DNA of 60,946 nt from Neisseria sp. Its GTDB lineage: Bacteria; Pseudomonadota; Gammaproteobacteria; Burkholderiales; Neisseriaceae. The translations under genes and the position numbers were made by a program. Positions within the stretch are counted from its first letter, which is position 1. Every line of letters starts with the position of its first letter. Shown one piece after another: positions 1 through 60,946 of the stretch. The DNA is taken from positions 1-60,946 of the forward strand of contig NZ_JAUMUI010000013.1 in NCBI RefSeq assembly GCF_030530745.1, read 5' to 3'. The notes beneath the pieces were generated by a model. That model had not been told where the DNA came from. It made no database searches and worked only from the letters and a program-made list of their open reading frames with translations.

Positions 1-54
1 GAACGCTTTGTAGAGGGCTTTCGGACGGGGGTTCGATTCCCCCCGCCTCCACCA
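1..54 (+). ncRNA. ssrA: tmRNA, 3' end (partial)
   Basis: This is the 3' terminal part of transfer-messenger RNA, which rescues ribosomes stalled on mRNAs without a stop codon. The T-arm (GGGGGTTCGATTCCCCCC) and the CCA end are encoded. The preceding GAACGCTTTGTAGAGGGCTTTCGGACG matches the Neisseria ssrA 3' domain as I remember it, and unlike a tRNA it lacks anticodon-arm spacing. The gene starts left of the window, so the tag-coding part is not visible. Confidence 0.92.
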
Positions 55-63
55 GCATATCCG

Positions 64-100
64 GCCTGAAAACCACCCCGGTTTTCGGGCTTTTCTTTTT
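64..100 (+). terminator. Rho-independent terminator of ssrA
   Basis: An 11-bp stem (64-74 with 80-90, one T-G pair) closes a 5-base CACCC-type loop and is followed by a T-rich run, CTTTTCTTTTT. It lies 9 bases after the tmRNA CCA end. Confidence 0.85.
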
Positions 101-217
101 AACCCGTTCGGCCGGTGTGTTTTTGCCACTCTTTCCGGCAAATGTTTTCACTATTTCGTCAATTTGCAATTTCTATGCTTGCAATGCAAACCGTTTTTAT
201 TTATATTCGTGTCTAAT

Positions 218-236
218 AATAAAACCAATTCTTATT
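218..236 (+). promoter_or_regulatory. Putative Fur box upstream of bfd
   Basis: The 19-base stretch AATAAAACCAATTCTTATT is an imperfect palindrome. Its complement begins AATAAGAAT, the half-site of the iron-repressor Fur in many bacteria. It ends 28 bases before the bfd start, where a repressor would block transcription. Bfd is Fur-repressed in other bacteria. The second half-site is weak, so this is an inference from position and one good half. Confidence 0.45.
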
Positions 237-264
237 TTAGAAGCGTAAAACAAGGAGCACGAAA

Positions 265-471
265 ATGTTTGTCTGCATCTGCAATGCCGTTACTGAGCGC
301 CAAATCCAAGAAACCGTTGCCGCCGGTGCCAGCAGCCTGAGCGATTTGCAGGCGCAGTTGGGGGTGGCTGCCTGCTGCGGATGCTGCAGCGATTTGGCCG
401 CTTCTTATTTAACCGGCAGCAGCGCCCAAGGCCAGAGCACGGTTACTGCGGGCATTAACGTACAAAGCTGA
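265..471 (+). CDS. bfd: Bacterioferritin-associated ferredoxin
   Basis: A 68-residue [2Fe-2S] protein of the Bfd family. Bfd docks on bacterioferritin and passes electrons that reduce stored Fe(III), releasing iron to the cytosol. Cysteines at C4 and C6 (VCIC) and the cluster C37, C38, C40, C41 supply the CxC...CxxC iron-sulfur ligands. The length and the helical C-terminal half agree with the family (about 64 residues in E. coli). The start is preceded by AAGGAG. It is monocistronic, between the ssrA terminator and a DUS-pair terminator. Its likely partners bfrA and bfrB lie 8 kb downstream. A Fur-like site precedes it. Confidence 0.92.
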   Translation: MFVCICNAVTERQIQETVAAGASSLSDLQAQLGVAACCGCCSDLAASYLTGSSAQGQSTVTAGINVQS

Positions 472-492
472 TTTTGTTTGGTTTGTTATGAT

Positions 493-528
493 AACAGGCC
501 GTCTGAAAATATTTTCAGACGGCCTGTT
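493..528 (+). terminator. DUS inverted-pair terminator after bfd
   Basis: Two AACAGGCCGTCTGAA-type arms, in opposite orientation around a short AT-rich loop, form a stem of about 16 bp. Inverted DUS pairs are a known terminator form in Neisseria. Confidence 0.75.
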
Positions 529-563
529 TGCTTTTGTACAATGTTTCTGCATTTTCAAACTTT

Positions 564-646
564 CCACGTCATACTCGGGCCTGACCCGAGTATCTTTTGG
601 CTTTCGAAAATAACAGATACTCGGGGCAAGCCCGAGTATGACGTGG
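564..646. repeat. Double-hairpin palindromic repeat, copy 1
   Basis: Two inverted arms (CCACGTCATACTCGGGC left, GCCCGAGTATGACGTGG right) flank an AT-rich core of about 20 bases. Each arm is itself a hairpin (ATACTCGGG...CCCGAGTAT type). The design resembles Neisseria dRS3 repeats, with a different core word. Near-identical copies lie near 6.2, 14.2, 19.4, 51.4 and 58.8 kb. It sits between the convergent bfd and fadD. Confidence 0.8.
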
Positions 647-683
647 AGGGTTTTGAAGAGGGCTGTATGGGTTTTGCAAAGGC

Positions 684-2360
684 TCAAGCGTTCCCTTGCG
701 CTTCGTTGCGCAGCTCGCGGCGCAGGATTTTGCCCACGTTCGATTTGGGCAGCTCGTCGCGGAATTCGATGTTTTTGGGCACTTTGTAGGCGGTCAGCTC
801 GGTGCGGCAGAAGGCAGTCAGCTCTTCGGCAGTGAGCGACGGGTCTTTTTTCACCACAAACAGTTTCAGCGCTTCGCCTGTTTTTTCGCTGGACACGCCG
901 ATGCAGGCCACTTCGAGCACTTTGTCGTGGTGCGCCACCACTTCTTCGATTTCGTTGGGGTAAACGTTGAAGCCCGAAACCACAATCAAATCTTTTTTGC
1001 GGTCGACCAGTTTGAACCAGCCTTTTTCGTCCATCACGGCGATGTCGCCGGTTTCGAGAAAGCCGCGCGCATCGATGGCTTTGGCGGTTTCTTCGGGGCG
1101 GTTCCAATAGCCTTTCATCACTTGCGGGCCGCGTATCCACATTTCACCGGGCTGTCCTACCGGAACTTCTTTGCCGTCGGCACCGCGCAGTTCGACTTCG
1201 GTAGAAGGCACGGGCAGGCCGATGCCGCCGCTGTAGGCGGGGATGTTCAGAGGGTTGCAGCACACGCCGGGGCTGGCTTCGGTGAGGCCGTAGGCTTCGA
1301 CGATGGGGGTGCCGGTGATGTTTTTCCATTTTTCGGCCACGGCTTTTTGGGTAGCCATGCCGCCGCCGAGGGTGAGCTTGAGGGCGGAGAAATCGACTTC
1401 GGCGAAATCGGGGCGGTTGGCCATGGCGTTAAACAGGGTGTTCACGCCGATAAACACGCTGATTTTTTCTTTTTTCATATCGCCGATAAAGCTTTTCATA
1501 TCGCGCGGGTTGGTAATCAGCATGATTTTGGCGGCGGCCTGGGTGAAAATCATCAGGTTTACGGTGAGTGCGAAAATATGGTAGAGCGGCAGAGCGGCAA
1601 TCACCACTTCTTCGCCGGGCACGAGTTTGTTTTTAATCCATTCGGCAGCCTGCTGCATATTGGCGCAGATGTTGCCGTGGGTGAGGACGGCGCCTTTTGC
1701 TGTGCCGGTGGTGCCGCCGGTGTATTGCAGGAAGGCGGTGTCGTCGCGGGTAATACCGACGGGGGTAAAGGGTTGCGATGCGCCTTGTTTTAAGGCCGTC
1801 TGAAAGGAAATAGTATTGGCGATGCGGTATTCGGGCACCATTTTTTTGATTTTGCGCAGCACGAAATTAATCAGGCTGCCTTTGAAGAAGCCGAACATAT
1901 CGCCGACGGTGGCAACGATAACGTTTTTGATTTTGGTGCGCGGCAGCACCAATTCGAGCGTGTTGGCGAAGTTTTCAAGCACGACGATGGTGGTGGCGCC
2001 GCTGTCGTTGAGCTGGTGTTTGAGTTCGCGCGGGGTATAGAGCGGGTTGGTGTTCACTACTGTTAGGCCGGCCTGAAGGGCGCCGAAGAGGGCGACGGGG
2101 TATTGCATCAGGTTGGGCATCATAATCGCCACGCGTTCGCCGCGCGGCAGTTTGAGGGTGTTTTGCAGGAACGAGGCGAAGTCGTTAACCAGCTTGGCGG
2201 TTTCGGCATAGCTAATGGTTTTGCCGAGGTTTTGGAAGGCGGGGCGGTGGCCGTATTTTTTGGCGCTTTCTTGGAATACCTGAATCACCGATTGGTAGCG
2301 CGCGGGGTCGATTTCGGCGCTTACGCCCTCTTCGTAACTGTCGAGCCAGATTTTTTCCAT
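684..2360 (-). CDS. fadD: Long-chain-fatty-acid--CoA ligase
   Basis: A 558-residue acyl-CoA synthetase of the ANL superfamily that activates long-chain fatty acids with ATP and CoA at the inner membrane. The AMP-binding P-loop TGGTTGTAKG is near residue 213, the acyl-adenylate motif GLTEASPG is in the middle third, and the C-terminal hinge GWFKLVDRKKDL is near residue 450. The final catalytic-lysine region SNVGKILRRELR is intact. Length and the N-terminal WLDSYEEGV start match E. coli FadD (561 residues). It lies 60 bases after mnmA on the same strand, with a DUS hairpin between, so it probably has its own promoter. Confidence 0.93.
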   Translation of the reverse strand: MEKIWLDSYEEGVSAEIDPARYQSVIQVFQESAKKYGHRPAFQNLGKTISYAETAKLVNDFASFLQNTLKLPRGERVAIMMPNLMQYPVALFGALQAGLTVVNTNPLYTPRELKHQLNDSGATTIVVLENFANTLELVLPRTKIKNVIVATVGDMFGFFKGSLINFVLRKIKKMVPEYRIANTISFQTALKQGASQPFTPVGITRDDTAFLQYTGGTTGTAKGAVLTHGNICANMQQAAEWIKNKLVPGEEVVIAALPLYHIFALTVNLMIFTQAAAKIMLITNPRDMKSFIGDMKKEKISVFIGVNTLFNAMANRPDFAEVDFSALKLTLGGGMATQKAVAEKWKNITGTPIVEAYGLTEASPGVCCNPLNIPAYSGGIGLPVPSTEVELRGADGKEVPVGQPGEMWIRGPQVMKGYWNRPEETAKAIDARGFLETGDIAVMDEKGWFKLVDRKKDLIVVSGFNVYPNEIEEVVAHHDKVLEVACIGVSSEKTGEALKLFVVKKDPSLTAEELTAFCRTELTAYKVPKNIEFRDELPKSNVGKILRRELRNEAQGNA

Positions 2361-2383
2361 GATGTGTTTCCTTGTGTTGTGCA

Positions 2384-2410
2384 GGCCGTCTGAAAGCTTT
2401 TCAGACGGCC
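2384..2410 (-). terminator. DUS inverted-pair hairpin between mnmA and fadD
   Basis: A perfect GGCCGTCTGAAA...TTTCAGACGGCC inverted repeat with a 3-base loop lies just after the mnmA stop on the minus strand. It is a terminator candidate and an uptake sequence at once. Confidence 0.6.
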
Positions 2411-2420
2411 CGTGGCTTTA

Positions 2421-3518
2421 TCAGGCAATGATAACGGGCTTGTCGGTTGTGGTGATGATGCCGCCGCCCAAGCAGATGTCGCCGCTGTATAACACGGCGG
2501 ATTGGCCGGGGGTAACCGCCCATTGGGGTTCGTCGAACAGCAGCTCTGCGGTTTCGTTGTCGAGGTAACGCAGTTCGCACGGGGCATCGGCCATGCGGTA
2601 GCGGGTTTTGCAGGTGTAGCGGCCTTCAGACGGCCTTTCGGGCAATGTCCAGCTTAAGTCGTTCATTATTAAACTGTTGGTATAGAGCAGCGGGTGGCCG
2701 TGGCCTTGCACCACAATCAGCCGGTTTTTGCTTAAATCTTTGCCGGCCACAAACCACGGTTCGCCCGCGCCGCCGATGCCCAAGCCTTTGCGCTGGCCGA
2801 TGGTGTAGAACATGAGGCCGACGTGCCCGCCCACTTTTTTGCCTTCGGGCGTAACCATGTCGCCGTTGTCGGTGGGCAGGTATTGCTGCAAAAATTCGCG
2901 GAACGGCCGCTCGCCGATAAAGCAGATGCCGGTGCTGTCTTTTTTGGCGGCGGTGGGCAGCTTGGCTTCGGCGGCCAGCCGGCGCACTTCGGGTTTTTCC
3001 AAACCGCCCAGGGGGAAAACGGCGCGCGAAAGCTGGTGCGGTTGCAGGCGGTAGAGAAAATAGCTTTGGTCTTTGTTGGCATCCCGCCCTTTGAGCAGGT
3101 AGTGCACGCCGTCGCGCACTTCTTTGCGGGCGTAGTGGCCGGTGGCAATCGCGTCGGCGCCTTGTTCGACGGCGTAGTCGAGAAAGCATTTGAATTTGAT
3201 TTCGGCGTTGCACAATACGTCGGGGTTGGGGGTGCGGCCGGCGGAATATTCTTTTAAGAAATAGGCGAATACGTTGTCTTTGTATTGGGCGGCGAAGTTG
3301 ACGATGTCGATGTCGATATTGAGAATGTCGGCCACGGTGATGGCGTCGAACGAATCCTGCTTGATGCTGCAATATTCGTCGTTGTCGTCGTCTTCCCAGT
3401 TTTGCATAAACACGCCGCGCACCTGATGCCCCTGCTGTTTGAGCAGGGCGGCGGTTACGGAGGAATCGACGCCGCCGGAAAGGCCGACGATGATGTTTTG
3501 GGGGGTGTTTGCTTGCAT
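2421..3518 (-). CDS. mnmA: tRNA-specific 2-thiouridylase MnmA
   Basis: A 365-residue enzyme that puts sulfur on C2 of wobble uridine U34 in tRNA(Lys), tRNA(Glu) and tRNA(Gln), using ATP and a sulfur relay. The N-type ATP pyrophosphatase PP-loop SGGVDSS is at residues 14-20. The two catalytic cysteines are visible in [10 protein letters not shown] (about 100) and [10 protein letters not shown] (about 200). The C-terminal beta-barrel is complete, and the length is usual for the family. The same nucleotide is also a target of the MnmC-type protein encoded at 36.1-37.8 kb. The ATG at 3518 fits the conserved N-terminus; a longer frame upstream is not family-like. Confidence 0.95.
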
Positions 3519-3747
3519 GGCGCGGATATGGGGGCGGTGCAGGGGTTATAAAAGCGTTGATTCTAGCATTTTCAGACGGCCTGAAACACCTGCAGCATTT
3601 ATCGCGAACATTATCGATAGCGGGGCGGGTTATTTCAGCGCAAGGCGGTAAGGCAGATGATGCGGCTGCGGAGAACGGTTCTGCTGCTGTTTTGGCAGCC
3701 TGCAAAACCGTTTTTAAGCCAAGGTTTGATGAAAGTAAATTTATCCG
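3519..3747. other. Intergenic stretch upstream of mnmA
   Basis: About 230 bases hold a single DUS pair remnant (TTTTCAGACGGCCTGAAA near 3570) and probably the mnmA promoter. No conserved gene is seen in any frame; the short frames here are not protein-like. Confidence 0.5.
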
Positions 3748-3904
3748 CTGTGGCGGATAAATTTAACTTCCGCTACGGCGTTGCCGCGCTTTGGTTCAAA
3801 GAGAACGATTCTGTAAGCCGGGGAAGCGGCAATAGAACCGGTTCCGTACTGCTTGTACTGTCTGCGGCTTGCTGCTTGGTATCGAAATAATCGAATCCGC
3901 TATA
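3748..3904. repeat. Correia-like repeat element (about 157 bp)
   Basis: The left end GTGGCGGATAAATTTAAC and right end TCGAATCCGCTATA are degenerate Correia-type terminal repeats (consensus TATAGTGGATTAA). The interior carries the typical words CTACGGCGTTGCCGCGC, GTACTGTCTGCGGC and an inserted segment with CAAAGAGAACGATT, which marks the longer size class. It lies between purN and mnmA. Further copies are near 6.1, 30.1 and 38.0 kb. Confidence 0.7.
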
Positions 3905-3915
3905 AGCATTGGTTT

Positions 3916-4545
3916 TCACGCCAGCAGGCGGGCATTTTGCACCGTTGAATCCGGGCTGCGGATAACGCGGTTGCCCGATATTTTCAGACGGCCTGCAACG
4001 AAATCAGCCACGGCCTGCGGGAGAATCAGGTGTTCCGCTTCCAACACGCGCGCGGCGAGTGTGTCGGCGGTGTCGTTGTCGGACACCGGCACCGCGCCCT
4101 GTGCGATTATGGGGCCGCAGTCCAGCTCGGGGGTAACGAAATGCACGGTGCAGCCTGCGATGCGGCAGCCTGCCTCAATGGCCCGTTCGTGGGTGTGCAG
4201 GCCGGTGAAGGCGGGCAGCAGCGAGGGGTGGATGTTGATCAGGCGGCCTTCGTAATGCCGGCAGAATTCGGGCGTGAGTATGCGCATAAAGCCCGCCAAT
4301 ACGACCAAATCGGGTTGGTAGGCGTCGATTTTCCGCATCATGGCTTCGTCGAATGCCAAGCGGCTGTCGAAACTTTTATGGTTGAGACTGTCGGTGGCAA
4401 TGTTGCGTTCCGCCGCCCAGGCCAAACCGGCGGCGGCTTCGTTGTTGCTTAACACGGCGGCGATGCGGGCATCGGGAATCTGTGCTTCCACGATGGCCTG
4501 CATATTGCTGCCCCTACCGGAAATCAGGATAACGATGTTTTTCAT
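3916..4545 (-). CDS. purN: Phosphoribosylglycinamide formyltransferase (GART 1)
   Basis: A 209-residue purine-biosynthesis enzyme that transfers a formyl group from 10-formyl-THF to GAR. The N-terminal substrate-phosphate loop ISGRGSNMQAI (8-18) is present. So is the catalytic block around INIHPSLLPAFTGLHTHERAIEAGCRIAGCTVHFV, with Asn, His and the following Asp of VTPELDCGPII. Length equals E. coli PurN (212). It is followed by a Correia-like element and is probably monocistronic. purE is at 18.1 kb, so the pathway genes are scattered. Confidence 0.95.
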   Translation of the reverse strand: MKNIVILISGRGSNMQAIVEAQIPDARIAAVLSNNEAAAGLAWAAERNIATDSLNHKSFDSRLAFDEAMMRKIDAYQPDLVVLAGFMRILTPEFCRHYEGRLINIHPSLLPAFTGLHTHERAIEAGCRIAGCTVHFVTPELDCGPIIAQGAVPVSDNDTADTLAARVLEAEHLILPQAVADFVAGRLKISGNRVIRSPDSTVQNARLLA

Positions 4546-4660
4546 ATTTCAGACGGCCTTTTAACTTTTAATCGGAGTGGTTGGAAAAAATAATGCCGCT
4601 GCGGTATGCAGGAAAGTGCGGCAGAAACCGGTACAGGCTTTATAACAGGCTTGAGCCGTA

Positions 4661-5230
4661 TCAAATCTTATTGCGCTCTTCCAGCTTCGCCAGCCGTGCC
4701 TCGAAACGCTCGGTGTCGTCGCGCAGGGTATCGACTTCGCGCGACCATGCCGACAGCGTGTGTTTGTTTACCACGGGCGCTTCCGGCTCTTTGGCGAAGT
4801 CGCCGAGCTGTTCGAGTATGCTCAGGCCGATTTGCTTGGCGGTGTGGCCGGCTTTTTCGGCGCGCATGCTGATGCCGCCTGCCGCCGCATCGCCGAACAG
4901 GCGGCTTAAGTCGTTGTTGGCGTGGTAGCGCAGGCTGCCGATAAGCGGCAGCAGGGCCATGCCTAAGCCGGTGTCGCCGCTAACGGAAACATCGCCCACG
5001 CCGGGCGTTTGCCCTTGCAGCACTTTCTGCACCGCACCGGAGTTGAAGCGGATTTCGGTGTCGGCCGTGTTTCGGGCGCATTCCAAAAAGCCCTGCGCGT
5101 TAAACGTGCCGGTAATCTGCACGCCGGCGGCGTGCAGGCCGAGTGTTTTGCCTGCAAAAGCACCCAAGGCGGCTTGGGTTTCGCGGTTTTGCTGGATAAG
5201 GTGGTTGATAACGGGGAGTAGGGCGCTCAT
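4661..5230 (-). CDS. ubiJ: SCP2-domain protein, UbiJ-like
   Basis: A 189-residue protein resembling UbiJ, an accessory factor that carries hydrophobic ubiquinone intermediates for the soluble Ubi complex. The N-terminal part (roughly 15-110) has the sterol-carrier SCP2 pattern, with alternating strands and GDVSVSGDTGLGMALLPLIGSL. The C-terminal 35 residues (SREVDTLRDDTERFEARLAKLEE) form a coiled coil, as in UbiJ. Length is close to E. coli UbiJ (201). In E. coli ubiJ sits with ubiE and ubiB; neither is here, so the symbol rests on domain order only. Confidence 0.72.
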   Translation of the reverse strand: MSALLPVINHLIQQNRETQAALGAFAGKTLGLHAAGVQITGTFNAQGFLECARNTADTEIRFNSGAVQKVLQGQTPGVGDVSVSGDTGLGMALLPLIGSLRYHANNDLSRLFGDAAAGGISMRAEKAGHTAKQIGLSILEQLGDFAKEPEAPVVNKHTLSAWSREVDTLRDDTERFEARLAKLEERNKI

Positions 5231-5248
5231 GCAAATCTTCTTTCTCGA

Positions 5249-5286
5249 AGGCCGTCTGAAAACGGCATTGGGGTTTCAGACGGCCT
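5249..5286 (-). terminator. DUS inverted-pair hairpin
   Basis: Inverted AAGGCCGTCTGAAA arms with a loop of about 10 bases lie between the SDR gene and the ubiJ-like gene, just after the SDR stop on the minus strand. Confidence 0.55.
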
Positions 5287-5291
5287 TTATA

Positions 5292-6068
5292 TCACAATAA
5301 TATCCCGGCGAAATCATCATAAACCGTATGCACGGTTTTGCCGCCGCGCCGGTCGGCTGTGTCGAACTCGGGTTCGGGCAGGCCGAGTTTGGCGGCTTCG
5401 GCGCGGTAGAATTCGTGTTTGGGCGGGTGTTGCGGCTCGACGATATTGCGTATCCGCAAACCGGCGGGCGTGGCGGCGGCTCGGTGCAGGGCGGCAACGG
5501 CGCGGCTGCGGTGCAGCATATTCACGGGTTGGTGTGCGCCGGCAAGATGCTTGCGTTTCAGCAGGCTGTGCAAAGGGTGGCGCTCGGCGCAATAGAGGCC
5601 GCCCAAACGTAAAATGTCGATATTGGCGATGCCGCTGTTTAAGAACAGTTCTTCGGCTTGGCGCACTTTGCGCGCGCTTTCGGTTTGCGGGGCGGGCGGG
5701 GTGTGTTCGCCGCATTCGCGCACGGCGCCGCCGTAAACCGAAGTGCTGCTTGCATAAACGATATGGCCGATGCCGAAATGCCGCGCAAGTTGCAGCCAGC
5801 CTGCCAGCACGGCGGGGTAGCCGGCAACGGCGGAAGGCGGCAGCAGGCAGAACCACACGGGTTTGTCTGCCCATGTCTGCCAGAAATCCGCCTGAAAAAC
5901 CTGAGCATCGTTTAAATCGGCAGCGTGCAGGTCTACCGGCAGGTTGATGTCGTCGGAAGTGATTCTTCGTTTGAGCGCCGATACGCAGCTGCCGCCCTCG
6001 AACATTTTTTCGGCCAGCGGCCTGCCCAGATAACCCAGGCCGAGTATGGCGCAATCGGGTGTGTGCAT
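5292..6068 (-). CDS. NAD(P)-dependent epimerase/dehydratase family protein (YeeZ-like SDR)
   Basis: A 258-residue atypical short-chain dehydrogenase. The Rossmann motif GLGYLGRPLA (11-20) replaces the usual GxxGxxG, as in YeeZ-type SDRs. The active-site region VYASSTSVYGG (about 108-118) has the Ser and Tyr, but no clear YxxxK lysine follows, so catalysis cannot be taken for granted. The substrate is unknown. It lies 61 bases before the ubiJ-like gene on the same strand, separated by a DUS hairpin. It is a common unassigned gene in Neisseria and related bacteria. Confidence 0.75.
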   Translation of the reverse strand: MHTPDCAILGLGYLGRPLAEKMFEGGSCVSALKRRITSDDINLPVDLHAADLNDAQVFQADFWQTWADKPVWFCLLPPSAVAGYPAVLAGWLQLARHFGIGHIVYASSTSVYGGAVRECGEHTPPAPQTESARKVRQAEELFLNSGIANIDILRLGGLYCAERHPLHSLLKRKHLAGAHQPVNMLHRSRAVAALHRAAATPAGLRIRNIVEPQHPPKHEFYRAEAAKLGLPEPEFDTADRRGGKTVHTVYDDFAGILL

Positions 6069-6130
6069 TTTTCAGACGGCCTTGTGTGTGGGAAGGGTAA
6101 ACAGTATATAGCTGATATATGATTTTCGAT

Positions 6131-6228
6131 ACTGTAGTGAATCCACTTACTCCGTTACGGCGTTGCTGCGCCTTAGCTCAAAGAGAACGATTTTATAAGC
6201 CGAGAAAGCAGCAACAGAATCGGTTCTG
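6131..6228. repeat. Correia-like element, one end only
   Basis: The left end CTGTAGTGAATCCACTTA and the inner words GTTACGGCGTTGCTGCGCC and CTCAAAGAGAACGATTTTA match the Correia-like copies at 3.8 and 38.0 kb. The right terminal repeat is missing: the homology stops where the double-hairpin repeat at 6229 begins. Confidence 0.65.
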
Positions 6229-6305
6229 TCATGCTCGGGCTTGACCCGGGTATCCGGAATTGTTTTAGAAAAAAGAAGATACTCGGGTCAAGCCCGAGTA
6301 TGACG
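6229..6305. repeat. Double-hairpin palindromic repeat, copy 2
   Basis: The left arm GTCATGCTCGGGCTTGACCC and right arm GGGTCAAGCCCGAGTATGAC flank an AT-rich core. It directly abuts the truncated Correia-like element. Confidence 0.8.
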
Positions 6306-6361
6306 GGTTAACAAACTGCTTTTCGATTGCAGCCGGTGTATGCAAATGCGTGTAAGTAACT

Positions 6362-6396
6362 CAGGCCGTCTGAAAAATATTTTTTCAGACAGCCTG
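6362..6396 (-). terminator. DUS inverted-pair terminator after typA
   Basis: Inverted CAGGCCGTCTGAAAAA arms (one base changed in the right arm) lie 34 bases beyond the typA stop on the minus strand. Confidence 0.65.
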
Positions 6397-6429
6397 TTGT
6401 TTTTAAACGGTTCCAATCAATCCGTCGGT

Positions 6430-8241
6430 TTAATCCGGCTTTTTAAAATGCTTGCGGCGCTCGTGCTCTTGCAGGTAGCGCTTGCGCAGGCGGATGGATT
6501 GCGGGGTGATTTCCACCAACTCGTCATCGTCGATAAACTCGACCGCGCTCTCCAGCGTGAGCTTGATCGGCGTGGTCAGGCGCACGGCTTCGTCGGTGCC
6601 GCTGGCACGCACGTTGGTGAGTTTTTTGCCTTTGAGCGGGTTGACCACCAAGTCGTTGTCGCGGCTGTGGATGCCGATAATCATGCCTTCGTAGATTTTT
6701 TCGCCGGGCGACACGAACATGCGGCCGCGGTCTTCCAGATTCCACAATGCGTAAGCTACCGCTTCGCCTTGTTCCTGCGACACCAGCACGCCGTTGTGGC
6801 GGCCGGGCATATCGGGCTTCACGGGGGCGTAGTCGTCAAACACATGGCTCATCAGCCCCGTGCCGCGCGTCATGGTCATAAACTCGCCCTGAAAGCCGAT
6901 CAGGCCGCGCGCGGGGATGTGGTATTCGAGGCGGGTGCGGCCGTGGCCGTCGCTTTCCATATTGGTTAATTCGCCGCGGCGGCGGCCGAGTTCTTCCATC
7001 ACCGCGCCTTGGTTGTCGTCGGGCACGTCAACGGTGAGGTTTTCATACGGCTCGCATTTTTGGCCGTCGATTTCGCGGAACACCACGCGTGGTTTGCCCA
7101 CGGCCAATTCGTAGCCTTCGCGGCGCATGTTTTCCAACAGGATGGTCAGGTGCAGCTCGCCGCGGCCGGATACGCGGAAAATATCGGCGTCTGCGGTGTC
7201 TTCCACGCGCAGGGCCACGTTGGTGAGCAGCTCTTTGTTGAGGCGGTCGCGGATTTGGCGCGAGGTAACGAATTTGCCTTCGGTGCCGGCCAAGGGGCTG
7301 GTGTTGACCATAAAGTCCATCGTTAAAGTAGGCTCGTCCACGCTGAGCATGGGCAGGCCGACGGGGTTGTCTTTATCGGAAATGGTTACGCCGATGCCGA
7401 TGTCTTCCAAGCCGGAAATAATCACGATGTCGCCGGCTTCGGCTTCTTCCAGCGGCACGCGCTCGAGACCCTTGAAACCCAGCAGTTGGTTGATGCGGCC
7501 TTGTGCCACCTGTTTTTCGTGGTTCATCACGGCAACCACCTGACCGGGTTTGATGCGGCCGTTGAGGATGCGGCCGATGCCGAGGCGGCCGGTGTAGTTG
7601 TCGTAGTCGAGCTGCGAAATTTGCAGTTGCAGGGTTTCGTCGGCGCTGCCTGAAGGGGGCGGGGTGTGCTTCAGAATGGTTTCAAACAGCGGGCGCATGT
7701 CGCTGCTCTCGTCGCCCTCTTCCAGTTTGGCAAAGCCGGAAAGGCCGGATGCGTAAACGATGGGGAAGTCGAGCTGTTCGTCGGTGGCGCCGAGTTTGTC
7801 GAACAGTTCGAAAGTTTGGTCGATTACCCAGCTCGGGCGGGCGGAAGGTTTGTCGATTTTGTTGATCACCACAATCGGGCGCAGGCCGAGCGCCAAGGCT
7901 TTTTTGGTAACGAAGCGGGTTTGCGGCATCGGCCCTTCTTGGGCATCGACCAGCAGCACCACGCAATCAACCATGCCCAGCACGCGCTCCACTTCGCCGC
8001 CGAAGTCGGCGTGCCCGGGGGTATCGACGATGTTGATGTGGTAACCTTCGTATTCGATGGCGGTGTTTTTGGCGAGAATGGTGATACCGCGTTCTTTTTC
8101 GAGATCGTTGCTGTCCATCACGCGCTCGTCAACCTGCTGGTTGGCGCGGAAGGTGCCGGATTGGCGCAAAAGTTGGTCGACCAGCGTGGTTTTGCCGTGG
8201 TCGACGTGGGCGATGATGGCGATATTGCGGATTTGTTTCAT
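6430..8241 (-). CDS. typA: Translational GTPase TypA/BipA
   Basis: A 603-residue ribosome-associated GTPase of the EF-G family, involved in ribosome assembly and stress responses. The P-loop [10 protein letters not shown] is at 11-20, switch I has ERGITI, G3 is [12 protein letters not shown], and NKID supplies base specificity. EF-G-like domains III and V and the BipA-specific C-terminal domain ([13 protein letters not shown], ending in basic residues) are complete. Length matches E. coli BipA (607). It is monocistronic, with an AT-rich 470-bp spacer before the divergent bfrA. Confidence 0.97.
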
Positions 8242-8609
8242 GGTTTCTTTAGAATTAGGAATAACTGAAAAATAACCGTGAATTATAACATGTTATTTCC
8301 GGCAGGCCTTTCGTGTTTTAAAAATTCCCGTCGGCCGGTTTGATGACTTATTAATAATTAAAGAGCCGTTACCTGATTGAACTATAAAATAAAAATAAAA
8401 ATCATCATAGAAGCGGGCCGGACAGGCTGCGGATGTTGCCGGCGTATGCTCAATTAATTGGTTAAATATTGTAAATAAATAATTGAATTACGATAAATTA
8501 TCAATATTAAGCGCAATAAAAATTAAAGGGAAACAAGAAATTAATTTTGGAAAGATTGTTTTTTCTGCTTCATTGTTTTTGATAATTATTTGTATTTTAA
8601 ATAGAAAAA
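8242..8609. other. AT-rich intergenic region between typA and bfrA
   Basis: About 370 bases, strikingly AT-rich next to GC-rich genes, hold the divergent control regions of typA and bfrA. No DUS, repeat or family-like protein is seen. A short frame over 8483-8746 runs into bfrA and has no coding character. Confidence 0.5.
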
Positions 8610-8638
8610 TTGTAGATTCGAAATTTTTTGCTTACAAT
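8610..8638 (+). promoter_or_regulatory. Sigma-70-type promoter of bfrA-bfrB
   Basis: TTGTAG (8610-8615) and TACAAT (8633-8638) are separated by 17 bases, close to the TTGACA/TATAAT consensus. They lie 75 bases before the bfrA start. Confidence 0.55.
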
Positions 8639-8712
8639 TTAAACCAAGTTCAATACACAACCCGCGCCGGTTTCAAGGCGCACCCGACACCACATGACGA
8701 AAGGACACAATC

Positions 8713-9177
8713 ATGCAAGGCGATAAAGCTGTTATCGATTATATGAACGAACTTTTGGCAGGCGAACTGGCCGCCCGCGATCAATATTTCATCCACTCGC
8801 GCATGTATGCCGAATGGGGCTACAACAAACTGTTTGAACGCCTGAACCACGAGATGGAAGAAGAAACCGGCCACGCCGAGGCGTTTATCCGCCGCATTCT
8901 GATGCTGGGCGGCACGCCCGGTATGGTTCCGGCCAAAATCAACGTGGGTGCAGATGTGCCTGCGGCTCTGAAAGCCGATTTGAACACCGAGCTGGAAGTG
9001 CAGGCGGCACTGAAAAAAGGCATCAAACTGTGCGAAGAAAAGCAGGACTACGTTACCCGTGATTTGATGATTGCCCAATTGAAAGACACCGAAGAAGACC
9101 ACGCCCATTGGCTTGAGCAGCAATTGCGCCTGATTGATTTGGTGGGTATCCAAAACTACCTGCAAAGCCAGCTGTAA
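8713..9177 (+). CDS. bfrA: Bacterioferritin subunit A (ferroxidase type)
   Basis: A 154-residue ferritin-fold subunit that oxidises Fe(II) and stores it in a 24-mer shell. The ferroxidase ligands E18, E51 and H54 and the second pair in DLNTELEVQ (about 93) and DTEEDHAHW (about 125-129) are present. Residue 52, the haem-ligating Met in ordinary bacterioferritins, is Thr, so this subunit should not bind haem by itself. The pattern is that of Neisseria BfrA. It is followed 24 bases later by bfrB, which has the complementary defect. A GAAAGGAC ribosome site precedes the ATG. Confidence 0.94.
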
Positions 9178-9201
9178 CAGGCCGTCTGAAAGGAGATTGT
9201 C

Positions 9202-9675
9202 ATGCAAGGCGACCGTTTGGTTATCCGCGAGTTAAACAAAAACCTGGGCTTGCTGCTGGTTACCATCAACCAATATTTCCTGCACGCCCGCATTTTGAAA
9301 AACTGGGGTTTGGAAGAGTTGGGCGGACATTTCTACAAACAGTCTATCGTGGAAATGAAAGCCGCCGACGATATCATCGAGCGCATTCTGCTGCTTGAGG
9401 GGCTGCCCAATCTGCAAGATTTGGGCAAGCTGTTAATCGGCGAGAGCACCGAAGAAATCATTAAGTGCGATTTGACCAAAGAGCAGGAAAAACACGCCGC
9501 GCTGGTGGAAGCGATTGCATTGTGCGAAGAGAAGCAGGATTATGTTTCGCGCGATTTGCTCGAAAAGCTGAAAGACACCAACGAAGAGCATATCGACTGG
9601 CTGGAAACCCAGCAGGAACTGATTGCCGGCATGGGCTTGCCCAACTATCTGCAAACCGGGGCGCAAGAGGACTGA
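9202..9675 (+). CDS. bfrB: Bacterioferritin subunit B (haem-binding type)
   Basis: A 157-residue ferritin-fold subunit. Met52 (VEMKAAD) is kept, as needed for bis-Met haem binding at the dimer interface. Two ferroxidase ligands are lost: position 18 is Leu and position 54 is Ala. It should therefore bind haem but not oxidise iron well, the reverse of bfrA. Neisseria bacterioferritin is known to contain two subunit types. It is co-transcribed with bfrA, and the 24-base spacer contains a DUS and an AAGGAG site. A strong terminator follows. Confidence 0.94.
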
Positions 9676-9726
9676 CACACAAACCACTGCCAAATACAGC
9701 AGTCTGATTGGGCACCGCCAAACAAA

Positions 9727-9759
9727 CGGCATACTTTCGGGTATGCCGTTTTTCTTTCG
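9727..9759 (+). terminator. Rho-independent terminator of bfrAB
   Basis: The 9-bp stem ACGGCATAC/GTATGCCGT with a short loop is followed by TTTTTCTTTC, 50 bases after the bfrB stop. Confidence 0.85.
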
Positions 9760-9831
9760 GGTTTGTTTTCAGACGGCCTGAAACCTTTGCAAAAATATTT
9801 AAGGCCGTCTGAAAGGCTTAAATCCCGCATT

Positions 9832-9914
9832 AGTATGGGTAGGTTGGGTCGAAGACCCAACAAAAACTTCAAGAAAATAATCATGTTGGGTTTTCAACCC
9901 AACCTACCCATACT
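9832..9914. repeat. Second type of double-hairpin repeat
   Basis: The arms AGTATGGGTAGGTTGGGT (left) and AACCCAACCTACCCATACT (right) are inverted. Each is followed or preceded by its own complementary half (GGGTCGAAGACCC left, GGTTTTCAACC right), so each side can fold alone. The core is AT-rich. This word family differs from the repeats at 0.6 and 14.2 kb but has the same architecture. It lies between convergent bfrB and recB. Confidence 0.75.
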
Positions 9915-9968
9915 GAACATTTCAAACGGCCTTTTATTTGCAAAAACCTCTATATAAACACATAAAAA

Positions 9969-12900
9969 TCAACCGCTTTCCAGCCAGTCGGCCAGCAGGC
10001 CGGTATCGATATCCCAGGCCCAGATGCCGTTGCCGCTGCCGTCGAGGCCGCGCAAAAAGAGGTAGCGCACGGCGATTTTCGGCACAGGCTGCTGCCGCGA
10101 ACGGAAATAGCGGGCGGCGGCGACGGCGTAAATCAGGGCTTGCAGGTAATAGTGGTGGTGCGCCACAGCTTCGTTCATGGCCGCTTGGTGGTAATCGGCG
10201 GCGGTTTGTCCGAGATGGTTGGATTTGTAGTCGATTAAGGTAACGAGGCCGTCTGAATGCAGGCACACCATGTCGATAAAGCCGTTTAAAAAACCTTTTA
10301 CATCGTTGAAATCCAACAGTTGCGCGGCGGCGGCACATTCGACCGGCAGGCCGTTATCGGGGCGGGCGAACCATTGCTGCAAATGCTTGAGCGAGAAATC
10401 GTGCATATACAGCGTGAATGCCATTTCGGCGCGGCGGCGGTTGGCGGGGGTGCCGGCGAGCGTGCCGCCGCCCAGCGGGGCAAAGCGGGTGTGCTCGAGC
10501 ATGGTTTCGACGGCCTGCTGCCAGTGCGGCTCGAAGCCGTAGCGTTCGAGGGAGGTGCGCACGAGTTCGCTTTGGCCGGAGGCGGGCGCGGAAAAGTCGA
10601 ACTGTTCCAAAATTTCGTGCAGGCACACGCCAGCATCGGCACCGCGGGCAAAGGCATGGATATCGAGGCCGGGCGGGTTTTCAGACGGCCTGAATACGGG
10701 CGTATTTTCGGTTTCGGCGGCGTCGATGGCAGGTTGCAGCTCTTCGCGGCCGTGCTCTTCCGCGTTGCTGCGGTGGCGGGTTTGGCGGCTCAAACCGGTG
10801 AAGCTGGTGTGGCGTATGGTCTTAAAACGGCGCTCGGGCAGGGTTTGGGCTTGGTAGCGGCCGCTTGAAACCGTTGGCATCCGGTAACTTGCTGCCGGCG
10901 GTGCGCTTTCTATGAAAGCAAAGTCGGTGTTTGGCGGGGCGTTTTCGATAAAACGCTGCCAGTTGTGTTTCAGCAGGGCGGCTTTTTCGGTTTTTTCGGC
11001 GGCGGTATAGGCGGCTTCGGTTTCGGCGCGGCCTGCATTTTCGCCGCCTTCGAGCAGGTAGGCCAGCGGGTTGCGGGGCGTGTCGCCGCAATGGGCGGCA
11101 TACACGGTTAAGCGTTCTTCGGCGCGTGTGAGGGCCACATAGAGCAGGCGCAGGTTTTCGCTGAGGGCTTCGTCGGCCAGGCGGTTACGATCGCTTTCGT
11201 CCGGCTGGTGCGGAGCGAGCAGTTCGGCCTGCCCGTTGCGGTGGAGAATCTGCCAGTGTTTGTTTTCGGCGGGTTTGGCGTCCCACGCAAACGGGCAGAA
11301 CACCACGGGATACTGCAAGCCTTTGGCAGCGTGCATGGTAACGATTTTCACCAGATTTTCATCGCTTTCCAGCCGCAGCAGGTTGCTGTCGGGGTGGCTG
11401 CGGCCCTCTTCTGAGGCTGTTTGAATCTGTGCCAGCAGCCATTGGTGCAGCGCGGCGGGGCTGAGGCTTTGTTCGCTTTCTTCGGCCAGCCGCTCGATAA
11501 TCTGGTGGTAGTTGGTGAGGCTGCGCTCGTTGCCTTGCGCCAGCAGCCGCGCTTCGATGCCGTGGCGCGCGGCAAACTGCTGCATGGCGGTGTAGATGCC
11601 GTATTGCTGCCAGGTTTCGGCGGCGGTTTGCGCCGGTGCAATCCATTCGAGCAGGCTGCTTTCGTTGCGGTTGAGGGCGTAGAGTTCGGCGGCGGTTTGG
11701 CGGAACAGCACGCCGCCGAGCACGAAGCGCAGCGGCCCGGTGTCGTGCGGTTGCAGCCAGAAGCCGAGCAGGGCGGCGAGGGCGGCGGCTTCTTCGGTGG
11801 CGAACACCGATTCGCGGCTTAACAGCACGCTTTGGATGCCGCGCTTTTTCAATTCGGCGGCCACCATCTGCCCTTCGTGGTGCTTGCGCACCAACACGGC
11901 AATCTGCCCCGCTTGCAGCGGTTTTCCGGCTTCATCGGGGTGTTTTTGGTAGTTCAGACGGCCTGAGGCGGCTTGGTTGAGCAGGCCGGCGGTTTCGTCG
12001 GCGCAGTATTCGGCAGCGCGGTGGCGCAGAATGTCTTTGTTACCGCCCTCGTCGGGGCGGTTGAGCCAGCGCACCTGTATGGCGCTGCCGCCGCCGTTCA
12101 GACGGCAGGTTTCGCGTGCGGCACCAACATCGGCATAGCCGATATGGTCGAGCACGAACGGGCGGTTTTTTTGCTTGAAAAGGGCGTTGATGCCGCGTAT
12201 CAGGCTGCCGTGGCTGCGGTGGTTGACCGCCAGCGTGTAGTGTTTGCCGGCATCGCGCGCGGCTTGCAGGTAGGCGTGGATGTCGGCGCCGCGGAAGCTG
12301 TAGATGGCTTGTTTGGGATCGCCCACCAGAAACAGCGGGCGGTTTTGTGCGGCGAACAGGCGGCTGAAAACGGTGTATTGCAGCGGGTCGGTGTCTTGGA
12401 ATTCGTCTATCAGCGCGGCCTGCCACTCGGCGGCGGCGGTTTGCGCCAGTGTGGCGGCGTGCGCGCCGGTGGTGAGGGCGTTGTAAACGTCGAGCAGCAG
12501 ATCGTCGAACACGCGCTCGCGGCGGTTTTTTTTGCTTTCGGCCAGCGCGGCGGCGAGGTGGTCGAGCAGGTCGAAGTAGAGGGCGGCGAGGGCGTCTTGT
12601 TCGGCTTGGGCGACGCTTGCCAGTTTGCGGCCGAACTCTGCCAGTTTGTTGAGTTCGGCTTGGGTTTCGGCATCCACCGTTTTGCCTTTTTTAAGCTTGC
12701 CGGGCAGTACGTCGGCGGAAAAGTTTTCGAGGCGGTTGAAAAAATCATCTTTTTTCTTGGCTTCTTTCGGCACGTCGGGCAGGCGGTTGTGTTCTGCGGC
12801 CTGTTGCAGGGTGGCGAAGAGTTCTTGATAGGAAGGTTTTCTGAAATAGTTGCCGTTTAAAACGGTTGCAGACAGCGCCCAGAATTTTTCTTCCAAAACG

Positions 12901-13616
12901 GGCAGGGCGGTGCGGATTTCTTGCCAGATTTGTTCCAATCCGGCATAGCTTGCGGCCAAATCGCTTACAGGCCGTCTGAAAACCAAATAGGGGCGGGAGG
13001 TAAAGTTTTTAACGGCAGCCAAGGCGGTTTGCGGGGTTTGGCGGTGTTTGAATACCAATTGCGCCAATAAAGGGTCGGGCGCTACTTTTTCGCGCCAGAA
13101 ATCCTGCGCGGGCACGAGCAGGCGCTCGCGGGAGTCGTCGGTGAGTTCCACGTCGAACGGTACTTGGCACAGAAAGGCATAATCGCGCAGCAGCCGCTGG
13201 CAGAAGCCGTGTATGGTGTAAATCGCGGCGTTGTCGAACCGGCCGACGGCGGCCTTCAGGCGCACAATCAGCCGCTCGCGGCTTTCTTGCCGCAGGGCCT
13301 GTTGCAGCAGCGGCAGGATAAAGTTGTCGCCGGGGTGGCGGCTGCGGCAGTGGTTTTGCAGGCCGTCTGAAGTGCTGCCGTGTTCCAATGCCGATAAGGC
13401 GTCGTCCAAACGCGCGCGCAGGCGGGTTTTCAGCTCGGCGGTGGCGGCTTTGGTGAAGGTAACCACCAGCACGCTTTCAACCGGCATTTTTTCGAGCACA
13501 ATCAGGCGGGTGAAGAGGGCGGCGATGTTGTAGGTTTTGCCCGTGCCGGCCGAGGCTTCAATCAGGTTGGTGCCTTCGATGGCGATGGCGAGGGGGTCGA
13601 ACGGCTGTGCGTGCAT
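9969..13616 (-). CDS. recB: Exodeoxyribonuclease V subunit beta
   Basis: The RecB helicase-nuclease of the RecBCD complex, for double-strand-break repair and recombination. From the ATG at 13616 it has 1215 residues. The SF1 Walker A ASAGTGKT is at 21-28, the Walker B DEFQDTD is near 405, and the later helicase motifs VTMHAAKGLQYP and LLYVALTRAEERL follow. The C-terminal nuclease domain has VTLIDYKSNHLG (about 1127), the catalytic Asp-x-Lys. An upstream in-frame start would encode a DUS and a non-family leader, so I prefer the ATG at MHAQPFDPL. recC and recD are not in the window. Several DUS lie inside the gene. Confidence 0.95.
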   Translation of the reverse strand: MHAQPFDPLAIAIEGTNLIEASAGTGKTYNIAALFTRLIVLEKMPVESVLVVTFTKAATAELKTRLRARLDDALSALEHGSTSDGLQNHCRSRHPGDNFILPLLQQALRQESRERLIVRLKAAVGRFDNAAIYTIHGFCQRLLRDYAFLCQVPFDVELTDDSRERLLVPAQDFWREKVAPDPLLAQLVFKHRQTPQTALAAVKNFTSRPYLVFRRPVSDLAASYAGLEQIWQEIRTALPVLEEKFWALSATVLNGNYFRKPSYQELFATLQQAAEHNRLPDVPKEAKKKDDFFNRLENFSADVLPGKLKKGKTVDAETQAELNKLAEFGRKLASVAQAEQDALAALYFDLLDHLAAALAESKKNRRERVFDDLLLDVYNALTTGAHAATLAQTAAAEWQAALIDEFQDTDPLQYTVFSRLFAAQNRPLFLVGDPKQAIYSFRGADIHAYLQAARDAGKHYTLAVNHRSHGSLIRGINALFKQKNRPFVLDHIGYADVGAARETCRLNGGGSAIQVRWLNRPDEGGNKDILRHRAAEYCADETAGLLNQAASGRLNYQKHPDEAGKPLQAGQIAVLVRKHHEGQMVAAELKKRGIQSVLLSRESVFATEEAAALAALLGFWLQPHDTGPLRFVLGGVLFRQTAAELYALNRNESSLLEWIAPAQTAAETWQQYGIYTAMQQFAARHGIEARLLAQGNERSLTNYHQIIERLAEESEQSLSPAALHQWLLAQIQTASEEGRSHPDSNLLRLESDENLVKIVTMHAAKGLQYPVVFCPFAWDAKPAENKHWQILHRNGQAELLAPHQPDESDRNRLADEALSENLRLLYVALTRAEERLTVYAAHCGDTPRNPLAYLLEGGENAGRAETEAAYTAAEKTEKAALLKHNWQRFIENAPPNTDFAFIESAPPAASYRMPTVSSGRYQAQTLPERRFKTIRHTSFTGLSRQTRHRSNAEEHGREELQPAIDAAETENTPVFRPSENPPGLDIHAFARGADAGVCLHEILEQFDFSAPASGQSELVRTSLERYGFEPHWQQAVETMLEHTRFAPLGGGTLAGTPANRRRAEMAFTLYMHDFSLKHLQQWFARPDNGLPVECAAAAQLLDFNDVKGFLNGFIDMVCLHSDGLVTLIDYKSNHLGQTAADYHQAAMNEAVAHHHYYLQALIYAVAAARYFRSRQQPVPKIAVRYLFLRGLDGSGNGIWAWDIDTGLLADWLESG

Positions 13617-13761
13617 GGCGGCTTGGAAAATAGGTTGGAAGTAGGGCGGTTTTGATTTCAGACGGCCTGAAGCGTTTGCAAATCCATACCGGTGTTTGCA
13701 GTGCGGTGCCGTATGCGGGCATGGGCGCACGCAAACGGTTTTGGGTTCCTAATCTTTGGTT

Positions 13762-14031
13762 TTATTCTTTGATGATGCCGCGCGCTTTGAGCAGGGCGGT
13801 TTTGAAGTCTTCTTCGTAATCTTTCTGCACGCCCGGAACCGGATCGTGTTTGCCGCGGCCGCTCATTTTCAGGTGGTAGATAATCACTTCGTCGGTCAGT
13901 TCGGCAAGCGGTTTGTCGAAGCCCGCTTCGTCGGCGATTTTCTGCAAAACCTGCGGCAGGTTCAGCTCGGGGTCTTTCGACCAATAGGGTTGCAGCAGTT
14001 CGAGCAGTTCGCGTAAACGGCGGCTTCTCAT
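13762..14031 (-). CDS. yihD: YihD family protein (DUF1040)
   Basis: An 89-residue protein closely resembling E. coli YihD, a conserved small cytosolic protein of unknown function. The family signature is clear: [13 protein letters not shown] near the start, [12 protein letters not shown] in the middle, and the C-terminus [20 protein letters not shown], nearly identical to E. coli. Full length for the family. It is transcribed toward recB, with a 145-base spacer, and could be co-transcribed with it. Confidence 0.9.
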
Positions 14032-14098
14032 GGCGGTTCCTTTTTGTGGCGGTGAAAGCGGGTAGTGTAAGGGTTTTTGCGGTGCGGCACAAAGGTAT

Positions 14099-14132
14099 CA
14101 GGCCGTCTGAACAATTGTTTTCAGACGGCCTG
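14099..14132 (-). terminator. DUS inverted-pair hairpin
   Basis: CAGGCCGTCTGAA and its complement flank an 8-base loop between the glutaredoxin-like gene and yihD. Confidence 0.55.
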
Positions 14133-14183
14133 AAGTTTGCAGGGCACAGGCTTTTATAGTAACCGGCTTAAGAAAAAGTACAT

Positions 14184-14263
14184 CCGTCATACTCGGGCTT
14201 GACCCGAGTATCTCCGATTTTAAAGAAAAATAAAGATACTCGGGTCAAGCCCGAGTATGTCGG
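14184..14263. repeat. Double-hairpin palindromic repeat, copy 3
   Basis: CCGTCATACTCGGGCTTGAC and GTCAAGCCCGAGTATGTCGG flank an AT-rich core; one base breaks the outer symmetry. It is the same family as at 564 and 6229. Confidence 0.8.
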
Positions 14264-14284
14264 AGCGGTTGCTGAACAAGCGGT

Positions 14285-14548
14285 TTAACTCTGGCGGCAG
14301 GCGTGCAAAAACGCCTGCAATTTGGGTTCGTCTAAAAACCAGTGGCAGATTTCGGTGCCGCCGTGCAGCAAAACGGGCACCAGCTCGTTGTATTGTTCTT
14401 CCAGCTGCGGGTCGCTGTCCACGTCGATAATTTCCAAATCAAACCCGTATTCGGCTTGGTAGGGCAGCAGGGCGTCGCGCATTTTGCGGCACAGGCTGCA
14501 ATATTCGCGGAACATCAGCGTTAACGCCAAACGGTTTTCAGACGGCAT
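14285..14548 (-). CDS. Glutaredoxin family protein (DUF836)
   Basis: An 87-residue thioredoxin-fold protein with the active-site-like CSLC at C17-C20, followed by a helix and IIDVDSDPQLEEQYNELVPVLLHGG, which carries the cis-Pro (VPVL). This is the DUF836 glutaredoxin-like family, probably a cytosolic thiol reductant of unknown partner. Its start overlaps the 3' end of pcnB by 11 bases, so the two are translationally linked. Confidence 0.82.
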   Translation of the reverse strand: MPSENRLALTLMFREYCSLCRKMRDALLPYQAEYGFDLEIIDVDSDPQLEEQYNELVPVLLHGGTEICHWFLDEPKLQAFLHACRQS

Positions 14549-15884
14549 GGTTGCTGCTTTCTTTCTTTTTGCGCGGTTTGCGGCGGCGTTTGCGTTTTTC
14601 TCCGCTTTCCCGGCTGCTTTCTTGTTCCTGCTTGGCGCTCATCAGCAGGCGGGTTTCGTCGTCGGCGTGTTGGAAGGCCGTCCACCATTGCGCCAGTTCG
14701 GGGTCGGCGCTGCCCGTTTCGGCGCGCAGCAGCAGAAAATCATAGGCGGCGCGAAAGCGCGGCTGGGCAATCAGGCGGTGCGGCCGTGCGCCGCGGCGGT
14801 TGGCAAACTGCGGTTGGAGCTGCCAGATTTCGCGCATGGTGGCGGAAAACCGCTGCGGCACGCCCCAGCCTTTTTCGATGTCGCGCAGCCCGTTAACGGC
14901 CTGCGTGAGTGCGGGCGCGGGTTTGAGGCCGGCGGCGAGGTTGCGCTGCCAATGGTTTTCGAGCTGCGGCCACATCACGGCGGCCAGCACGAAACCCACC
15001 GACACCGGTTTGTCGGCGCGCAAACGCTCGTCGGTGTTGCGCAGTGCCGGCGTAACGATGTTCTGCCCGCCTTTGCCCGCCTGTTGCAGGGCAGTGAGAA
15101 TAGGGTGGATGCCGGCGGCCACGCCCAAGCGTTCCAACTGAGTCAGGCATTGCAGGGCGTGGCCGGAAAACAGCAGCTTCATGATTTCGTCGAACAGGCG
15201 CGCCGCCGGCTCCTGTTTCAGACGGCCTGCATACTCCGCAATAGGTTCGGCGGTTTCCCGTTCCACTTCAAACCCGAGCTTGGCCGACAGGCGCACGGCA
15301 CGCAGCACGCGCACGGGGTCTTCCTGATAGCGCGCGGCAGGGTTGCCGATCATCACCAGCCTGCGTGCGCGGATGTCGGCCACACCGTGGTGGAAATCGG
15401 TAATCTGTTGGCGTATCGGGTCGTAATACAGTGCGTTGCAGGTGAAGTCGCGGCGCATGGCGTCTTCTTCCATGCTGCCGTAGGTGTTGTCTTTCATGAT
15501 GCGGCCGTGTTCGTTGTGCTGCACCTTGCCGCCGCCGCGGAACGTGGTTACTTCGATGGTTTCCGGCCCCACCATCACATGCACGATCTGAAAGCGCCGG
15601 CCGATGATGCGGCTGCGGCGGAAGATTTTGCGCACCTGTTCGGGCGTGGCATCGGTGGCCACGTCGAAATCTTTCGGCTCGATGCCCAGCAGCAGGTCGC
15701 GCACCGCCCCGCCCACCACATAGGCTTCGAAACCTTCGTTGTGCAGACGGCGCACCACTTTTTCGGCGGCGAAGCTGAGCATGTCGGCGCTGATGCGGTG
15801 TCCGGCGAACGGAACCACTTCTTTGCGCGCGCGCGCTTTGCCCGATTTGCCGGGCAGCACCTTGTGCAGCCATTTTTTCAACAT
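14538..15884 (-). CDS. pcnB: Poly(A) polymerase I
   Basis: A class II nucleotidyltransferase that adds poly(A) tails to RNA 3' ends and marks them for decay. The signature VVGGAVRDLLLGIEPKDFDVATDA gives the GG-x-RD motif and catalytic Asp-x-Asp, followed by the RNA-binding motif RRDFTCNALYYD. The C-terminus is a Lys/Arg-rich tail, as in other PcnB. I chose the ATG at 15884 (448 residues, MLKKWLHKVLPG) because GGAA lies 6 bases before it; an ATG at 15899 and a TTG at 15905 are in frame. CCA-adding enzyme is the main alternative, but the basic tail and length favour PcnB. Confidence 0.9.
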   Translation of the reverse strand: MLKKWLHKVLPGKSGKARARKEVVPFAGHRISADMLSFAAEKVVRRLHNEGFEAYVVGGAVRDLLLGIEPKDFDVATDATPEQVRKIFRRSRIIGRRFQIVHVMVGPETIEVTTFRGGGKVQHNEHGRIMKDNTYGSMEEDAMRRDFTCNALYYDPIRQQITDFHHGVADIRARRLVMIGNPAARYQEDPVRVLRAVRLSAKLGFEVERETAEPIAEYAGRLKQEPAARLFDEIMKLLFSGHALQCLTQLERLGVAAGIHPILTALQQAGKGGQNIVTPALRNTDERLRADKPVSVGFVLAAVMWPQLENHWQRNLAAGLKPAPALTQAVNGLRDIEKGWGVPQRFSATMREIWQLQPQFANRRGARPHRLIAQPRFRAAYDFLLLRAETGSADPELAQWWTAFQHADDETRLLMSAKQEQESSRESGEKRKRRRKPRKKKESSNHAV

Positions 15885-16155
15885 AATTGTTCCAGCCATA
15901 AACAAGGCCGTCTGAAACGCCTGAAACCTTTGCAGAAAGCCCTGCGTGCAAACCTTTCTGCAAAGGTTTCAGATGGCCTGGGTTACCAACGGGCGGGTCT
16001 GCCTGCCAAACCCGCCCCACTTTGTAAAACGGCGCATTATACCCCATCGTTACATACCGCGCATAAAGCGCCCGCAGCGCAACGCACATACCGCTTTTTC
16101 GGCTATAATTCTGTATATTCCGCAACATACCGTGCCAAACCTAAGAGAACGCACC

Positions 16156-16341
16156 ATGTATCACTATAAATCCGAAGCTACCCGGTTTCTCGACGACTAC
16201 ATCGAAAAACACCCCGAAGAAGCCGAACAGCGCCTGAAAAACCGCGCCCTTCTGTGGGACGTGGAACTCAACCCCGAAGAACAGGCGGGCTACGAGGCGG
16301 CCAAGCTGCCGAAAAAGCCTTACGCCTACCAGCCCGACTGA
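16156..16341 (+). CDS. DUF3460 family protein
   Basis: A 61-residue soluble protein beginning MYHYKSEATRFLDDYIEKHPE and ending LPKKPYAYQPD, the signature of the betaproteobacterial DUF3460 family, whose function is unknown. It is charged, without membrane segment or cysteine. The ATG at 16156 is chosen over longer in-frame extensions, which would read through an intergenic DUS. It is the first gene of a rightward run; the O-methyltransferase gene starts 25 bases later. Confidence 0.82.
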   Translation: MYHYKSEATRFLDDYIEKHPEEAEQRLKNRALLWDVELNPEEQAGYEAAKLPKKPYAYQPD

Positions 16342-16366
16342 TATTTTTCAGACGGCCTTTGCAGTC

Positions 16367-17035
16367 ATGGCAATCCACAAACACAATATCGACCCGCAGC
16401 TTGCCGGCTACCTGGACAGCATCGGCGAACCCGAACCGCCCGTTTTGGCCGCCCTGCGCCGGCGTACCGCAGGACACCGTTTGGGCAGAATGGCCATCGC
16501 CCCCGGTCAGGCCGCCCTGCTCACTTGGCTGGCGCGGCTTATCCGTGCCGAACGCTATCTCGAAGTGGGCGTGTTTACCGGCTACAGCAGCACCGCCATG
16601 GCTTTGGCTTTGCCGCCCGAAGGCACCGTTACCGCCTGCGACATCAACGTTACCTTTACCGATATCGCCCGTGAAACCTGGCAGGCCGCAGGCGTGGCGC
16701 ACAAAATCACCCTGCACCTGCAGCCCGCGCTGCTCACGCTCGACGACCTGATTGCCGAAGGCCGCAGCGGCACTTACGACATCGCCCTGATTGATGCCGA
16801 CAAACCGCCCACCCCGCAATATTTCGAGCGCTGCCTGCAACTGGTGCGCAGCGGCGGCATCATCGCCATCGACAACGTATTGCTCGGAGGGCGCGTGCTG
16901 CAGCCCGTTACCGCCGACAGCCCGGGTGCCCACGCCGTTTTGCAGGCATTCAACCGAAACCTGCCGCACGATAACCGCATCATCCCCATCACCCTGCCCG
17001 TGGGCGACGGCCTCACCCTGCTGTTGAAAAAATAA
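16367..17035 (+). CDS. Class I SAM-dependent O-methyltransferase
   Basis: A 222-residue methyltransferase of the caffeoyl-CoA/catechol OMT-like family. The SAM-binding motif I is YLEVGVFTGYSSTAMALALP (about 65-84), the acidic post-motif is TACDIN, and the metal/substrate motif is DIALIDADKP (about 138-147), followed by GGIIAIDNVLLGG. These suggest a divalent-cation-dependent O-methyltransferase for a small hydroxylated aromatic. The substrate cannot be read from sequence. The lipoprotein gene follows 13 bases later, so they probably share a transcript. Confidence 0.85.
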   Translation: MAIHKHNIDPQLAGYLDSIGEPEPPVLAALRRRTAGHRLGRMAIAPGQAALLTWLARLIRAERYLEVGVFTGYSSTAMALALPPEGTVTACDINVTFTDIARETWQAAGVAHKITLHLQPALLTLDDLIAEGRSGTYDIALIDADKPPTPQYFERCLQLVRSGGIIAIDNVLLGGRVLQPVTADSPGAHAVLQAFNRNLPHDNRIIPITLPVGDGLTLLLKK

Positions 17036-17048
17036 CCGCGAGGACATC

Positions 17049-17714
17049 ATGAACCCCAAACTCCCCGCCCTGCTGCTTTCTTCCGTTTTACTGCTGAACG
17101 CCTGCGCCAATACGGGCGCTCCGCCGCCTTCCGCAACGCAAGGCAATACGCCTGATGCGCGCATTCCTTACCCCGAACCCGACACTGAGGCGCAAATCAA
17201 CAGGCTGGGCATTCAGATAGCCCGTTTGGAAAGGCAGGTGGAAAGCCTGCAAACCCGCGTGCGCCAATTGGAACGCCGTACACCGGCCGCCCGTCCGCAG
17301 GCGCGCTCCGGCGGCAGTAAGACGGCACCGGCCGCACCCGCCCGCCCCGCTGACAACGGTTACGATAACGCCCTCAAACACTACCACAGCGGCAATTACG
17401 CCGCCGCCATCGCCCTGCTGCGCGGTGCCGACAGTGACGGCAGCGGCAGCGACGATGCCCGCCGGCGCATGTATCTGCTGTTGCAAAGCCATCAGCGCAT
17501 GGGCAACTGCGAGTCGGTTATCAACATCGGCAACCGCTTTGCCAACCGTTTCCGCAACAATGTCCAATCATCCGAGGCGCTGTTCAGTGTGGGCTCGTGC
17601 CAATACCGTATGCAGCAGAAGGATATTGCCCGCGACACTTGGCGAAAACTGGTTCGAACCTACCCCGACAGCCCCGCCGCCAAACGCGCCTATGCCGAAT
17701 TGAAAAAACGGTAA
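17049..17714 (+). CDS. TPR lipoprotein, YbgF/CpoB-like
   Basis: A 221-residue envelope lipoprotein. A signal peptide ends in the lipobox LLNAC (lipidated Cys19). Residues 45-80 form a coiled coil (INRLGIQIARLERQVESLQTRVRQLERR). After an Ala/Pro linker, residues 105-221 hold tetratricopeptide repeats (YDNALKHYHSGNYAAAIALL...). This order matches YbgF/CpoB of the Tol-Pal region, except that it is lipidated and no tol or pal genes are near. It may coordinate outer-membrane constriction or peptidoglycan synthesis; that is inference from the domains. Confidence 0.75.
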   Translation: MNPKLPALLLSSVLLLNACANTGAPPPSATQGNTPDARIPYPEPDTEAQINRLGIQIARLERQVESLQTRVRQLERRTPAARPQARSGGSKTAPAAPARPADNGYDNALKHYHSGNYAAAIALLRGADSDGSGSDDARRRMYLLLQSHQRMGNCESVINIGNRFANRFRNNVQSSEALFSVGSCQYRMQQKDIARDTWRKLVRTYPDSPAAKRAYAELKKR

Positions 17715-17767
17715 CGGCCGTCTGAAAATATTTACCGATAACCATTTATGAAAGAGAAAGTGAAACC

Positions 17768-17959
17768 ATGCGTCTGATTCTCGCCATTATCCTTCCCTGG
17801 CTGCAGTTTTTTACCATAGGCCGTCCGTTTGCAGGAATTGTCTGCCTGATCCTGCAGGTTACCCTTATCGGCTGGGTACCTGCCGCCATTTGGTCGGTTT
17901 ATGCGTTGAGCCAATACAAAACCGATCAAAAAATCAAACACGCCCTTTCAAACAGATAA
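17768..17959 (+). CDS. YqaE/Pmp3-family small membrane protein
   Basis: A 63-residue protein with two hydrophobic segments (about 2-22 and 24-46) and a hydrophilic tail SQYKTDQKIKHALSNR. ILPWLQFFTIGRPFAGIVCLILQVTLIGWVPAAIWSVYAL resembles the Pmp3/YqaE family, linked to membrane potential and stress in other organisms. It lies 53 bases after the lipoprotein gene and may be co-transcribed. A DUS terminator follows. Confidence 0.75.
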   Translation: MRLILAIILPWLQFFTIGRPFAGIVCLILQVTLIGWVPAAIWSVYALSQYKTDQKIKHALSNR

Positions 17960-17972
17960 CAGCCCCTAAAAA

Positions 17973-17999
17973 GGCCGTCTGAAACGGTTTCAGACGGCC
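17973..17999 (+). terminator. DUS inverted-pair terminator
   Basis: GGCCGTCTGAAAC and its exact complement are separated by one base pair of loop sequence, 14 bases after the YqaE-like gene and before purE. Confidence 0.65.
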
Positions 18000-18062
18000 G
18001 GGATATTTGATGTGGAATATGTTTTTGAAATTTTTTTTTAATTCTTTAAATAAGGAATCCAA

Positions 18063-18551
18063 ATGGCTCAAATAGGCATCATTATGGGCAGCAACAGCGA
18101 CTGGCCGGTTATGGAGCATGCCGCACGGTTTTTAAAAGAGTTCGGCGTTGAATATGAAGCACGCGTCGTTTCCGCACACCGTACCCCCGATTTAATGTTC
18201 GAATACGCCGAAACCGCGCGCGCGCGCGGCATCAAAGCCATTATCGCGGGTGCGGGCGGAGCCGCCCATCTGCCCGGTATGGTGGCCGCCAAAACCACCG
18301 TGCCGGTGTTGGGCGTGCCCGTGCCGGGCAAATACCTGCGCGGAGAAGATTCGCTGCTGTCTATCGTGCAGATGCCCAAGGGTGTTCCCGTGGCTACGTT
18401 CGCCATCGGCGAAGCCGGCGCCGCCAATGCCGCGCTGTTTGCCGTTGCCCTGCTGGCCAACGAAAACCCCGGATTGGCCGAAAAACTCGCAGCCTTCCGC
18501 CGCAAACAGGAAGCCGCCGTGCTGGCAATGGAACTGCCCGCAGCGGAATAA
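18063..18551 (+). CDS. purE: N5-carboxyaminoimidazole ribonucleotide mutase
   Basis: A 162-residue class I PurE, which converts N5-CAIR to CAIR in purine biosynthesis. The N-terminal [10 protein letters not shown] (substrate-phosphate loop), [13 protein letters not shown] with the catalytic His, and [24 protein letters not shown] are all present. Length matches bacterial PurE. AAGGA precedes the ATG. purK is not adjacent. It converges on the phosphopantetheinyl transferase gene, with a perfect palindrome between them. Confidence 0.96.
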
Positions 18552-18668
18552 ATGCCGTAGCTTTTGCCGGATAACCGGTTGGAATTTGAAGGCGGCGGAA
18601 CGGTTAGAACGTAAAAACCACAAAAAGGCCGTCTGAAACGGCGTTCAAACTGTTTTAAGCAAATGTAT

Positions 18669-18690
18669 AGTGGCTTAAATTTAAGCCACT
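18669..18690. terminator. Perfect 22-bp palindrome between convergent genes
   Basis: AGTGGCTTAAATTTAAGCCACT is fully self-complementary, and the surrounding TATAG...TATAG extends it loosely. It lies between the ends of purE and the PPTase gene, so it could end transcription in both directions. The outer word resembles two Correia terminal repeats joined head to head. Confidence 0.5.
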
Positions 18691-18696
18691 TATAGT

Positions 18697-19305
18697 CTAA
18701 CTGTAGCGCTCAACCGGCCCGCAGGCCGAGCCGCCCAGTGTTTGCAGCTCGATTTCCGCCTGCCCCTGCCACACGCAAGAGAGCATCCGGCTGCCGTTTA
18801 CGGTGGTGCTGATGCCTTGCCAGCCGCGCCGTCCGTTAACGTGCAGGCAGGTTAGGCCGTCTGAAAAGGTTTGCAGCCCCACGCGCATCATGTCGGCGGG
18901 AAAATCCAAACCGGCGGCTTTCAGCAGTGCTTCTTTGAGTGTCCACAAACGGTAGAAGCCGTCGGCCTGCCGGCCGTTTGCCGACAGTATCCGCCGTTCG
19001 TTTTCCGTGGCCACCCATCCGGCCAGTGCGGCAAAGTCGCGCGGGCGCATGGTTTCGATGTCTACTCCCGCTTTGACGGTGCCGCGGCCGCACAACAGTG
19101 CGGCCGTTCCGTTGCTGTGCGAAAGGGAACAAACCGGCAGGGGAGCCTGCTGTTTCAGGTAACGGCTGACCTGCCAGTCGGTGCGCGTTGCCAGCGCGGG
19201 GTTGCGTTGAACGCGCAGGCGGTCGGCTTCGTTCAGCGCATTGGGGCGGTATAAAGCTGCGGTGCGGTTGTCGGCAATCAGGCAAATCAGGTGTGGGGTG
19301 TCCAT
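18697..19305 (-). CDS. 4'-phosphopantetheinyl transferase superfamily protein
   Basis: A 202-residue Sfp/AcpT-type enzyme that moves the phosphopantetheine arm of CoA onto a carrier protein. The Mg-binding motif GVDIE is at 80-84 and WTLKEALLK at 121-129, with the CoA-phosphate region SLSHSNG (61-67). Length is shorter than Sfp (224) but within the family. No carrier-protein or NRPS/PKS gene is near, so the target is unknown. One DUS lies inside the coding region (FSDGLTC). Confidence 0.87.
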   Translation of the reverse strand: MDTPHLICLIADNRTAALYRPNALNEADRLRVQRNPALATRTDWQVSRYLKQQAPLPVCSLSHSNGTAALLCGRGTVKAGVDIETMRPRDFAALAGWVATENERRILSANGRQADGFYRLWTLKEALLKAAGLDFPADMMRVGLQTFSDGLTCLHVNGRRGWQGISTTVNGSRMLSCVWQGQAEIELQTLGGSACGPVERYS

Positions 19306-19376
19306 ATCATGTCGGGAAAGTTTTCAGACGGCCTGAAAGCTTTGCAAATTCCAAGTAACAGTTTTCAAAATGCTTT

Positions 19377-19451
19377 CGTCATACTCGGGCTTGACCCGAG
19401 TATCTTGTTACAAAAAAACGGTAGATACTCGGGTCAAGCCCGAGTATGACG
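19377..19451. repeat. Double-hairpin palindromic repeat, copy 4
   Basis: CGTCATACTCGGGCTTGACC and GGTCAAGCCCGAGTATGACG are perfect inverted arms of one family unit, around a core of about 20 bases with an A-run. Confidence 0.82.
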
Positions 19452-19511
19452 CAGAGTAGATATGTTCAAATTTCGATAGGCTTTTGAAAAATTTTCAGAC
19501 GGCCTGTGCGC

Positions 19512-21203
19512 CTAATCGGCCCAGTGTTTTTTCTTGGAGGTTTTGCCGATGCCCGGGTTGAAGCTGTTGGTGGGGTCGAGTTTTCGGTAAAACTGCTTCA
19601 GGGCGGGTTTGGCTTCGTATAGGTGGCCGACGTTGTGCTCGGCGGGATATTGCGCGCCGCGTTGGTCGAGCAGGTGCAGCATTTCGTGTTCCAGCGCTTG
19701 GCAGTCGTGGCCTTTTTTCACGATGTAGTCTTGGTGGAACACGTGGCACATAAAGTGGCCGTAATAGAGTTTGTGGCTGATTTTGCTGTTTATTTCAGAC
19801 GGCAGCTGCTCGAACCAGTCGTTATCGTTGCGGCGCAGGGCGATGTCGAGGGCAACGATGTCTTCCACTTCTTTGTCGTGCACGGCGCGGTAACGCACGG
19901 CGGCGGAGGCAACGGCGAAGCGGTGCAGCATGGCGGCTTGGGTTTCTTCGGGGCTGCATTCGAAATAAGCGCCCGATTTGCCGTTGAAATAGTCTTTCAA
20001 AAAGGCGCGCGCTTCTTCCACGCCTTCGCCGCCCATTTTTAGAATCAAGTGGTGTTCGAAACGGTTGCGGTAGTCACGCAGCGGTTGCGGCAGGTGTTCG
20101 GGCAGCCATTTGCTGACAAATTGCAGCACTTTGTCGCTGAAATGGGCGGGCAGAAAGCCGAGTTTTTTGCTGAAACGGTCGGCTTTGGCTTTGAGGCCGA
20201 ACAATTGCGGCAGGCGGTGGGTGCCGAATTTTTTAATCACCCAGAAAGTGTCTTTGCCGTACACCGCCGCCATGTCGAAAGCGTCGCGGTGGATGTATTC
20301 GCCGGAAACGGGCAGGTTTTTGAAACCGGCCAGCACGGCGCGGCGGATTTCGGTGAGTTCGTCGGTGCTGTTGGTGCCGATATAGAACACGGCGGTGTGC
20401 TTTTCGAGCGGAAAGGTGTCGAGGCGCACGGCAAACACCATCAGTTTGCCCGCGCAGCCTGAGGCTTCGTAGTGGCGCGCGGGGTCGGCGTTGAAGCGGG
20501 CGGCGCTGGGTTCGTCAACCTGCCGTACATGGTTGCAATAGTCGTGGTCGTGGCCTTTGCCGGCATCGGGCGTGATGTCTTTCTGCCGGTAATGGTGGCC
20601 TTGCAGGTTGGTGAGGATTTCTTCGGGCGTGTCGCCCAAATCGATGCCCAAGTGGTTGATAAGGCGCAGTTCACCGTTTTCGTCCAATTGGGCGAACAGC
20701 GCCATTTCGGTGTAGGCCGGCCCGCGCTGCACCAGTGCTCCGCCGGAGTTGTTGCACACGCCGCCGAGCACCGATGCGCCGATACACGAGGAGCCGATAA
20801 CCGAGTGCGGCTCGCGGCCCAAGGGTTTCAGCAGCAGCTCGAGCTGATTGAGCGTGGCGCCGGGCAGGCAGACGACTTGTTCGTTGTTGTTGATGGGGCG
20901 GATGATGTTCATGCGCATGGTGTTTACAATCACGATGTCGCGGTCGTAATCGTTGCCGTCGGGGGTTGAGCCGCCGGTAAGGCCGGTGTTGGCGGCCTGA
21001 GTGAGCACAACCACGTCGGCCGCTACGCAGGCCTGCAGGATTTTCCATTGTTCCAAAAGCGTGCCCGGCCGCACCACGGCCAGCGCGCGGCCTTCGCCGA
21101 AGCGGTAGCCTTGGCGGTAGGGTTCGGTTTTGGCGGGGTCGGTGATGATGTAGGGTGCGCCGACGATGTCGGTTAAGGTTTGCAGCAGTTGGGAGGCAGT
21201 CAT
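19512..21203 (-). CDS. dld: Quinone-dependent D-lactate dehydrogenase
   Basis: A 563-residue peripheral membrane flavoprotein that oxidises D-lactate to pyruvate and reduces quinone. The N-terminal FAD-binding (PCMH) domain shows VLTQAANTGLTGGSTPDGNDYDRDIVIVNTMRMN, and GSSCIGASVLGGVCNNSGGALVQRGPAYTE is the second FAD contact. The C-terminal membrane-binding and cap domains are full length (E. coli Dld 571). I chose the ATG at 21203 (MTASQLLQTL), because 21 residues before it are basic and not family-like. Neisseria use lactate as a main carbon source. A different FAD oxidoreductase of the GlcD type is at 46.3 kb. Confidence 0.94.
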   Translation of the reverse strand: MTASQLLQTLTDIVGAPYIITDPAKTEPYRQGYRFGEGRALAVVRPGTLLEQWKILQACVAADVVVLTQAANTGLTGGSTPDGNDYDRDIVIVNTMRMNIIRPINNNEQVVCLPGATLNQLELLLKPLGREPHSVIGSSCIGASVLGGVCNNSGGALVQRGPAYTEMALFAQLDENGELRLINHLGIDLGDTPEEILTNLQGHHYRQKDITPDAGKGHDHDYCNHVRQVDEPSAARFNADPARHYEASGCAGKLMVFAVRLDTFPLEKHTAVFYIGTNSTDELTEIRRAVLAGFKNLPVSGEYIHRDAFDMAAVYGKDTFWVIKKFGTHRLPQLFGLKAKADRFSKKLGFLPAHFSDKVLQFVSKWLPEHLPQPLRDYRNRFEHHLILKMGGEGVEEARAFLKDYFNGKSGAYFECSPEETQAAMLHRFAVASAAVRYRAVHDKEVEDIVALDIALRRNDNDWFEQLPSEINSKISHKLYYGHFMCHVFHQDYIVKKGHDCQALEHEMLHLLDQRGAQYPAEHNVGHLYEAKPALKQFYRKLDPTNSFNPGIGKTSKKKHWAD

Positions 21204-21321
21204 GGCGGTGGTTTTTTTTCGGGGTTGTAAAAATGCGAGTTTGCGGGGTTTTTCGGGCGGGGTCAAATGCGGTCGGCAAAGTGCCTGTATGATTAAACGT
21301 TAATTATCTTTGCAAGCGTTC

Positions 21322-21364
21322 AGGCCGTCTGAAAGCCTTATTGTCCGGTTTTCAGACGGCCTGT
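21322..21364 (-). terminator. DUS inverted-pair hairpin
   Basis: CAGGCCGTCTGAAA arms are separated by a loop of about 15 bases, 22 bases past the stop of the small gene at 21386 on the minus strand. Confidence 0.6.
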
Positions 21365-21385
21365 TTTGAATCAAACGTTAAACCG

Positions 21386-21661
21386 TCAGCGTTTGTTGTC
21401 CTGCCGCCAAACCTGCCACAGCAGCAGGCCGGCGGCGGTGAAGATGCGGTGCTTCCGGCTTAAAGGCAGCAGCAGGCTTTTCCAGATCAGGTTTTGCGAG
21501 GGCAGGCCGTCGGCCAGGCCGAGAATGGTGTTGAAGCCGGTGTCGATCATGCTTTGCCGTTCGCGTGCCCGCTGCATTTTCAAACGCTCGGCGGTGATTT
21601 TCAAACGCGCCAGATCGGCCTGCAGTTCTAACAGTTTGCGTTCTTCATGCTTGGCGTTCAT
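21386..21661 (-). CDS. Small hypothetical protein, YqjK-like position
   Basis: A 91-residue protein. Residues 1-40 form a charged helix (KHEERKLLELQADLARLKITAERLKMQRARERQ). The rest has one weakly hydrophobic segment (RIFTAAGLLLWQVW, near the C-terminus). I do not recognise a named family with certainty. Its start overlaps the end of the upstream YqjE-like membrane gene by 17 bases, and E. coli yqjE is likewise followed by the small yqjK, so an envelope role is a guess. Confidence 0.65.
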   Translation of the reverse strand: MNAKHEERKLLELQADLARLKITAERLKMQRARERQSMIDTGFNTILGLADGLPSQNLIWKSLLLPLSRKHRIFTAAGLLLWQVWRQDNKR

Positions 21662-22058
21662 CGGTTTTTTCCTCCTTATCCTGCGCCGCCATGCCGCGCA
21701 GACAGGCGATATCCTGCTGCATTGCGCGCAGGGTGGCGGCTACTTGGGCGTTTTTGTTTTTCCATGAAGAAACCGACCATGAGGCCAACGCGGCAATCGC
21801 CAGCAGGCTGCAAACGGCCAGGCCGAAAAACACCCAGATTTTGGCTTCGCCGCTTAAAACATGGTTCAAACCCAACAGCAGGCTGATCATGCCGAACACG
21901 AACAATGCGCCCATCAGCACCACGGCGGCGAAAATCCGCACCACCGCGGCGGCTTGGTCGCTGACGTCCAGTTGCAGCATACGCAGCCGCAGCAGGAATA
22001 AATCTACGCCTTGGTTCAGCAGCACTTGGAAATGATTGATGTGTTGTTTCAAGCTCAT
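21645..22058 (-). CDS. Phage holin family / YqjE-like membrane protein
   Basis: A 137-residue protein with two strong membrane segments, about 45-68 (AVVRIFAAVVLMGALFVFGMI) and 78-100 (AKIWVFFGLAVCSLLAIAALASW), and a charged cytoplasmic C-terminus. The layout fits the YqjE/holin superfamily III proteins, which in free-living bacteria are stationary-phase membrane proteins and not phage lysis genes. No phage genes are near. I chose the ATG at 22058 (MSLKQHINHF), as the longer frame adds a non-conserved leader. It overlaps the next gene by 17 bases. Confidence 0.78.
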   Translation of the reverse strand: MSLKQHINHFQVLLNQGVDLFLLRLRMLQLDVSDQAAAVVRIFAAVVLMGALFVFGMISLLLGLNHVLSGEAKIWVFFGLAVCSLLAIAALASWSVSSWKNKNAQVAATLRAMQQDIACLRGMAAQDKEEKTDERQA

Positions 22059-22283
22059 GGGTATCCCTTTGGTTGGTGCCGGTATTGTTTGCCGCGGTGT
22101 TGCCGGTGTGGCAGAGGGTAGCACAAAAAGGCCTTTGGCTGCGTTCGAACGGCAAAAACAGTTTGGATCCGGTGCAAAGACTGCTGTGCGGTGGCGGCTG
22201 CCCTTCGCGGAAGGTGTACAGTATATTTATGACGGCGGCCGGGGGGCTTCAGACGGCCTGTTTCTTTCCGCCGTTTTATCTGC

Positions 22284-22916
22284 TCACTCAATCCCCGCCC
22301 ATTTGTGCGCCTGCACGCTCAACTGCCAATGCACGGCGGCATCGGGGCGGCTGTTTAACAGGCCGATTTGGCGGATGGTGTCGTAGATATTCATTTCGCC
22401 GTTTTGCTCGCAGGGCGAAAGATAATAATGTTCGGCGCGGATTTTCTGTTCCACCGCCGCGCAAAACGCCAGCACGTCGCCGTCGGCCACGATGCGCACT
22501 TCGTCCGCCTGTTTGATGCACTGCTTTTCATACTTGGCCGCATAGCAGGCTTTCGGGCTGGCGGCCACATAATCGATTTGCGGCGGTGCGGGATTTAACC
22601 CGTTGGTTTCCAGATACAGGCGGTAGCCGGCTGATTTCAAGGCATCGAGCAACACTTCCAAATGAGGCTGTATGGTCGGTTCGCCGCCGGTGATGATGAT
22701 GTTGCGGGCGGTATAACTTTTCAGACGGCCTAAAATGTCCGCAAGGCTCATCATCGTGAACGTGAGGTAATCGGTGTCGCACCAGGCGCAGGCGAGATTG
22801 CATTTGCCCAAGCGGATAAACATGGCGTTCATGCCGGTGTTGTAGCCTTCGCCTTGCAGGCTCTCGAAAATTTCGACGATGCGGTAAGCGGGGTTTTCGG
22901 GGAGGATTTCGGTCAT
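22284..22916 (-). CDS. queE: 7-carboxy-7-deazaguanine synthase
   Basis: A 210-residue radical-SAM enzyme that contracts 6-carboxytetrahydropterin to 7-carboxy-7-deazaguanine on the path to preQ0 and queuosine. The cluster motif is C39-x3-C43-x2-C46 (GKCNLACAWCDTD), preceded by the substrate-binding ESLQGEGYNTG (18-28) and followed by ITGGEPTIQ. Full length for the family. Its ATG overlaps the stop of the giant helicase gene by 4 bases (ATGA), so it depends on translation of that gene. It is the last gene of the que operon. An internal DUS encodes GRLKSY. Confidence 0.94.
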   Translation of the reverse strand: MTEILPENPAYRIVEIFESLQGEGYNTGMNAMFIRLGKCNLACAWCDTDYLTFTMMSLADILGRLKSYTARNIIITGGEPTIQPHLEVLLDALKSAGYRLYLETNGLNPAPPQIDYVAASPKACYAAKYEKQCIKQADEVRIVADGDVLAFCAAVEQKIRAEHYYLSPCEQNGEMNIYDTIRQIGLLNSRPDAAVHWQLSVQAHKWAGIE

Positions 22917-25900
22917 TTTTTAAGTTGTTCGGATTTGTCGGTTAACAGGTTCGGTTTGATAACAATCTGCGGCACCACTACCGTCCACCGATCCAAATCG
23001 GCAGGATAGGCTTCTTGGTAGGCAGTATCTTCCTGATCTCGGTAGCGTACATAAAATTCGGCGGCGCAAGCTTCGGTATCGGGCGGCAGCGGCGGTAAAT
23101 TTGCTTGTCTGGCCGTGCGTGCCACCACTTCGCCTGCTGCCAGAAACTCATACACCGCTCCGTTTGCGCGTATGTTCAGACGGCTGCCGGTTTGCAGGCC
23201 GGCAATGGCCCGCAGGCGGTTTTTGATATTGGCGGTTTGGGCGGGCCGTTGCCGGTCGCGGCCGGCAAAACCGATATCCAGCTCTTTTAATTCTAAAGTA
23301 CGGTATTCGGTGTCCCAATCCGGGCGGTGTCCGAAAGATTGCTGCACAGTTTCTGCATCCGACAGCAACGGCAGCCAGGCGTGTTGCGTGCCGGTATGCA
23401 GCAGGGTGAGCGTTTCAATGGCACGGGTCATGCCCACATAAAACAGGCGCCTGTTTTCACCGTTGTTATCCGAATGTTCCCAGCCGCCGTCTAAAATAAA
23501 AACGTGTTTGAATTCCAAACCTTTGGCGGAATGGACGGTGCCGATAAACAGCCCTTGTCTGCGGATATCCTCCAATTCGCCGGTATAGCCGTACAGCCAT
23601 GATTTGAGGTACCCGCCGCTGTAATATATATCGGCTTCGGCCGAATGTTCGGACGGCGTGAAGCTGTGTTCCGCAACAAAATCGTCAGCCATTTCGGCAA
23701 AGTGTTGTTGCCAGCCCGGGCAGACGGGTTGTTCGCGGACGATTCTGACAAAATCGGTGGCGGAAAGGTTCGGTGCGGCTTTGGCTTCAACGTCTTCTAT
23801 CAGGCGGACAAACTGGCGCAGCCGGCTCGGTCTCAGACTGCTTTTCTTGAAATAGGCGATATGGTTTTGTTCGCACCACGCTTGAACCGGCAGCAGGGTT
23901 TCATTGTGGAAGGCCAAAACGGCCATTTCCGACGCTTGCGCCCCAAACGCCTGCAAACGGCTGATTTCGGCAGCAACCGCCTGCGCCTGCCGGTTGTTTT
24001 TTTCACGGCGGCTGCCGTTGCCCGGCAACGAAATGATGCGTACGCGGCCTTGCCGTTCGGGGTCTTTGGCCGACCAAATTCCGCCCTTGGGTGCCGATTG
24101 GCGTTCGGGGTTAATCACGATCGGGTGCAGGCTTTTCAGACGGCCCGGCTGTGCCTGGATCACGCTGTTGGCGGCTTGGATAATGTGTTGGCTGCTGCGG
24201 TAGTTGAAGGTGAGAAAGTCGGGCTGTCCGACTTGGTAATCTTGGCAGAAACGCCGGATATATTCATTGCTGCTGCCGTTGAAAGCATAGATATTTTGGT
24301 CGTCGTCTCCCACGGCCAGAATGGTGAGTTTGTCGTCTTCTTCAGCCAATTGCCTTCCTGCCAGCGCAGAAACCAGCCGGTAATGCCGTTCGGTGATGTC
24401 TTGGTATTCGTCAACCAGAATATAACGGAAACCTGCCAGAATCCGGTCGCGCGCACCATCTTCTGAGGCATCGCTGCCCGGGCCGTCTGAAAGCAGGGCG
24501 GCGGCCTGTGCGCACCAGATTTCCAGCTGGCTGCCGATGTCGTCTCCGGCCGCTTTGGCGGTGGGCTTGTCGAAACGGACGCCCAGCAGGCGCATGGCCA
24601 TGCTGTCATAGGTTAACACGGTAACGGCGTTGGCCGTATGGCCGGCCAGTTCAAACAACCGGCGTTTGATTTCCTGCGCCGCATGACGGTTGAAGGTGAG
24701 CACGATAATGGCGGCCGGGTCGATATGCTGCACTTTGAGCAGATAGGCCGCCCGTGCCACAATCACGCGGGTTTTGCCCGATCCGGGGCCGGCCAGCACC
24801 AAACGGTTTTTCGGCTGTTTTTCAGTAACGATTTTACGCTGTACCTCATTCAGGCCGCCGACAATTCTGTTGTAACTTTCTTTGGAAACATTCTCTTCCA
24901 ATTCTTTCAGACGGCCTTTAAACCATTTGTTTTTAAATTCCTTCTCGCTGTATTCGAAATAATCGCCGACCAACTTCCAAGCATTGCCGATGTTTTCGAG
25001 GGCTTTTTTGGCATATTCCAGCATCACGTGGATTTGGAAACGCTTTTCGTCATAAAAATCCTGCAGCGGTTGGTAATCGCGCTGCAGATATTTGATTTTG
25101 GCTGCAACGGCATCCTGATTGAGGCGCAGGGTCATGGCGTGGCGCAGCACGGTCATGCCGTGGTTGAGTTTGAATACTTCCTGTTTGTGCATAAACAGCA
25201 GCGCCTGGTTGAGCAGCGTTTCACGCTTATCGGCCGGAATTTGCGCCGCCAAGGCCAAATCTTGATCCAACAGTGTTTTCAGTTCGCCGAACGTAGTTTC
25301 CGCCACCGCATCTTTACTGCGCACGCCGCCGGTTTTGCCGATTAAAAACGGCAGCACGGTTCGGCATATCTGCCGGCGCAAGGCGGCGCGTTCCGTTACT
25401 TCCTCCCAGCTGTCGCTTTGGTTTTTAAAGCGGATTTTCAGCATATCGTTGCCATAATCTTTGATTTCGAAACTGCCGCTGCTGTGTTTGCGGGCGTCTT
25501 TGTCTTGCGCCAGCGCGCGCAACAGCTGTTTTATTTCATTCGGATGCCATTCGTTTCCGCTGCCGGTTTCGCGGGCGGCACGGCACAGCGCCGAGGGCGA
25601 AAGGTTTTGCCAGATACCGCTGTCGGCATCAGGAATTTCGTTTTTCAACACCTGCCATACGGTTTCTTCCTGTGCCAATACTTCATTCAGCCGTTTTTCG
25701 GCAGGCCGGGCGGAGTCGGTGCGGATGTTGACGGTGATGTGGGTGTCGTTGCTCAAAATGTCCAGTTGTTCCATTTCGAGCAGCATCCCCCGCAGTTCCT
25801 CATAACCGCAGCCGGTGGCGGCGGACAGCGTATCGGTGCTCACGGCCTCGTTATCCGCCGCCTGATAGATGATTTCGGCCAGCGTTTGGTAGATTTCGCG

Positions 25901-28156
25901 CTTGCGTTGGGAAAGATCGGCTTGTTCGATTTTGGCCAGCGCCTGTCCGATATTCAGACGGCCTGAACGGGCGGGAAAAATGCGGGTGCGGTTTTCGGTG
26001 CGGCTCAATAATCCGGAGCGCTCCAACCAGGCGACGGCGGTTTTCACTTTGGTGTCGGCCATATTGTCGTCGCTGTCGAAACTCATGTATTCGCTGCTGT
26101 CGCGCAAAATTTCGCCGCTGCTGACCACCAGCTCGTCCGCACGGTTCAGCCGTTTGAGCCTGTTCCAGATTTGGCTCAAATCATTCCGTTCCAGCTGCGA
26201 CGATTTGTTCAGGCCAAATTGGGTGTCGATGTCTTGCCTGTCGAACAGCAAAACACATTTGGCTTGCTGCTGGTCGCGCCCGGCACGGCCGGCTTCCTGC
26301 AAATAGTTCTCCAGCGAGCCGGGAATTTCGGCATGGATCACCAAGCGCACGTCGGGTTTGTCCACGCCCATACCGAAAGCATTGGTGGCCACAATCACAC
26401 GCAAGCCGCCGTCAATAAACCGTTGCTGGATATCGGCTTTCTCATTGGGCTTCAAACCGGCATGAAAGTGCGAACACGCCCACTGCTGCATTTTCAAAAA
26501 TTCGCTGATTTCTTCGGTGCGCTTGCGGCTGGCGGCAAACACCACCGCGCCGCCGCTTTGGCCGCCCAATTCGCAGCTTAATAGCTCGTGAATACGCTGG
26601 TGCTTGCTCTCGCGCGGCGTGTCCAAAACCTCGTAGGACAAATTACTGCGTTCGTTGCCGCCGATAAATTGTTTGAATTCGATGCCCAGCTCTTCGCCAA
26701 AGTGGCGGGTAATATCGGCCAGAACATCAGGCTTGGCAGTGGCGGTAAAGCAGCTGACGGGGGCGGGCACTGCGTTTTCAGGCAGCCTGCTTTTGATGAA
26801 TTTGGCGGCATAGAGATAATCGGGGCGGAAATCATGCCCCCATTTCGACAGGCAGTGCGCTTCGTCGAACACCCAACCGTTGATCTGGCGGTGTTCGATG
26901 GCGCGGATAAAACTGCCGTTGCGAAACTGCTCCGGCGCGACAAACAGAATACCCACATCGCCCAAAGCGGTTTTATCCAACACATCCGCCCGTTCAGGCA
27001 CCGACAGCATGCCGTTTAGCGTGGCTACGCCGGTAATGCCGCGCCGTTGCAGGTTGTATACCTGGTCCATCATCAGCGACTGCAACGGCGACACCACAAC
27101 GGTTAGGCCGCCGTTGCGGAAATAGCGGTTGAGCGCCGGCAGTTGGAAGCACAGCGACTTGCCGCCGCCGGTAGGCAGTACCGCCAGCAGATGCTCGCCT
27201 TTCATACCGGCTTTCACAATGGCTTCCTGCCCGCCCTCCACATTTTGCACGGCGCGAAACGAAGAAATTTTACCGTCTTGCCCGAAATAACGGATCAGTT
27301 GCGCCGTCGGGTTTAAAATTTCGCGGCAATAACGGCAATGAGGATTACCGCAGTCGTGGTCGCGCAATTCGCGGATCAGACGGGCACTGTCGGGAAATTG
27401 GTGGCGCACCCACGGTGCCAATACCGAATTACCGCCGGACACCTTCAACCACGCCAACGTATACGCCAGCGGTATCTGTAATTTTTCATCGGCTAAATCG
27501 TGCGAACGCAAACGCGCCAAACGGGTCATGCAGACCCGTAACGATTTGCCGCCGCCGCTTCCGTCGGCATCGCTCAACATCTGTAAAACCGCCTGCTTGA
27601 GGGCATCTTGGCTCAATAGCGGCTCATCTGATACCAAACGGATATGGCGGCCGTCTGAAAACGGCAGTTCACCGAACAAGCGGCGGTATACGGCAAACTC
27701 TTGCGGCGCCGTTTCGCGTAATTTAGCGAAAGAAATACATTGATCGGTAAACAGCTGCCAACAGGCATAACAGTCGGCCAGCGGCGAATTAAGTGCCGAA
27801 GCGATCAGTTTATGGTTTTTAATCAGGCGGTGGTAAGGATTTTGCGGGAAAGCCAGCGGCGAGAGGCGTAAAGTGTCGATTACTTTGAGCGGATGCAGCA
27901 GCGATTGGGGCGCAGCTTGGCGCAGATAAGGCAAATCGTGCCCGATGATGTTGTGGCCCATCACATAATCCGCACCTTGCGCCATTTCTTCCAAACGGGC
28001 TAAGGCCGTCTGAACATCCGATGCCCTGTGTAATTTTGGGCTTTCGTATTGCACCCCCGTATCGGGGCGCAGCGCACCGATTTGCAAAAGCCGCTGCGTT
28101 TGCGGATGGATTTCCAGATCGACAATCAAAATTGGCGGAGTAATGTGGCTGTTCAT
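22913..28156 (-). CDS. DEDD exonuclease-like / RecQ / UvrD-type fusion helicase
   Basis: A 1747-residue protein with two complete helicase engines. Residues 8-150 look like a DnaQ-type 3'-5' exonuclease: IVDLEI (D13, E15), HNIIGHDLPYL near 70, and SPLADCYACW, where the expected His seems to be Asn. CGNPHCRYC near 269 is a possible metal site. A RecQ helicase follows: TGGGKS near 330, DEAHCLSKWGHDFRPDY near 434, and QEAGRAGRD near 622. A linker with helical, winged-helix-like parts covers 640-1110. A UvrD/Rep-type SF1 helicase follows: AGPGSGKT near 1124, VDEYQD near 1249, GDDDQNIYAF, HSAKGLEF and FYVGMTRA near 1575. I know no named pathway for this combination. It sits between DUF1304 and queE in a riboswitch-led operon. 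Base composition and internal DUS look native. Confidence 0.88.
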   Translation of the reverse strand: MNSHITPPILIVDLEIHPQTQRLLQIGALRPDTGVQYESPKLHRASDVQTALARLEEMAQGADYVMGHNIIGHDLPYLRQAAPQSLLHPLKVIDTLRLSPLAFPQNPYHRLIKNHKLIASALNSPLADCYACWQLFTDQCISFAKLRETAPQEFAVYRRLFGELPFSDGRHIRLVSDEPLLSQDALKQAVLQMLSDADGSGGGKSLRVCMTRLARLRSHDLADEKLQIPLAYTLAWLKVSGGNSVLAPWVRHQFPDSARLIRELRDHDCGNPHCRYCREILNPTAQLIRYFGQDGKISSFRAVQNVEGGQEAIVKAGMKGEHLLAVLPTGGGKSLCFQLPALNRYFRNGGLTVVVSPLQSLMMDQVYNLQRRGITGVATLNGMLSVPERADVLDKTALGDVGILFVAPEQFRNGSFIRAIEHRQINGWVFDEAHCLSKWGHDFRPDYLYAAKFIKSRLPENAVPAPVSCFTATAKPDVLADITRHFGEELGIEFKQFIGGNERSNLSYEVLDTPRESKHQRIHELLSCELGGQSGGAVVFAASRKRTEEISEFLKMQQWACSHFHAGLKPNEKADIQQRFIDGGLRVIVATNAFGMGVDKPDVRLVIHAEIPGSLENYLQEAGRAGRDQQQAKCVLLFDRQDIDTQFGLNKSSQLERNDLSQIWNRLKRLNRADELVVSSGEILRDSSEYMSFDSDDNMADTKVKTAVAWLERSGLLSRTENRTRIFPARSGRLNIGQALAKIEQADLSQRKREIYQTLAEIIYQAADNEAVSTDTLSAATGCGYEELRGMLLEMEQLDILSNDTHITVNIRTDSARPAEKRLNEVLAQEETVWQVLKNEIPDADSGIWQNLSPSALCRAARETGSGNEWHPNEIKQLLRALAQDKDARKHSSGSFEIKDYGNDMLKIRFKNQSDSWEEVTERAALRRQICRTVLPFLIGKTGGVRSKDAVAETTFGELKTLLDQDLALAAQIPADKRETLLNQALLFMHKQEVFKLNHGMTVLRHAMTLRLNQDAVAAKIKYLQRDYQPLQDFYDEKRFQIHVMLEYAKKALENIGNAWKLVGDYFEYSEKEFKNKWFKGRLKELEENVSKESYNRIVGGLNEVQRKIVTEKQPKNRLVLAGPGSGKTRVIVARAAYLLKVQHIDPAAIIVLTFNRHAAQEIKRRLFELAGHTANAVTVLTYDSMAMRLLGVRFDKPTAKAAGDDIGSQLEIWCAQAAALLSDGPGSDASEDGARDRILAGFRYILVDEYQDITERHYRLVSALAGRQLAEEDDKLTILAVGDDDQNIYAFNGSSNEYIRRFCQDYQVGQPDFLTFNYRSSQHIIQAANSVIQAQPGRLKSLHPIVINPERQSAPKGGIWSAKDPERQGRVRIISLPGNGSRREKNNRQAQAVAAEISRLQAFGAQASEMAVLAFHNETLLPVQAWCEQNHIAYFKKSSLRPSRLRQFVRLIEDVEAKAAPNLSATDFVRIVREQPVCPGWQQHFAEMADDFVAEHSFTPSEHSAEADIYYSGGYLKSWLYGYTGELEDIRRQGLFIGTVHSAKGLEFKHVFILDGGWEHSDNNGENRRLFYVGMTRAIETLTLLHTGTQHAWLPLLSDAETVQQSFGHRPDWDTEYRTLELKELDIGFAGRDRQRPAQTANIKNRLRAIAGLQTGSRLNIRANGAVYEFLAAGEVVARTARQANLPPLPPDTEACAAEFYVRYRDQEDTAYQEAYPADLDRWTVVVPQIVIKPNLLTDKSEQLKK

Positions 28157-28186
28157 TGTTTATTATGGAAAATATTTCAGACAGGC

Positions 28187-28558
28187 CTAAGCATATACTG
28201 GGGTGGCCAGAAACGCCAACAGCGCGGGCAAGCCCTGTTTGATGAGAATCCCTTTGTTTGAGGTAACGGCTCCCCAAAGGGCGGCGGTTATCACAAAGCC
28301 GAGAAACAGCAAGGTGGCTTCGGCACGGGCATTTTGCGGCGCGAAAAACTGCGCCCATACGATGCCGGCGGCCAGAAAGCCGTTATACAGCCCTTGGTTG
28401 CTGAACATCACCTGCACGCGCTTTTGCTGCATAAATTCTTCGGGCAGGCCGAAAATGCGCGCGGCCTGCGGGCTGGGGATTTTGCACATTTCGAGATACA
28501 TAATATAAAAATGTTCGGCGGCCACGATTAAGGCCAATACGGTTGCTAAGGTTTGCAT
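28187..28558 (-). CDS. DUF1304 family membrane protein
   Basis: A 123-residue integral membrane protein with about four hydrophobic segments. The N-terminal ALIVAAEHFYIMYLEMC and the middle QVMFSNQGLYNGFLAAGIVWA are hallmarks of the DUF1304 family, which has no assigned function. Its first 13 bases overlap the end of queD, and the helicase gene starts 30 bases after it, so it is part of the que transcript. A link to preQ precursors is not established. Confidence 0.85.
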   Translation of the reverse strand: MQTLATVLALIVAAEHFYIMYLEMCKIPSPQAARIFGLPEEFMQQKRVQVMFSNQGLYNGFLAAGIVWAQFFAPQNARAEATLLFLGFVITAALWGAVTSNKGILIKQGLPALLAFLATPVYA

Positions 28559-28983
28559 GGTTCAGTTCCTTCATATTCGGCGCACGAGGTGGGGGTTTCC
28601 CACAGTTTGACGCTGCACACGGGCAGGCCGGCGGCTTTCAGACGGCCGTAGATCTCCACACTCAGGTTTTCGGCGGTGGTGCGGCGGTTCAGGCGCAGGG
28701 TTTTCATCTGCCAGCCCTCCAGCAAGGCGGCGATCTGGCTTTCGCGCGCGTTGCCGCCGTGGTAGATGAAGGCGTGGTCGAACGGCTCGATAACGGTTTG
28801 TTTGACAATGGTTTTCAGGTCGGCGAAATCCATCACCATGCCCGCTTTGGTGCCTGCTTCGATCAGGCCGTCTGAAACGGTGATTTCGAGCGAATACGTG
28901 TGGCCGTGCAGGTTTTGGCATTTGCCGTCGTGGCCGTTGAGCATATGGGAGGAATCGAAGGTGAAGATTTTGGTGATTTTCAT
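28546..28983 (-). CDS. queD: 6-carboxytetrahydropterin synthase
   Basis: A 145-residue enzyme of the PTPS family that turns 7,8-dihydroneopterin triphosphate into 6-carboxytetrahydropterin, the substrate of QueE. Zinc ligands are His in FDSSHML (about 13) and the HGHTYSLE pair (about 26-28). The catalytic Asp-His is in FDHAFIYH, and the C-terminal [11 protein letters not shown] carries the pterin-anchoring Glu. The ATG at 28983 overlaps the queC stop by 4 bases; a longer upstream frame is the queC shadow. Two DUS lie inside the gene (VSDGLIEAG and GRLKAAG). Confidence 0.93.
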
Positions 28984-29636
28984 GCTGTTTTGCCCGCCAA
29001 GTATTCTGTTAAACCGCGCTCGCGCAGCACGCAGCTCGGGCATTCGCCGCAGCCGCCCGCCACGCCGTGGTAGCAGGTGTGGGTGTGTTCGCGGATATAG
29101 TCCAAACAGCCTAACTCGTCGGCCAGCGCCCAGGTTTGCGCTTTGGTGAGGTACATCAGCGGTGTGTGGATTTGGAAATCGTAGTCCATCGCCAGATTGA
29201 GGGTAACGTTCATCGATTTGATGAAGATGTCGCGGCAGTCGGGGTAGCCGGAAAAGTCGGTTTCGCACACGCCGGTAATCAGGTGGCGGGCGTTACGGCT
29301 TTTGGCGTAGATGGCGGCGTACAGCAGAAACAGGGCGTTGCGGCCGTCGACGAAGGTGTTGGGCACACCGCCTGCGGGGGCTTGGATTTCGGCGGTTTCG
29401 TCCATTAGCGCGTTATGGGTGATTTGCTGCATCAGGCTCAAATCGAGCACGGTTTGGCGTACACCCAAATCTTGGGCGATCCAGCGGGCGCGTTCCAGCT
29501 CGATGGCGTGGCGCTGGCCGTATCGGAAGGTGATGGCTTCAACGTTGTCGTTGCCGTATCGGCGGATGGCCTGAATCAGGCAGGTGGTGGAATCCTGGCC
29601 GCCTGAAAAGACGACCACGGCTTTTTGAGGGTTCAT
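28980..29636 (-). CDS. queC: 7-cyano-7-deazaguanine synthase
   Basis: A 218-residue ATP-dependent enzyme that makes preQ0 from 7-carboxy-7-deazaguanine and ammonia. The PP-loop [10 protein letters not shown] is at 9-18, and the C-terminal zinc site is [15 protein letters not shown] (about 187-201). Length is usual (E. coli 231). It is the first gene behind a preQ1-I riboswitch whose tail holds its ribosome-binding site, so the end product of the pathway should repress it. It overlaps queD by ATGA. Confidence 0.95.
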
Positions 29637-29643
29637 GGCGGGT

Positions 29644-29681
29644 TCCTAGTTTTGTTGTCGCGGGATGGATTGCGAACCGCG
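29644..29681 (-). promoter_or_regulatory. PreQ1-I riboswitch of the que operon
   Basis: Read on the minus strand, the leader has P1 (CGCGG paired with CCGCG) closing the loop TTCGCAATCCAT. The A-rich tail ACAACAAAACTAGGA follows. This matches the preQ1-I aptamer layout: short stem, U-C-rich loop, A-rich tail, pseudoknot with the tail end. The T. tengcongensis aptamer, as I recall it, has the same loop start (TCGCA) and tail (AACAAAAC). The tail's AGGA is the ribosome site, about 10 bases before the queC ATG, so ligand should block translation. Confidence 0.85.
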
Positions 29682-29700
29682 TGCGGCGAAGAAAACGGCG

Positions 29701-29706
29701 ATTATA
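29701..29706 (-). promoter_or_regulatory. Probable -10 element of the que operon
   Basis: A perfect TATAAT on the minus strand lies about 20 bases upstream of the riboswitch stem, so transcription would start just before the aptamer. No convincing -35 box is seen; the expected position overlaps a DUS. Confidence 0.5.
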
Positions 29707-29721
29707 ACCGATTAAAGGTTT

Positions 29722-29757
29722 CAGGCCGTCTGAAAGCATTTTTTCAGACGGCCTGAA
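29722..29757 (-). terminator. DUS inverted-pair terminator after grxD
   Basis: Inverted CAGGCCGTCTGAAA arms with a short T-rich loop lie 26 bases past the grxD stop on the minus strand and just upstream of the que promoter. Confidence 0.65.
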
Positions 29758-29782
29758 AGTTTTAATCAAGCATGGTGTACGG

Positions 29783-30091
29783 TTATGCTTTCAAGGCTTC
29801 CTGCAGTTCGCCGGCTTCAAACATTTCCATCATGATGTCCGAGCCGCCCATGAATTCGCCGTTGATATACAGTTGCGGAATCGTCGGCCAGTTGCTGTAT
29901 TCCTTGATGCCTTGGCGCACGGCTTCGTTTTCCAGCACGTTAACGGTAACGAAGTCTTCACAGCCTGCGGCTTGCAGAAGCTGCACGGCGCGCGAAGAGA
30001 AGCCGCATTGCGGAAACTGCTTGGTGCCTTTCATAAACAATACCACGCGGTGGGTGGTAACCACTTCTTTAATCTGCTCTTGGATGCTCAT
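29783..30091 (-). CDS. grxD: Monothiol glutaredoxin, Grx4 family
   Basis: A 102-residue CGFS-type glutaredoxin that carries [2Fe-2S] clusters between assembly and target proteins. The active-site CGFS has Cys29, followed by the glutathione-binding WPTIPQLYINGEFMGGSDI (about 68-86). Length is near E. coli GrxD (115). It is monocistronic, bounded by a DUS terminator downstream and a Correia-like element upstream. Confidence 0.95.
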   Translation of the reverse strand: MSIQEQIKEVVTTHRVVLFMKGTKQFPQCGFSSRAVQLLQAAGCEDFVTVNVLENEAVRQGIKEYSNWPTIPQLYINGEFMGGSDIMMEMFEAGELQEALKA

Positions 30092-30128
30092 GCTCGGTTC
30101 CTGAAAGTTATGGGTGTAAAGATAAGAT

Positions 30129-30233
30129 TATAGTGGATTCAATTAATTTCCGATACAAGGCAGCAAGCCGCAGGCAGTACGGATAGTACGGCAAGGCGCA
30201 GCAACGCCGTAGCGGAAGTTAAGTGAATCCGCA
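30129..30233. repeat. Correia-like repeat element (about 105 bp)
   Basis: TATAGTGGATTCAATTAA at one end and TTAAGTGAATCCGCA at the other are inverted terminal repeats. The interior reads CAAGGCAGCAAGCCGCAGGC, AGTACGGATAGTACGG and CGCAGCAACGCCGTAGCGGAA, the typical Correia core. It is the short size class, without the extra segment found at 3.8 and 38.0 kb. It lies between argC and grxD. Confidence 0.82.
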
Positions 30234-30252
30234 CGATACGCGCTTTGCCGGT

Positions 30253-31296
30253 TTAGGGCAGCAGCGGCGCATTGCTCAGGCCGGCTTCTTCGCTGAAGCC
30301 GAACATGATGTTCATGTTTTGCACGGCTTGCCCTGCCGCTCCTTTCACAAGGTTGTCGATAACCGACAGCACAATCCACACGCTGCTTTGCGGCGCCTGC
30401 TGCACGCTGATGCGGCAGAGGTTGGCGCCGCGCACGCTGCGGGTTTCGGGCGTGCTGAGGGGCGGCATGATGTCGACAAACGGGCTGTTGCGGTAGAAAC
30501 CGGCCAAGATCTCGTGCGGGTCGGTGCCCTCGTGCAGGTGCAGATACATGGTGGCCTGCATGCCCCGTATCATCGGCGTGAGGTGGGGCACGAACACCAA
30601 GCCTTCGGCCACGTTGCTTTGCAGGCTGCTGATGGTTTGTTTGATTTCGGGCAGGTGGCGGTGGCCGCCCACGCCGTAGGCTTTGAAGTTGTCGCCCGCT
30701 TCGCAAAACAGCGTGCCCACGTTGGCTTTGCGGCCCGCGCCGGAAACACCGGATTTGCAGTCGGCAATCAGCGGCATGTTTTCTTTCAGACGGCCTGCTT
30801 TCAATAAGGGCAAAAGGGCGAGGGAAACGCAGGTGGGATAGCAGCCGGGGTTGGCCACCAGTTGCGCCCGGGCGATGCCGTCGCGGTTCATTTCGCTCAA
30901 GCCGTACACGGCACGGGCAACGGTTTCGGGGCTTGCGTGCGCCATGCCGTACCATTTTTCCCAAACGGGAATATCCTGCAGGCGGTAGTCGGCCGACAAA
31001 TCCACCACGCGCACGCCTTCTTCGAGCAGCGCGGGCGCTTCTTTCATGGCCACGCCGTTGGGGGTGGCGAAAAACACCACGTCGCATTGTGCCAAACCGG
31101 CTTCGTCGGGCGTTTGGAACGCCAAGTCATACACCCCGCGCAGGCTGGGGAAATAATCGGCCACGGCGGTGCCGGCTTCGCTGCGGCTGGTTACGGCGCA
31201 AACGTCAACGTTCGGGTGGGCGGCCAGCAGGCGCAGCAGCTCTACACCGGTGTAGCCGGTGGCGCCGACAATGCCGGCTTTGATGCGGTTTTGCAT
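30253..31296 (-). CDS. argC: N-acetyl-gamma-glutamyl-phosphate reductase
   Basis: A 347-residue type 1 ArgC that reduces N-acetylglutamyl phosphate with NADPH in arginine biosynthesis. The Rossmann loop GATGYTG (10-16), the catalytic Cys in NPGCYPT (about 153), and the conserved HRHLPEI and [12 protein letters not shown] blocks are present. Length agrees with family type 1. It stands alone, followed by a Correia-like element. Upstream are about 280 bases with a GGGGTTACACCCC hairpin and a DUS pair, probably its leader and promoter. Confidence 0.95.
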
Positions 31297-31490
31297 AATG
31301 AATCCTTATGTTTCAACACACAGGACGACACATAAAGCGCCGCCCTACGTGTTGCCCTGATTGGGAAGGGGTTACACCCCTGCCCGATAAACCCAAATTC
31401 TACCGCCATAAATGGCGGGGTCTCAACCGAAAAAGAAACTTGATGAATCCTTGAATATCGGTTGCAGGGCGGGTCAGTTTACAATGTGCC

Positions 31491-31534
31491 GGGGCCGTCT
31501 GAAAAGCACAGGCCGTTTTTCAGACGGCCTGAAA
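31491..31534 (-). terminator. DUS inverted-pair hairpin past nnrS
   Basis: Inverted GGCCGTCTGAAAA arms with a loop of about 14 bases lie 40 bases beyond the nnrS stop on the minus strand. Confidence 0.55.
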
Positions 31535-31573
31535 CTGTTGCAGCAGTTCTGATAACTTTTCCAACATGCGCCG

Positions 31574-32728
31574 TCAGCCCGGCCTGCCGTCCGCCCTGGG
31601 CACCACCAGCCACGGGATATAGAGCCATGCGTAAAGCAGCAGCGACACGGCGAACAGCGCGGCCGACAGGCGGATGCTGTGGGTATAGGCCGTACTGCCC
31701 GCAAAAGCGGCCAGTGTGCGCACCACGGCAGCGGCCGCCATCAGCCAAAAAGCCAGCGGCATCGGCGCAGGGGCGGGGTAAATCGGGTGGCCGGTGTGGC
31801 CCAGCGCCGTACGCGCCATCATACCGAGTGTCAGCAGGCCGATGCCGCCCACGCCGATCAAATGCACACCCAGGCTCAAATAGGCGGGCAGCCATTGTGC
31901 AATGCCCGCCACCGCCAAGCCCAGTGCGGTAAACAGATAGCCCGCAAACAAAACCCACAGCATGGGTTCGCGCAACACTTGTTTGTGCCACCAGCGGAAC
32001 ACCTGCACCAGACTGATTATCCCTGCGGCCAGCGCGGCCAGCGCAGCCGCAGACGGCGCGGTTTGGAATATCGTCAGCACTGCCGAGAGCATGGGCAGCA
32101 CCAAAGCCGACCAAGCCACCCACGCCGGGCTGGAAACTTGCGGGATATTCAAACGTTTGGCGGTAAAAAACGGCATGATGCGCATACCCACCAAACCGAT
32201 AAACCCCGCCACCATCATCAAACCCGCCATCAGGCCGCTTCGCAGGAAGGCAGCCTGAAACGGCTGCAGGTAAAGATGGAATACCGCATGGGTCAGACCG
32301 AAAACAAACAATGCGGCCACGGCAATATAATTGCGCGAATTGCGGCTGCGGATAACCGGTATGGCCATACACACTGCCGCATACCAGAAAAACAGCGTTC
32401 CCAGCACACCGCCCGCAGCCGTGCCTCCGGGCACATACGGTGCCAGCCGTGCCAGCAGCCAGCAGGCGGCCAAGCCGGCCAGCGCAGCGCCGCGCGTGGG
32501 CGGCTGCCCCGTCCAAGTGGCGACGGCGGTTAACAGAAAGCCCACCACCACCGCGCCTGCATAACCCCAAATCATTTCATGGGCATGCCAGAAAAAAGAG
32601 GGCAGTGCCGCCGTGCCCTGGTAACCGAAGCCCCACAGCAGAACCGACAGCGCCCCGAACAGCGCAGCCAGCAGATAAAACGGCCTGAAGGCCATTGCCC
32701 AAACGGGGTGTCTGAAGAAAATATTCAT
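31574..32728 (-). CDS. nnrS: NnrS family protein
   Basis: A 384-residue polytopic membrane protein with about 12 hydrophobic segments. It begins HPVWAMAFRPFYLLAALFGAL, the NnrS signature, and has WHAHEMIWGYAGAVVVGFLLTA (His residues suited to haem or copper), plus MRIMPFFTAKRL and MMARTALGHTG. NnrS proteins bind haem and copper and lessen nitrosative stress during denitrification. It lies 102 bases downstream of the hemerythrin gene on the same strand, beside nsrR. Confidence 0.92.
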   Translation of the reverse strand: MNIFFRHPVWAMAFRPFYLLAALFGALSVLLWGFGYQGTAALPSFFWHAHEMIWGYAGAVVVGFLLTAVATWTGQPPTRGAALAGLAACWLLARLAPYVPGGTAAGGVLGTLFFWYAAVCMAIPVIRSRNSRNYIAVAALFVFGLTHAVFHLYLQPFQAAFLRSGLMAGLMMVAGFIGLVGMRIMPFFTAKRLNIPQVSSPAWVAWSALVLPMLSAVLTIFQTAPSAAALAALAAGIISLVQVFRWWHKQVLREPMLWVLFAGYLFTALGLAVAGIAQWLPAYLSLGVHLIGVGGIGLLTLGMMARTALGHTGHPIYPAPAPMPLAFWLMAAAAVVRTLAAFAGSTAYTHSIRLSAALFAVSLLLYAWLYIPWLVVPRADGRPG

Positions 32729-32830
32729 GGTGGTTCCTAAAGATTGTTGCTGGATGCATGAAACGGTTTTTTCAGACGGCCTGAAATTCCAAGTGAACTG
32801 CCGGGCCGTCTGAAATCCGACTTGTCCGGC

Positions 32831-33193
32831 TTATAAAAATGCCTCGACGGCGGGAAACAGCTCACGCTCTTCAAAACGGGCATGATCGCGCAGGGTTTGG
32901 GCGAATTCCCTGTTCCACGGTTCGCTGCCGTATTGCGGATCGGCAATCATGGCGCGCAAGGCCGCATGCTCGGCCTCGAAACGCGCACGCAGTGCGGCAT
33001 CAAGTTGGTGCCAGTGCGGGGCGAACTGTTTTTCTTCTGCTTCAAAGTGATTCAGCAAATCAGGAATATGCGCTTCAATATCAGCCCGGTGGTTGTCGGC
33101 CGGGCTGCGCAGGATACGCACGCACAAAGCAAGGGTGTGGTGGTGTTCGTGCGATCGTTCGATTAAGTCGGGGTGGCGTTTGAGGGGTTTCAC
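32831..33193 (-). CDS. Hemerythrin-domain (HHE) protein
   Basis: A 120-residue four-helix protein with a non-haem di-iron His/Glu pattern: HEHHHT (about 16-21), HFEAEEKQF (about 49-57), HAAL and HARFEERELFP (about 103-113). Such proteins bind oxygen or NO or protect iron sites. It is too short to be DnrN/YtfE and lacks its N-terminal Cys domain. It is transcribed away from nsrR across a 23-bp palindrome, so NO control is likely. Confidence 0.85.
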   Translation of the reverse strand: MKPLKRHPDLIERSHEHHHTLALCVRILRSPADNHRADIEAHIPDLLNHFEAEEKQFAPHWHQLDAALRARFEAEHAALRAMIADPQYGSEPWNREFAQTLRDHARFEERELFPAVEAFL

Positions 33194-33221
33194 GGCGGTG
33201 CCTTGTGCTGGATTATTTTAT

Positions 33222-33244
33222 AAGTTTCATATATTATGAAACTT
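33222..33244. promoter_or_regulatory. Putative NsrR operator in divergent promoter region
   Basis: AAGTTTCATAT-A-TTATGAAACTT is an 11-1-11 inverted repeat with one mismatched pair, the geometry of NsrR sites in enterobacteria. It overlaps the -35 to -10 spacer of a possible nsrR promoter (TACTAT at 33244-33249) and directly adjoins TATAAA on the minus strand toward the hemerythrin gene. Confidence 0.6.
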
Positions 33245-33278
33245 ACTATGTAAACAAGTCAAACCCGCTTAAACGATT

Positions 33279-33743
33279 ATGCATCTTACACAACACACCG
33301 ATTACGGCCTGCGCGTATTGATCTACACCGCCATCAACGACGACGCACTGGCTAATATCGGCACCATCGCCGATACCTACGGCATCTCCAAAAGCCATCT
33401 GATGAAAGTGGTTACCGCGCTGGTTAAAGGCGGCTTTCTCGACAGCGTGCGCGGCAAAGGCGGCGGCCTCAAACTTTCCCGCCCGCCCGAACAGATTAAC
33501 ATCGGCGCGGTAGTGCGCCACCTTGAGCCCATGCAGCTTGTGGAATGCATGGGCGATAACAACCAATGCCTGATTGCTCCGGGCTGCCGTTTGGCGGGCA
33601 TACTCGGCGGAGCAATGAAAGCCTTTTTAAATTATCTCGACGGCTTTACCCTTGCCGACCTGCTCAACAAGCCGACTTACGATCTGCTTTATATTCCGAA
33701 AACCGAAATTTCTGCCGGCTTTCTGCCTGCCGGGTATAACTGA
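33279..33743 (+). CDS. nsrR: Rrf2-family NO-sensing repressor NsrR
   Basis: A 154-residue regulator. The winged helix-turn-helix (about 1-65) reads MHLTQHTDYGLRVLIYTA and GISKSHLMKVVTALVKGGFLDSVRGKGGG, as in NsrR. Three cysteines, C90, C97 and C103 (VECMGDNNQCLIAPGC), supply ligands for an NO-sensitive Fe-S cluster. Spacing fits NsrR and not IscR. NsrR represses NO-detoxifying genes until NO damages the cluster. It is divergent from the hemerythrin and nnrS genes over a palindrome that is probably its own site. Confidence 0.93.
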   Translation: MHLTQHTDYGLRVLIYTAINDDALANIGTIADTYGISKSHLMKVVTALVKGGFLDSVRGKGGGLKLSRPPEQINIGAVVRHLEPMQLVECMGDNNQCLIAPGCRLAGILGGAMKAFLNYLDGFTLADLLNKPTYDLLYIPKTEISAGFLPAGYN

Positions 33744-33870
33744 GCCCGTTTCCCGGCAATCCCAAATGTTTCAGACGGCCTATATCACATTAGTTATTGT
33801 TTTGTTTGAGTAAACGCCTGAAATGTAAAAATCTGCCGCTTTGTTACAAATCTTTAAGATTTGGGTTGCA

Positions 33871-33890
33871 AACAATAATAATAGCTATTA
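33871..33890 (+). promoter_or_regulatory. Putative Fur box upstream of tonB
   Basis: AACAATAATAATAGCTATTA contains tandem AATAAT-type hexamers with a partial inverted half, as in Fur sites. It ends 13 bases before the tonB start. The match is imperfect; position and gene function support it. Confidence 0.45.
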
Positions 33891-33903
33891 ACATGCCATC
33901 GCT

Positions 33904-34866
33904 ATGAAAAATGAACGTTTCTTAACCCCCTCCACGTTCGCGCTGGTGGCTTTTTTACATATCGGCCTGATGGCCCTGCTGTGGCAGGGCAGGCCGCTGC
34001 CGCTGATTGATATGGAGACTATCGAATTCGTCGATTTGAGCGGTTTCGGCGGCGGAGACGGCCAAGTTGAAGGAGCGGGCGCGCCCGCCCCCGAAACGGC
34101 CGCCCAGCCCGAGTCCAAACCCAAGCCCGAACCGCCCAAACCTAAAGAAGCCCCCAAGCCGCAACCCAAACCCAAGCCGGCAGAAACGCCCAAACAGGAA
34201 TTAAAACCGGTAATCACCCAAAAAGCGCAGGCCGATATTTCCAAACCCAAAGAAACCCCCAAACCGAAGCCGGTGGAGAAAGTTAAAGCCGAATCGGCAG
34301 AACAGCCCAAGCCGGTGGAGCGGCCCGTAGAAAAGGCGGTGGAGAAGCCCGTTGAAAAACCGGCAGCCCCGCCTGCCGAGAAAACCGCAGAAAACGCCGC
34401 CGACAAACCTGCCGCAGGCCCCGTGCGGGAAAAAGGCGGCAGCGGCGACGGCACGGGCTATGCCAAGATACAGGGCAAAGGCAGCGGATCGGGAAGCGGC
34501 GAAGGGCGCGGAACCGGAAAGGGTGAAGGCAGCGGCAGCAAAACAGGAAGCGGAAGCGGCAGCGGTGAAATTGCCGGCGGCGGCGCGGGAAGCAGCGCGG
34601 GCAATCCGGTTAAAGGTGTCTGTTCCGTCCGCCAACCCAGCGAAAAAGACTATCCGCAACGTTCCCAAGAAAATGGTGAAGAAGGGTCGGTAACATTTAT
34701 AGTTACGATATCCCCGAGCAATCAGATAACCAATATCAAAATAATAAAAAGCAGCGGTTTCCCCAGTTTGGATCGAGCGGCAAAGAATCTTGTGCGCAAA
34801 TATCCTTGCGACTCTAAAGGCAAATGGTATCAAGGACAGGGCACAATAGTATTTGCTTTGCCCTAA
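33904..34866 (+). CDS. tonB: Energy-transducing protein TonB
   Basis: A 320-residue protein that carries proton-motive energy from ExbBD to outer-membrane iron receptors. One N-terminal membrane segment (about 11-27, FALVAFLHIGLMALLW) is followed by a long Pro/Lys region (about 60-175). A Gly/Ser-rich stretch (about 178-236) is unusual. The C-terminal TonB domain (about 236-320) includes GSVTFIVTISPSNQI and holds two Cys (VKGVCSV and RKYPCDS), which could pair. It heads tonB-exbB-exbD. The start lacks a strong ribosome site; the ATG at 33904 gives the normal membrane anchor. Confidence 0.94.
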   Translation: MKNERFLTPSTFALVAFLHIGLMALLWQGRPLPLIDMETIEFVDLSGFGGGDGQVEGAGAPAPETAAQPESKPKPEPPKPKEAPKPQPKPKPAETPKQELKPVITQKAQADISKPKETPKPKPVEKVKAESAEQPKPVERPVEKAVEKPVEKPAAPPAEKTAENAADKPAAGPVREKGGSGDGTGYAKIQGKGSGSGSGEGRGTGKGEGSGSKTGSGSGSGEIAGGGAGSSAGNPVKGVCSVRQPSEKDYPQRSQENGEEGSVTFIVTISPSNQITNIKIIKSSGFPSLDRAAKNLVRKYPCDSKGKWYQGQGTIVFALP

Positions 34867-34949
34867 ATAAAACAGGCCGGCTGAATTTTATGTAAGGCGG
34901 CTAGCCGTCATAATTAACTTATCATCAACTCTTTTTGGAATAAACAACA

Positions 34950-35609
34950 ATGAATTTAGGATTGGTTTTTGAATCAGGCGATTACGTATTAATCAGCGTA
35001 TTTCTGCTGCTGGTGCTGATGAGCATCGTTACCTGGACGGTGATTATCGTACGCGCCGTCAAGCTCAATAAGGCCAAAAAAGGCAATGCGGCGGTCAAGC
35101 CTTTGATTTGGAATGCCGCCTCACTCGATGAAGCAGTGCAGAAAGCCCGAACCGTCGAATCGCCGGTGAGCACGCTGGCGGAGGAGGCCGTGCGGGCGCG
35201 GCAGAATTACCGCAACGGGCAGGGGGCGAAGCTTGCCGCAGCCGTGCCGCTCAACGAATATCTGGTTACCCAGATCCGCAACAGCATGAGCCAAAACCTG
35301 CGCCCCTTCGACAGCGGCCTGACCGCGCTGGCCTCCATCGGCGCCACCGCACCGTTTATCGGCCTGTTCGGCACGGTTTGGGGGATTTACCACGCCCTAA
35401 TCAACATCAGCCAAAGCGGCCAGATGAGCATTGCCGCCGTGGCAGGCCCCATCGGCGAGGCCTTGGTGGCTACCGCCGCCGGCCTGTTTGTGGCGATTCC
35501 GGCCGTTTTGGCCTACAACTTTCTGGTGCGGGGCAACAAAACGCTGGCGCAGGATATGGACGCTTTCGCCCACGATTTCCACGTTCAACTGTTAAACCAA
35601 GAGGATTAA
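34950..35609 (+). CDS. exbB: Biopolymer transport protein ExbB
   Basis: A 219-residue MotA/TolQ/ExbB proton-channel subunit. It has three membrane segments: about 10-35 ([24 protein letters not shown]), about 125-150 ([24 protein letters not shown]) and about 165-195 ([26 protein letters not shown]). The conserved Thr/Ala and Glu of the channel region are in place. It lies 83 bases after tonB and 3 bases before exbD. TolQ is the alternative; the tonB context decides. Confidence 0.95.
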
Positions 35610-35612
35610 GCC

Positions 35613-36047
35613 ATGGCATTCGGTTCGATGAATTCCGGCGACGATGCGCCGATGGCCGACATCAACGTTACCCCGCTGGTGGACGTGATGCTGGTGCTGC
35701 TGATTGTGTTTATGATTACCATGCCCGTGCTTACGCACTCGATTCCGCTGCAACTGCCCACTGCGTCGGAAAACGTGAAACAGGAAACCCAGCCCAAAGA
35801 GCCGCTGCGCTTGAGCATTGATGCCGAGGGGGCTTATGTGCTCGGTGCGGAATCCGCCACCAAGCTGGGTTTGGAAGAAATTACCGAACAGCTCAGGCAG
35901 GCCAAAGCGGCCAACCCTGATGTGATTGTGGCGATTGCCGCCGACAAGCGTGTGGAATACGATTCGGTTGCCCAAGCCCTGCATTCGGCACGCGAAGCCG
36001 GCATCAGCAAAATCGGGTTTATCACCGAAACCGATTCGGGCAAATAA
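35613..36047 (+). CDS. exbD: Biopolymer transport protein ExbD
   Basis: A 144-residue partner of ExbB. The single membrane helix (about 22-43, VDVMLVLLIVFMITMPVL) carries the essential proton-carrying Asp in NVTPLVDVMLVLL. The periplasmic domain follows, with IAADKRVEYDSVAQALHSAREAGISKIGFITE. It starts 3 bases after exbB, so it is translationally coupled. A strong DUS terminator lies 18 bases downstream. Confidence 0.96.
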   Translation: MAFGSMNSGDDAPMADINVTPLVDVMLVLLIVFMITMPVLTHSIPLQLPTASENVKQETQPKEPLRLSIDAEGAYVLGAESATKLGLEEITEQLRQAKAANPDVIVAIAADKRVEYDSVAQALHSAREAGISKIGFITETDSGK

Positions 36048-36065
36048 TTCTGTTTGAAAGCAGGC

Positions 36066-36101
36066 AAAGGCCGTCTGAAAAAATATTTTCAGACGGCCTT
36101 T
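36066..36101. terminator. Bidirectional DUS-pair terminator, exbD/mnmC
   Basis: AAAGGCCGTCTGAAAA and its complement form a stem of about 16 bp with A and T runs on both sides, between convergent exbD and the mnmC-type gene. Confidence 0.75.
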
Positions 36102-36129
36102 GCCGTATGGAACCCGATACCGTGCAGGA

Positions 36130-37767
36130 TTATGCTTCCGCCAGCAGCGGCCGCCCTCGGATAATCGCGCGGATAACCGTGCGGTTGGGTGAGAGCGCGT
36201 TGCGCAGGCGTTGCGGCAGCGGATTGGGCAGGCCGAGAATGTCGGCTGCGACGGCGGCGGCGCAGACGGGGGCAGTGGCAAGGCCGCGGCTGCCGTGGGC
36301 GGTGTTGATGTAGGCGCCCGGCAAATAGGGGCAGGGCGTGTGGATGCGGTAGTTTTTATCGAGTGCGAGTTTGGCATAGGCCTGCTGCATGGTATAGATG
36401 TCGCCGAGCGCACCCACCAGCGGCAGGTGGTCGGGGCTGTCGCAGCGCAGGGCGGCATGGCCTTGCAAAGGTTGTGCGGGGCCGTTTGCACGGTTTTCAG
36501 ACGGCCTGTTCGGACTCAGGCCGTCTGAAAATAAATTTCCGGCCAGTTCGGCATCCAGTTCGCGCAAAGTGAGGCGGTTGGCTTCGGCATCGCTTGCGCG
36601 CCATTCGCTGCCGGTGTCGTGCTGGATAAAGGTGGCGCCGAAGCAGTGCGCGCCCTGCCATGCGGGGCTGATGTAGCCGGCGGCGGAAAGGGCGCAGCGC
36701 AGGGCGGCGGAATAGGGCGTGGCGGCGGCCAGGTCGGTTTGGCCGCGGATCAGGCGGTAGGGCAGTGCGGATACGTCGGCTGCGGCGGCCAGCGGGCTGT
36801 GTGCGCCCATGCAGTAGATAATATGGCTGCCGAAGAAGGTTTGCGCGGCGGTTTCTACCTGCCATACGCCGTTGCGGTATCCGGCGGCCAGTGCGGGGGT
36901 GCGGGTGTGCAGCTCTATCAAGGGATGGTCGAGCAGGGCGTTTACCAGCGCGGGCGGGTTCAGCCACACGCCTTGCGGCCAATAAAGCGCGCTTTGCGTG
37001 AGGGGGATGCCGGCCAGTTGCGAGGCCGTTTCGGCGCAAACGGGGCGGTAGAGGTGGGCGTGGTGGGTTTGCGCCGAGAGCGCCAGATTGCGGCGGGTTT
37101 CTTCTTCGTTATGATTGAGATGGAGCACGCCGCTGCCGCCCCAGTTTTCCTGCGCGGGCAGCAGGGCGTCGAGCAGGCGGTGGGTGTGGCCGTAGCCGCA
37201 CAGCAATAATTCGGTCTGCTCGGTGTTGTGCGGCGAAATCTTGGCATACAGCAGCCCTTGGCGGTTGCCCGAGGCGGCGTTGGCCGGTTCGGCGGCTTCG
37301 AGCACGGTAACAGGCAGGCCGTGCCGCGCCAGCGCGCGGGCGGTGGCGGCACCGGCGATGCCTGCGCCGATAACGACGGCGCGGGTTGCGGGGCGGCGTT
37401 CGGGTGGTTTGAACCACGGTTTGACGTTTGGCGGCGGCAGTTGCGGCACGGCTTCGGTTTGCCATTGCACGGGTTGCGGGAAATATTCGCTGAGGCGGCG
37501 GGCGGTTTCAGACGGCATCAGCCACAAATGCACGTCGGGCAGAATATCGTATAGCGCATTGGCGGCGTTAAACTGAATGCAGCCGAGTTTGCTTCCGATG
37601 GCTTGGCTTAATGTAGTTTCTTGTGCTGAAGGCGTTTCAGACGGCCTGAATACGGGCAGGGTGTTGTCGGACAGGCATACAACCAGATACAGCGGTTTGG
37701 GGTGTGCGGTGATGGCGCAAGAGAGTTCTGATAATGAAGGCGGGCGGTTCCAAGCAAGGTAGTTCAT
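36130..37767 (-). CDS. mnmC: FAD-dependent MnmC-type oxidoreductase (MnmC2 part)
   Basis: A 545-residue protein matching the C-terminal half of MnmC, which removes the carboxymethyl group from cmnm5U34 in tRNA to give nm5U. The FAD Rossmann motif GAGIAGAATARALARHG starts near 132. The block GNRQGLLYAKISPHNTE and the C-terminal HGSRGLATAPVCA are typical. The N-terminal 115 residues are too short for the methyltransferase domain MnmC1 and show no SAM motif. The second step must then be done by another enzyme or be absent. Two inverted DUS lie inside the coding region near residues 412-425. Confidence 0.85.
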   Translation of the reverse strand: MNYLAWNRPPSLSELSCAITAHPKPLYLVVCLSDNTLPVFRPSETPSAQETTLSQAIGSKLGCIQFNAANALYDILPDVHLWLMPSETARRLSEYFPQPVQWQTEAVPQLPPPNVKPWFKPPERRPATRAVVIGAGIAGAATARALARHGLPVTVLEAAEPANAASGNRQGLLYAKISPHNTEQTELLLCGYGHTHRLLDALLPAQENWGGSGVLHLNHNEEETRRNLALSAQTHHAHLYRPVCAETASQLAGIPLTQSALYWPQGVWLNPPALVNALLDHPLIELHTRTPALAAGYRNGVWQVETAAQTFFGSHIIYCMGAHSPLAAAADVSALPYRLIRGQTDLAAATPYSAALRCALSAAGYISPAWQGAHCFGATFIQHDTGSEWRASDAEANRLTLRELDAELAGNLFSDGLSPNRPSENRANGPAQPLQGHAALRCDSPDHLPLVGALGDIYTMQQAYAKLALDKNYRIHTPCPYLPGAYINTAHGSRGLATAPVCAAAVAADILGLPNPLPQRLRNALSPNRTVIRAIIRGRPLLAEA

Positions 37768-37956
37768 GTATCAGGCCGTCTGAAAAAAGAAAGGCGATTT
37801 TAGCACGCGCTGCGGCCGCATACCGCCCAAGTGCGCGGAAAAGCTGTTAAAATCAGGGCGATTTTATTGTTTCAGACGGCCTTGAGGCGGATTGGGAAAA
37901 TCTGTCGGTTTGTGTCGGTTTGTATAGTGAAACCGCTCCTGCCGCCGTCTGGCCCA

Positions 37957-38112
37957 TATAGCGGATTCACACATTTTCGATACAAGGCAGCAAGCCGCAG
38001 ACAGTACAAATAGTACGGAACCGATTCTGTTGCCGCTTCAGCGGCTTACAAAATCGTTCTCTTTGAGCTAAGGCGCAGCAGAGCCTTCGCGAAAGTTAAG
38101 TTAATCCGCTAC
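37957..38112. repeat. Correia-like repeat element (about 156 bp) before pyrF
   Basis: TATAGCGGATTCAC on the left and AAGTTAATCCGCTA on the right are inverted ends. The core has CAAGGCAGCAAGCCGCAGAC and ACAGTACAAATAGTACGG. The extra segment with ACAAAATCGTTCTCTTTGAGC marks the long class. It ends 18 bases before the pyrF ATG, so the pyrF transcript or promoter must cross it. Confidence 0.82.
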
Positions 38113-38129
38113 AACCAAACGGAACCGTT

Positions 38130-38867
38130 ATGAATCCCTTAATCGCCGACTTCAACGCCGAACCTGCACGCGCACCCGTGATTGTGGCGCTGGATTTTGC
38201 CAACGAACACGACACGCTCGCGTTTGTGCGCAGGCTCGAGCCGTCTTTATGCCGCTTGAAAATCGGCAAAGAGCTGTTTACCGCCACCGGCCGCCGCTTG
38301 GCCGAAAGCCTGATCAACCAGGGCTTCGAGCTGTTTCTCGATTTGAAATACCACGATATTCCCAACACCGTGGCCAAAGCCTGCCGCGCGGCGGCGGAAA
38401 TGGGCGTGTGGATGGTAGATATGCACGCCTGCGGCGGCCGCCGCATGATGGAAGCCGCCGCCGAAGCCGTGGCCAATCAGGCTCACAAACCGCTGTTAAT
38501 CGGCGTAACCGTGCTTACCAGCATGGAAGCGGCCGATTTGGCCGAAATCGGCCTGAACGCGCCTGTGGAAGAATTGGTGTTGCGCTGGGCGGAACTCGCG
38601 CAAAGCTCGGGTTTGGACGGCGTGGTGTGTTCCGCCCACGAAGCCGCCCCACTGCGCCGCGGTTTGGGCGGTGATTTCGTGCTGGTTACGCCCGGCATCC
38701 GCCTTGACGTGGCGGGCAACAGCGACGACCAGCGCCGAATCATGACACCGGCTCAGGCACTGGCGGCCGGCTCCACCTATCTGGTGATGGGCCGCCCCGT
38801 TACCCGGGCCGCCGACCCCGTGGCCGTGCTGCGTGAAATCAATGAGGCCGCCCAAGCCATGCGCTGA
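38130..38867 (+). CDS. pyrF: Orotidine 5'-phosphate decarboxylase
   Basis: A 245-residue TIM-barrel enzyme for the last step of UMP synthesis. Catalytic residues are visible in [16 protein letters not shown], and the [11 protein letters not shown] motif, which gives the Asp-Lys-x-x-Asp set. GVTVLTSM and the C-terminal VTPGIRLD and [10 protein letters not shown] phosphate-gripper are intact. GGAACC lies just before the ATG. Upstream sequence is almost wholly a Correia-like element, which may supply or disturb its promoter. Confidence 0.96.
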
Positions 38868-38938
38868 TTTTCAGACGGCCTGATGTTAAAAGTTTAGGCA
38901 GAGGCCGTCTGAAACCCAAAGAAACGGATTTGATCGAT

Positions 38939-39901
38939 ATGCTATTCCCAACCGACCCGCAAACCCTCAAAACCCGCCTTGCCCGAGCACGCGTGCTGGT
39001 GGTGGGCGACGTGATGCTCGACCGCTACTGGTTCGGCGACGTATCGCGCATTTCCCCCGAAGCCCCCGTGCCCGTGGCCAAAATCGGCAAAACCGACCAG
39101 CGCGCCGGCGGTGCCGCCAACGTTGCCCGCAACGTTGCCTCGCTGGGCGGGCAGGCCGCCTTGCTGTCGGTAACCGGCAACGACGAAGCCGCCGACGTAC
39201 TCGACGGCCTGATGCGGCAGGACGGCGTGGCCGCCCATCTGGTGCGTGATTCGGAAATCGCCACCACCGTGAAACTGCGCGTGGTTGCCCGCAACCAGCA
39301 ATTGATCCGCCTCGACTTTGAAGAGATGCCGCACCGCGAAATCCTTGATTCGGTAAAAGACCAATACCGCGCTCTGCTGCCCGAATACGACGTGGTGGTT
39401 CTGTCGGACTACGGCAAAGGCGGCCTGCTGCACGTTGCCTCGATGATAGAATGGGCGCGCCAGGCCGGCAAACCCGTGCTGATCGACCCCAAAGGCGACG
39501 ACTACGAAAAATACGCCGGCGCCACCCTGCTCACGCCCAACCGCGCCGAGCTGAAGGAAGTGGTGGGCAGCTGGCGCAGCGAAGCCGAGCTGACCGAAAA
39601 AGCGCAGCACCTGCGCCGCCACCTCGAACTCGAAGCCCTGCTGCTCACCCGCAGCGAAGAGGGCATGACCCTGTTTAGCGGCAGCGAAATAGTCAACCGG
39701 CCCACGCGGGCGCAGGAAGTTTATGATGTGTCCGGCGCAGGCGACACCGTCATCGCCAGCATGGGCTTGGGGCTGGCCGCCGGTTTCAGCCTGCCCGAAG
39801 CCATGCACATCGCCAACACTGCCGCTGGCGTGGTGGTGGCCAAACTGGGCACGGCAGTATGTTCGTTTGACGAGCTGAGAGCAGCGCTCGAAAAGGAATA
39901 A
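38939..39901 (+). CDS. hldA: D-glycero-beta-D-manno-heptose-7-phosphate kinase
   Basis: A 320-residue PfkB-type kinase making heptose-1,7-bisphosphate for the LOS inner core. The N-terminal VVGDVMLDRYWFGDVSRISPEAPVPV is the HldE-N/RfaE hallmark. RAGGAANVARNVASLGG follows, with PfkB signature 2, VYDVSGAGDTVIASMGLG, near the end. The adenylyltransferase half of HldE is missing, so Neisseria-style separate HldA is indicated. I chose the ATG at 38939; an in-frame TTG at 38930 is possible. hldD lies 1 kb downstream, with a toxin-antitoxin module between. Confidence 0.94.
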   Translation: MLFPTDPQTLKTRLARARVLVVGDVMLDRYWFGDVSRISPEAPVPVAKIGKTDQRAGGAANVARNVASLGGQAALLSVTGNDEAADVLDGLMRQDGVAAHLVRDSEIATTVKLRVVARNQQLIRLDFEEMPHREILDSVKDQYRALLPEYDVVVLSDYGKGGLLHVASMIEWARQAGKPVLIDPKGDDYEKYAGATLLTPNRAELKEVVGSWRSEAELTEKAQHLRRHLELEALLLTRSEEGMTLFSGSEIVNRPTRAQEVYDVSGAGDTVIASMGLGLAAGFSLPEAMHIANTAAGVVVAKLGTAVCSFDELRAALEKE

Positions 39902-39936
39902 CGGCGGTTTCAGACGGCCTTGAAAGGAATAATGCT

Positions 39937-40119
39937 GTGCACCAACCCGATTTGGAAAAAATCAAACGCAAGCAGGCTGAATTGCAGGCGGCCCACCGCG
40001 CATGGATAGCCGAAAAAGCCAAACACGAAATATTGGCGTTTGCCGATGAAAAAGGCAACATCGTATTGCACCACCCCGACGGGCATACGGAGATTGTGCA
40101 TGAGGCCGAAGCAGGCTAG
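39937..40119 (+). CDS. Small putative antitoxin upstream of zeta-type toxin
   Basis: A 60-residue charged protein (GTG start, GAAAGGA ribosome site just upstream). A helix at 5-35 (LEKIKRKQAELQAAHRAWIAEKAKHE) is followed by a small beta part, AFADEKGNIVLHHPDGHTEIV. I recognise no named family. The size, place and helical form fit the antitoxin of a zeta-type toxin pair. Its last 20 bases overlap the ancestral toxin start (ATG at 40100). The TAG stop lies within the CTAG target site of a MITE. Confidence 0.65.
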   Translation: MHQPDLEKIKRKQAELQAAHRAWIAEKAKHEILAFADEKGNIVLHHPDGHTEIVHEAEAG

Positions 40120-40284
40120 GGTCTGTTGACAATTAACGCAACGGCGGTGTTTTTGGTCAAAAATCCCCGTCTGCGGCGTTAAAAATGCTCGCAAGGTGTT
40201 CAACCTTGCTGCGCTTTTTGCCTTGCATACGCGGATTTTTGCCTCAAAAAACCGCTTCGCCGGCCAATTGTCAACAGACCCTAG
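40116..40284. mobile_element. 161-bp MITE, IS5-group type, with CTAG duplication
   Basis: Inverted ends GGTCTGTTGACAATT (40120-40134) and AATTGTCAACAGACC (40266-40280) are perfect over 15 bases. They are flanked by direct CTAG copies at 40116-40119 and 40281-40284, the YTAR-type duplication of IS5-group elements. The interior encodes no transposase. It splits the toxin gene start. Removing the element and one CTAG restores an open frame, which confirms the insertion borders. Confidence 0.88.
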
Positions 40285-40849
40285 GGCGGTATTTTATTGC
40301 GGCACCAACGGTGCGGGCAAAACCACTTTGCGCGGTTTGAACCACGATGCCGTGTCGGTGGTGATTGATTCCGACCATATCGCCGCCGAGCTTAATCCTG
40401 CCAACCCGCGGGCTGCAGATATGGAGGCAGGGCGGCAGGCGTTAAAACTTTTTCAGACGGCCTTAAATAATGATATTTCGTTTTCCATGGAATCCACACT
40501 GTCGGGTGTTTCGGTGTTGCGGCGTATGCGGCAGGCCAAAGATAAGGGATTTCATGTTATTTTGAACTATATAGGGCTGGTTTCCGCCGATCTGCATATC
40601 GAACGCGTACAGTCGCGCATCCGCAGCGGCGGCTATCCGATAGACAGCAGGGTCATCCGCAAGCGTTTCATCGAAAGCCACGCCAATCTGACCGTGGCGC
40701 TACAATTGGCCGACGAAGCGTATCTTTATGATAATTCCGGAGCAGAATTGGCGTTGGTGCTATATATCGCCGACGGTAAAATTTATCTGCAAACCGACAC
40801 ACAACCCGCATGGGTGCAGAAGCTGATACAAACATTAACGGCCGTCTGA
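40196..40849 (+). CDS. Zeta-toxin-like P-loop kinase, start disrupted by MITE
   Basis: A P-loop protein with [12 protein letters not shown] (Walker A), [13 protein letters not shown], a SMESTLSG block and [15 protein letters not shown], as in zeta toxins, which phosphorylate UDP-N-acetylglucosamine or related sugars. The ancestral start is the ATG at 40100 ([14 protein letters not shown]). The MITE puts a TGA at codon 10 of that frame. The insertion plus duplication is 165 bp, so downstream codons stay in frame. Expression would need the GTG at 40196 inside the MITE, giving a fused N-terminus, or a later start. The kinase body itself is intact. Confidence 0.75.
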
Positions 40850-40873
40850 AAACACGAGCCTTTTCAGACGGCC
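40840..40873 (+). terminator. DUS inverted-pair hairpin before hldD
   Basis: GGCCGTCTGAAAA arms with a loop of about 9 bases overlap the toxin 3' end and lie 17 bases before hldD. Confidence 0.6.
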
Positions 40874-40890
40874 ACCCGAAAGGAAAAATC

Positions 40891-41892
40891 ATGACCATCA
40901 TCGTAACCGGCGCCGCCGGCTTTATCGGCAGCAACATCGTTCAAGCCTTAAACCGGCGCGGCATCACCGACATCGTTGCCGTCGATAATCTCTCGCGCGG
41001 CGAAAAATTCAAAAACCTGGCCGAGTGCGAAATCGCCCATTATCTCGACAAACACGAGTTTATCCGCCAAGTGCGCGAGCACGAGCTGCCCTACGGCGAC
41101 ATCGAAGCCGTGTTCCACGACGGCGCCTGCTCCGACACCATGGAGCACGACGGCCGCTATATGATGGACAACAACTACCAATACAGCCTCGACCTGCTCG
41201 ACTGGTGCCAAGACGAACGCATCCCCTACCTTTACGCCTCCAGCGCGGCGGTGTACGGCAAAGGCGAAATATTCCGCGAAGAGCGCGAGCTGGAAAAACC
41301 GCTCAACGTTTACGGCTATTCCAAATTCCAATTCGACCAAGTGGTGCGCCGCCGCATGAAAGAGGGGCTGACCGCGCAGGTGGTGGGTTTCCGCTATTTC
41401 AACGTTTACGGGCAGCACGAGCAGCACAAAGGCCGCATGGCGTCGGTGGCCTTCCACCACTTCAACCAATACCGCGAAAACGGCTACGTTAACCTGTTCG
41501 GCGCCAACGACGGCTACGGCAACGGCGAGCAGACCCGCGATTTTGTGAGCGTGGAAGACGTGGTAAAAGTAAACCTGTTTTTCTTCGACCACCCCGAAAA
41601 ATCAGGCATTTTCAACCTCGGCACCGGCCGCAGCCAGCAGTTTAACGAGTTGGCCGCCGCCACCGTCAACGCCTGCCGCTCGGCCGAAGGCAAAGCAGCG
41701 ATGACGCTGGAAGAGCTGGTAAAAGAAGAGCTTATCCGCTATATCCCGTTCCCCGATGCGCTCAAGGGCAAATACCAGAGTTTCACCGAAGCCGACATCT
41801 CGCGCCTGCGCGAAGCGGGCTACGACGGCGCGTTTTTCGACGTAAACGAAGGCGTGAGCCGCTATGTGCAGTGGATGCTGGAAAACCTTTAG
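40891..41892 (+). CDS. hldD: ADP-L-glycero-D-manno-heptose 6-epimerase
   Basis: A 333-residue SDR epimerase for the last step of heptose precursor synthesis for LOS. The NADP loop is GAAGFIGSN (7-15). The catalytic Tyr/Lys are in [10 protein letters not shown] (about 139-148), after [32 protein letters not shown] and the C-terminal [21 protein letters not shown] are HldD signatures. The ATG at 40891 has AAAGGAAAA upstream. It pairs with hldA, 1 kb upstream. Confidence 0.96.
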
Positions 41893-42045
41893 CAAGCGCG
41901 GCAGGCCGTCTGAACGGTAAAAATCTTTTATAATTAATGTTTTCAGACGGCCATGTATTGCATTTTCGGCATTGCGCGCCATTTTAAGGCGTATCCCGCC
42001 AAAGATTTTCAGGCCGTCTGAAGCCTGTAAACACAAGGAGAAAAC

Positions 42046-42540
42046 ATGAGCAACCAATACGATTTTGCCACCTCCGACCTGATCGACATTGCGCCCGACA
42101 CCCCGTCGTGCGAAACCCAGTTGCGCCATTTCGGCCGCCGTTACCGCTTCTGCGGCAGAATCCGCACGGTAAAGTGCAGCCGCGACAACGGTTTGGTTAA
42201 AAAGCTGATGAACACCCATTCCGACGGCGAAGTGCTGGTGGTGGACGGCGGCGGCGATTTATACAGCGCGCTGATGGGCGACATGATTGCCGGTGCGGGA
42301 GCAGCCAACGGCTGGGCGGGGGCGGTGGTTTTCGGTGCCATACGCGACAGCGAAGCACTCAACACCCTCGATTTCGGCGTGAAAGCATTGGGCACCAACC
42401 CGCGCAAAAGCGGCAAGGAAGGCACGGGCGAAGTGGACGTGCCGGTCAGCTTCGGCGGCGTAACTTTCACGCCCGGACATTATCTATACAGTGATTCGGA
42501 CGGCATTTTGGTGTCGGAACAACCGTTTCATCAGGAATAA
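42046..42540 (+). CDS. rraA: Ribonuclease E activity regulator RraA
   Basis: A 164-residue trimeric RraA/RraA-like protein. It binds and inhibits RNase E in E. coli; related proteins act as 4-hydroxy-4-methyl-2-oxoglutarate aldolases. [10 protein letters not shown] at the start, the central [25 protein letters not shown] and the [21 protein letters not shown] region match RraA closely. AAGGAG precedes the ATG. The osmC-type gene follows after 3 bases, so they form an operon. Confidence 0.9.
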
Positions 42541-42543
42541 AAC

Positions 42544-42960
42544 ATGCAGGTAACTTCAAAATGGATTGACGGGATGTGCTTTATCGGCACCACGGAGCAC
42601 GGCCACAGCGTAGTGATGGAAGGCGCGGCGGCGGAAGGGGGCGTCAAACGCGGCCCCAGCCCGATGGAAATGCTGTTATTGGGCGTGGCGGGCTGTTCCA
42701 GCATCGACGTGGTGATGATTGCCGAAAAACAGCGCCAAAACATCACCGACTGCCAAGCCGCCGTTACCGCCAAACGGGCAGACGAAGCCCCGCGCGTATT
42801 CACCGAAATCCATATCCATTTCAAAGTGTCCGGCCGCAACCTCAAAGAGAGCGCGGTTGCCAAAGCCGTGGAGATGTCGGCCGAAAAATACTGCTCTGCC
42901 TCGATTATGCTGGGCAAGGCGGCTAAAGTAACGCACAGCTTCGAACTGATCGAGGTATAA
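42544..42960 (+). CDS. OsmC family protein (YhfA-like)
   Basis: A 138-residue OsmC/Ohr-fold protein. The region GPSPMEMLLLGVAGCSSIDVVMI (about 38-60) gives the peroxidatic Cys51. A second Cys is in NITDCQAAV and a third in EKYCSAS (about 118), where the resolving Cys is expected. Likely a thiol-dependent peroxidase for organic peroxides; the true substrate is open. It starts 3 bases after rraA. Confidence 0.85.
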   Translation: MQVTSKWIDGMCFIGTTEHGHSVVMEGAAAEGGVKRGPSPMEMLLLGVAGCSSIDVVMIAEKQRQNITDCQAAVTAKRADEAPRVFTEIHIHFKVSGRNLKESAVAKAVEMSAEKYCSASIMLGKAAKVTHSFELIEV

Positions 42961-42973
42961 AGATTCCGTCGGT

Positions 42974-43007
42974 TAAGGCCGTCTGAAAAACCGTTCGGAC
43001 GGCCTTG
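42974..43007 (+). terminator. DUS hairpin after the osmC-type gene
   Basis: AAGGCCGTCTGAA and TTCGGACGGCCTT pair with one mismatch around a loop of about 6 bases, 14 bases past the stop. Confidence 0.55.
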
Positions 43008-43046
43008 AAACCTGCCTGTACCGACTCTGAAACAAAGAAACGCAGT

Positions 43047-43766
43047 ATGACTGAAAACAGCAATAATACCAACAACATGTTTTACGCTCCCGCAGCTTCC
43101 GCTTCAATGGAAGAAAGGCACGATTCCGAGCTGTTCAGGGTATACGCCCGGATTCTCGACGGAATCACCGACCACCAGCTCCGCCCCGGCCGCAAACTGA
43201 CCGAATCCGATCTGTGCCGGCAGATGGTGTGTTCGCGCGGTACAGTGCGCGGTGCCTTATCGTTGCTGGCACACGATAAAATCGTTGATTTGCAGCCGAA
43301 CCGGGGCGCGTTCGTGCACGTTCCTGATGCCAAAGAAACCCAAGACGTATTTAAAATGCGCATCGCTTTAGAAGAAACCGTTATCAATATGCTGCTTGAG
43401 CAGCCCGATTTGGCCGAGCGTACCAAACCGCTGTATGCCTTGATAGAGCGGGAAGAAGCCGCCTTCGCACGTGGCGATCGTGTGGCTTGGAACCGCCTTT
43501 CCAACGCATTTCACGTGGAGTTGGCGCGCCTGCTTGATAATCAGGTTTTACTTGATATCGTCAACACCCTGTGTGCCCGTTCCTCACTGATTATCGCCGT
43601 TTTCGACGCCCCCAAAGACAGCCTGCGCCACACCTATTGCGAACACCGGGAAATCCTCGATCTGGTGGTAGCGGGCAAAGGCAACCGCGCCTGCAAAATG
43701 ATGCGCAAACACTTGGGCCAATGCCAGGTGCGCCTGCTGCGCAAATTCGGTTTGGAAGAAGAATAA
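43047..43766 (+). CDS. GntR-family transcriptional regulator (FCD type)
   Basis: A 239-residue DNA-binding regulator. Residues 25-90 form the GntR winged helix ([57 protein letters not shown]). Residues 100-230 form the all-helical FCD ligand domain, with His residues ([20 protein letters not shown]) suited to metal and organic acid. The ATG at 43047 (MTENSNN) is preferred over a longer frame. Neighbours do not reveal the regulon. Neisseria GdhR is of this family, but I cannot show identity. Confidence 0.82.
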
Positions 43767-43926
43767 ACCCTTATGCCTTGCCACACAGGCAAGCCGTTAC
43801 GCCATCACTCTATTGAAGAGCCGCACAAATTTTGTAAATTTCAAAAAGAGCATGTTATCTGGGGGTGAAACGAGGCCGTCTGAAACGGTTTCAGATGGCT
43901 TGATTCCTTCAAAACCATATTTTCAA

Positions 43927-44781
43927 ATGACTGACATACACCTTATCCGGCAGCTGGATTCACTGCTGCCGCAAACCCAATGCCGCGAATGCGGCTATCA
44001 GGGTTGTTTGCCCTATGCACGGGCGTTGGCCGAAGGAGGGGCTGAAATCAATCTGTGTGCGCCGGGCGGAGAGGCTGTTATGCTGGATATTGCCGGCCTG
44101 CTCGGCAGGCCGCCGCTCAAGCCCGCCAAAATCCAGGAAAAAGCACTGGCATGGATAGACGAAACCGCGTGCATAGGCTGCACGGCCTGCATCAGAGCCT
44201 GCCCGGTTGATGCCATTATGGGCGCGTCCAAACAGATGCACACGGTTATCCGCAACGAATGCACGGGATGCGGATTGTGTGTGGTACCGTGCCCGGTCGA
44301 CTGCATCCATATGCAGCCGGTAAAGGCCGGTTTTCTGCCGCTGGCGCACGCAGGCGGACACGGCGGCAATCCGCGCCAAGCCGCAGCCGAATATGCCCGC
44401 GCCCGTTTTACCTGGCACGAAAAGCGCACGGCGAGAGACTTGCAGGAGAAAAAAGCCCGCTTGGCCGAACGGGAAGCCGCCGTTAAAGCCAAAGCGGCAG
44501 GGCAGGCCGCCACGACGCGGACGGCCGCTCCCTCGTTCAGTCCGGCCGACCTGATTGCACAGGCGATGGCGCGCGCCCAAGCACAGCAAACGCAACGGGT
44601 GGTGTCGGCCAACCGCGAAGTTTATCAGGCAAAGCAGTTGGAAGAGGCCAAAGAGCGCGCCGCCTACCGCCGCGCGCAGCGCGATTTGCAATACGGCACG
44701 GAAGAAGAGAAAGCGGCGGCATTGGTGTTTCTGCGGCAATATAAGGCCGAACAGGAGGCTAAAGCGGCCAAGCGCGATTAG
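43927..44781 (+). CDS. Orphan RnfB-like ferredoxin with C-terminal coiled coil
   Basis: A 284-residue iron-sulfur protein. Residues 17-45 hold the Fes-type [4Fe-4S] motif C19-x2-C22-x4-C27...C44. Two bacterial ferredoxin motifs follow: C82, C85, C88, C92 and C112, C115, C118, C122. Residues 165-284 are a long, charged Ala/Glu/Lys helix, probably a coiled coil. The N-terminal membrane anchor of ordinary RnfB is absent, and no other rnf/rsx gene is near, so the Rnf complex role is doubtful. Similar soluble forms occur in other betaproteobacteria. The partner is unknown. Confidence 0.82.
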
Positions 44782-44820
44782 GTTTGTCCGCCACTGCCAA
44801 TCAACTTAAACCGCAGTATT

Positions 44821-44905
44821 GCCATATTCGGACTAAGCCCGAGTATGGCGTACGCTTTTCTTATAGTGATTTACAGTTGCCGGTTTTGAAAGATGCCGCA
44901 CTATA
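44821..44905. repeat. Repeat remnants between RnfB-like gene and slyD
   Basis: GCCATATTCGGACTAAGCCC with GAGTATGGCG (44821-44850) is a single degraded arm of the double-hairpin family. TATAGTG (44862) and CACTATA (44905) are inverted ends of a 44-base piece like a deleted Correia element. Confidence 0.4.
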
Positions 44906-44911
44906 ACGATA

Positions 44912-44940
44912 CAGGCCGTCTGAAAGTTTCAGACGGCCTG
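44912..44940 (-). terminator. DUS inverted-pair terminator after slyD
   Basis: CAGGCCGTCTGAAA and its complement meet with almost no loop, 25 bases past the slyD stop on the minus strand. Confidence 0.65.
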
Positions 44941-44964
44941 TTGCTGTTTGGAAAACCGGCTCGG

Positions 44965-45444
44965 TTAATGATGGTGTCCGTGCTCGCCGTGCACATGGCC
45001 ATGGGCGATTTCTTCTTCGCTGGCATCGCGCACGCTGTCAACCGTGGCTTTGAAGCGGATTTTCATGCCGGCCAGCGGGTGGTTGCCGTCAACTACGGCT
45101 TTGCCGTCGGCCACATCGGTTACGCGGTAAACCCACACGTCGCCGGTTTCGGGGTCGTCGGCTTCGAACATCATGCCCACTTCCACTTCAACGGGAAACA
45201 CATCTGCATCTTCGATACGCACCAATCCGGGGTCTTGCTCGCCGAAAGCATCGTCGGGCTGTAAAACAATATCTACCACATCACCTGTTTCTTTTCCATG
45301 CAGCGCTTCTTCCACCAGCGGAAAAATACCGTCGTAGCCGCCGTGAAGGTAGGTAATGGGTTGTTCGGTTTTGTCGAGCAGTTGGTCGTCGGCGTCAAAC
45401 ATCTCGTAATGCAGGGTAACAACAGAATTTTTTTGGATAGCCAT
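44965..45444 (-). CDS. slyD: FKBP-type peptidyl-prolyl isomerase SlyD
   Basis: A 159-residue prolyl isomerase and chaperone. The FKBP part (1-70, 125-145) is split by the insert-in-flap chaperone domain (about 71-125, VRIEDADVFPVEVEVGMMFEA). The C-terminal HGHVHGEHGHHH is a nickel/zinc-binding His tail, shorter than in E. coli. Start at 45444 (MAIQKNSVV); an upstream in-frame extension has no family similarity. Monocistronic, behind a long AT-rich region. Confidence 0.93.
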   Translation of the reverse strand: MAIQKNSVVTLHYEMFDADDQLLDKTEQPITYLHGGYDGIFPLVEEALHGKETGDVVDIVLQPDDAFGEQDPGLVRIEDADVFPVEVEVGMMFEADDPETGDVWVYRVTDVADGKAVVDGNHPLAGMKIRFKATVDSVRDASEEEIAHGHVHGEHGHHH

Positions 45445-45926
45445 GCTGAGGTCCTTGTTTGTTTGCTTTGAAAATTCGGTTTCTTCGATAAAACTTTGAT
45501 GATTGTAACACATTAGCGGCTGTATTTTTGGTTTCAATTTGCAGGGAGAAATCAAGCCGGGTATACTAAAATTTATGCAAATGTTGTATTTTTGCTACTT
45601 GGTGCGGGCGTTGTGGCAAATAATTCGAAATAATTATAAAAATAGTTTTATTTGTTATCAAATTATTTAAATTTTTGAAATTTCAATGCAAACTTTAATT
45701 TCATTACAAAAATAAAGCAGAAATTTGCAATTTATATTGAACTTATTCCCGCTTTGATATGACTAAGCTACCATATTCATGATTAGCTGGGTTGTCGGCT
45801 GCATTGCATCGGCCGGAGAGGTCGGGCATAATGCCGCAGCAATTCAGTAATGAATTTCTTTCCCATATGAGGCCGGGTTCGCGCCTGTGCCGATTTTGTT
45901 TTAAATCGATTTAAAAGGTATTGAAA
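45445..45926. other. AT-rich intergenic region between slyD and lipoprotein gene
   Basis: About 480 bases, very AT-rich from 45600 to 45780, hold the divergent promoters of slyD and the Ala-rich lipoprotein gene. TTGAAC near 45737, with TATGAC 15 bases later, is a weak promoter candidate toward the right. I see no gene, DUS or repeat. Confidence 0.45.
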
Positions 45927-46166
45927 ATGAAAAAATCTCTGTTAGCCGCTGCTCTGATGTCTTTGTTCCTGGCCGCCTGCGGTCAGCAAGCCGATGCTCC
46001 CGAAGCTGCCGCTTCTGCTGCCGACGAAGCTGCTTCTGCAGTTGATGCGGTTGCTTCTGAAGTTTCCGATGCTGCAACCGAAGCTGAATCTGCTGCTGCT
46101 TCTGCTGCCGACACTGCTGTTGACGCTGCTGCTTCTGCTACCGGTGCAGCTTCAGAAGCCCAATAA
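45927..46166 (+). CDS. Small Ala-rich lipoprotein
   Basis: A 79-residue secreted lipoprotein. Its signal peptide ends in FLAAC, with lipidated Cys18. After GQQADAPEAA the mature part is nearly all Ala, Ser, Glu, Asp and Val in heptad-like repeats (ASAADEAASAVDAVASEVSDAA...), probably one long amphipathic helix, as in Lpp-like proteins. No aromatic residues and no Lys at the end, so a covalent peptidoglycan link of the Lpp kind is not evident. I recognise no named family. ATG at 45927 is chosen over TTG at 45921. A strong terminator follows. Confidence 0.8.
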   Translation: MKKSLLAAALMSLFLAACGQQADAPEAAASAADEAASAVDAVASEVSDAATEAESAAASAADTAVDAAASATGAASEAQ

Positions 46167-46188
46167 GCGTATTTTTGAAATATGCGGT

Positions 46189-46219
46189 AAAAAACAGGAT
46201 ACAATGTATCCTGTTTTTT
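46189..46219 (+). terminator. Rho-independent terminator after the lipoprotein gene
   Basis: AACAGGATACA and TGTATCCTGTT pair, with A6 before and T6 after, 23 bases past the stop. It is not DUS-based, unlike most terminators here. Confidence 0.85.
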
Positions 46220-46290
46220 GTTTTGGACAGCCCCTTATCTTTTCCGAAACCTTCTTAGAAAGGTTTTTCGTTTTTCAGACGGCCCGAATT

Positions 46291-47664
46291 ATGAATCCGC
46301 AACATATCAAAACGGCATTGCTGCAATTTTTAAGTGCAGACGAAATCTTAGAAGACGCATCCGTCTGGCTGACCGATCAGCGCCGCCGCTATACAGGCAC
46401 GGCCGATGCGGTGGTGCAGCCTAAAAGTGTGGCTGCGGTGCAGCAGTTGATGCGGTTTTGTTTTGAAAACCGGATAGCGGTAACGCCGCAGGGCGGCAAC
46501 ACGGGGTTGTGCGGAGCTGCCGTACCCGAGGGCGGGGTGTTGCTGAACCTTTCCAAACTCAACCGAATCCGCAGTATTAATTTGGCCGACAATGCCGTTA
46601 CCGTGGATGCGGGTGTGGTGCTGCAAACGGTACAGGAAGCGGCGGCGGGGGCAGGGCGGCTGTTTCCGTTGAGTTTGGCCAGCGAAGGGTCGTGCCAAAT
46701 CGGCGGCAATATCGCCTGCAATGCGGGCGGCTTGAATGTGTTGCGCTATGGAACTATGCGCGATTTGGTGTTGGGGTTGGAAGTGGTGTTACCAAACGGC
46801 GAATTGGTTTCGCACCTGCACCCGCTGCATAAAAACACCACCGGTTATGATTTGCGCCATCTGTTTATCGGCAGTGAAGGCACGTTGGGTGTGATAACGG
46901 GGGCGACGTTGAAACTGTTTGCGTTGCCGAAAACCGTTGAAACCGTGTGGGTGGGGGTGGATTCGATAGGGCGGGCGGTGGAACTGCTTACGCTGGTGCA
47001 GGGCTGCTTTGCCGAGCGTTTGTGCAGCTTCGAACTGGTCAGCCGTTTTGCGTTGTCGTTGTCGTCCGATTTCAGCCGTATCGGCCAACCGGTTGATGCG
47101 CCGTGGCATATTCTGCTGGAGTTGGCCGACTCGATGGAAAGCGGCGGCTTGGGTGAAGAGTTGGCGGAGTTTTTGCTGGCGCACGGTTTCGGCAATGCCG
47201 TGGCGGCGCAATCCGAAGCCGAACGCCAAGCCTTGTGGGCGTTGCGGGAAAATATTTCCGCATCGCAGCGCAATCTTGGCGCCAGTATCAAACACGATAT
47301 TGCGGTGCCGATTGAGAAAGCGGCCGGGTTTGTGGCCGATTGTGAAACTGCGCTTCAAACGGCCTTTCCCGGCATCAATATCGTGGTGTTCGGCCATCTG
47401 GGCGACGGCAGCCTGCACTACAATACCTTCCTGCCTGGCGTGCTGGATAACGGTGTATATGAATATGAAGATGCGGTGAATGCCGTGGTGTATGAAAATG
47501 TGTTGGCCTGTAACGGAACGGTGGCGGCGGAGCACGGTATCGGCATGGTGAAGAAGCAATGGCTGCCGAGCGTGCGCAGTGCGGCGGAAATCGCCCTGAT
47601 GCGGGCTGTGAAGGCCGAGCTTGATCCGCGCGGCATTATGAATCCGGGTAAATTGCTGCCGTAG
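46291..47664 (+). CDS. FAD-binding oxidoreductase, GlcD/D-2-hydroxyacid dehydrogenase type
   Basis: A 457-residue flavoprotein of the PCMH/VAO family. The FAD pyrophosphate loop PQGGNTGLCGAAVPEGGVLLNLS is at about 68-90. GGNIACNAGGLNVLRYGTMRD and YDLRHLFIGSEGTLGVIT follow. The C-terminal FGHLGDGSLHYN and ACNGTVAAEHGIGMVKKQWL hold the metal and substrate His residues of D-2-hydroxyglutarate/glycolate dehydrogenases. The substrate is a D-2-hydroxyacid; which one is not decided by sequence. ATG at 46291 is preferred; the frame upstream overlaps the lipoprotein gene. Distinct from dld at 19.5 kb. Confidence 0.87.
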   Translation: MNPQHIKTALLQFLSADEILEDASVWLTDQRRRYTGTADAVVQPKSVAAVQQLMRFCFENRIAVTPQGGNTGLCGAAVPEGGVLLNLSKLNRIRSINLADNAVTVDAGVVLQTVQEAAAGAGRLFPLSLASEGSCQIGGNIACNAGGLNVLRYGTMRDLVLGLEVVLPNGELVSHLHPLHKNTTGYDLRHLFIGSEGTLGVITGATLKLFALPKTVETVWVGVDSIGRAVELLTLVQGCFAERLCSFELVSRFALSLSSDFSRIGQPVDAPWHILLELADSMESGGLGEELAEFLLAHGFGNAVAAQSEAERQALWALRENISASQRNLGASIKHDIAVPIEKAAGFVADCETALQTAFPGINIVVFGHLGDGSLHYNTFLPGVLDNGVYEYEDAVNAVVYENVLACNGTVAAEHGIGMVKKQWLPSVRSAAEIALMRAVKAELDPRGIMNPGKLLP

Positions 47665-47914
47665 TTTTGTTTCAGACGGCATGTGGTCTGCGAAAAAAAA
47701 ACGGTCAGGCACCCTGAAATGCCCTGTCTGCCAAAATAACCCCATTGGTTTCTGCAAAAATCCGGGCCGTTTGAAAAACAAGCGGATGCAGTTTCTGCGG
47801 AGCTGAAACTTTTCAGACGGCCTGTTTGAATCCGCGCAAATTAATTATTTTACGCCTGTTTTTTGTGGCGGGGCAGTATTTTTACCGCCGTTTTTTCCTA
47901 CTACATTTCGCTAC
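47665..47914. other. Intergenic region before the pflB promoter
   Basis: About 250 bases with a TTTCAGACGGCAT DUS after the oxidoreductase gene, another DUS near 47810, and poly-A and T-rich tracts. No gene is seen. Confidence 0.45.
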
Positions 47915-47928
47915 CTGATTTATATCAA
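47915..47928 (+). promoter_or_regulatory. FNR-type site upstream of pflB
   Basis: CTGATTTATATCAA matches the FNR consensus TTGAT-N4-ATCAA at nine of ten bases. A possible -10 TATCCT lies at 47980-47985, which would place the site about 70 bases upstream of the start. Anaerobic control of pfl by FNR is known in E. coli. Confidence 0.6.
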
Positions 47929-48043
47929 TAAGTAATTTTATTTCAATAAAATTGCAGCGCACCTGTTTTGAATCAGTGCTATCCTGTGCCCGTTAAGTTT
48001 TACATAATCTGTTTCTTATATTTTTGAAAACAAGGAGTTAAAA

Positions 48044-50329
48044 ATGGCTGCCACCACACAGGAGCGCCCCGCTGCATGGGCCGGCTTTAAAGCCGGCGAG
48101 TGGGAGAACAGTATTGACGTACGTGATTTTATTCAGAAAAACTACACGCCTTATGAAGGTAACGCCGACTTTTTAGCCCCCGCCACCGAAGCCACCGTCA
48201 AACTGTGGGCCGAAGTGATGGAAGGCATCAAAGTGGAAAACCGCACCCACGAGCCTTATAAAATCGACGCCCAAACGGTTTCCGGCATTACCAGCCACGG
48301 CCCAGGCTATATCGACAAAAATTTGGAAACCGTAGTCGGCCTGCAAACCGACGAACCGCTGAAACGCTCCATCATGCCGTTCGGCGGCCTGAAAATGGTG
48401 CAGGATTCGTGCAATATCTACCGTGTGGAGCTGAACCCCACCGTAACCGAAATCTTTACCAAATACCGTAAAACCCACAACCAGGGCGTGTTCGACGTTT
48501 ATACCCCCGATATCCGCCGCTGCCGCAAATCAGGCGTGCTGACCGGCCTGCCCGACGCTTACGGCCGCGGCCGCATCATCGGCGACTACCGCCGCGTGGC
48601 GTTGTACGGTATCGACCGTTTGATGGCCGACAAAGTGGCGCAGTTCAACTCGCTGCAACCCGATTTGGAAGCCGGTAAAAACTTGGAAGAAGTTATCCGC
48701 CGCCGAGAAGAAATCAGTGAACAGCACAAAGCTTTGGGTCAAATGAAAGAAATGGCCGCCGGCTACGGCTTTGATATTTCCGGCCCCGCCAAAAACGCCC
48801 GCGAAGCCGTGCAGTGGACTTATTTTGCCTACTTGGCTGCCGTGAAATCACAAAACGGCGCCGCCATGTCGTTCGGCCGTGTGGCCACTTTCTTAGACAT
48901 CTTCATCGAGCGCGATCTGCAAAACGGCACGTTAACCGAAACCGAAGCGCAAGAGCTGATCGATCATTTGGTGATGAAGCTGCGTATGGTGCGCTTTTTG
49001 CGCACCCCCGAATACGACCAACTGTTCTCAGGCGATCCGATCTGGGCTACCGAATCCATCGGAGGCATGGGCTTGGACGGCCGCACGCTGGTAACCAAAA
49101 ACAGCTTCCGCTTCCTGCACACGCTCTATAACATGGGGCCTTCGCCCGAGCCGAACATCACCGTGTTGTGGTCCGAGCAGCTGCCCGACGGCTTCAAACA
49201 TTTCTGCGCCAAAGTATCCATCGACACTTCGTCTATCCAATACGAAAATGATGATTTGATGCGCCCCGACTTCAACAGCGACGACTACGCCATTGCCTGC
49301 TGCGTCAGCCCGATGGTGGTCGGCAAACAAATGCAGTTCTTCGGCGCGCGTGCCAACTTGGCCAAAACCCTGCTGTATGCAATCAACGGCGGCGTGGACG
49401 AAAAATCGAAAGAACAGGTCGGCCCCAAATCCGAGCCGATTCTCGACGAAGTGCTGAATTTCGACACCGTGATGGCAAAAATGGACAGCTTTATGGATTG
49501 GCTGGCCACCCAATACGTTACCGCGTTGAATATCATCCACTATATGCACGACAAATATTCGTATGAAGCCGCGCTGATGGCCCTGCACGACCGCGACATC
49601 AAACGCACCATGGCCTGCGGTATCGCCGGTTTGTCGGTAGCCGCCGACTCGCTTTCCGCCATCAAATACGCGAAAGTGAAACCCGTGCGCGACGAAAACA
49701 ATATTGCTGTTGATTTTGAAATCGAAGGCGAATACCCGCAGTTCGGCAATAACGACGACCGCGTTGACGACATCGCCTGCGATTTGGTGGAACGCTTCAT
49801 GCGCAAAGTGGCCACCCACCCGATGTACCGCAACGCGATTCCGACCCAATCCGTGCTCACCATCACGTCCAATGTGGTTTACGGCAAAAAAACCGGCAAC
49901 ACCCCCGACGGCCGCCGCGCAGGCGCACCGTTCGGACCCGGCGCCAACCCCATGCACGGCCGCGATGTGAACGGTGCGGTGGCTTCGCTCAGCTCGGTAG
50001 CCAAACTGCCGTTCGAGTTCGCCAAAGACGGTATTTCCTATACCTTCTCGATTGTGCCGGGCGCATTGGGTAAAGACGAGCAGTCCCGCGAACGCAACCT
50101 GGCAGGCCTGATGGACGGTTATTTCCACCATGAGGCCGGCGAAACCGAAGGCGGCCAACACCTGAACGTGAACGTGCTCAACCGCGAAACCCTGATGGAT
50201 GCGATGGAACACCCGGAAAAATATCCGCAGTTAACCATCCGCGTATCCGGTTACGCCGTGCGCTTCAACTCGCTGACCCGCGAGCAGCAGCAAGACGTGA
50301 TTACCCGCACCTTTACGGCAAGCATGTAA
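48044..50329 (+). CDS. pflB: Formate C-acetyltransferase (pyruvate formate-lyase)
   Basis: A 761-residue glycyl-radical enzyme that cleaves pyruvate with CoA into acetyl-CoA and formate without oxygen. The adjacent catalytic cysteines are C419-C420 (IACCVSPM). The radical-bearing Gly736 is in [12 protein letters not shown] near the C-terminus. Length equals E. coli PflB (760). AAGGAG precedes the ATG. The activase gene pflA lies 156 bases downstream past a terminator. An FNR-like site precedes it. Confidence 0.97.
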
Positions 50330-50350
50330 TCCGGTTCAGGGTTCGTTATC

Positions 50351-50382
50351 AAAATGCCGGGTTCGCAGCCCGGCATTTTTTC
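50351..50382 (+). terminator. Rho-independent terminator between pflB and pflA
   Basis: AAAATGCCGGG and CCCGGCATTTT pair around TTCGCAG, followed by T6. This would make most transcripts end after pflB, so that pflA is made in smaller amount. Confidence 0.85.
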
Positions 50383-50485
50383 AGACGGCCTCACGGATGA
50401 TGCAGGCCGTCTGAAACCTGTTTCAAAAACACCGTTTTATTTCATCGTCAAACCAACCCGTGTAAAACCAAAAAAGACAACCGTC

Positions 50486-51286
50486 ATGCAAACCTACACC
50501 ATCAAACCCGAAAACGAACACCACGAAGGCCGTCGCGGCTACCACGGCACCGCCGTCGTGCATTCCATCGAATCCTGCGGCACGGTCGACGGCCCCGGCC
50601 TGCGTTTCGTGCTGTTTCTGCAAGGCTGCCTGATGCGCTGCCTCTATTGCCACAACCGCGACACTTGGGATATGCACACCGACAAATCGCAAGAGCTTAC
50701 CGTGGAGCAGGTGATGAAACAGGTGCTGTCATACCGCCACTACCTCAAAGCCACCGGAGGCGGCGTAACCGCAACCGGCGGCGAGCCGCTGCTGCAATAC
50801 GAATTTCTGCGCGACTGGTTCACCGCCTGCCGCGAGCACGACATCCACACCTGTCTCGACACCAACGGCTACGCCTTGCATTACGACGAAATCCTCGACG
50901 ACCTGCTCGACCACACCAATCTGGTGATGCTCGACCTGAAACAGATTGATCCCGAAATCCACAAAGTGCTGGTGGGCATTCCCAACACCAAAACCCTCAA
51001 CTTCGCCCGCTATCTGGCCGAGCGCAACCAACCCGTGCGCGTGCGCTATGTGATCGTGCCCGGCTACACCGACGACGAACGTTCGGCCAACCTGCTCGGC
51101 GGATTTATCGGTGGTATGGAAAACGTGGAAACCGTGGAGCTTCTGCCGTATCACGAACTGGGCGCGCACAAATGGGAGCTGTGCGGCGACGAATACAAAC
51201 TCAAGGGCGTACACCCGCCGCCCAAAGAAACCGTGTTAAAAATCAAAGAAATTTTAGAGGGTTACGGTAAAAATATTATTCTGTAG
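50486..51286 (+). CDS. pflA: Pyruvate formate-lyase-activating enzyme
   Basis: A 266-residue radical-SAM activase that abstracts hydrogen from the PflB glycine. The cluster motif is C48-x3-C52-x2-C55 ([14 protein letters not shown]), followed by [14 protein letters not shown] for [23 protein letters not shown] is the family N-terminus. The first 20 residues are extra compared with E. coli (246 total). ATG at 50486 is the first in frame after the pflB terminator region. Confidence 0.96.
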
Positions 51287-51300
51287 GCCGTTAACGCCTA

Positions 51301-51350
51301 TCAGGCCGTCTGAAAGCAGGCAGACAGCATGGTTTTTTTTCAGACGGCCT
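51301..51350 (+). terminator. DUS inverted-pair terminator after pflA
   Basis: CAGGCCGTCTGAAA and TTTCAGACGGCCT flank a loop of about 22 bases with a T8 run, 15 bases past the pflA stop. Confidence 0.6.
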
Positions 51351-51598
51351 CAAAGAATTTTGCAAAGCTCCCGGCCTGATGGTTTTGTGAAATCCGTTTC
51401 CATATGATTACCGTCATCTATTTATTACCGTCATACTCGGGCTTGACCCGGGTATCTTTATTTTCTTGATTTCCCTGCCAAAAGAGAATAACCGGGTATG
51501 GCGGAACACAAACTTTTGGCAACCCGGTAACTTTGGCATTTTGTAAAACCAACAGCCTGATGCCTGGGTAGAAAAAGTCGGCATCACCGCCGTTTTTC
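51351..51598. repeat. Spacer with degraded double-hairpin repeat, copy 5
   Basis: CGTCATACTCGGGCTTGACC at 51429-51450 is an intact left arm. The right arm is reduced to ACCGGGTATGGCGG (51491-51504). The rest of this 250-base spacer has no recognisable gene. Confidence 0.6.
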
Positions 51599-51627
51599 TT
51601 GACAAACCAAGCCGTTGCTAAGATAAT
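51599..51627 (+). promoter_or_regulatory. Sigma-70 promoter of the rpsU-dnaG-rpoD cluster
   Basis: TTGACA (51599-51604) and GATAAT (51622-51627) are 17 bases apart, nearly consensus. The predicted start leaves a leader of about 200 bases before rpsU, containing a CCGCCGTTTGAATACGGCGG hairpin and a DUS. Confidence 0.7.
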
Positions 51628-51833
51628 CCGCCAATTCGTCTGCCGCCGTTTGAATACGGCGGGTAATTTTTCGGCAGCCTGTTGCTGCCGTGCCGTTAGG
51701 AGGTGGTGTTTACATCACGGCGCGTATCCCGCCCTGCCGTTTGGCAAAACTTGCGATACACACCTAACCTATTTTTAAGGCCGTCTGAAAACAAAGCGGC
51801 GGCCTGTAACCGATTTTGATTGAGGAATAAAAA

Positions 51834-52046
51834 ATGCCTGCTGTCCGTGTAAAAGAAAACGAACCTTTCGAAGTTGCCATGCGCCGTTTCAAACGCGCTG
51901 TGGAAAAAACCGGCCTGCTCACCGAGCTGCGCGCCCGCGAAGCCTACGAAAAGCCGACCACCGAGCGCAAACGCAAAAAAGCCGCTGCCGTCAAACGCCT
52001 GCAAAAACGCCTGCGCAGCCAGCAACTGCCCCCGAAACTCTACTAA
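51834..52046 (+). CDS. rpsU: 30S ribosomal protein S21
   Basis: A 70-residue basic ribosomal protein involved in translation initiation. [21 protein letters not shown] is the S21 signature, followed by a highly basic helix ([23 protein letters not shown]). It is the first gene of the macromolecular-synthesis cluster with yqeY, dnaG and rpoD. TGAGGAATAAAAA precedes the ATG. A terminator separates it from the next gene, allowing much higher rpsU expression. Confidence 0.97.
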
Positions 52047-52081
52047 ATCCGCCGCGCTTTCCGATGCGGCGAAAGCAATGC

Positions 52082-52114
52082 ACACCGTAAGGCTTAGGCT
52101 TTGCGGTGTTTTTG
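52082..52114 (+). terminator. Terminator between rpsU and the yqeY-type gene
   Basis: ACACCGTAAGGCT and GGCTTTGCGGTGT pair with two G-T pairs, followed by TTTTTGG. In E. coli a terminator also lies between rpsU and dnaG. Confidence 0.75.
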
Positions 52115-52202
52115 GTTTTGTATGCCGTCTGAAAACTTGATTTTTTTACCGGACGGCACCATTAGAAGCCATACCGATTGTTTGATTTGACCGAACGACA
52201 CT

Positions 52203-52649
52203 ATGAACCTGAAAGCCCGACTTGCCGAAGACATGAAAACCGCCATGCGCGCCAAAGACAGCGTAACGCTTTCTACCGTGCGCCTGATTAATGCCGCCGT
52301 CAAACAGTTTGAAGTGGACGAACGCACGGAGGCAGACGATGCCAAAGTGGCGGCCATCATCACCAAAATGGTCAAACAGCGCAACGACAGCGCGAAAATC
52401 TACACCGATGCAGGCCGCAACGACCTGGCCGACAAAGAAAACGCCGAAACCGAAGTGCTCAAACGCTATCTGCCGCAGATGATGTCGGCAGAAGAAATCC
52501 GTACCGCCGTAGCGGCAGCCGTGGCCGAAACCGGCGCCGCCGGCATGGCCGATATGGGCAAAGCGATGGGCGTTTTGAAAACCCGCCTGGCCGGTAAAGC
52601 CGATATGGGCGAAGTGAATAAAGTGCTCAAAGCAATGTTGGCGGCCTGA
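52203..52649 (+). CDS. GatB/YqeY domain-containing protein
   Basis: A 148-residue soluble helical protein of the YqeY family, related to the tail domain of GatB, a tRNA amidotransferase subunit. MNLKARLAEDMKTAMRAKDSVTLSTVRLINAAVKQFEVDER is typical of the N-terminal helical bundle. The C-terminal MGVLKTRLAGKADMGEVNKVLKAML resembles the GatB tail. The separate protein has no proven function. In betaproteobacteria it commonly lies between rpsU and dnaG, as here. Confidence 0.9.
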   Translation: MNLKARLAEDMKTAMRAKDSVTLSTVRLINAAVKQFEVDERTEADDAKVAAIITKMVKQRNDSAKIYTDAGRNDLADKENAETEVLKRYLPQMMSAEEIRTAVAAAVAETGAAGMADMGKAMGVLKTRLAGKADMGEVNKVLKAMLAA

Positions 52650-52725
52650 TTGCCAAACAGGGCCGTCTGAAACGGATTACGGCCTAACCCGTTGCCGTTT
52701 TTCAGACGGCCTCGAATAAAAAACC

Positions 52726-54501
52726 ATGATACCCAGCGAATTTATAGACGAGCTGCTGGCCAAAGTCGATATCGTCGATATTATCGACGAGCATGTGCCG
52801 CTGAAAAAAGGCGGCGCCAACTATATGGCCTGCTGCCCGTTTCACAAAGAAAAATCGCCGTCGTTTTCGGTGAGCCCGCAGAAGCAGTTTTACCACTGCT
52901 TCGGTTGCGGCGCGCACGGCACGGCCATCGGTTTTATCATGGAGTATCAGGGGTTGGGCTTTACCGAGGCCGTGCAGTATCTGGCCGACCGCACGGGTTT
53001 GACCGTGCCGCGCACGCACGCCCGGCAGGACAACCCCGAACAGCGCGCCGAGCGCAAGAAAAAACAGCAAACGCTGGAAGAAACCACCGAAGCCGCCGCC
53101 GCTTTTTACAGAGGCCGTCTGAAACAGGATGCGCGCGCGCAGGAATACCTGCGCAAACGCGGCTTGAGCGCCGAAATCATCGAGCATTACGGCCTGGGCT
53201 ATGCGCCCGACGGCTGGCAGCCGCTGGCGCAGGTGTTCCGGCCCTATCCCAACACCCCGCTGGTGGAAAGCGGCATGGTGGTGGAAAAAGACGGCAAACA
53301 TTACGACCGCTTCCGCGACCGCATCATGTTTCCGATCCGCAACCCGCGCGGGCAGGTTATCGGCTTCGGCGCCCGCGTGCTCGACAAAGGCGAGCCGAAA
53401 TACCTCAATTCGCCCGAAACGCCGCTGTTCGACAAAGGCCGCAACCTCTACGGCCTGCACGAAGGCCGCGCCGCCATCAAAGAAGCAGGGCGCATTCTGG
53501 TGGTGGAAGGCTATATGGACGTGGTGGCGCTGGCGCAGTTCGGCATCGGTTACGGTGTGGCCGCGCTCGGCACCGCCACCACCGCCGAGCACGTGAAAAT
53601 CCTGATGCGGCAAACCGACAGCATTTATTTCTGCTTCGACGGCGACAGGGCAGGGCGCAAGGCCGCATGGCGCGCACTCGAAAATGCGCTGCCGCAGCTG
53701 AAAGACGGCAAAACGCTGCATTTTCTGTTTCTGCCCGAAGAGCACGATCCCGACAGCTATATCCGTGCCTACGGCAAAGCGCAGTTTGAAGACGTTCTGC
53801 TCAACCAAAGCAAGCCCTTGTCGGCCTATTTTTGGGAACACCTTTCAGACGGCCTCAATCTGAACACGCAAGAAGACAAGGCCGAGCTGGTGAAAACCAG
53901 CGCCCCGCTGCTCGCCCGGATTACCGCCCCCGCGTTATCCTTTCTGCTGAAACAGGAATTGGGCGGCAAAGTGGGCATCGATCCCGCCAATCTCGCCCGC
54001 CTGCTGGGGCAGGAAGCGCCCAAGCAGCACGTGAAGCAGAAAAATTACAAGCTGCCGCAGGAAACTTTCAGGCAGCCGCAGATGTCAACCCTAGTAGAGC
54101 GGCAGATACGCAGCCTCTTGATAAATCCCGCATGGGCTGCATATATAGAGCTGCCCGAATATCTGAACCTTAGCGGCGATTTCGCCTGCCTGGCCAACCT
54201 TGCCGAGCTTATCAACAGCCGCACGGAGCCGCCGGGCAGCGCACAGATTTTGGAACATATGCGCGGCACGCCTTACGAAGCCACCGTCAACCGCATTTTC
54301 CAAAACATGCAGTACGGTGCGGAAGAGCTGGAAAGCAGCAGCGAAGAAGATTGCGAAAGTTTCAAACTCGGCATGAAAAAACTGCTGAATGAGTTAAAAT
54401 ACGCCCAAATTGAAATGTTGAAACAAAAAAGCCGGCAGGGCGGTTTGAGCGAAAGCGAAAAAAAGCTGCTGCTGGCCTTATTGACGCCCGCAGCACATTG
54501 A
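52726..54501 (+). CDS. dnaG: DNA primase
   Basis: A 591-residue primase that makes RNA primers at the fork. The N-terminal CHC2 zinc ribbon has C37, H40, C58 and C61. The TOPRIM core has RILVVEGYMDVVALAQFG (about 257-274) and FCFDGDRAGRKAAWRAL with the Asp pair (about 304-320). The C-terminal DnaB-binding helical domain ends at 591 (E. coli 581). Two DUS lie inside (GRLKQD and LSDGLN). It is followed by rpoD after 155 bases. Confidence 0.96.
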   Translation: MIPSEFIDELLAKVDIVDIIDEHVPLKKGGANYMACCPFHKEKSPSFSVSPQKQFYHCFGCGAHGTAIGFIMEYQGLGFTEAVQYLADRTGLTVPRTHARQDNPEQRAERKKKQQTLEETTEAAAAFYRGRLKQDARAQEYLRKRGLSAEIIEHYGLGYAPDGWQPLAQVFRPYPNTPLVESGMVVEKDGKHYDRFRDRIMFPIRNPRGQVIGFGARVLDKGEPKYLNSPETPLFDKGRNLYGLHEGRAAIKEAGRILVVEGYMDVVALAQFGIGYGVAALGTATTAEHVKILMRQTDSIYFCFDGDRAGRKAAWRALENALPQLKDGKTLHFLFLPEEHDPDSYIRAYGKAQFEDVLLNQSKPLSAYFWEHLSDGLNLNTQEDKAELVKTSAPLLARITAPALSFLLKQELGGKVGIDPANLARLLGQEAPKQHVKQKNYKLPQETFRQPQMSTLVERQIRSLLINPAWAAYIELPEYLNLSGDFACLANLAELINSRTEPPGSAQILEHMRGTPYEATVNRIFQNMQYGAEELESSSEEDCESFKLGMKKLLNELKYAQIEMLKQKSRQGGLSESEKKLLLALLTPAAH

Positions 54502-54656
54502 AACCTTGAAACAGGCTTGCGAATACAATCCGCAGGCCGTCTGAAAACACATACATACCACTGCAACCGAGTCGTCTTGTACCTACCGCAGAACCCCATT
54601 TCCCATGTTTCAGACGGCCTTATTCCCGTTAAACCGTTTTAACCCGAGAATATTCT

Positions 54657-56618
54657 ATGTCCAACGAAAACACCGGTGTCCGCGACGGCGGATACGAAGA
54701 ACAAGACGACAACCGCCCGCTGACCCTCGAAGAGCAGCGGGCGCGGTTGCGCCAGCTCATCATCATGGGCAAAGAGCGCGGTTACATCACCTATTCCGAA
54801 ATCAACGACGCGCTGCCCGACGATATGTCGGACGCCGAGCAAATCGACAACATCGTCAGCATGATTGCCGGGTTAGGTATCCAAGTAACCGAGCAGGCGC
54901 CCGATGCCGAAGAAATGCTGATGAGCGACAACACCGCAGCCATCACCGATGATGACGCCGTAGCCGAAGCCGAGGCGGCTCTGTCGAGCGTGGACAGCGA
55001 ATTCGGCCGCACCACCGACCCCGTGCGCATGTATATGCGCGAAATGGGGCAGGTTGACCTGCTCACCCGCGAAGACGAAATCATTATCGCCAAAAAAATC
55101 GAAAATGCCCTCAAAAACATGGTGCAGGCAATTTCTGCCTGCCCCGGTTCGGTTGCCGAGATTCTCGAATTAATCAAGCGCATCCGCGAAGATGAAATCA
55201 AAGTCGACGAAGTGGTAGAAGCCATTATCGACCCCAACGAAGTGCTGTTGAACGAACTCGGTTTGGGGCATCTCGAAACCGCACCGGCCACCGCCTCCGC
55301 CGACACCGATGAGGGCGACGATGACGGTGATGAAAGCGACGACGATGAAGAAGACGAAGGCAGCGCAGAAGCCATTGCCGCTACCAACCTGGAAGAGCTG
55401 AAGCAGAAAGTGCTGGAACATTTTGAAAAAATCGAAGCCGATTACAATCAAATGATTGCCGCACTCTCCGAACACAACAGCCGCCATGCCGCTTATCTCG
55501 AACACCGTGACGCCATAGCCTCCAAGCTGCTCGAAGTGCGTTTTGCCACGCGCCAGATTGAAAGCCTGAGCAGCAGCCTGCGCGACCGTGTCGACAACAT
55601 CCGCAGGCTTGAGCGCGAAATCCGCGACATCTGCCTGGAACGCGTGCACATGGACCGCGATTATTTTATCGCCCATTTCCTGCCCGATATTACCAACCTT
55701 GAATGGGTGGAAGCCGAAATCGCCAAAAGCAATGTGTGGAGCAGCGCGCTCGACCGCTTCCGCCATGCCATCATCGAGAAGCAGGCCGAGCTGGCAAATA
55801 TGGAAACCCAAACTCAGATTTCCATTGAAGAGCTGAAAGAAATCAACAAAAACATGGTGGTCAGCGAAAAAGAAACCGCCGCAGCCAAGCAGGAAATGAT
55901 TCAGGCCAACCTGCGCCTGGTGATTTCGATTGCAAAAAAATACACCAACCGCGGTTTGCAGTTTCTCGATTTGATTCAGGAAGGCAATATCGGCCTGATG
56001 AAGGCGGTGGATAAATTCGAATACCGGCGCGGCTACAAGTTTTCAACCTACGCCACCTGGTGGATACGCCAGGCGATTACCCGTTCGATTGCCGACCAGG
56101 CGCGCACCATCCGCATTCCGGTGCACATGATCGAAACCATCAACAAAATGAACCGTATCTCGCGCCAATACCTGCAGGAAACCGGTGAAGAGCCCGATTC
56201 TGCCAAACTGGCCGAGCTGATGGAAATGCCGGAAGAAAAAATCCGCAAAATCATGAAAATCGCCAAAGAGCCGATTTCGATGGAAACCCCCATCGGCGAC
56301 GACGACGATTCGCATCTGGGCGATTTTATCGAAGATATAAACAACATCGCCCCCGCCGAGGCCGCCATGTATTCGAGCCTGCACGAAGTAACCAAAGAAG
56401 TGCTTGAAAGCCTCACCCCGCGCGAGGCAAAAGTGCTGAGAATGCGTTTCGGCATCGATATGAACACCGACCACACGCTTGAAGAAGTGGGCAAACAGTT
56501 CGACGTTACCCGCGAACGTATCCGCCAAATTGAAGCCAAAGCCCTGCGCAAGCTGCGCCACCCCACCCGCAGCGACCGCCTGCGCAGCTTCTTGGACAGC
56601 GAAGAAAACAAGCAGTAG
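54657..56618 (+). CDS. rpoD: RNA polymerase primary sigma factor RpoD
   Basis: A 653-residue housekeeping sigma-70. Region 1.1 is at the N-terminus. A very acidic spacer (about 216-237, rich in Asp and Glu) lies in the non-conserved region. Region 2 (about 430-490) has [36 protein letters not shown] for core binding and -10 recognition. Region 4 (about 585-640) has [30 protein letters not shown] for -35 recognition. The ATG at 54657 gives the family N-terminus. It ends the rpsU-yqeY-dnaG-rpoD cluster; a DUS terminator follows. Confidence 0.97.
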
Positions 56619-56647
56619 GTAAACACAAATAAGGTTGTTTGGTATGG

Positions 56648-56684
56648 AAAGGCCGTCTGAAAATACAATTTTCAGACGGCCTTT
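56648..56684. terminator. Bidirectional DUS-pair terminator, rpoD/fur
   Basis: AAAGGCCGTCTGAAAAT and its complement form a stem of about 16 bp between convergent rpoD and fur. Confidence 0.7.
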
Positions 56685-56759
56685 CCGGCTGTGCATGAAA
56701 CGTTCCGGAAGGGCAGGATATCGTCATCGTACCGTCCGGAACGCGGGGGACAGACAGAA

Positions 56760-57197
56760 TCAGCGTTTGCCTTTCTGCTGGCATCCGCTGCATACGCCGT
56801 ACATATATAAAGCGTGATCCACCACTTTATAGCCGTTTTCTTCGGCAATCCTGTCTTGCAGCTGTTCGATTTCTTCATTGTGGAACTCGGTTACTTTACC
56901 GCATTTTACGCACACGATATGGTCGTGGTGGCCGCCTTGGTTCAGTTCGTAAACCGCCTTGCCGGTTTCAAAATGGTGGCGCAGCAGGATGCCGGCCTGT
57001 TCGAACTGGGTCAGCACGCGGTAGATGGTGGCCACGCCGATTTCGATGCCTTCGTCGAGCAGGATGCGGTAAACATCTTCGGCGCTCAGGTGCTCTTCGG
57101 CATGGGTTTCGAACAAATCCAGGATTTTCAGGCGCGGGCCGGTTACTTTCAGGCCGTTGTCTTTCAACTGGGCGATATTGCTGAAATTATTTTCCAT
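56760..57197 (-). CDS. fur: Ferric uptake regulator Fur
   Basis: A 145-residue iron-responsive repressor. The winged helix (about 1-80) has GLKVTGPRLKILDLFETHAEEHLSAEDVYRIL and VATIYRVLTQFEQAGIL. The metal-binding half has HHDHIVCVKCGKVTEF (CxxC) and a C-terminal CSGCQQKGKR. Start at 57197 (MENNFSNIAQ); an upstream in-frame extension is not conserved. It is divergent from bamE over about 160 bases. It probably acts on bfd and tonB in this window. Confidence 0.96.
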   Translation of the reverse strand: MENNFSNIAQLKDNGLKVTGPRLKILDLFETHAEEHLSAEDVYRILLDEGIEIGVATIYRVLTQFEQAGILLRHHFETGKAVYELNQGGHHDHIVCVKCGKVTEFHNEEIEQLQDRIAEENGYKVVDHALYMYGVCSGCQQKGKR

Positions 57198-57360
57198 AAT
57201 CCTCTCATACCCTTGTGGTTCAATTGCCGTTATAATACGCATTTTTAGCGGCTTTGCCCACTATTTGATAATAAAGGTTTTTAATGGCCTGAACCTTTCA
57301 GGCATATTGATAACTAACTATATCCGGGCCGGAAACGGCTTTTTGATGAAAGGTAAACCA

Positions 57361-57798
57361 GTGAATAAAACCTTGTGCTTGGCCATTGCCGCCCTGTTGG
57401 GGCTGGCCGGCTGCTCTTCCGAGCGCGTATCGCATTTTCCCTCTTACAAACTGAAAGTGGTGCAGGGCAACGAATTGGATGCCCGTGCCGTGGTGTCGCT
57501 GCAACCGGGCATGAGCCGCGAGCAGGTGCAGCTGCTGCTGGGCACGCCGCTGCTGCGCGATCCGTTTCATGCCGACCGTTGGGACTATACGTTCAACATC
57601 GCCCGTAACGGTGTGATTTCCGATCAGCGCACGCTGACCCTCTATTTCAATAACGACCAACTGGTGCGCGCCGAAGGCAATGCCATCGAACACGCCGTGC
57701 AGCAGCTTCGGGCCGAGCAGGCCGCCGCCCCGCGCCCCGTTCAGCAGCCGCAGCAACCCCGGCAGCCGCAACCCGCTTTCCAACCCGATCCGCAATAA
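57361..57798 (+). CDS. bamE: Outer-membrane assembly lipoprotein BamE
   Basis: A 145-residue SmpA/BamE lipoprotein of the Bam complex, which inserts beta-barrel proteins. The signal peptide ends at LAGC (lipidated Cys18). The BamE core has LQPGMSREQVQLLLGTPLLRDPFHADRWDYTF. The C-terminus is a Pro/Gln tail (QQPQQPRQPQPAF), longer than in E. coli. I prefer the GTG at 57361, as AAAGG lies 6 bases before it; an ATG at 57346 is in frame. dapB follows after 15 bases. Confidence 0.93.
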   Translation: MNKTLCLAIAALLGLAGCSSERVSHFPSYKLKVVQGNELDARAVVSLQPGMSREQVQLLLGTPLLRDPFHADRWDYTFNIARNGVISDQRTLTLYFNNDQLVRAEGNAIEHAVQQLRAEQAAAPRPVQQPQQPRQPQPAFQPDPQ

Positions 57799-58626
<828 letters not shown>

Positions 58627-58656
58627 CTTGCTCTTTGTGATTGTATTGAGTGAATA

Positions 58657-58691
58657 TCAGGCCGTCTGAAAATATTTTTTCAGACGGCCTA
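58657..58691 (+). terminator. DUS inverted-pair terminator after dapB
   Basis: AGGCCGTCTGAAAA and its complement surround a short T-rich loop, about 30 bases past the dapB stop. Confidence 0.7.
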
Positions 58692-58760
58692 AACAACTTG
58701 CGAAGGCCTCTGACCGATATTTTGCAAAGATCCGTTTTAATCCTGAATTTATTTATGTTT

Positions 58761-58839
58761 CGTCATATCCGGGCTTGGCCCGGGTATCTGTTACTTCTTC
58801 CAAAACAACGAGATGCCCGGGTCAAGCCCGGGCATGACG
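58761..58839. repeat. Double-hairpin palindromic repeat, copy 6
   Basis: CGTCATATCCGGGCTTGGCC and GGGTCAAGCCCGGGCATGACG flank an AT-rich core. Both arms differ from other copies at a few bases, and the changes mostly keep the pairing, e.g. CCCGGG in place of CTCGGG. The rest of the 58627-58987 spacer holds DUS pairs only. Confidence 0.75.
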
Positions 58840-58987
58840 CAGATTTTTAAGATGACGGAATAACCGGCAAAGCCCCATGCCTTCAAACACAAACCGGTGA
58901 TAAAAACTTTCAGACGGCCTGTCATGCTTTACAAGGCCGTCTGAAGTTTTTTAACGGTTGTGTTCCGTTATCTGCGGTAGGGCAGGG

Positions 58988-60136
58988 TTAACGCTCTTCC
59001 ATCGGCACAAACGGCAGGTCGTCGGGGCCGGTGTAGTTGGCGCCGGGGCGGATGATTTTGCCGTCTTGGCGTTGTTCCAAAACATGCGCGCTCCAGCCGG
59101 TGGTGCGTGAAATCACGAACAGCGGGGTAAACATGGCGGTGGGCACGCCGAGTTTTTGGTAGGAAACGGCAGAGAACCAGTCGAGGTTGGGGAACATTTT
59201 TTTCTCGTTCCACATCAGGCTTTCCAAACGCTCGGCAATGTCAAAGAGGCGCATATCGCCGGTTTCGGCGCTCAGTTTGCGCGCCACTTCTTTAATCACC
59301 ACGTTGCGCGGGTCGGATACGGTGTAAACGGGGTGGCCGAAACCGATAACGATTTCTTTGCGGCCGATGCGTTCGCGGATGTCGGCCTCGGCTTCGTCGG
59401 CATTACGGTAGCGTTTCTGAATATCGTAAGCCACTTCGTTGGCACCGCCGTGTTTGGGGCCTTTAAGTGCGCCGATGGAGCCGGTGATGCACGAGTAAAT
59501 ATCGGAGCCTGTGCCGGCAATCACGCGCGAGGTGAAAGTGGAGGCGTTGAATTCGTGTTCTGCATAGAGAATCAGCGAAACATGCATGGCTTTAACATGA
59601 GATTTGCCGGGGCGTCTGCCGTGCAGCAGGTGCAGGAAATGGCCGCCGATGCTGTCTTCTTTGCTTTCTACTTTGATGCGTTTGCCGTTGTGTGAAAACT
59701 GATACCAATAAAGCAGCATGCTGCCCAAGCAGGCGATGAGCTTGTCGGCAATATCGCGCGCTTCGCTTTCGGGTTGGCTTTCGCGTTCGGGGTGTACGCA
59801 GCCGAGCATGGATACGCCGGTGCGTAAAACGTCCATCGGGTGGGTGTGCGCGGGCAGGCTTTCGAGCACTTGGATTACACGAATCGGCAGGCCGCGCAGG
59901 GACTGCAGTTTTTTCTTATAGGCGGCCAGCTCGAATTTGTTGGGCAGACGGCCGTGAATCAAAAGGTGGGCGACTTCTTCGAATTCGCAGTGTTCGGCCA
60001 GATCGAGAATGTCGTAACCGCGGTAGCTCAAGTCGTTACCGCTGCGGCCTACGGTGCACAGTGCGGTGTTGCCTGCGGCCACGCCTGAAAGGGCTACGGA
60101 TTTTTTGGGTTTGAAAATCGGGGTTTCGGTAGTCAT
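58988..60136 (-). CDS. prpC: 2-methylcitrate synthase
   Basis: A 382-residue citrate-synthase-fold enzyme joining propionyl-CoA and oxaloacetate. The catalytic His are in [14 protein letters not shown] and HGGANEV; the signature [15 protein letters not shown] follows, and the Asp is near FPNLDWFSA. The length (382) and N-terminal [26 protein letters not shown] fit PrpC and not the longer GltA. prpB lies directly upstream on the same strand, which decides between the two. It is read after prpB, with a 93-base spacer holding two inverted DUS. Confidence 0.94.
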
Positions 60137-60166
60137 TCGGATTCTCCTTTGTTGTGGATTTGGTGT

Positions 60167-60209
60167 TGTTTTTCAGACGGCCTGTAATGAAAACGAGGCC
60201 GTCTGAAAG
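60167..60209 (-). terminator. DUS inverted pair between prpB and prpC
   Basis: TTTCAGACGGCCT and AGGCCGTCTGAAA are separated by about 16 bases; read on the minus strand it could lessen read-through from prpB into prpC. Confidence 0.45.
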
Positions 60210-60229
60210 GTTTTGGCAAACGGTTGTTG

Positions 60230-60946
60230 TTATTTGCTGAACAGGGCGTCCAATTTCTGCTCGAAATCGTGGTAGTTCAGATGTTCGTAGAGTTCGGCGC
60301 GGGTTTGCATGGTATCGACCACGTTGGCCTGTGTGCCGTCGCGCATAATCGCTTCGTAAACGTTCAGTGCGGCTTTGCTGGCAGCGCGGAAAGTGGAGAG
60401 CGGGTAGAGCACGAGTTTCACGCCGTTTTCGGCCAGCTCCTGCCGGGTGTAGAGCGGGGTGGCGCCGAATTCGGTGATGTTGGCGAGCACCGGCACTTTC
60501 ATGGCTCCGGCGAATTTTTTATACATGCCCAACTCGGTTACGGCTTCGGGGAAAATCATATCCGCACCCGCTTCCACGCAGGCTTGGGCGCGTTCGACGG
60601 CGGCATCCAAACCTTCCACCGCCAGTGCGTCGGTGCGTGCCATAATCACGAAGTTTTCGTCCACGCGGGCATCTGCGGCGGCTTTGATGCGGTCAACCAT
60701 TTCGCTTTGTGGCACGATGGCTTTGTTGGGGCGGTGGCCGCAGCGTTTCTGCGCCACTTGGTCTTCGATATGCACGGCGGCCACGCCTGCGCGCTCGAAG
60801 TTGCGGATGGTGCGGGCGATGTTGAAAGCGCCGCCCCAGCCTACGTCGATGTCTACCAATAACGGCGTATCAACGTTGTCGGTGATGCGGCGCGCGTCGA
60901 TCAGCACGTCTTCCATGGTGGTGATGCCCAAATCGGGAATGCCGCA
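60230..60946 (-). CDS. prpB: Methylisocitrate lyase (partial, 5' end outside window)
   Basis: The C-terminal 238 residues of a PrpB-type lyase that splits 2-methylisocitrate to pyruvate and succinate. The frame is open to the window edge, so the start lies outside. [17 protein letters not shown] and [17 protein letters not shown] hold the metal site and the KRCGH catalytic Cys loop. [38 protein letters not shown] follows. The C-terminus KLDALF is family-like. It precedes prpC in the methylcitrate operon. Confidence 0.94.

Follow-up and report, generated by a model that had tools for sequence, protein, structure and literature searches.

An intact gene fusing an exonuclease-like domain with RecQ-type and UvrD-type helicases in a que operon of Neisseria sp.

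The N-terminal exonuclease domain of the human WRN protein is of the DEDD type. DNA2 contains a motor of the SF1B class, and DinG is an XPD-like helicase that is not RecQ-like and contains no UvrD part. The abstract of PMC5030094 describes BLM or WRN acting with DNA2, which combines a RecQ motor with an SF1 helicase-nuclease in resection. The abstract of PMC12525004 describes Bacillus DinG, in which an SF2 helicase carries a DEDD exonuclease domain. No fusion of RecQ and UvrD was named in the open-licence papers found, nor did they report an activity for any member of the present family.

The window analyzed here is a stretch of 60,946 nucleotides from Neisseria sp., to which all coordinates refer. 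It contains a single uninterrupted open reading frame that starts from ATG and encodes 1747 amino acids. The gene and the encoded domains, in order from the N to the C terminus, are as follows:

22913..28156, minus strand: intact exonuclease-like/RecQ/UvrD fusion gene, from the open reading frame and Pfam and NCBIfam matches
27542..28156, minus strand: DEDD exonuclease-like domain (approximately residues 1-205), from alignment, model and hhalign
27326..27532, minus strand: four-cysteine site (C209, C269, C274 and C277)
26219..27247, minus strand: RecQ-type SF2 helicase core (residues 304-646), catalytic residues kept
24857..26209, minus strand: long linker of approximately 450 residues, from profile search
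23387..24856, minus strand: UvrD/Rep-type SF1A helicase (approximately residues 1101-1590), catalytic residues kept
22952..23194, minus strand: small C-terminal beta domain (approximately residues 1655-1735), from the structure model

The sequence-only reading had proposed a triple-domain exonuclease-RecQ-UvrD fusion, which was borne out by the intact frame and by the same frame elsewhere. Breaks or splits occur in some other copies, as might be expected if two genes had been joined by an assembly or frameshift artefact, but the likelihood of such an artefact is negligible because all four helicase motifs are found in one open reading frame at 64 of the 80 kept genome loci and at 7 of the 11 viral-contig loci, and 16 of 21 plasmid records cover at least 80% of the protein. 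The architecture, which recurs in one frame in many phyla, rests on motifs, model folds, exonuclease homology and this shared frame. Full-length homologues are present, for instance, in Chitinilyticum aquatile (L139) and Denitromonas halophila (L121). The product is predicted to be an intact enzyme that combines SF2 RecQ-type and SF1A UvrD-type motors, an exonuclease-like module and a four-cysteine site in one chain. In the annotated plasmid records its only label is “RecQ family ATP-dependent DNA helicase” or RecQ, so that neither the UvrD half nor the change in the exonuclease site is apparent.

The fusion resembles WRN in that an N-terminal exonuclease-type domain lies ahead of the RecQ core in one chain, but it adds a UvrD-type motor, and its exonuclease-like domain, in which the His/Tyr is missing, aligns with enzymes of the DnaQ type. 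The WRN helicase core was among its sequence and fold matches; the WRN exonuclease was found neither in the best 60 of 192 sequence matches nor in the 13 profile matches listed. The N-terminal domain alone remained under the Pfam thresholds, and RNase_T matched weakly in 6 of 47 relatives (best E 0.017). Profile-profile alignment (hhalign) of this domain with the PF00929 exonucleases gave a probability of 95.8% (E 7e-9), and the protein's own linker gave 0.1% in a single control run. The order of strands and helices in the domain model, in which residues 104-120 are poorly modelled, fits the DEDD fold. PDB profile searches with the domain returned sub-threshold matches only, with DEDD exonucleases mixed with glutathione transferases.

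The acidic metal ligands D13, E15, D74 and D128 are kept in all 49 aligned sequences, whereas the fifth DEDD position, the catalytic His/Tyr of motif III, is occupied by Asn in 44, Ser in 4 and Ala in 1. The Asn of this protein, N123, falls in the His column of the PF00929 alignment, which argues against an ordinary exonuclease. Thus, the DnaQ-like start suggested earlier holds for the fold and the four acidic residues, but not for the catalytic His/Tyr. The CxxxxCxxC motif is real and belongs to the four cysteines, which are invariant in 49/49 sequences and form a candidate zinc or Fe-S site.

The RecQ and UvrD/Rep motif sets were both read as full, and the two motors are complete, with K333 and K1128 as their Walker lysines. 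The RecQ core (residues 304-646) matched NCBIfam TIGR00614 with 304 bits (cut-off 219.8), with all SF2 RecQ core motifs present, whereas the RecQ equivalog TIGR01389 scored 336 bits against a cut-off of 640.2. Neither RQC nor HRDC was matched in a sequence-level Pfam scan at E 0.01. The protein lacks the zinc cysteines usual at the RecQ C terminus; past residue 640, only column 1428 has Cys in more than half of the sequences (29/49). The core also scores against the PADLOC models of DpdF and PsyrT/RqlH, and the likeness to these defence helicases is confined to the RecQ part, which stays below the NCBIfam cut-off for the DpdF equivalog (186 versus 550 bits). Bacillus DinG is a further bacterial union of a DEDD exonuclease with an SF2 helicase, but the SF2 motor of the fusion is RecQ-type and is accompanied by a UvrD part.

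The UvrD motor matched PF00580 (130.6 bits) and PF13361 (63.5 bits), both above cut-off, with the motif residues present. The equivalogs of UvrD, Rep and PcrA scored 98-168 bits against cut-offs of 911-1168, and the motor is thus not an orthologue of any of the three. In contrast to BLM or WRN with DNA2, the RecQ and SF1 motors lie in one polypeptide, and the latter is a UvrD-type SF1A motor. The fusion differs from AddAB, AdnAB and RecBCD in being one chain with a RecQ-type second motor and another nuclease fold; Pfam returned no RecB-type nuclease in it. The linker gave weak regulator-like matches only against PDB profiles, the best being a metal-dependent regulator (E 0.0058). A Pfam search with the C-terminal beta domain, for which HIRAN was a candidate, did not return that family. 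Matches in fold searches of two models were filled by helicase cores, so that the exonuclease-like, linker and C-terminal parts were barely tested by fold.

The fusion gene lies within a que operon, the remaining features of which are as follows:

29640..29686, minus strand: preQ1-I riboswitch aptamer of the que operon (E 1.1e-5; 38.8 bits, just below the gathering score of 39)
28980..29636, minus strand: queC (PF06508, 258.5 bits)
28546..28989, minus strand: queD (Pfam; TIGR03367, 96.8 bits versus 89.25)
28187..28558, minus strand: DUF1304 gene (PF06993, 128.1 bits)
22284..22916, minus strand: queE (Radical_SAM above cut-off; QueE models are the best matches, under their cut-offs)
22917..28204, minus strand: segment missing from the empty sites of three relatives (G011, G029 and G012) and replaced by 14 bp, with borders read by eye

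The gene order queC-queD-DUF1304-fusion-queE, the ATGA overlap of the fusion stop with queE and the riboswitch ahead of the operon are as first described. In the close relatives, the 14 bp lie between DUF1304 and queE, where the window has a 5.3-kb cassette. The location within a preQ1-riboswitch operon, both here and in the sister genome G006, and the scores of the RecQ part against DpdF models would fit a functional tie to 7-deazaguanine, with the enzyme working with or responding to a preQ0/preQ1-derived DNA modification. Such a tie is very improbable. Recognizable que genes adjoin the fusion in 2 of 112 loci records (the window and G006) and in 2 of the 9 carriers of the genus; the riboswitch and the operon also occur without it, 42 of the 44 que loci examined in the genus lacking the fusion; and the DpdF equivalog score is that given above. 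The genome has one TGT-family (PF01702) match, which gives no sign of DpdA, although a very divergent DpdA could escape that model; Dpd-type 7-deazaguanine DNA modification (DpdA with DpdF) was thus not recognized. Neither the proposed link to que genes nor that to DNA modification stood up to this survey. Operon capture, another of the three options offered, is what the data show, given the empty sites in near relatives, and the gene seems to have come to lie among tRNA-modification genes by chance insertion.

Minimal mobile elements of Neisseria are variable genes between conserved flanks that contain no integrase and move by homologous recombination. The fusion, a possible element of this kind, is present in 2 of 44 que loci, and the site is empty elsewhere. 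Carriers comprise 9 of 47 genomes of the genus, 12 of 84 of the family and 8 of 199 of the phylum (own genome counted). The genus has at least four insertion sites, with no partner gene common to all. The accessory character rests on this patchy presence, the varied insertion sites and the empty sites in near relatives. The second-best match within the genus is at 73%, in G006. Third-position GC is 0.644 in the fusion versus 0.725-0.787 in three neighbours, and seven DNA-uptake cores lie inside the gene. Sixteen phage records matched, each over less than 80% of the protein, and in the ten listed the match is confined to the RecQ part; an E. coli collection searched in distant mode gave no DNA match to window positions 24500-28156. 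For the genome-contig copies, the single-protein scan confirmed none and the N-terminal alignment succeeded. The fusion family is widespread, little-studied and mobile.

Defence genes are commoner near relatives of the fusion than in control stretches. GajA (L135), a type III restriction enzyme (L199), HNH (L185), ZacA (L129) and, with a weaker match, SoFic (L131) lie beside it, and the copy of Neisseria bergeri (L112) has another type III restriction enzyme at a distance of several kb. An HNH nuclease is located 15-32 bp from the fusion in L177, L185 and L190, the PADLOC match at 1e-30 passing in L185 only. Among 126 control proteins, GajA, REase_III, HNH and ZacA were absent from the families better than 4e-40. 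Four strong defence neighbours were traced individually, and up to eight are counted by distinct family among 135 (25 of 243 families listed); 4 of 10 singly scanned neighbours gave no match at 1e-30. RtcR, an RNA-repair regulator, as its Pfam name also indicates, was omitted from the count for that reason, and PDC-S05 was omitted because it was present in the control too. No commonly recurring neighbour was found among 91 loci, the largest clusters being fusion remnants (8 loci) and one family found at 7 loci, in 4 of these within 4 kb. No GajA-like gene, as would stand beside UvrD-like GajB in Gabija, was present among the seven Pfam-scanned neighbour genes at 21386-30091. The defence context is modest. 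The defence role raised at first may still apply, given the patchy single-gene distribution and the defence neighbours elsewhere, but not on the queuosine grounds.

The explanation favoured here, with somewhat better than even confidence, is an accessory single-gene cassette that encodes an enzyme processing DNA ends or forks, with defence or repair as its probable role, and was captured into the que operon. RecQ and UvrD translocate 3'-to-5', so that both motors, if they do likewise, would work in tandem along a single strand or on both arms of a fork. In this way they may open DNA ends or stalled forks, and the 3' strand may be bound or slowly trimmed by the DEDD module, in which the usual catalytic base is missing. 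The role would be the processing of invading or damaged DNA, as defence against mobile DNA or as accessory repair. Entry into the operon is most simply envisaged as recombination between flanking genes, and the riboswitch-controlled operon probably drives transcription of the gene at this site, with no functional tie to queuosine.

Accessory repair or recombination (end resection, fork restart or handling of incoming transforming DNA) with no specific defence role is a possible but rather doubtful alternative. RecQ and UvrD/Rep helicases act in repair, the genus, including N. meningitidis, is naturally transformable, and most of the nearest genes scanned, in the window and at the other sites of the genus, have metabolic or RNA-repair functions. 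However, the genome already contains separate RecQ-, UvrD- and Rep-like genes, the fusion is patchy within the genus, and its relatives lie near defence genes more often than controls. Under the captured-cassette explanation, we tentatively suggest that the fusion may represent an unrecorded class of genome-defence enzyme, a one-polypeptide resection machine that is passed between strains as a single-gene cassette, with foreign DNA ends or forks as its substrate. It is conceivable, though short of probable, that RecQ, UvrD, the cysteine cluster and the Asn-type DEDD domain together do the job of complexes of a RecQ helicase with DNA2, or of RecBCD.

With two helicase superfamilies and an exonuclease-like domain kept in one bacterial chain across phyla, the fusion would provide a single-gene model for DNA end resection. 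It is also a candidate one-gene defence system, and the que-operon copy offers an example of a 5-kb gene captured into a riboswitch-controlled operon.

The fusion gene, which joins an exonuclease-like (DEDD) domain to RecQ and UvrD helicases, occupies the following position in the window:

22913-28156, minus strand: fusion gene, a single open frame of 1747 residues (ORF reading)

The RecQ and UvrD domains are unambiguous in Pfam and NCBIfam, and the triple-domain frame described in the sequence-only reading is intact and real. A frameshift-joined assembly of two genes is contradicted by the relatives. At least 590 of 597 candidate stretches on wider genome contigs were confirmed and 80 were kept as loci; 64 of these have the complete set of four helicase motifs in a single ORF, five are truncated at contig ends and 11 are without one or more motifs (broken genes and variant motifs among them). 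Among 11 viral-contig loci, the corresponding numbers are seven, three and one, and 16 of 21 plasmid records cover 80% or more of the fusion protein. Other contigs of the host genome (2.28 Mb) carry RecQ-like, UvrD-like and Rep-like genes as separate units, the latter two names being our interpretation of SF1 matches with lengths of 740 and 678 aa.

The fusion family is widespread. Matches at E 1e-100 or better were found in 9 of 47 genomes of the genus, Neisseria (one copy with an internal stop, one split across two contigs), in 12 of 84 from the family and in 8 of 199 from the phylum, counting the window's own. A tree of 32 rows places the nine genus copies and that of Lautropia dentalis in one group, in which the window copy and that of G006, another genus genome, are sisters (support 100). 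The tree's two copies from the family's other genera lie on a distant branch together with a Bacteroides plasmid copy. The position of the Lautropia dentalis copy (L113, 10001-16200, a 2096-aa frame) among the Neisseria copies suggests transfer between these genera. A shortened first frame (473-934 aa) occurs in seven relatives (L115, L116, L120, L157, L159, L160 and L166), in most of which a later frame holds more of the gene, as would be expected of an accessory gene.

A link between the enzyme and 7-deazaguanine supply had been proposed from its place in the que operon, and the survey argues against it. Que loci were fetched from 47 genus genomes, leaving out three fragmentary ones; matches in the 44 loci comprised queD (44), queE (43), queC (34) and DUF1304 (30). 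The fusion is present in two, the window and G006, and absent from 42; in L077 and L088, another gene contains 74 residues that match the RecQ part. The remaining seven genus carriers have the fusion elsewhere, with fetched flanks free of que genes: one site is common to G005, G040 and G023, another to G024 and G027, and the sites of G022 and G008 have one flank in common. At G006 and these other genus sites, Pfam families were assigned to eight of the ten scanned neighbours, including LeuA, methyltransferases, an MFS transporter, Thg1 and RtcR. In the two Neisseria sicca-type genomes (L026, 6243-7100, and L027), the fusion begins where a Thg1 gene ends or shortly beyond, and an RtcR gene follows. 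Among 112 loci records, which include duplicates (L112 of L024, L114 of L026) and two halves of one gene (L028/L029), que genes adjoin the fusion only in the window and G006, this absence being weaker evidence outside the 53 of 91 fetched loci with at least 3 kb on both sides. A QueC-like gene (30% identity) lies upstream of the fusion in L143 (6630-7187) and may be a QatC-type defence gene. The preQ1 aptamer is present in G006 and in the fusion-free relatives L071, L073 and L076 (34-39 bits, all just below the gathering score), and a single TGT-family match was found in the host genome. Capture is the most likely explanation of the que link. The queC-queD gap, ranging from -6 bp to 6.7 kb in genus loci with both genes matched (L071-L111 and L056), adds a second site of variation to the que locus.

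Empty sites are seen in the near relatives G011, G029 and G012 (QueC 97-100% identical), where DUF1304 runs into queE via GTGTGGGGCGC(A/G)GC-ATG. In the window, a short leader and the fusion gene (22917-28204) stand in place of that 14-bp stretch, with borders set by eye. The leader is similar to fusion-free G021, whose DUF1304 ends in a similar way (VYA) and which carries a DNA-uptake word, and the final codons of the fusion gene resemble the G021 queE leader. The ATGA overlap with queE is most simply explained by insertion into the spacer before queE. The fusion gene contains seven GCCGTCTGAA words (1.33 per kb vs 1.67 per kb in the window), and its third-position GC is below that of queC, queE and argC. 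No promoter-like site was picked up directly before it by a simple sigma-70 scan. At 29719-29758, the interval from the glutaredoxin gene to the que riboswitch contains an inverted DNA-uptake word pair with a T-rich tail.

The genes near the fusion in other genomes suggest residence in defence islands but do not prove it. PADLOC scans (1e-10) covered 135 neighbours within 1.5 kb of the fusion, 58 genes lying 5.5 kb or more up- or downstream, and 126 control proteins from arbitrarily chosen stretches, clustered in 14-kb blocks, of 19 carrier genomes. Among the best 25 of 243 families, the near set gave at least eight below 1e-100 (GajA, REase_III, MTase_I, HNH, ZacA, PDC-S45, AbiEii and MkoB; RtcR and PDC-S05 excluded), four of them traced to single proteins (L135, L199, L185 and L129). 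The far set gave at least four among the best 25 of 136 (PglX, MTase_III, PDC-S14 and REase_III, the last several kb away from L112, the Neisseria bergeri copy), and the control set none but PDC-S05 among the best 25 of 132, with weaker matches to Specificity_I (1e-50) and PDC-S23 (5e-48). Of ten hand-picked near neighbours scanned singly, four gave nothing at 1e-30, including two HNH candidates. In L177, L185 and L190, the fusion has an HNH-type nuclease gene at a distance of 15-32 bp.

RecQ and UvrD are both 3'-to-5' motors, so two of them joined in a single chain would either follow the same strand one behind the other or divide the arms of a fork between them. The DEDD domain may act as a 3'-end binder or a slow nuclease, or may have no activity, since its four acidic metal ligands are kept and the usual catalytic His/Tyr is replaced by Asn. 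The closest functional parallels are WRN, AddAB/AdnAB/RecBCD, and BLM/WRN with DNA2 (PMC5030094). A search of open-licence papers found no publication naming the RecQ-UvrD combination. The searched literature describes no function for this mobile family of helicase-nuclease-like enzymes, which merits a direct functional test.
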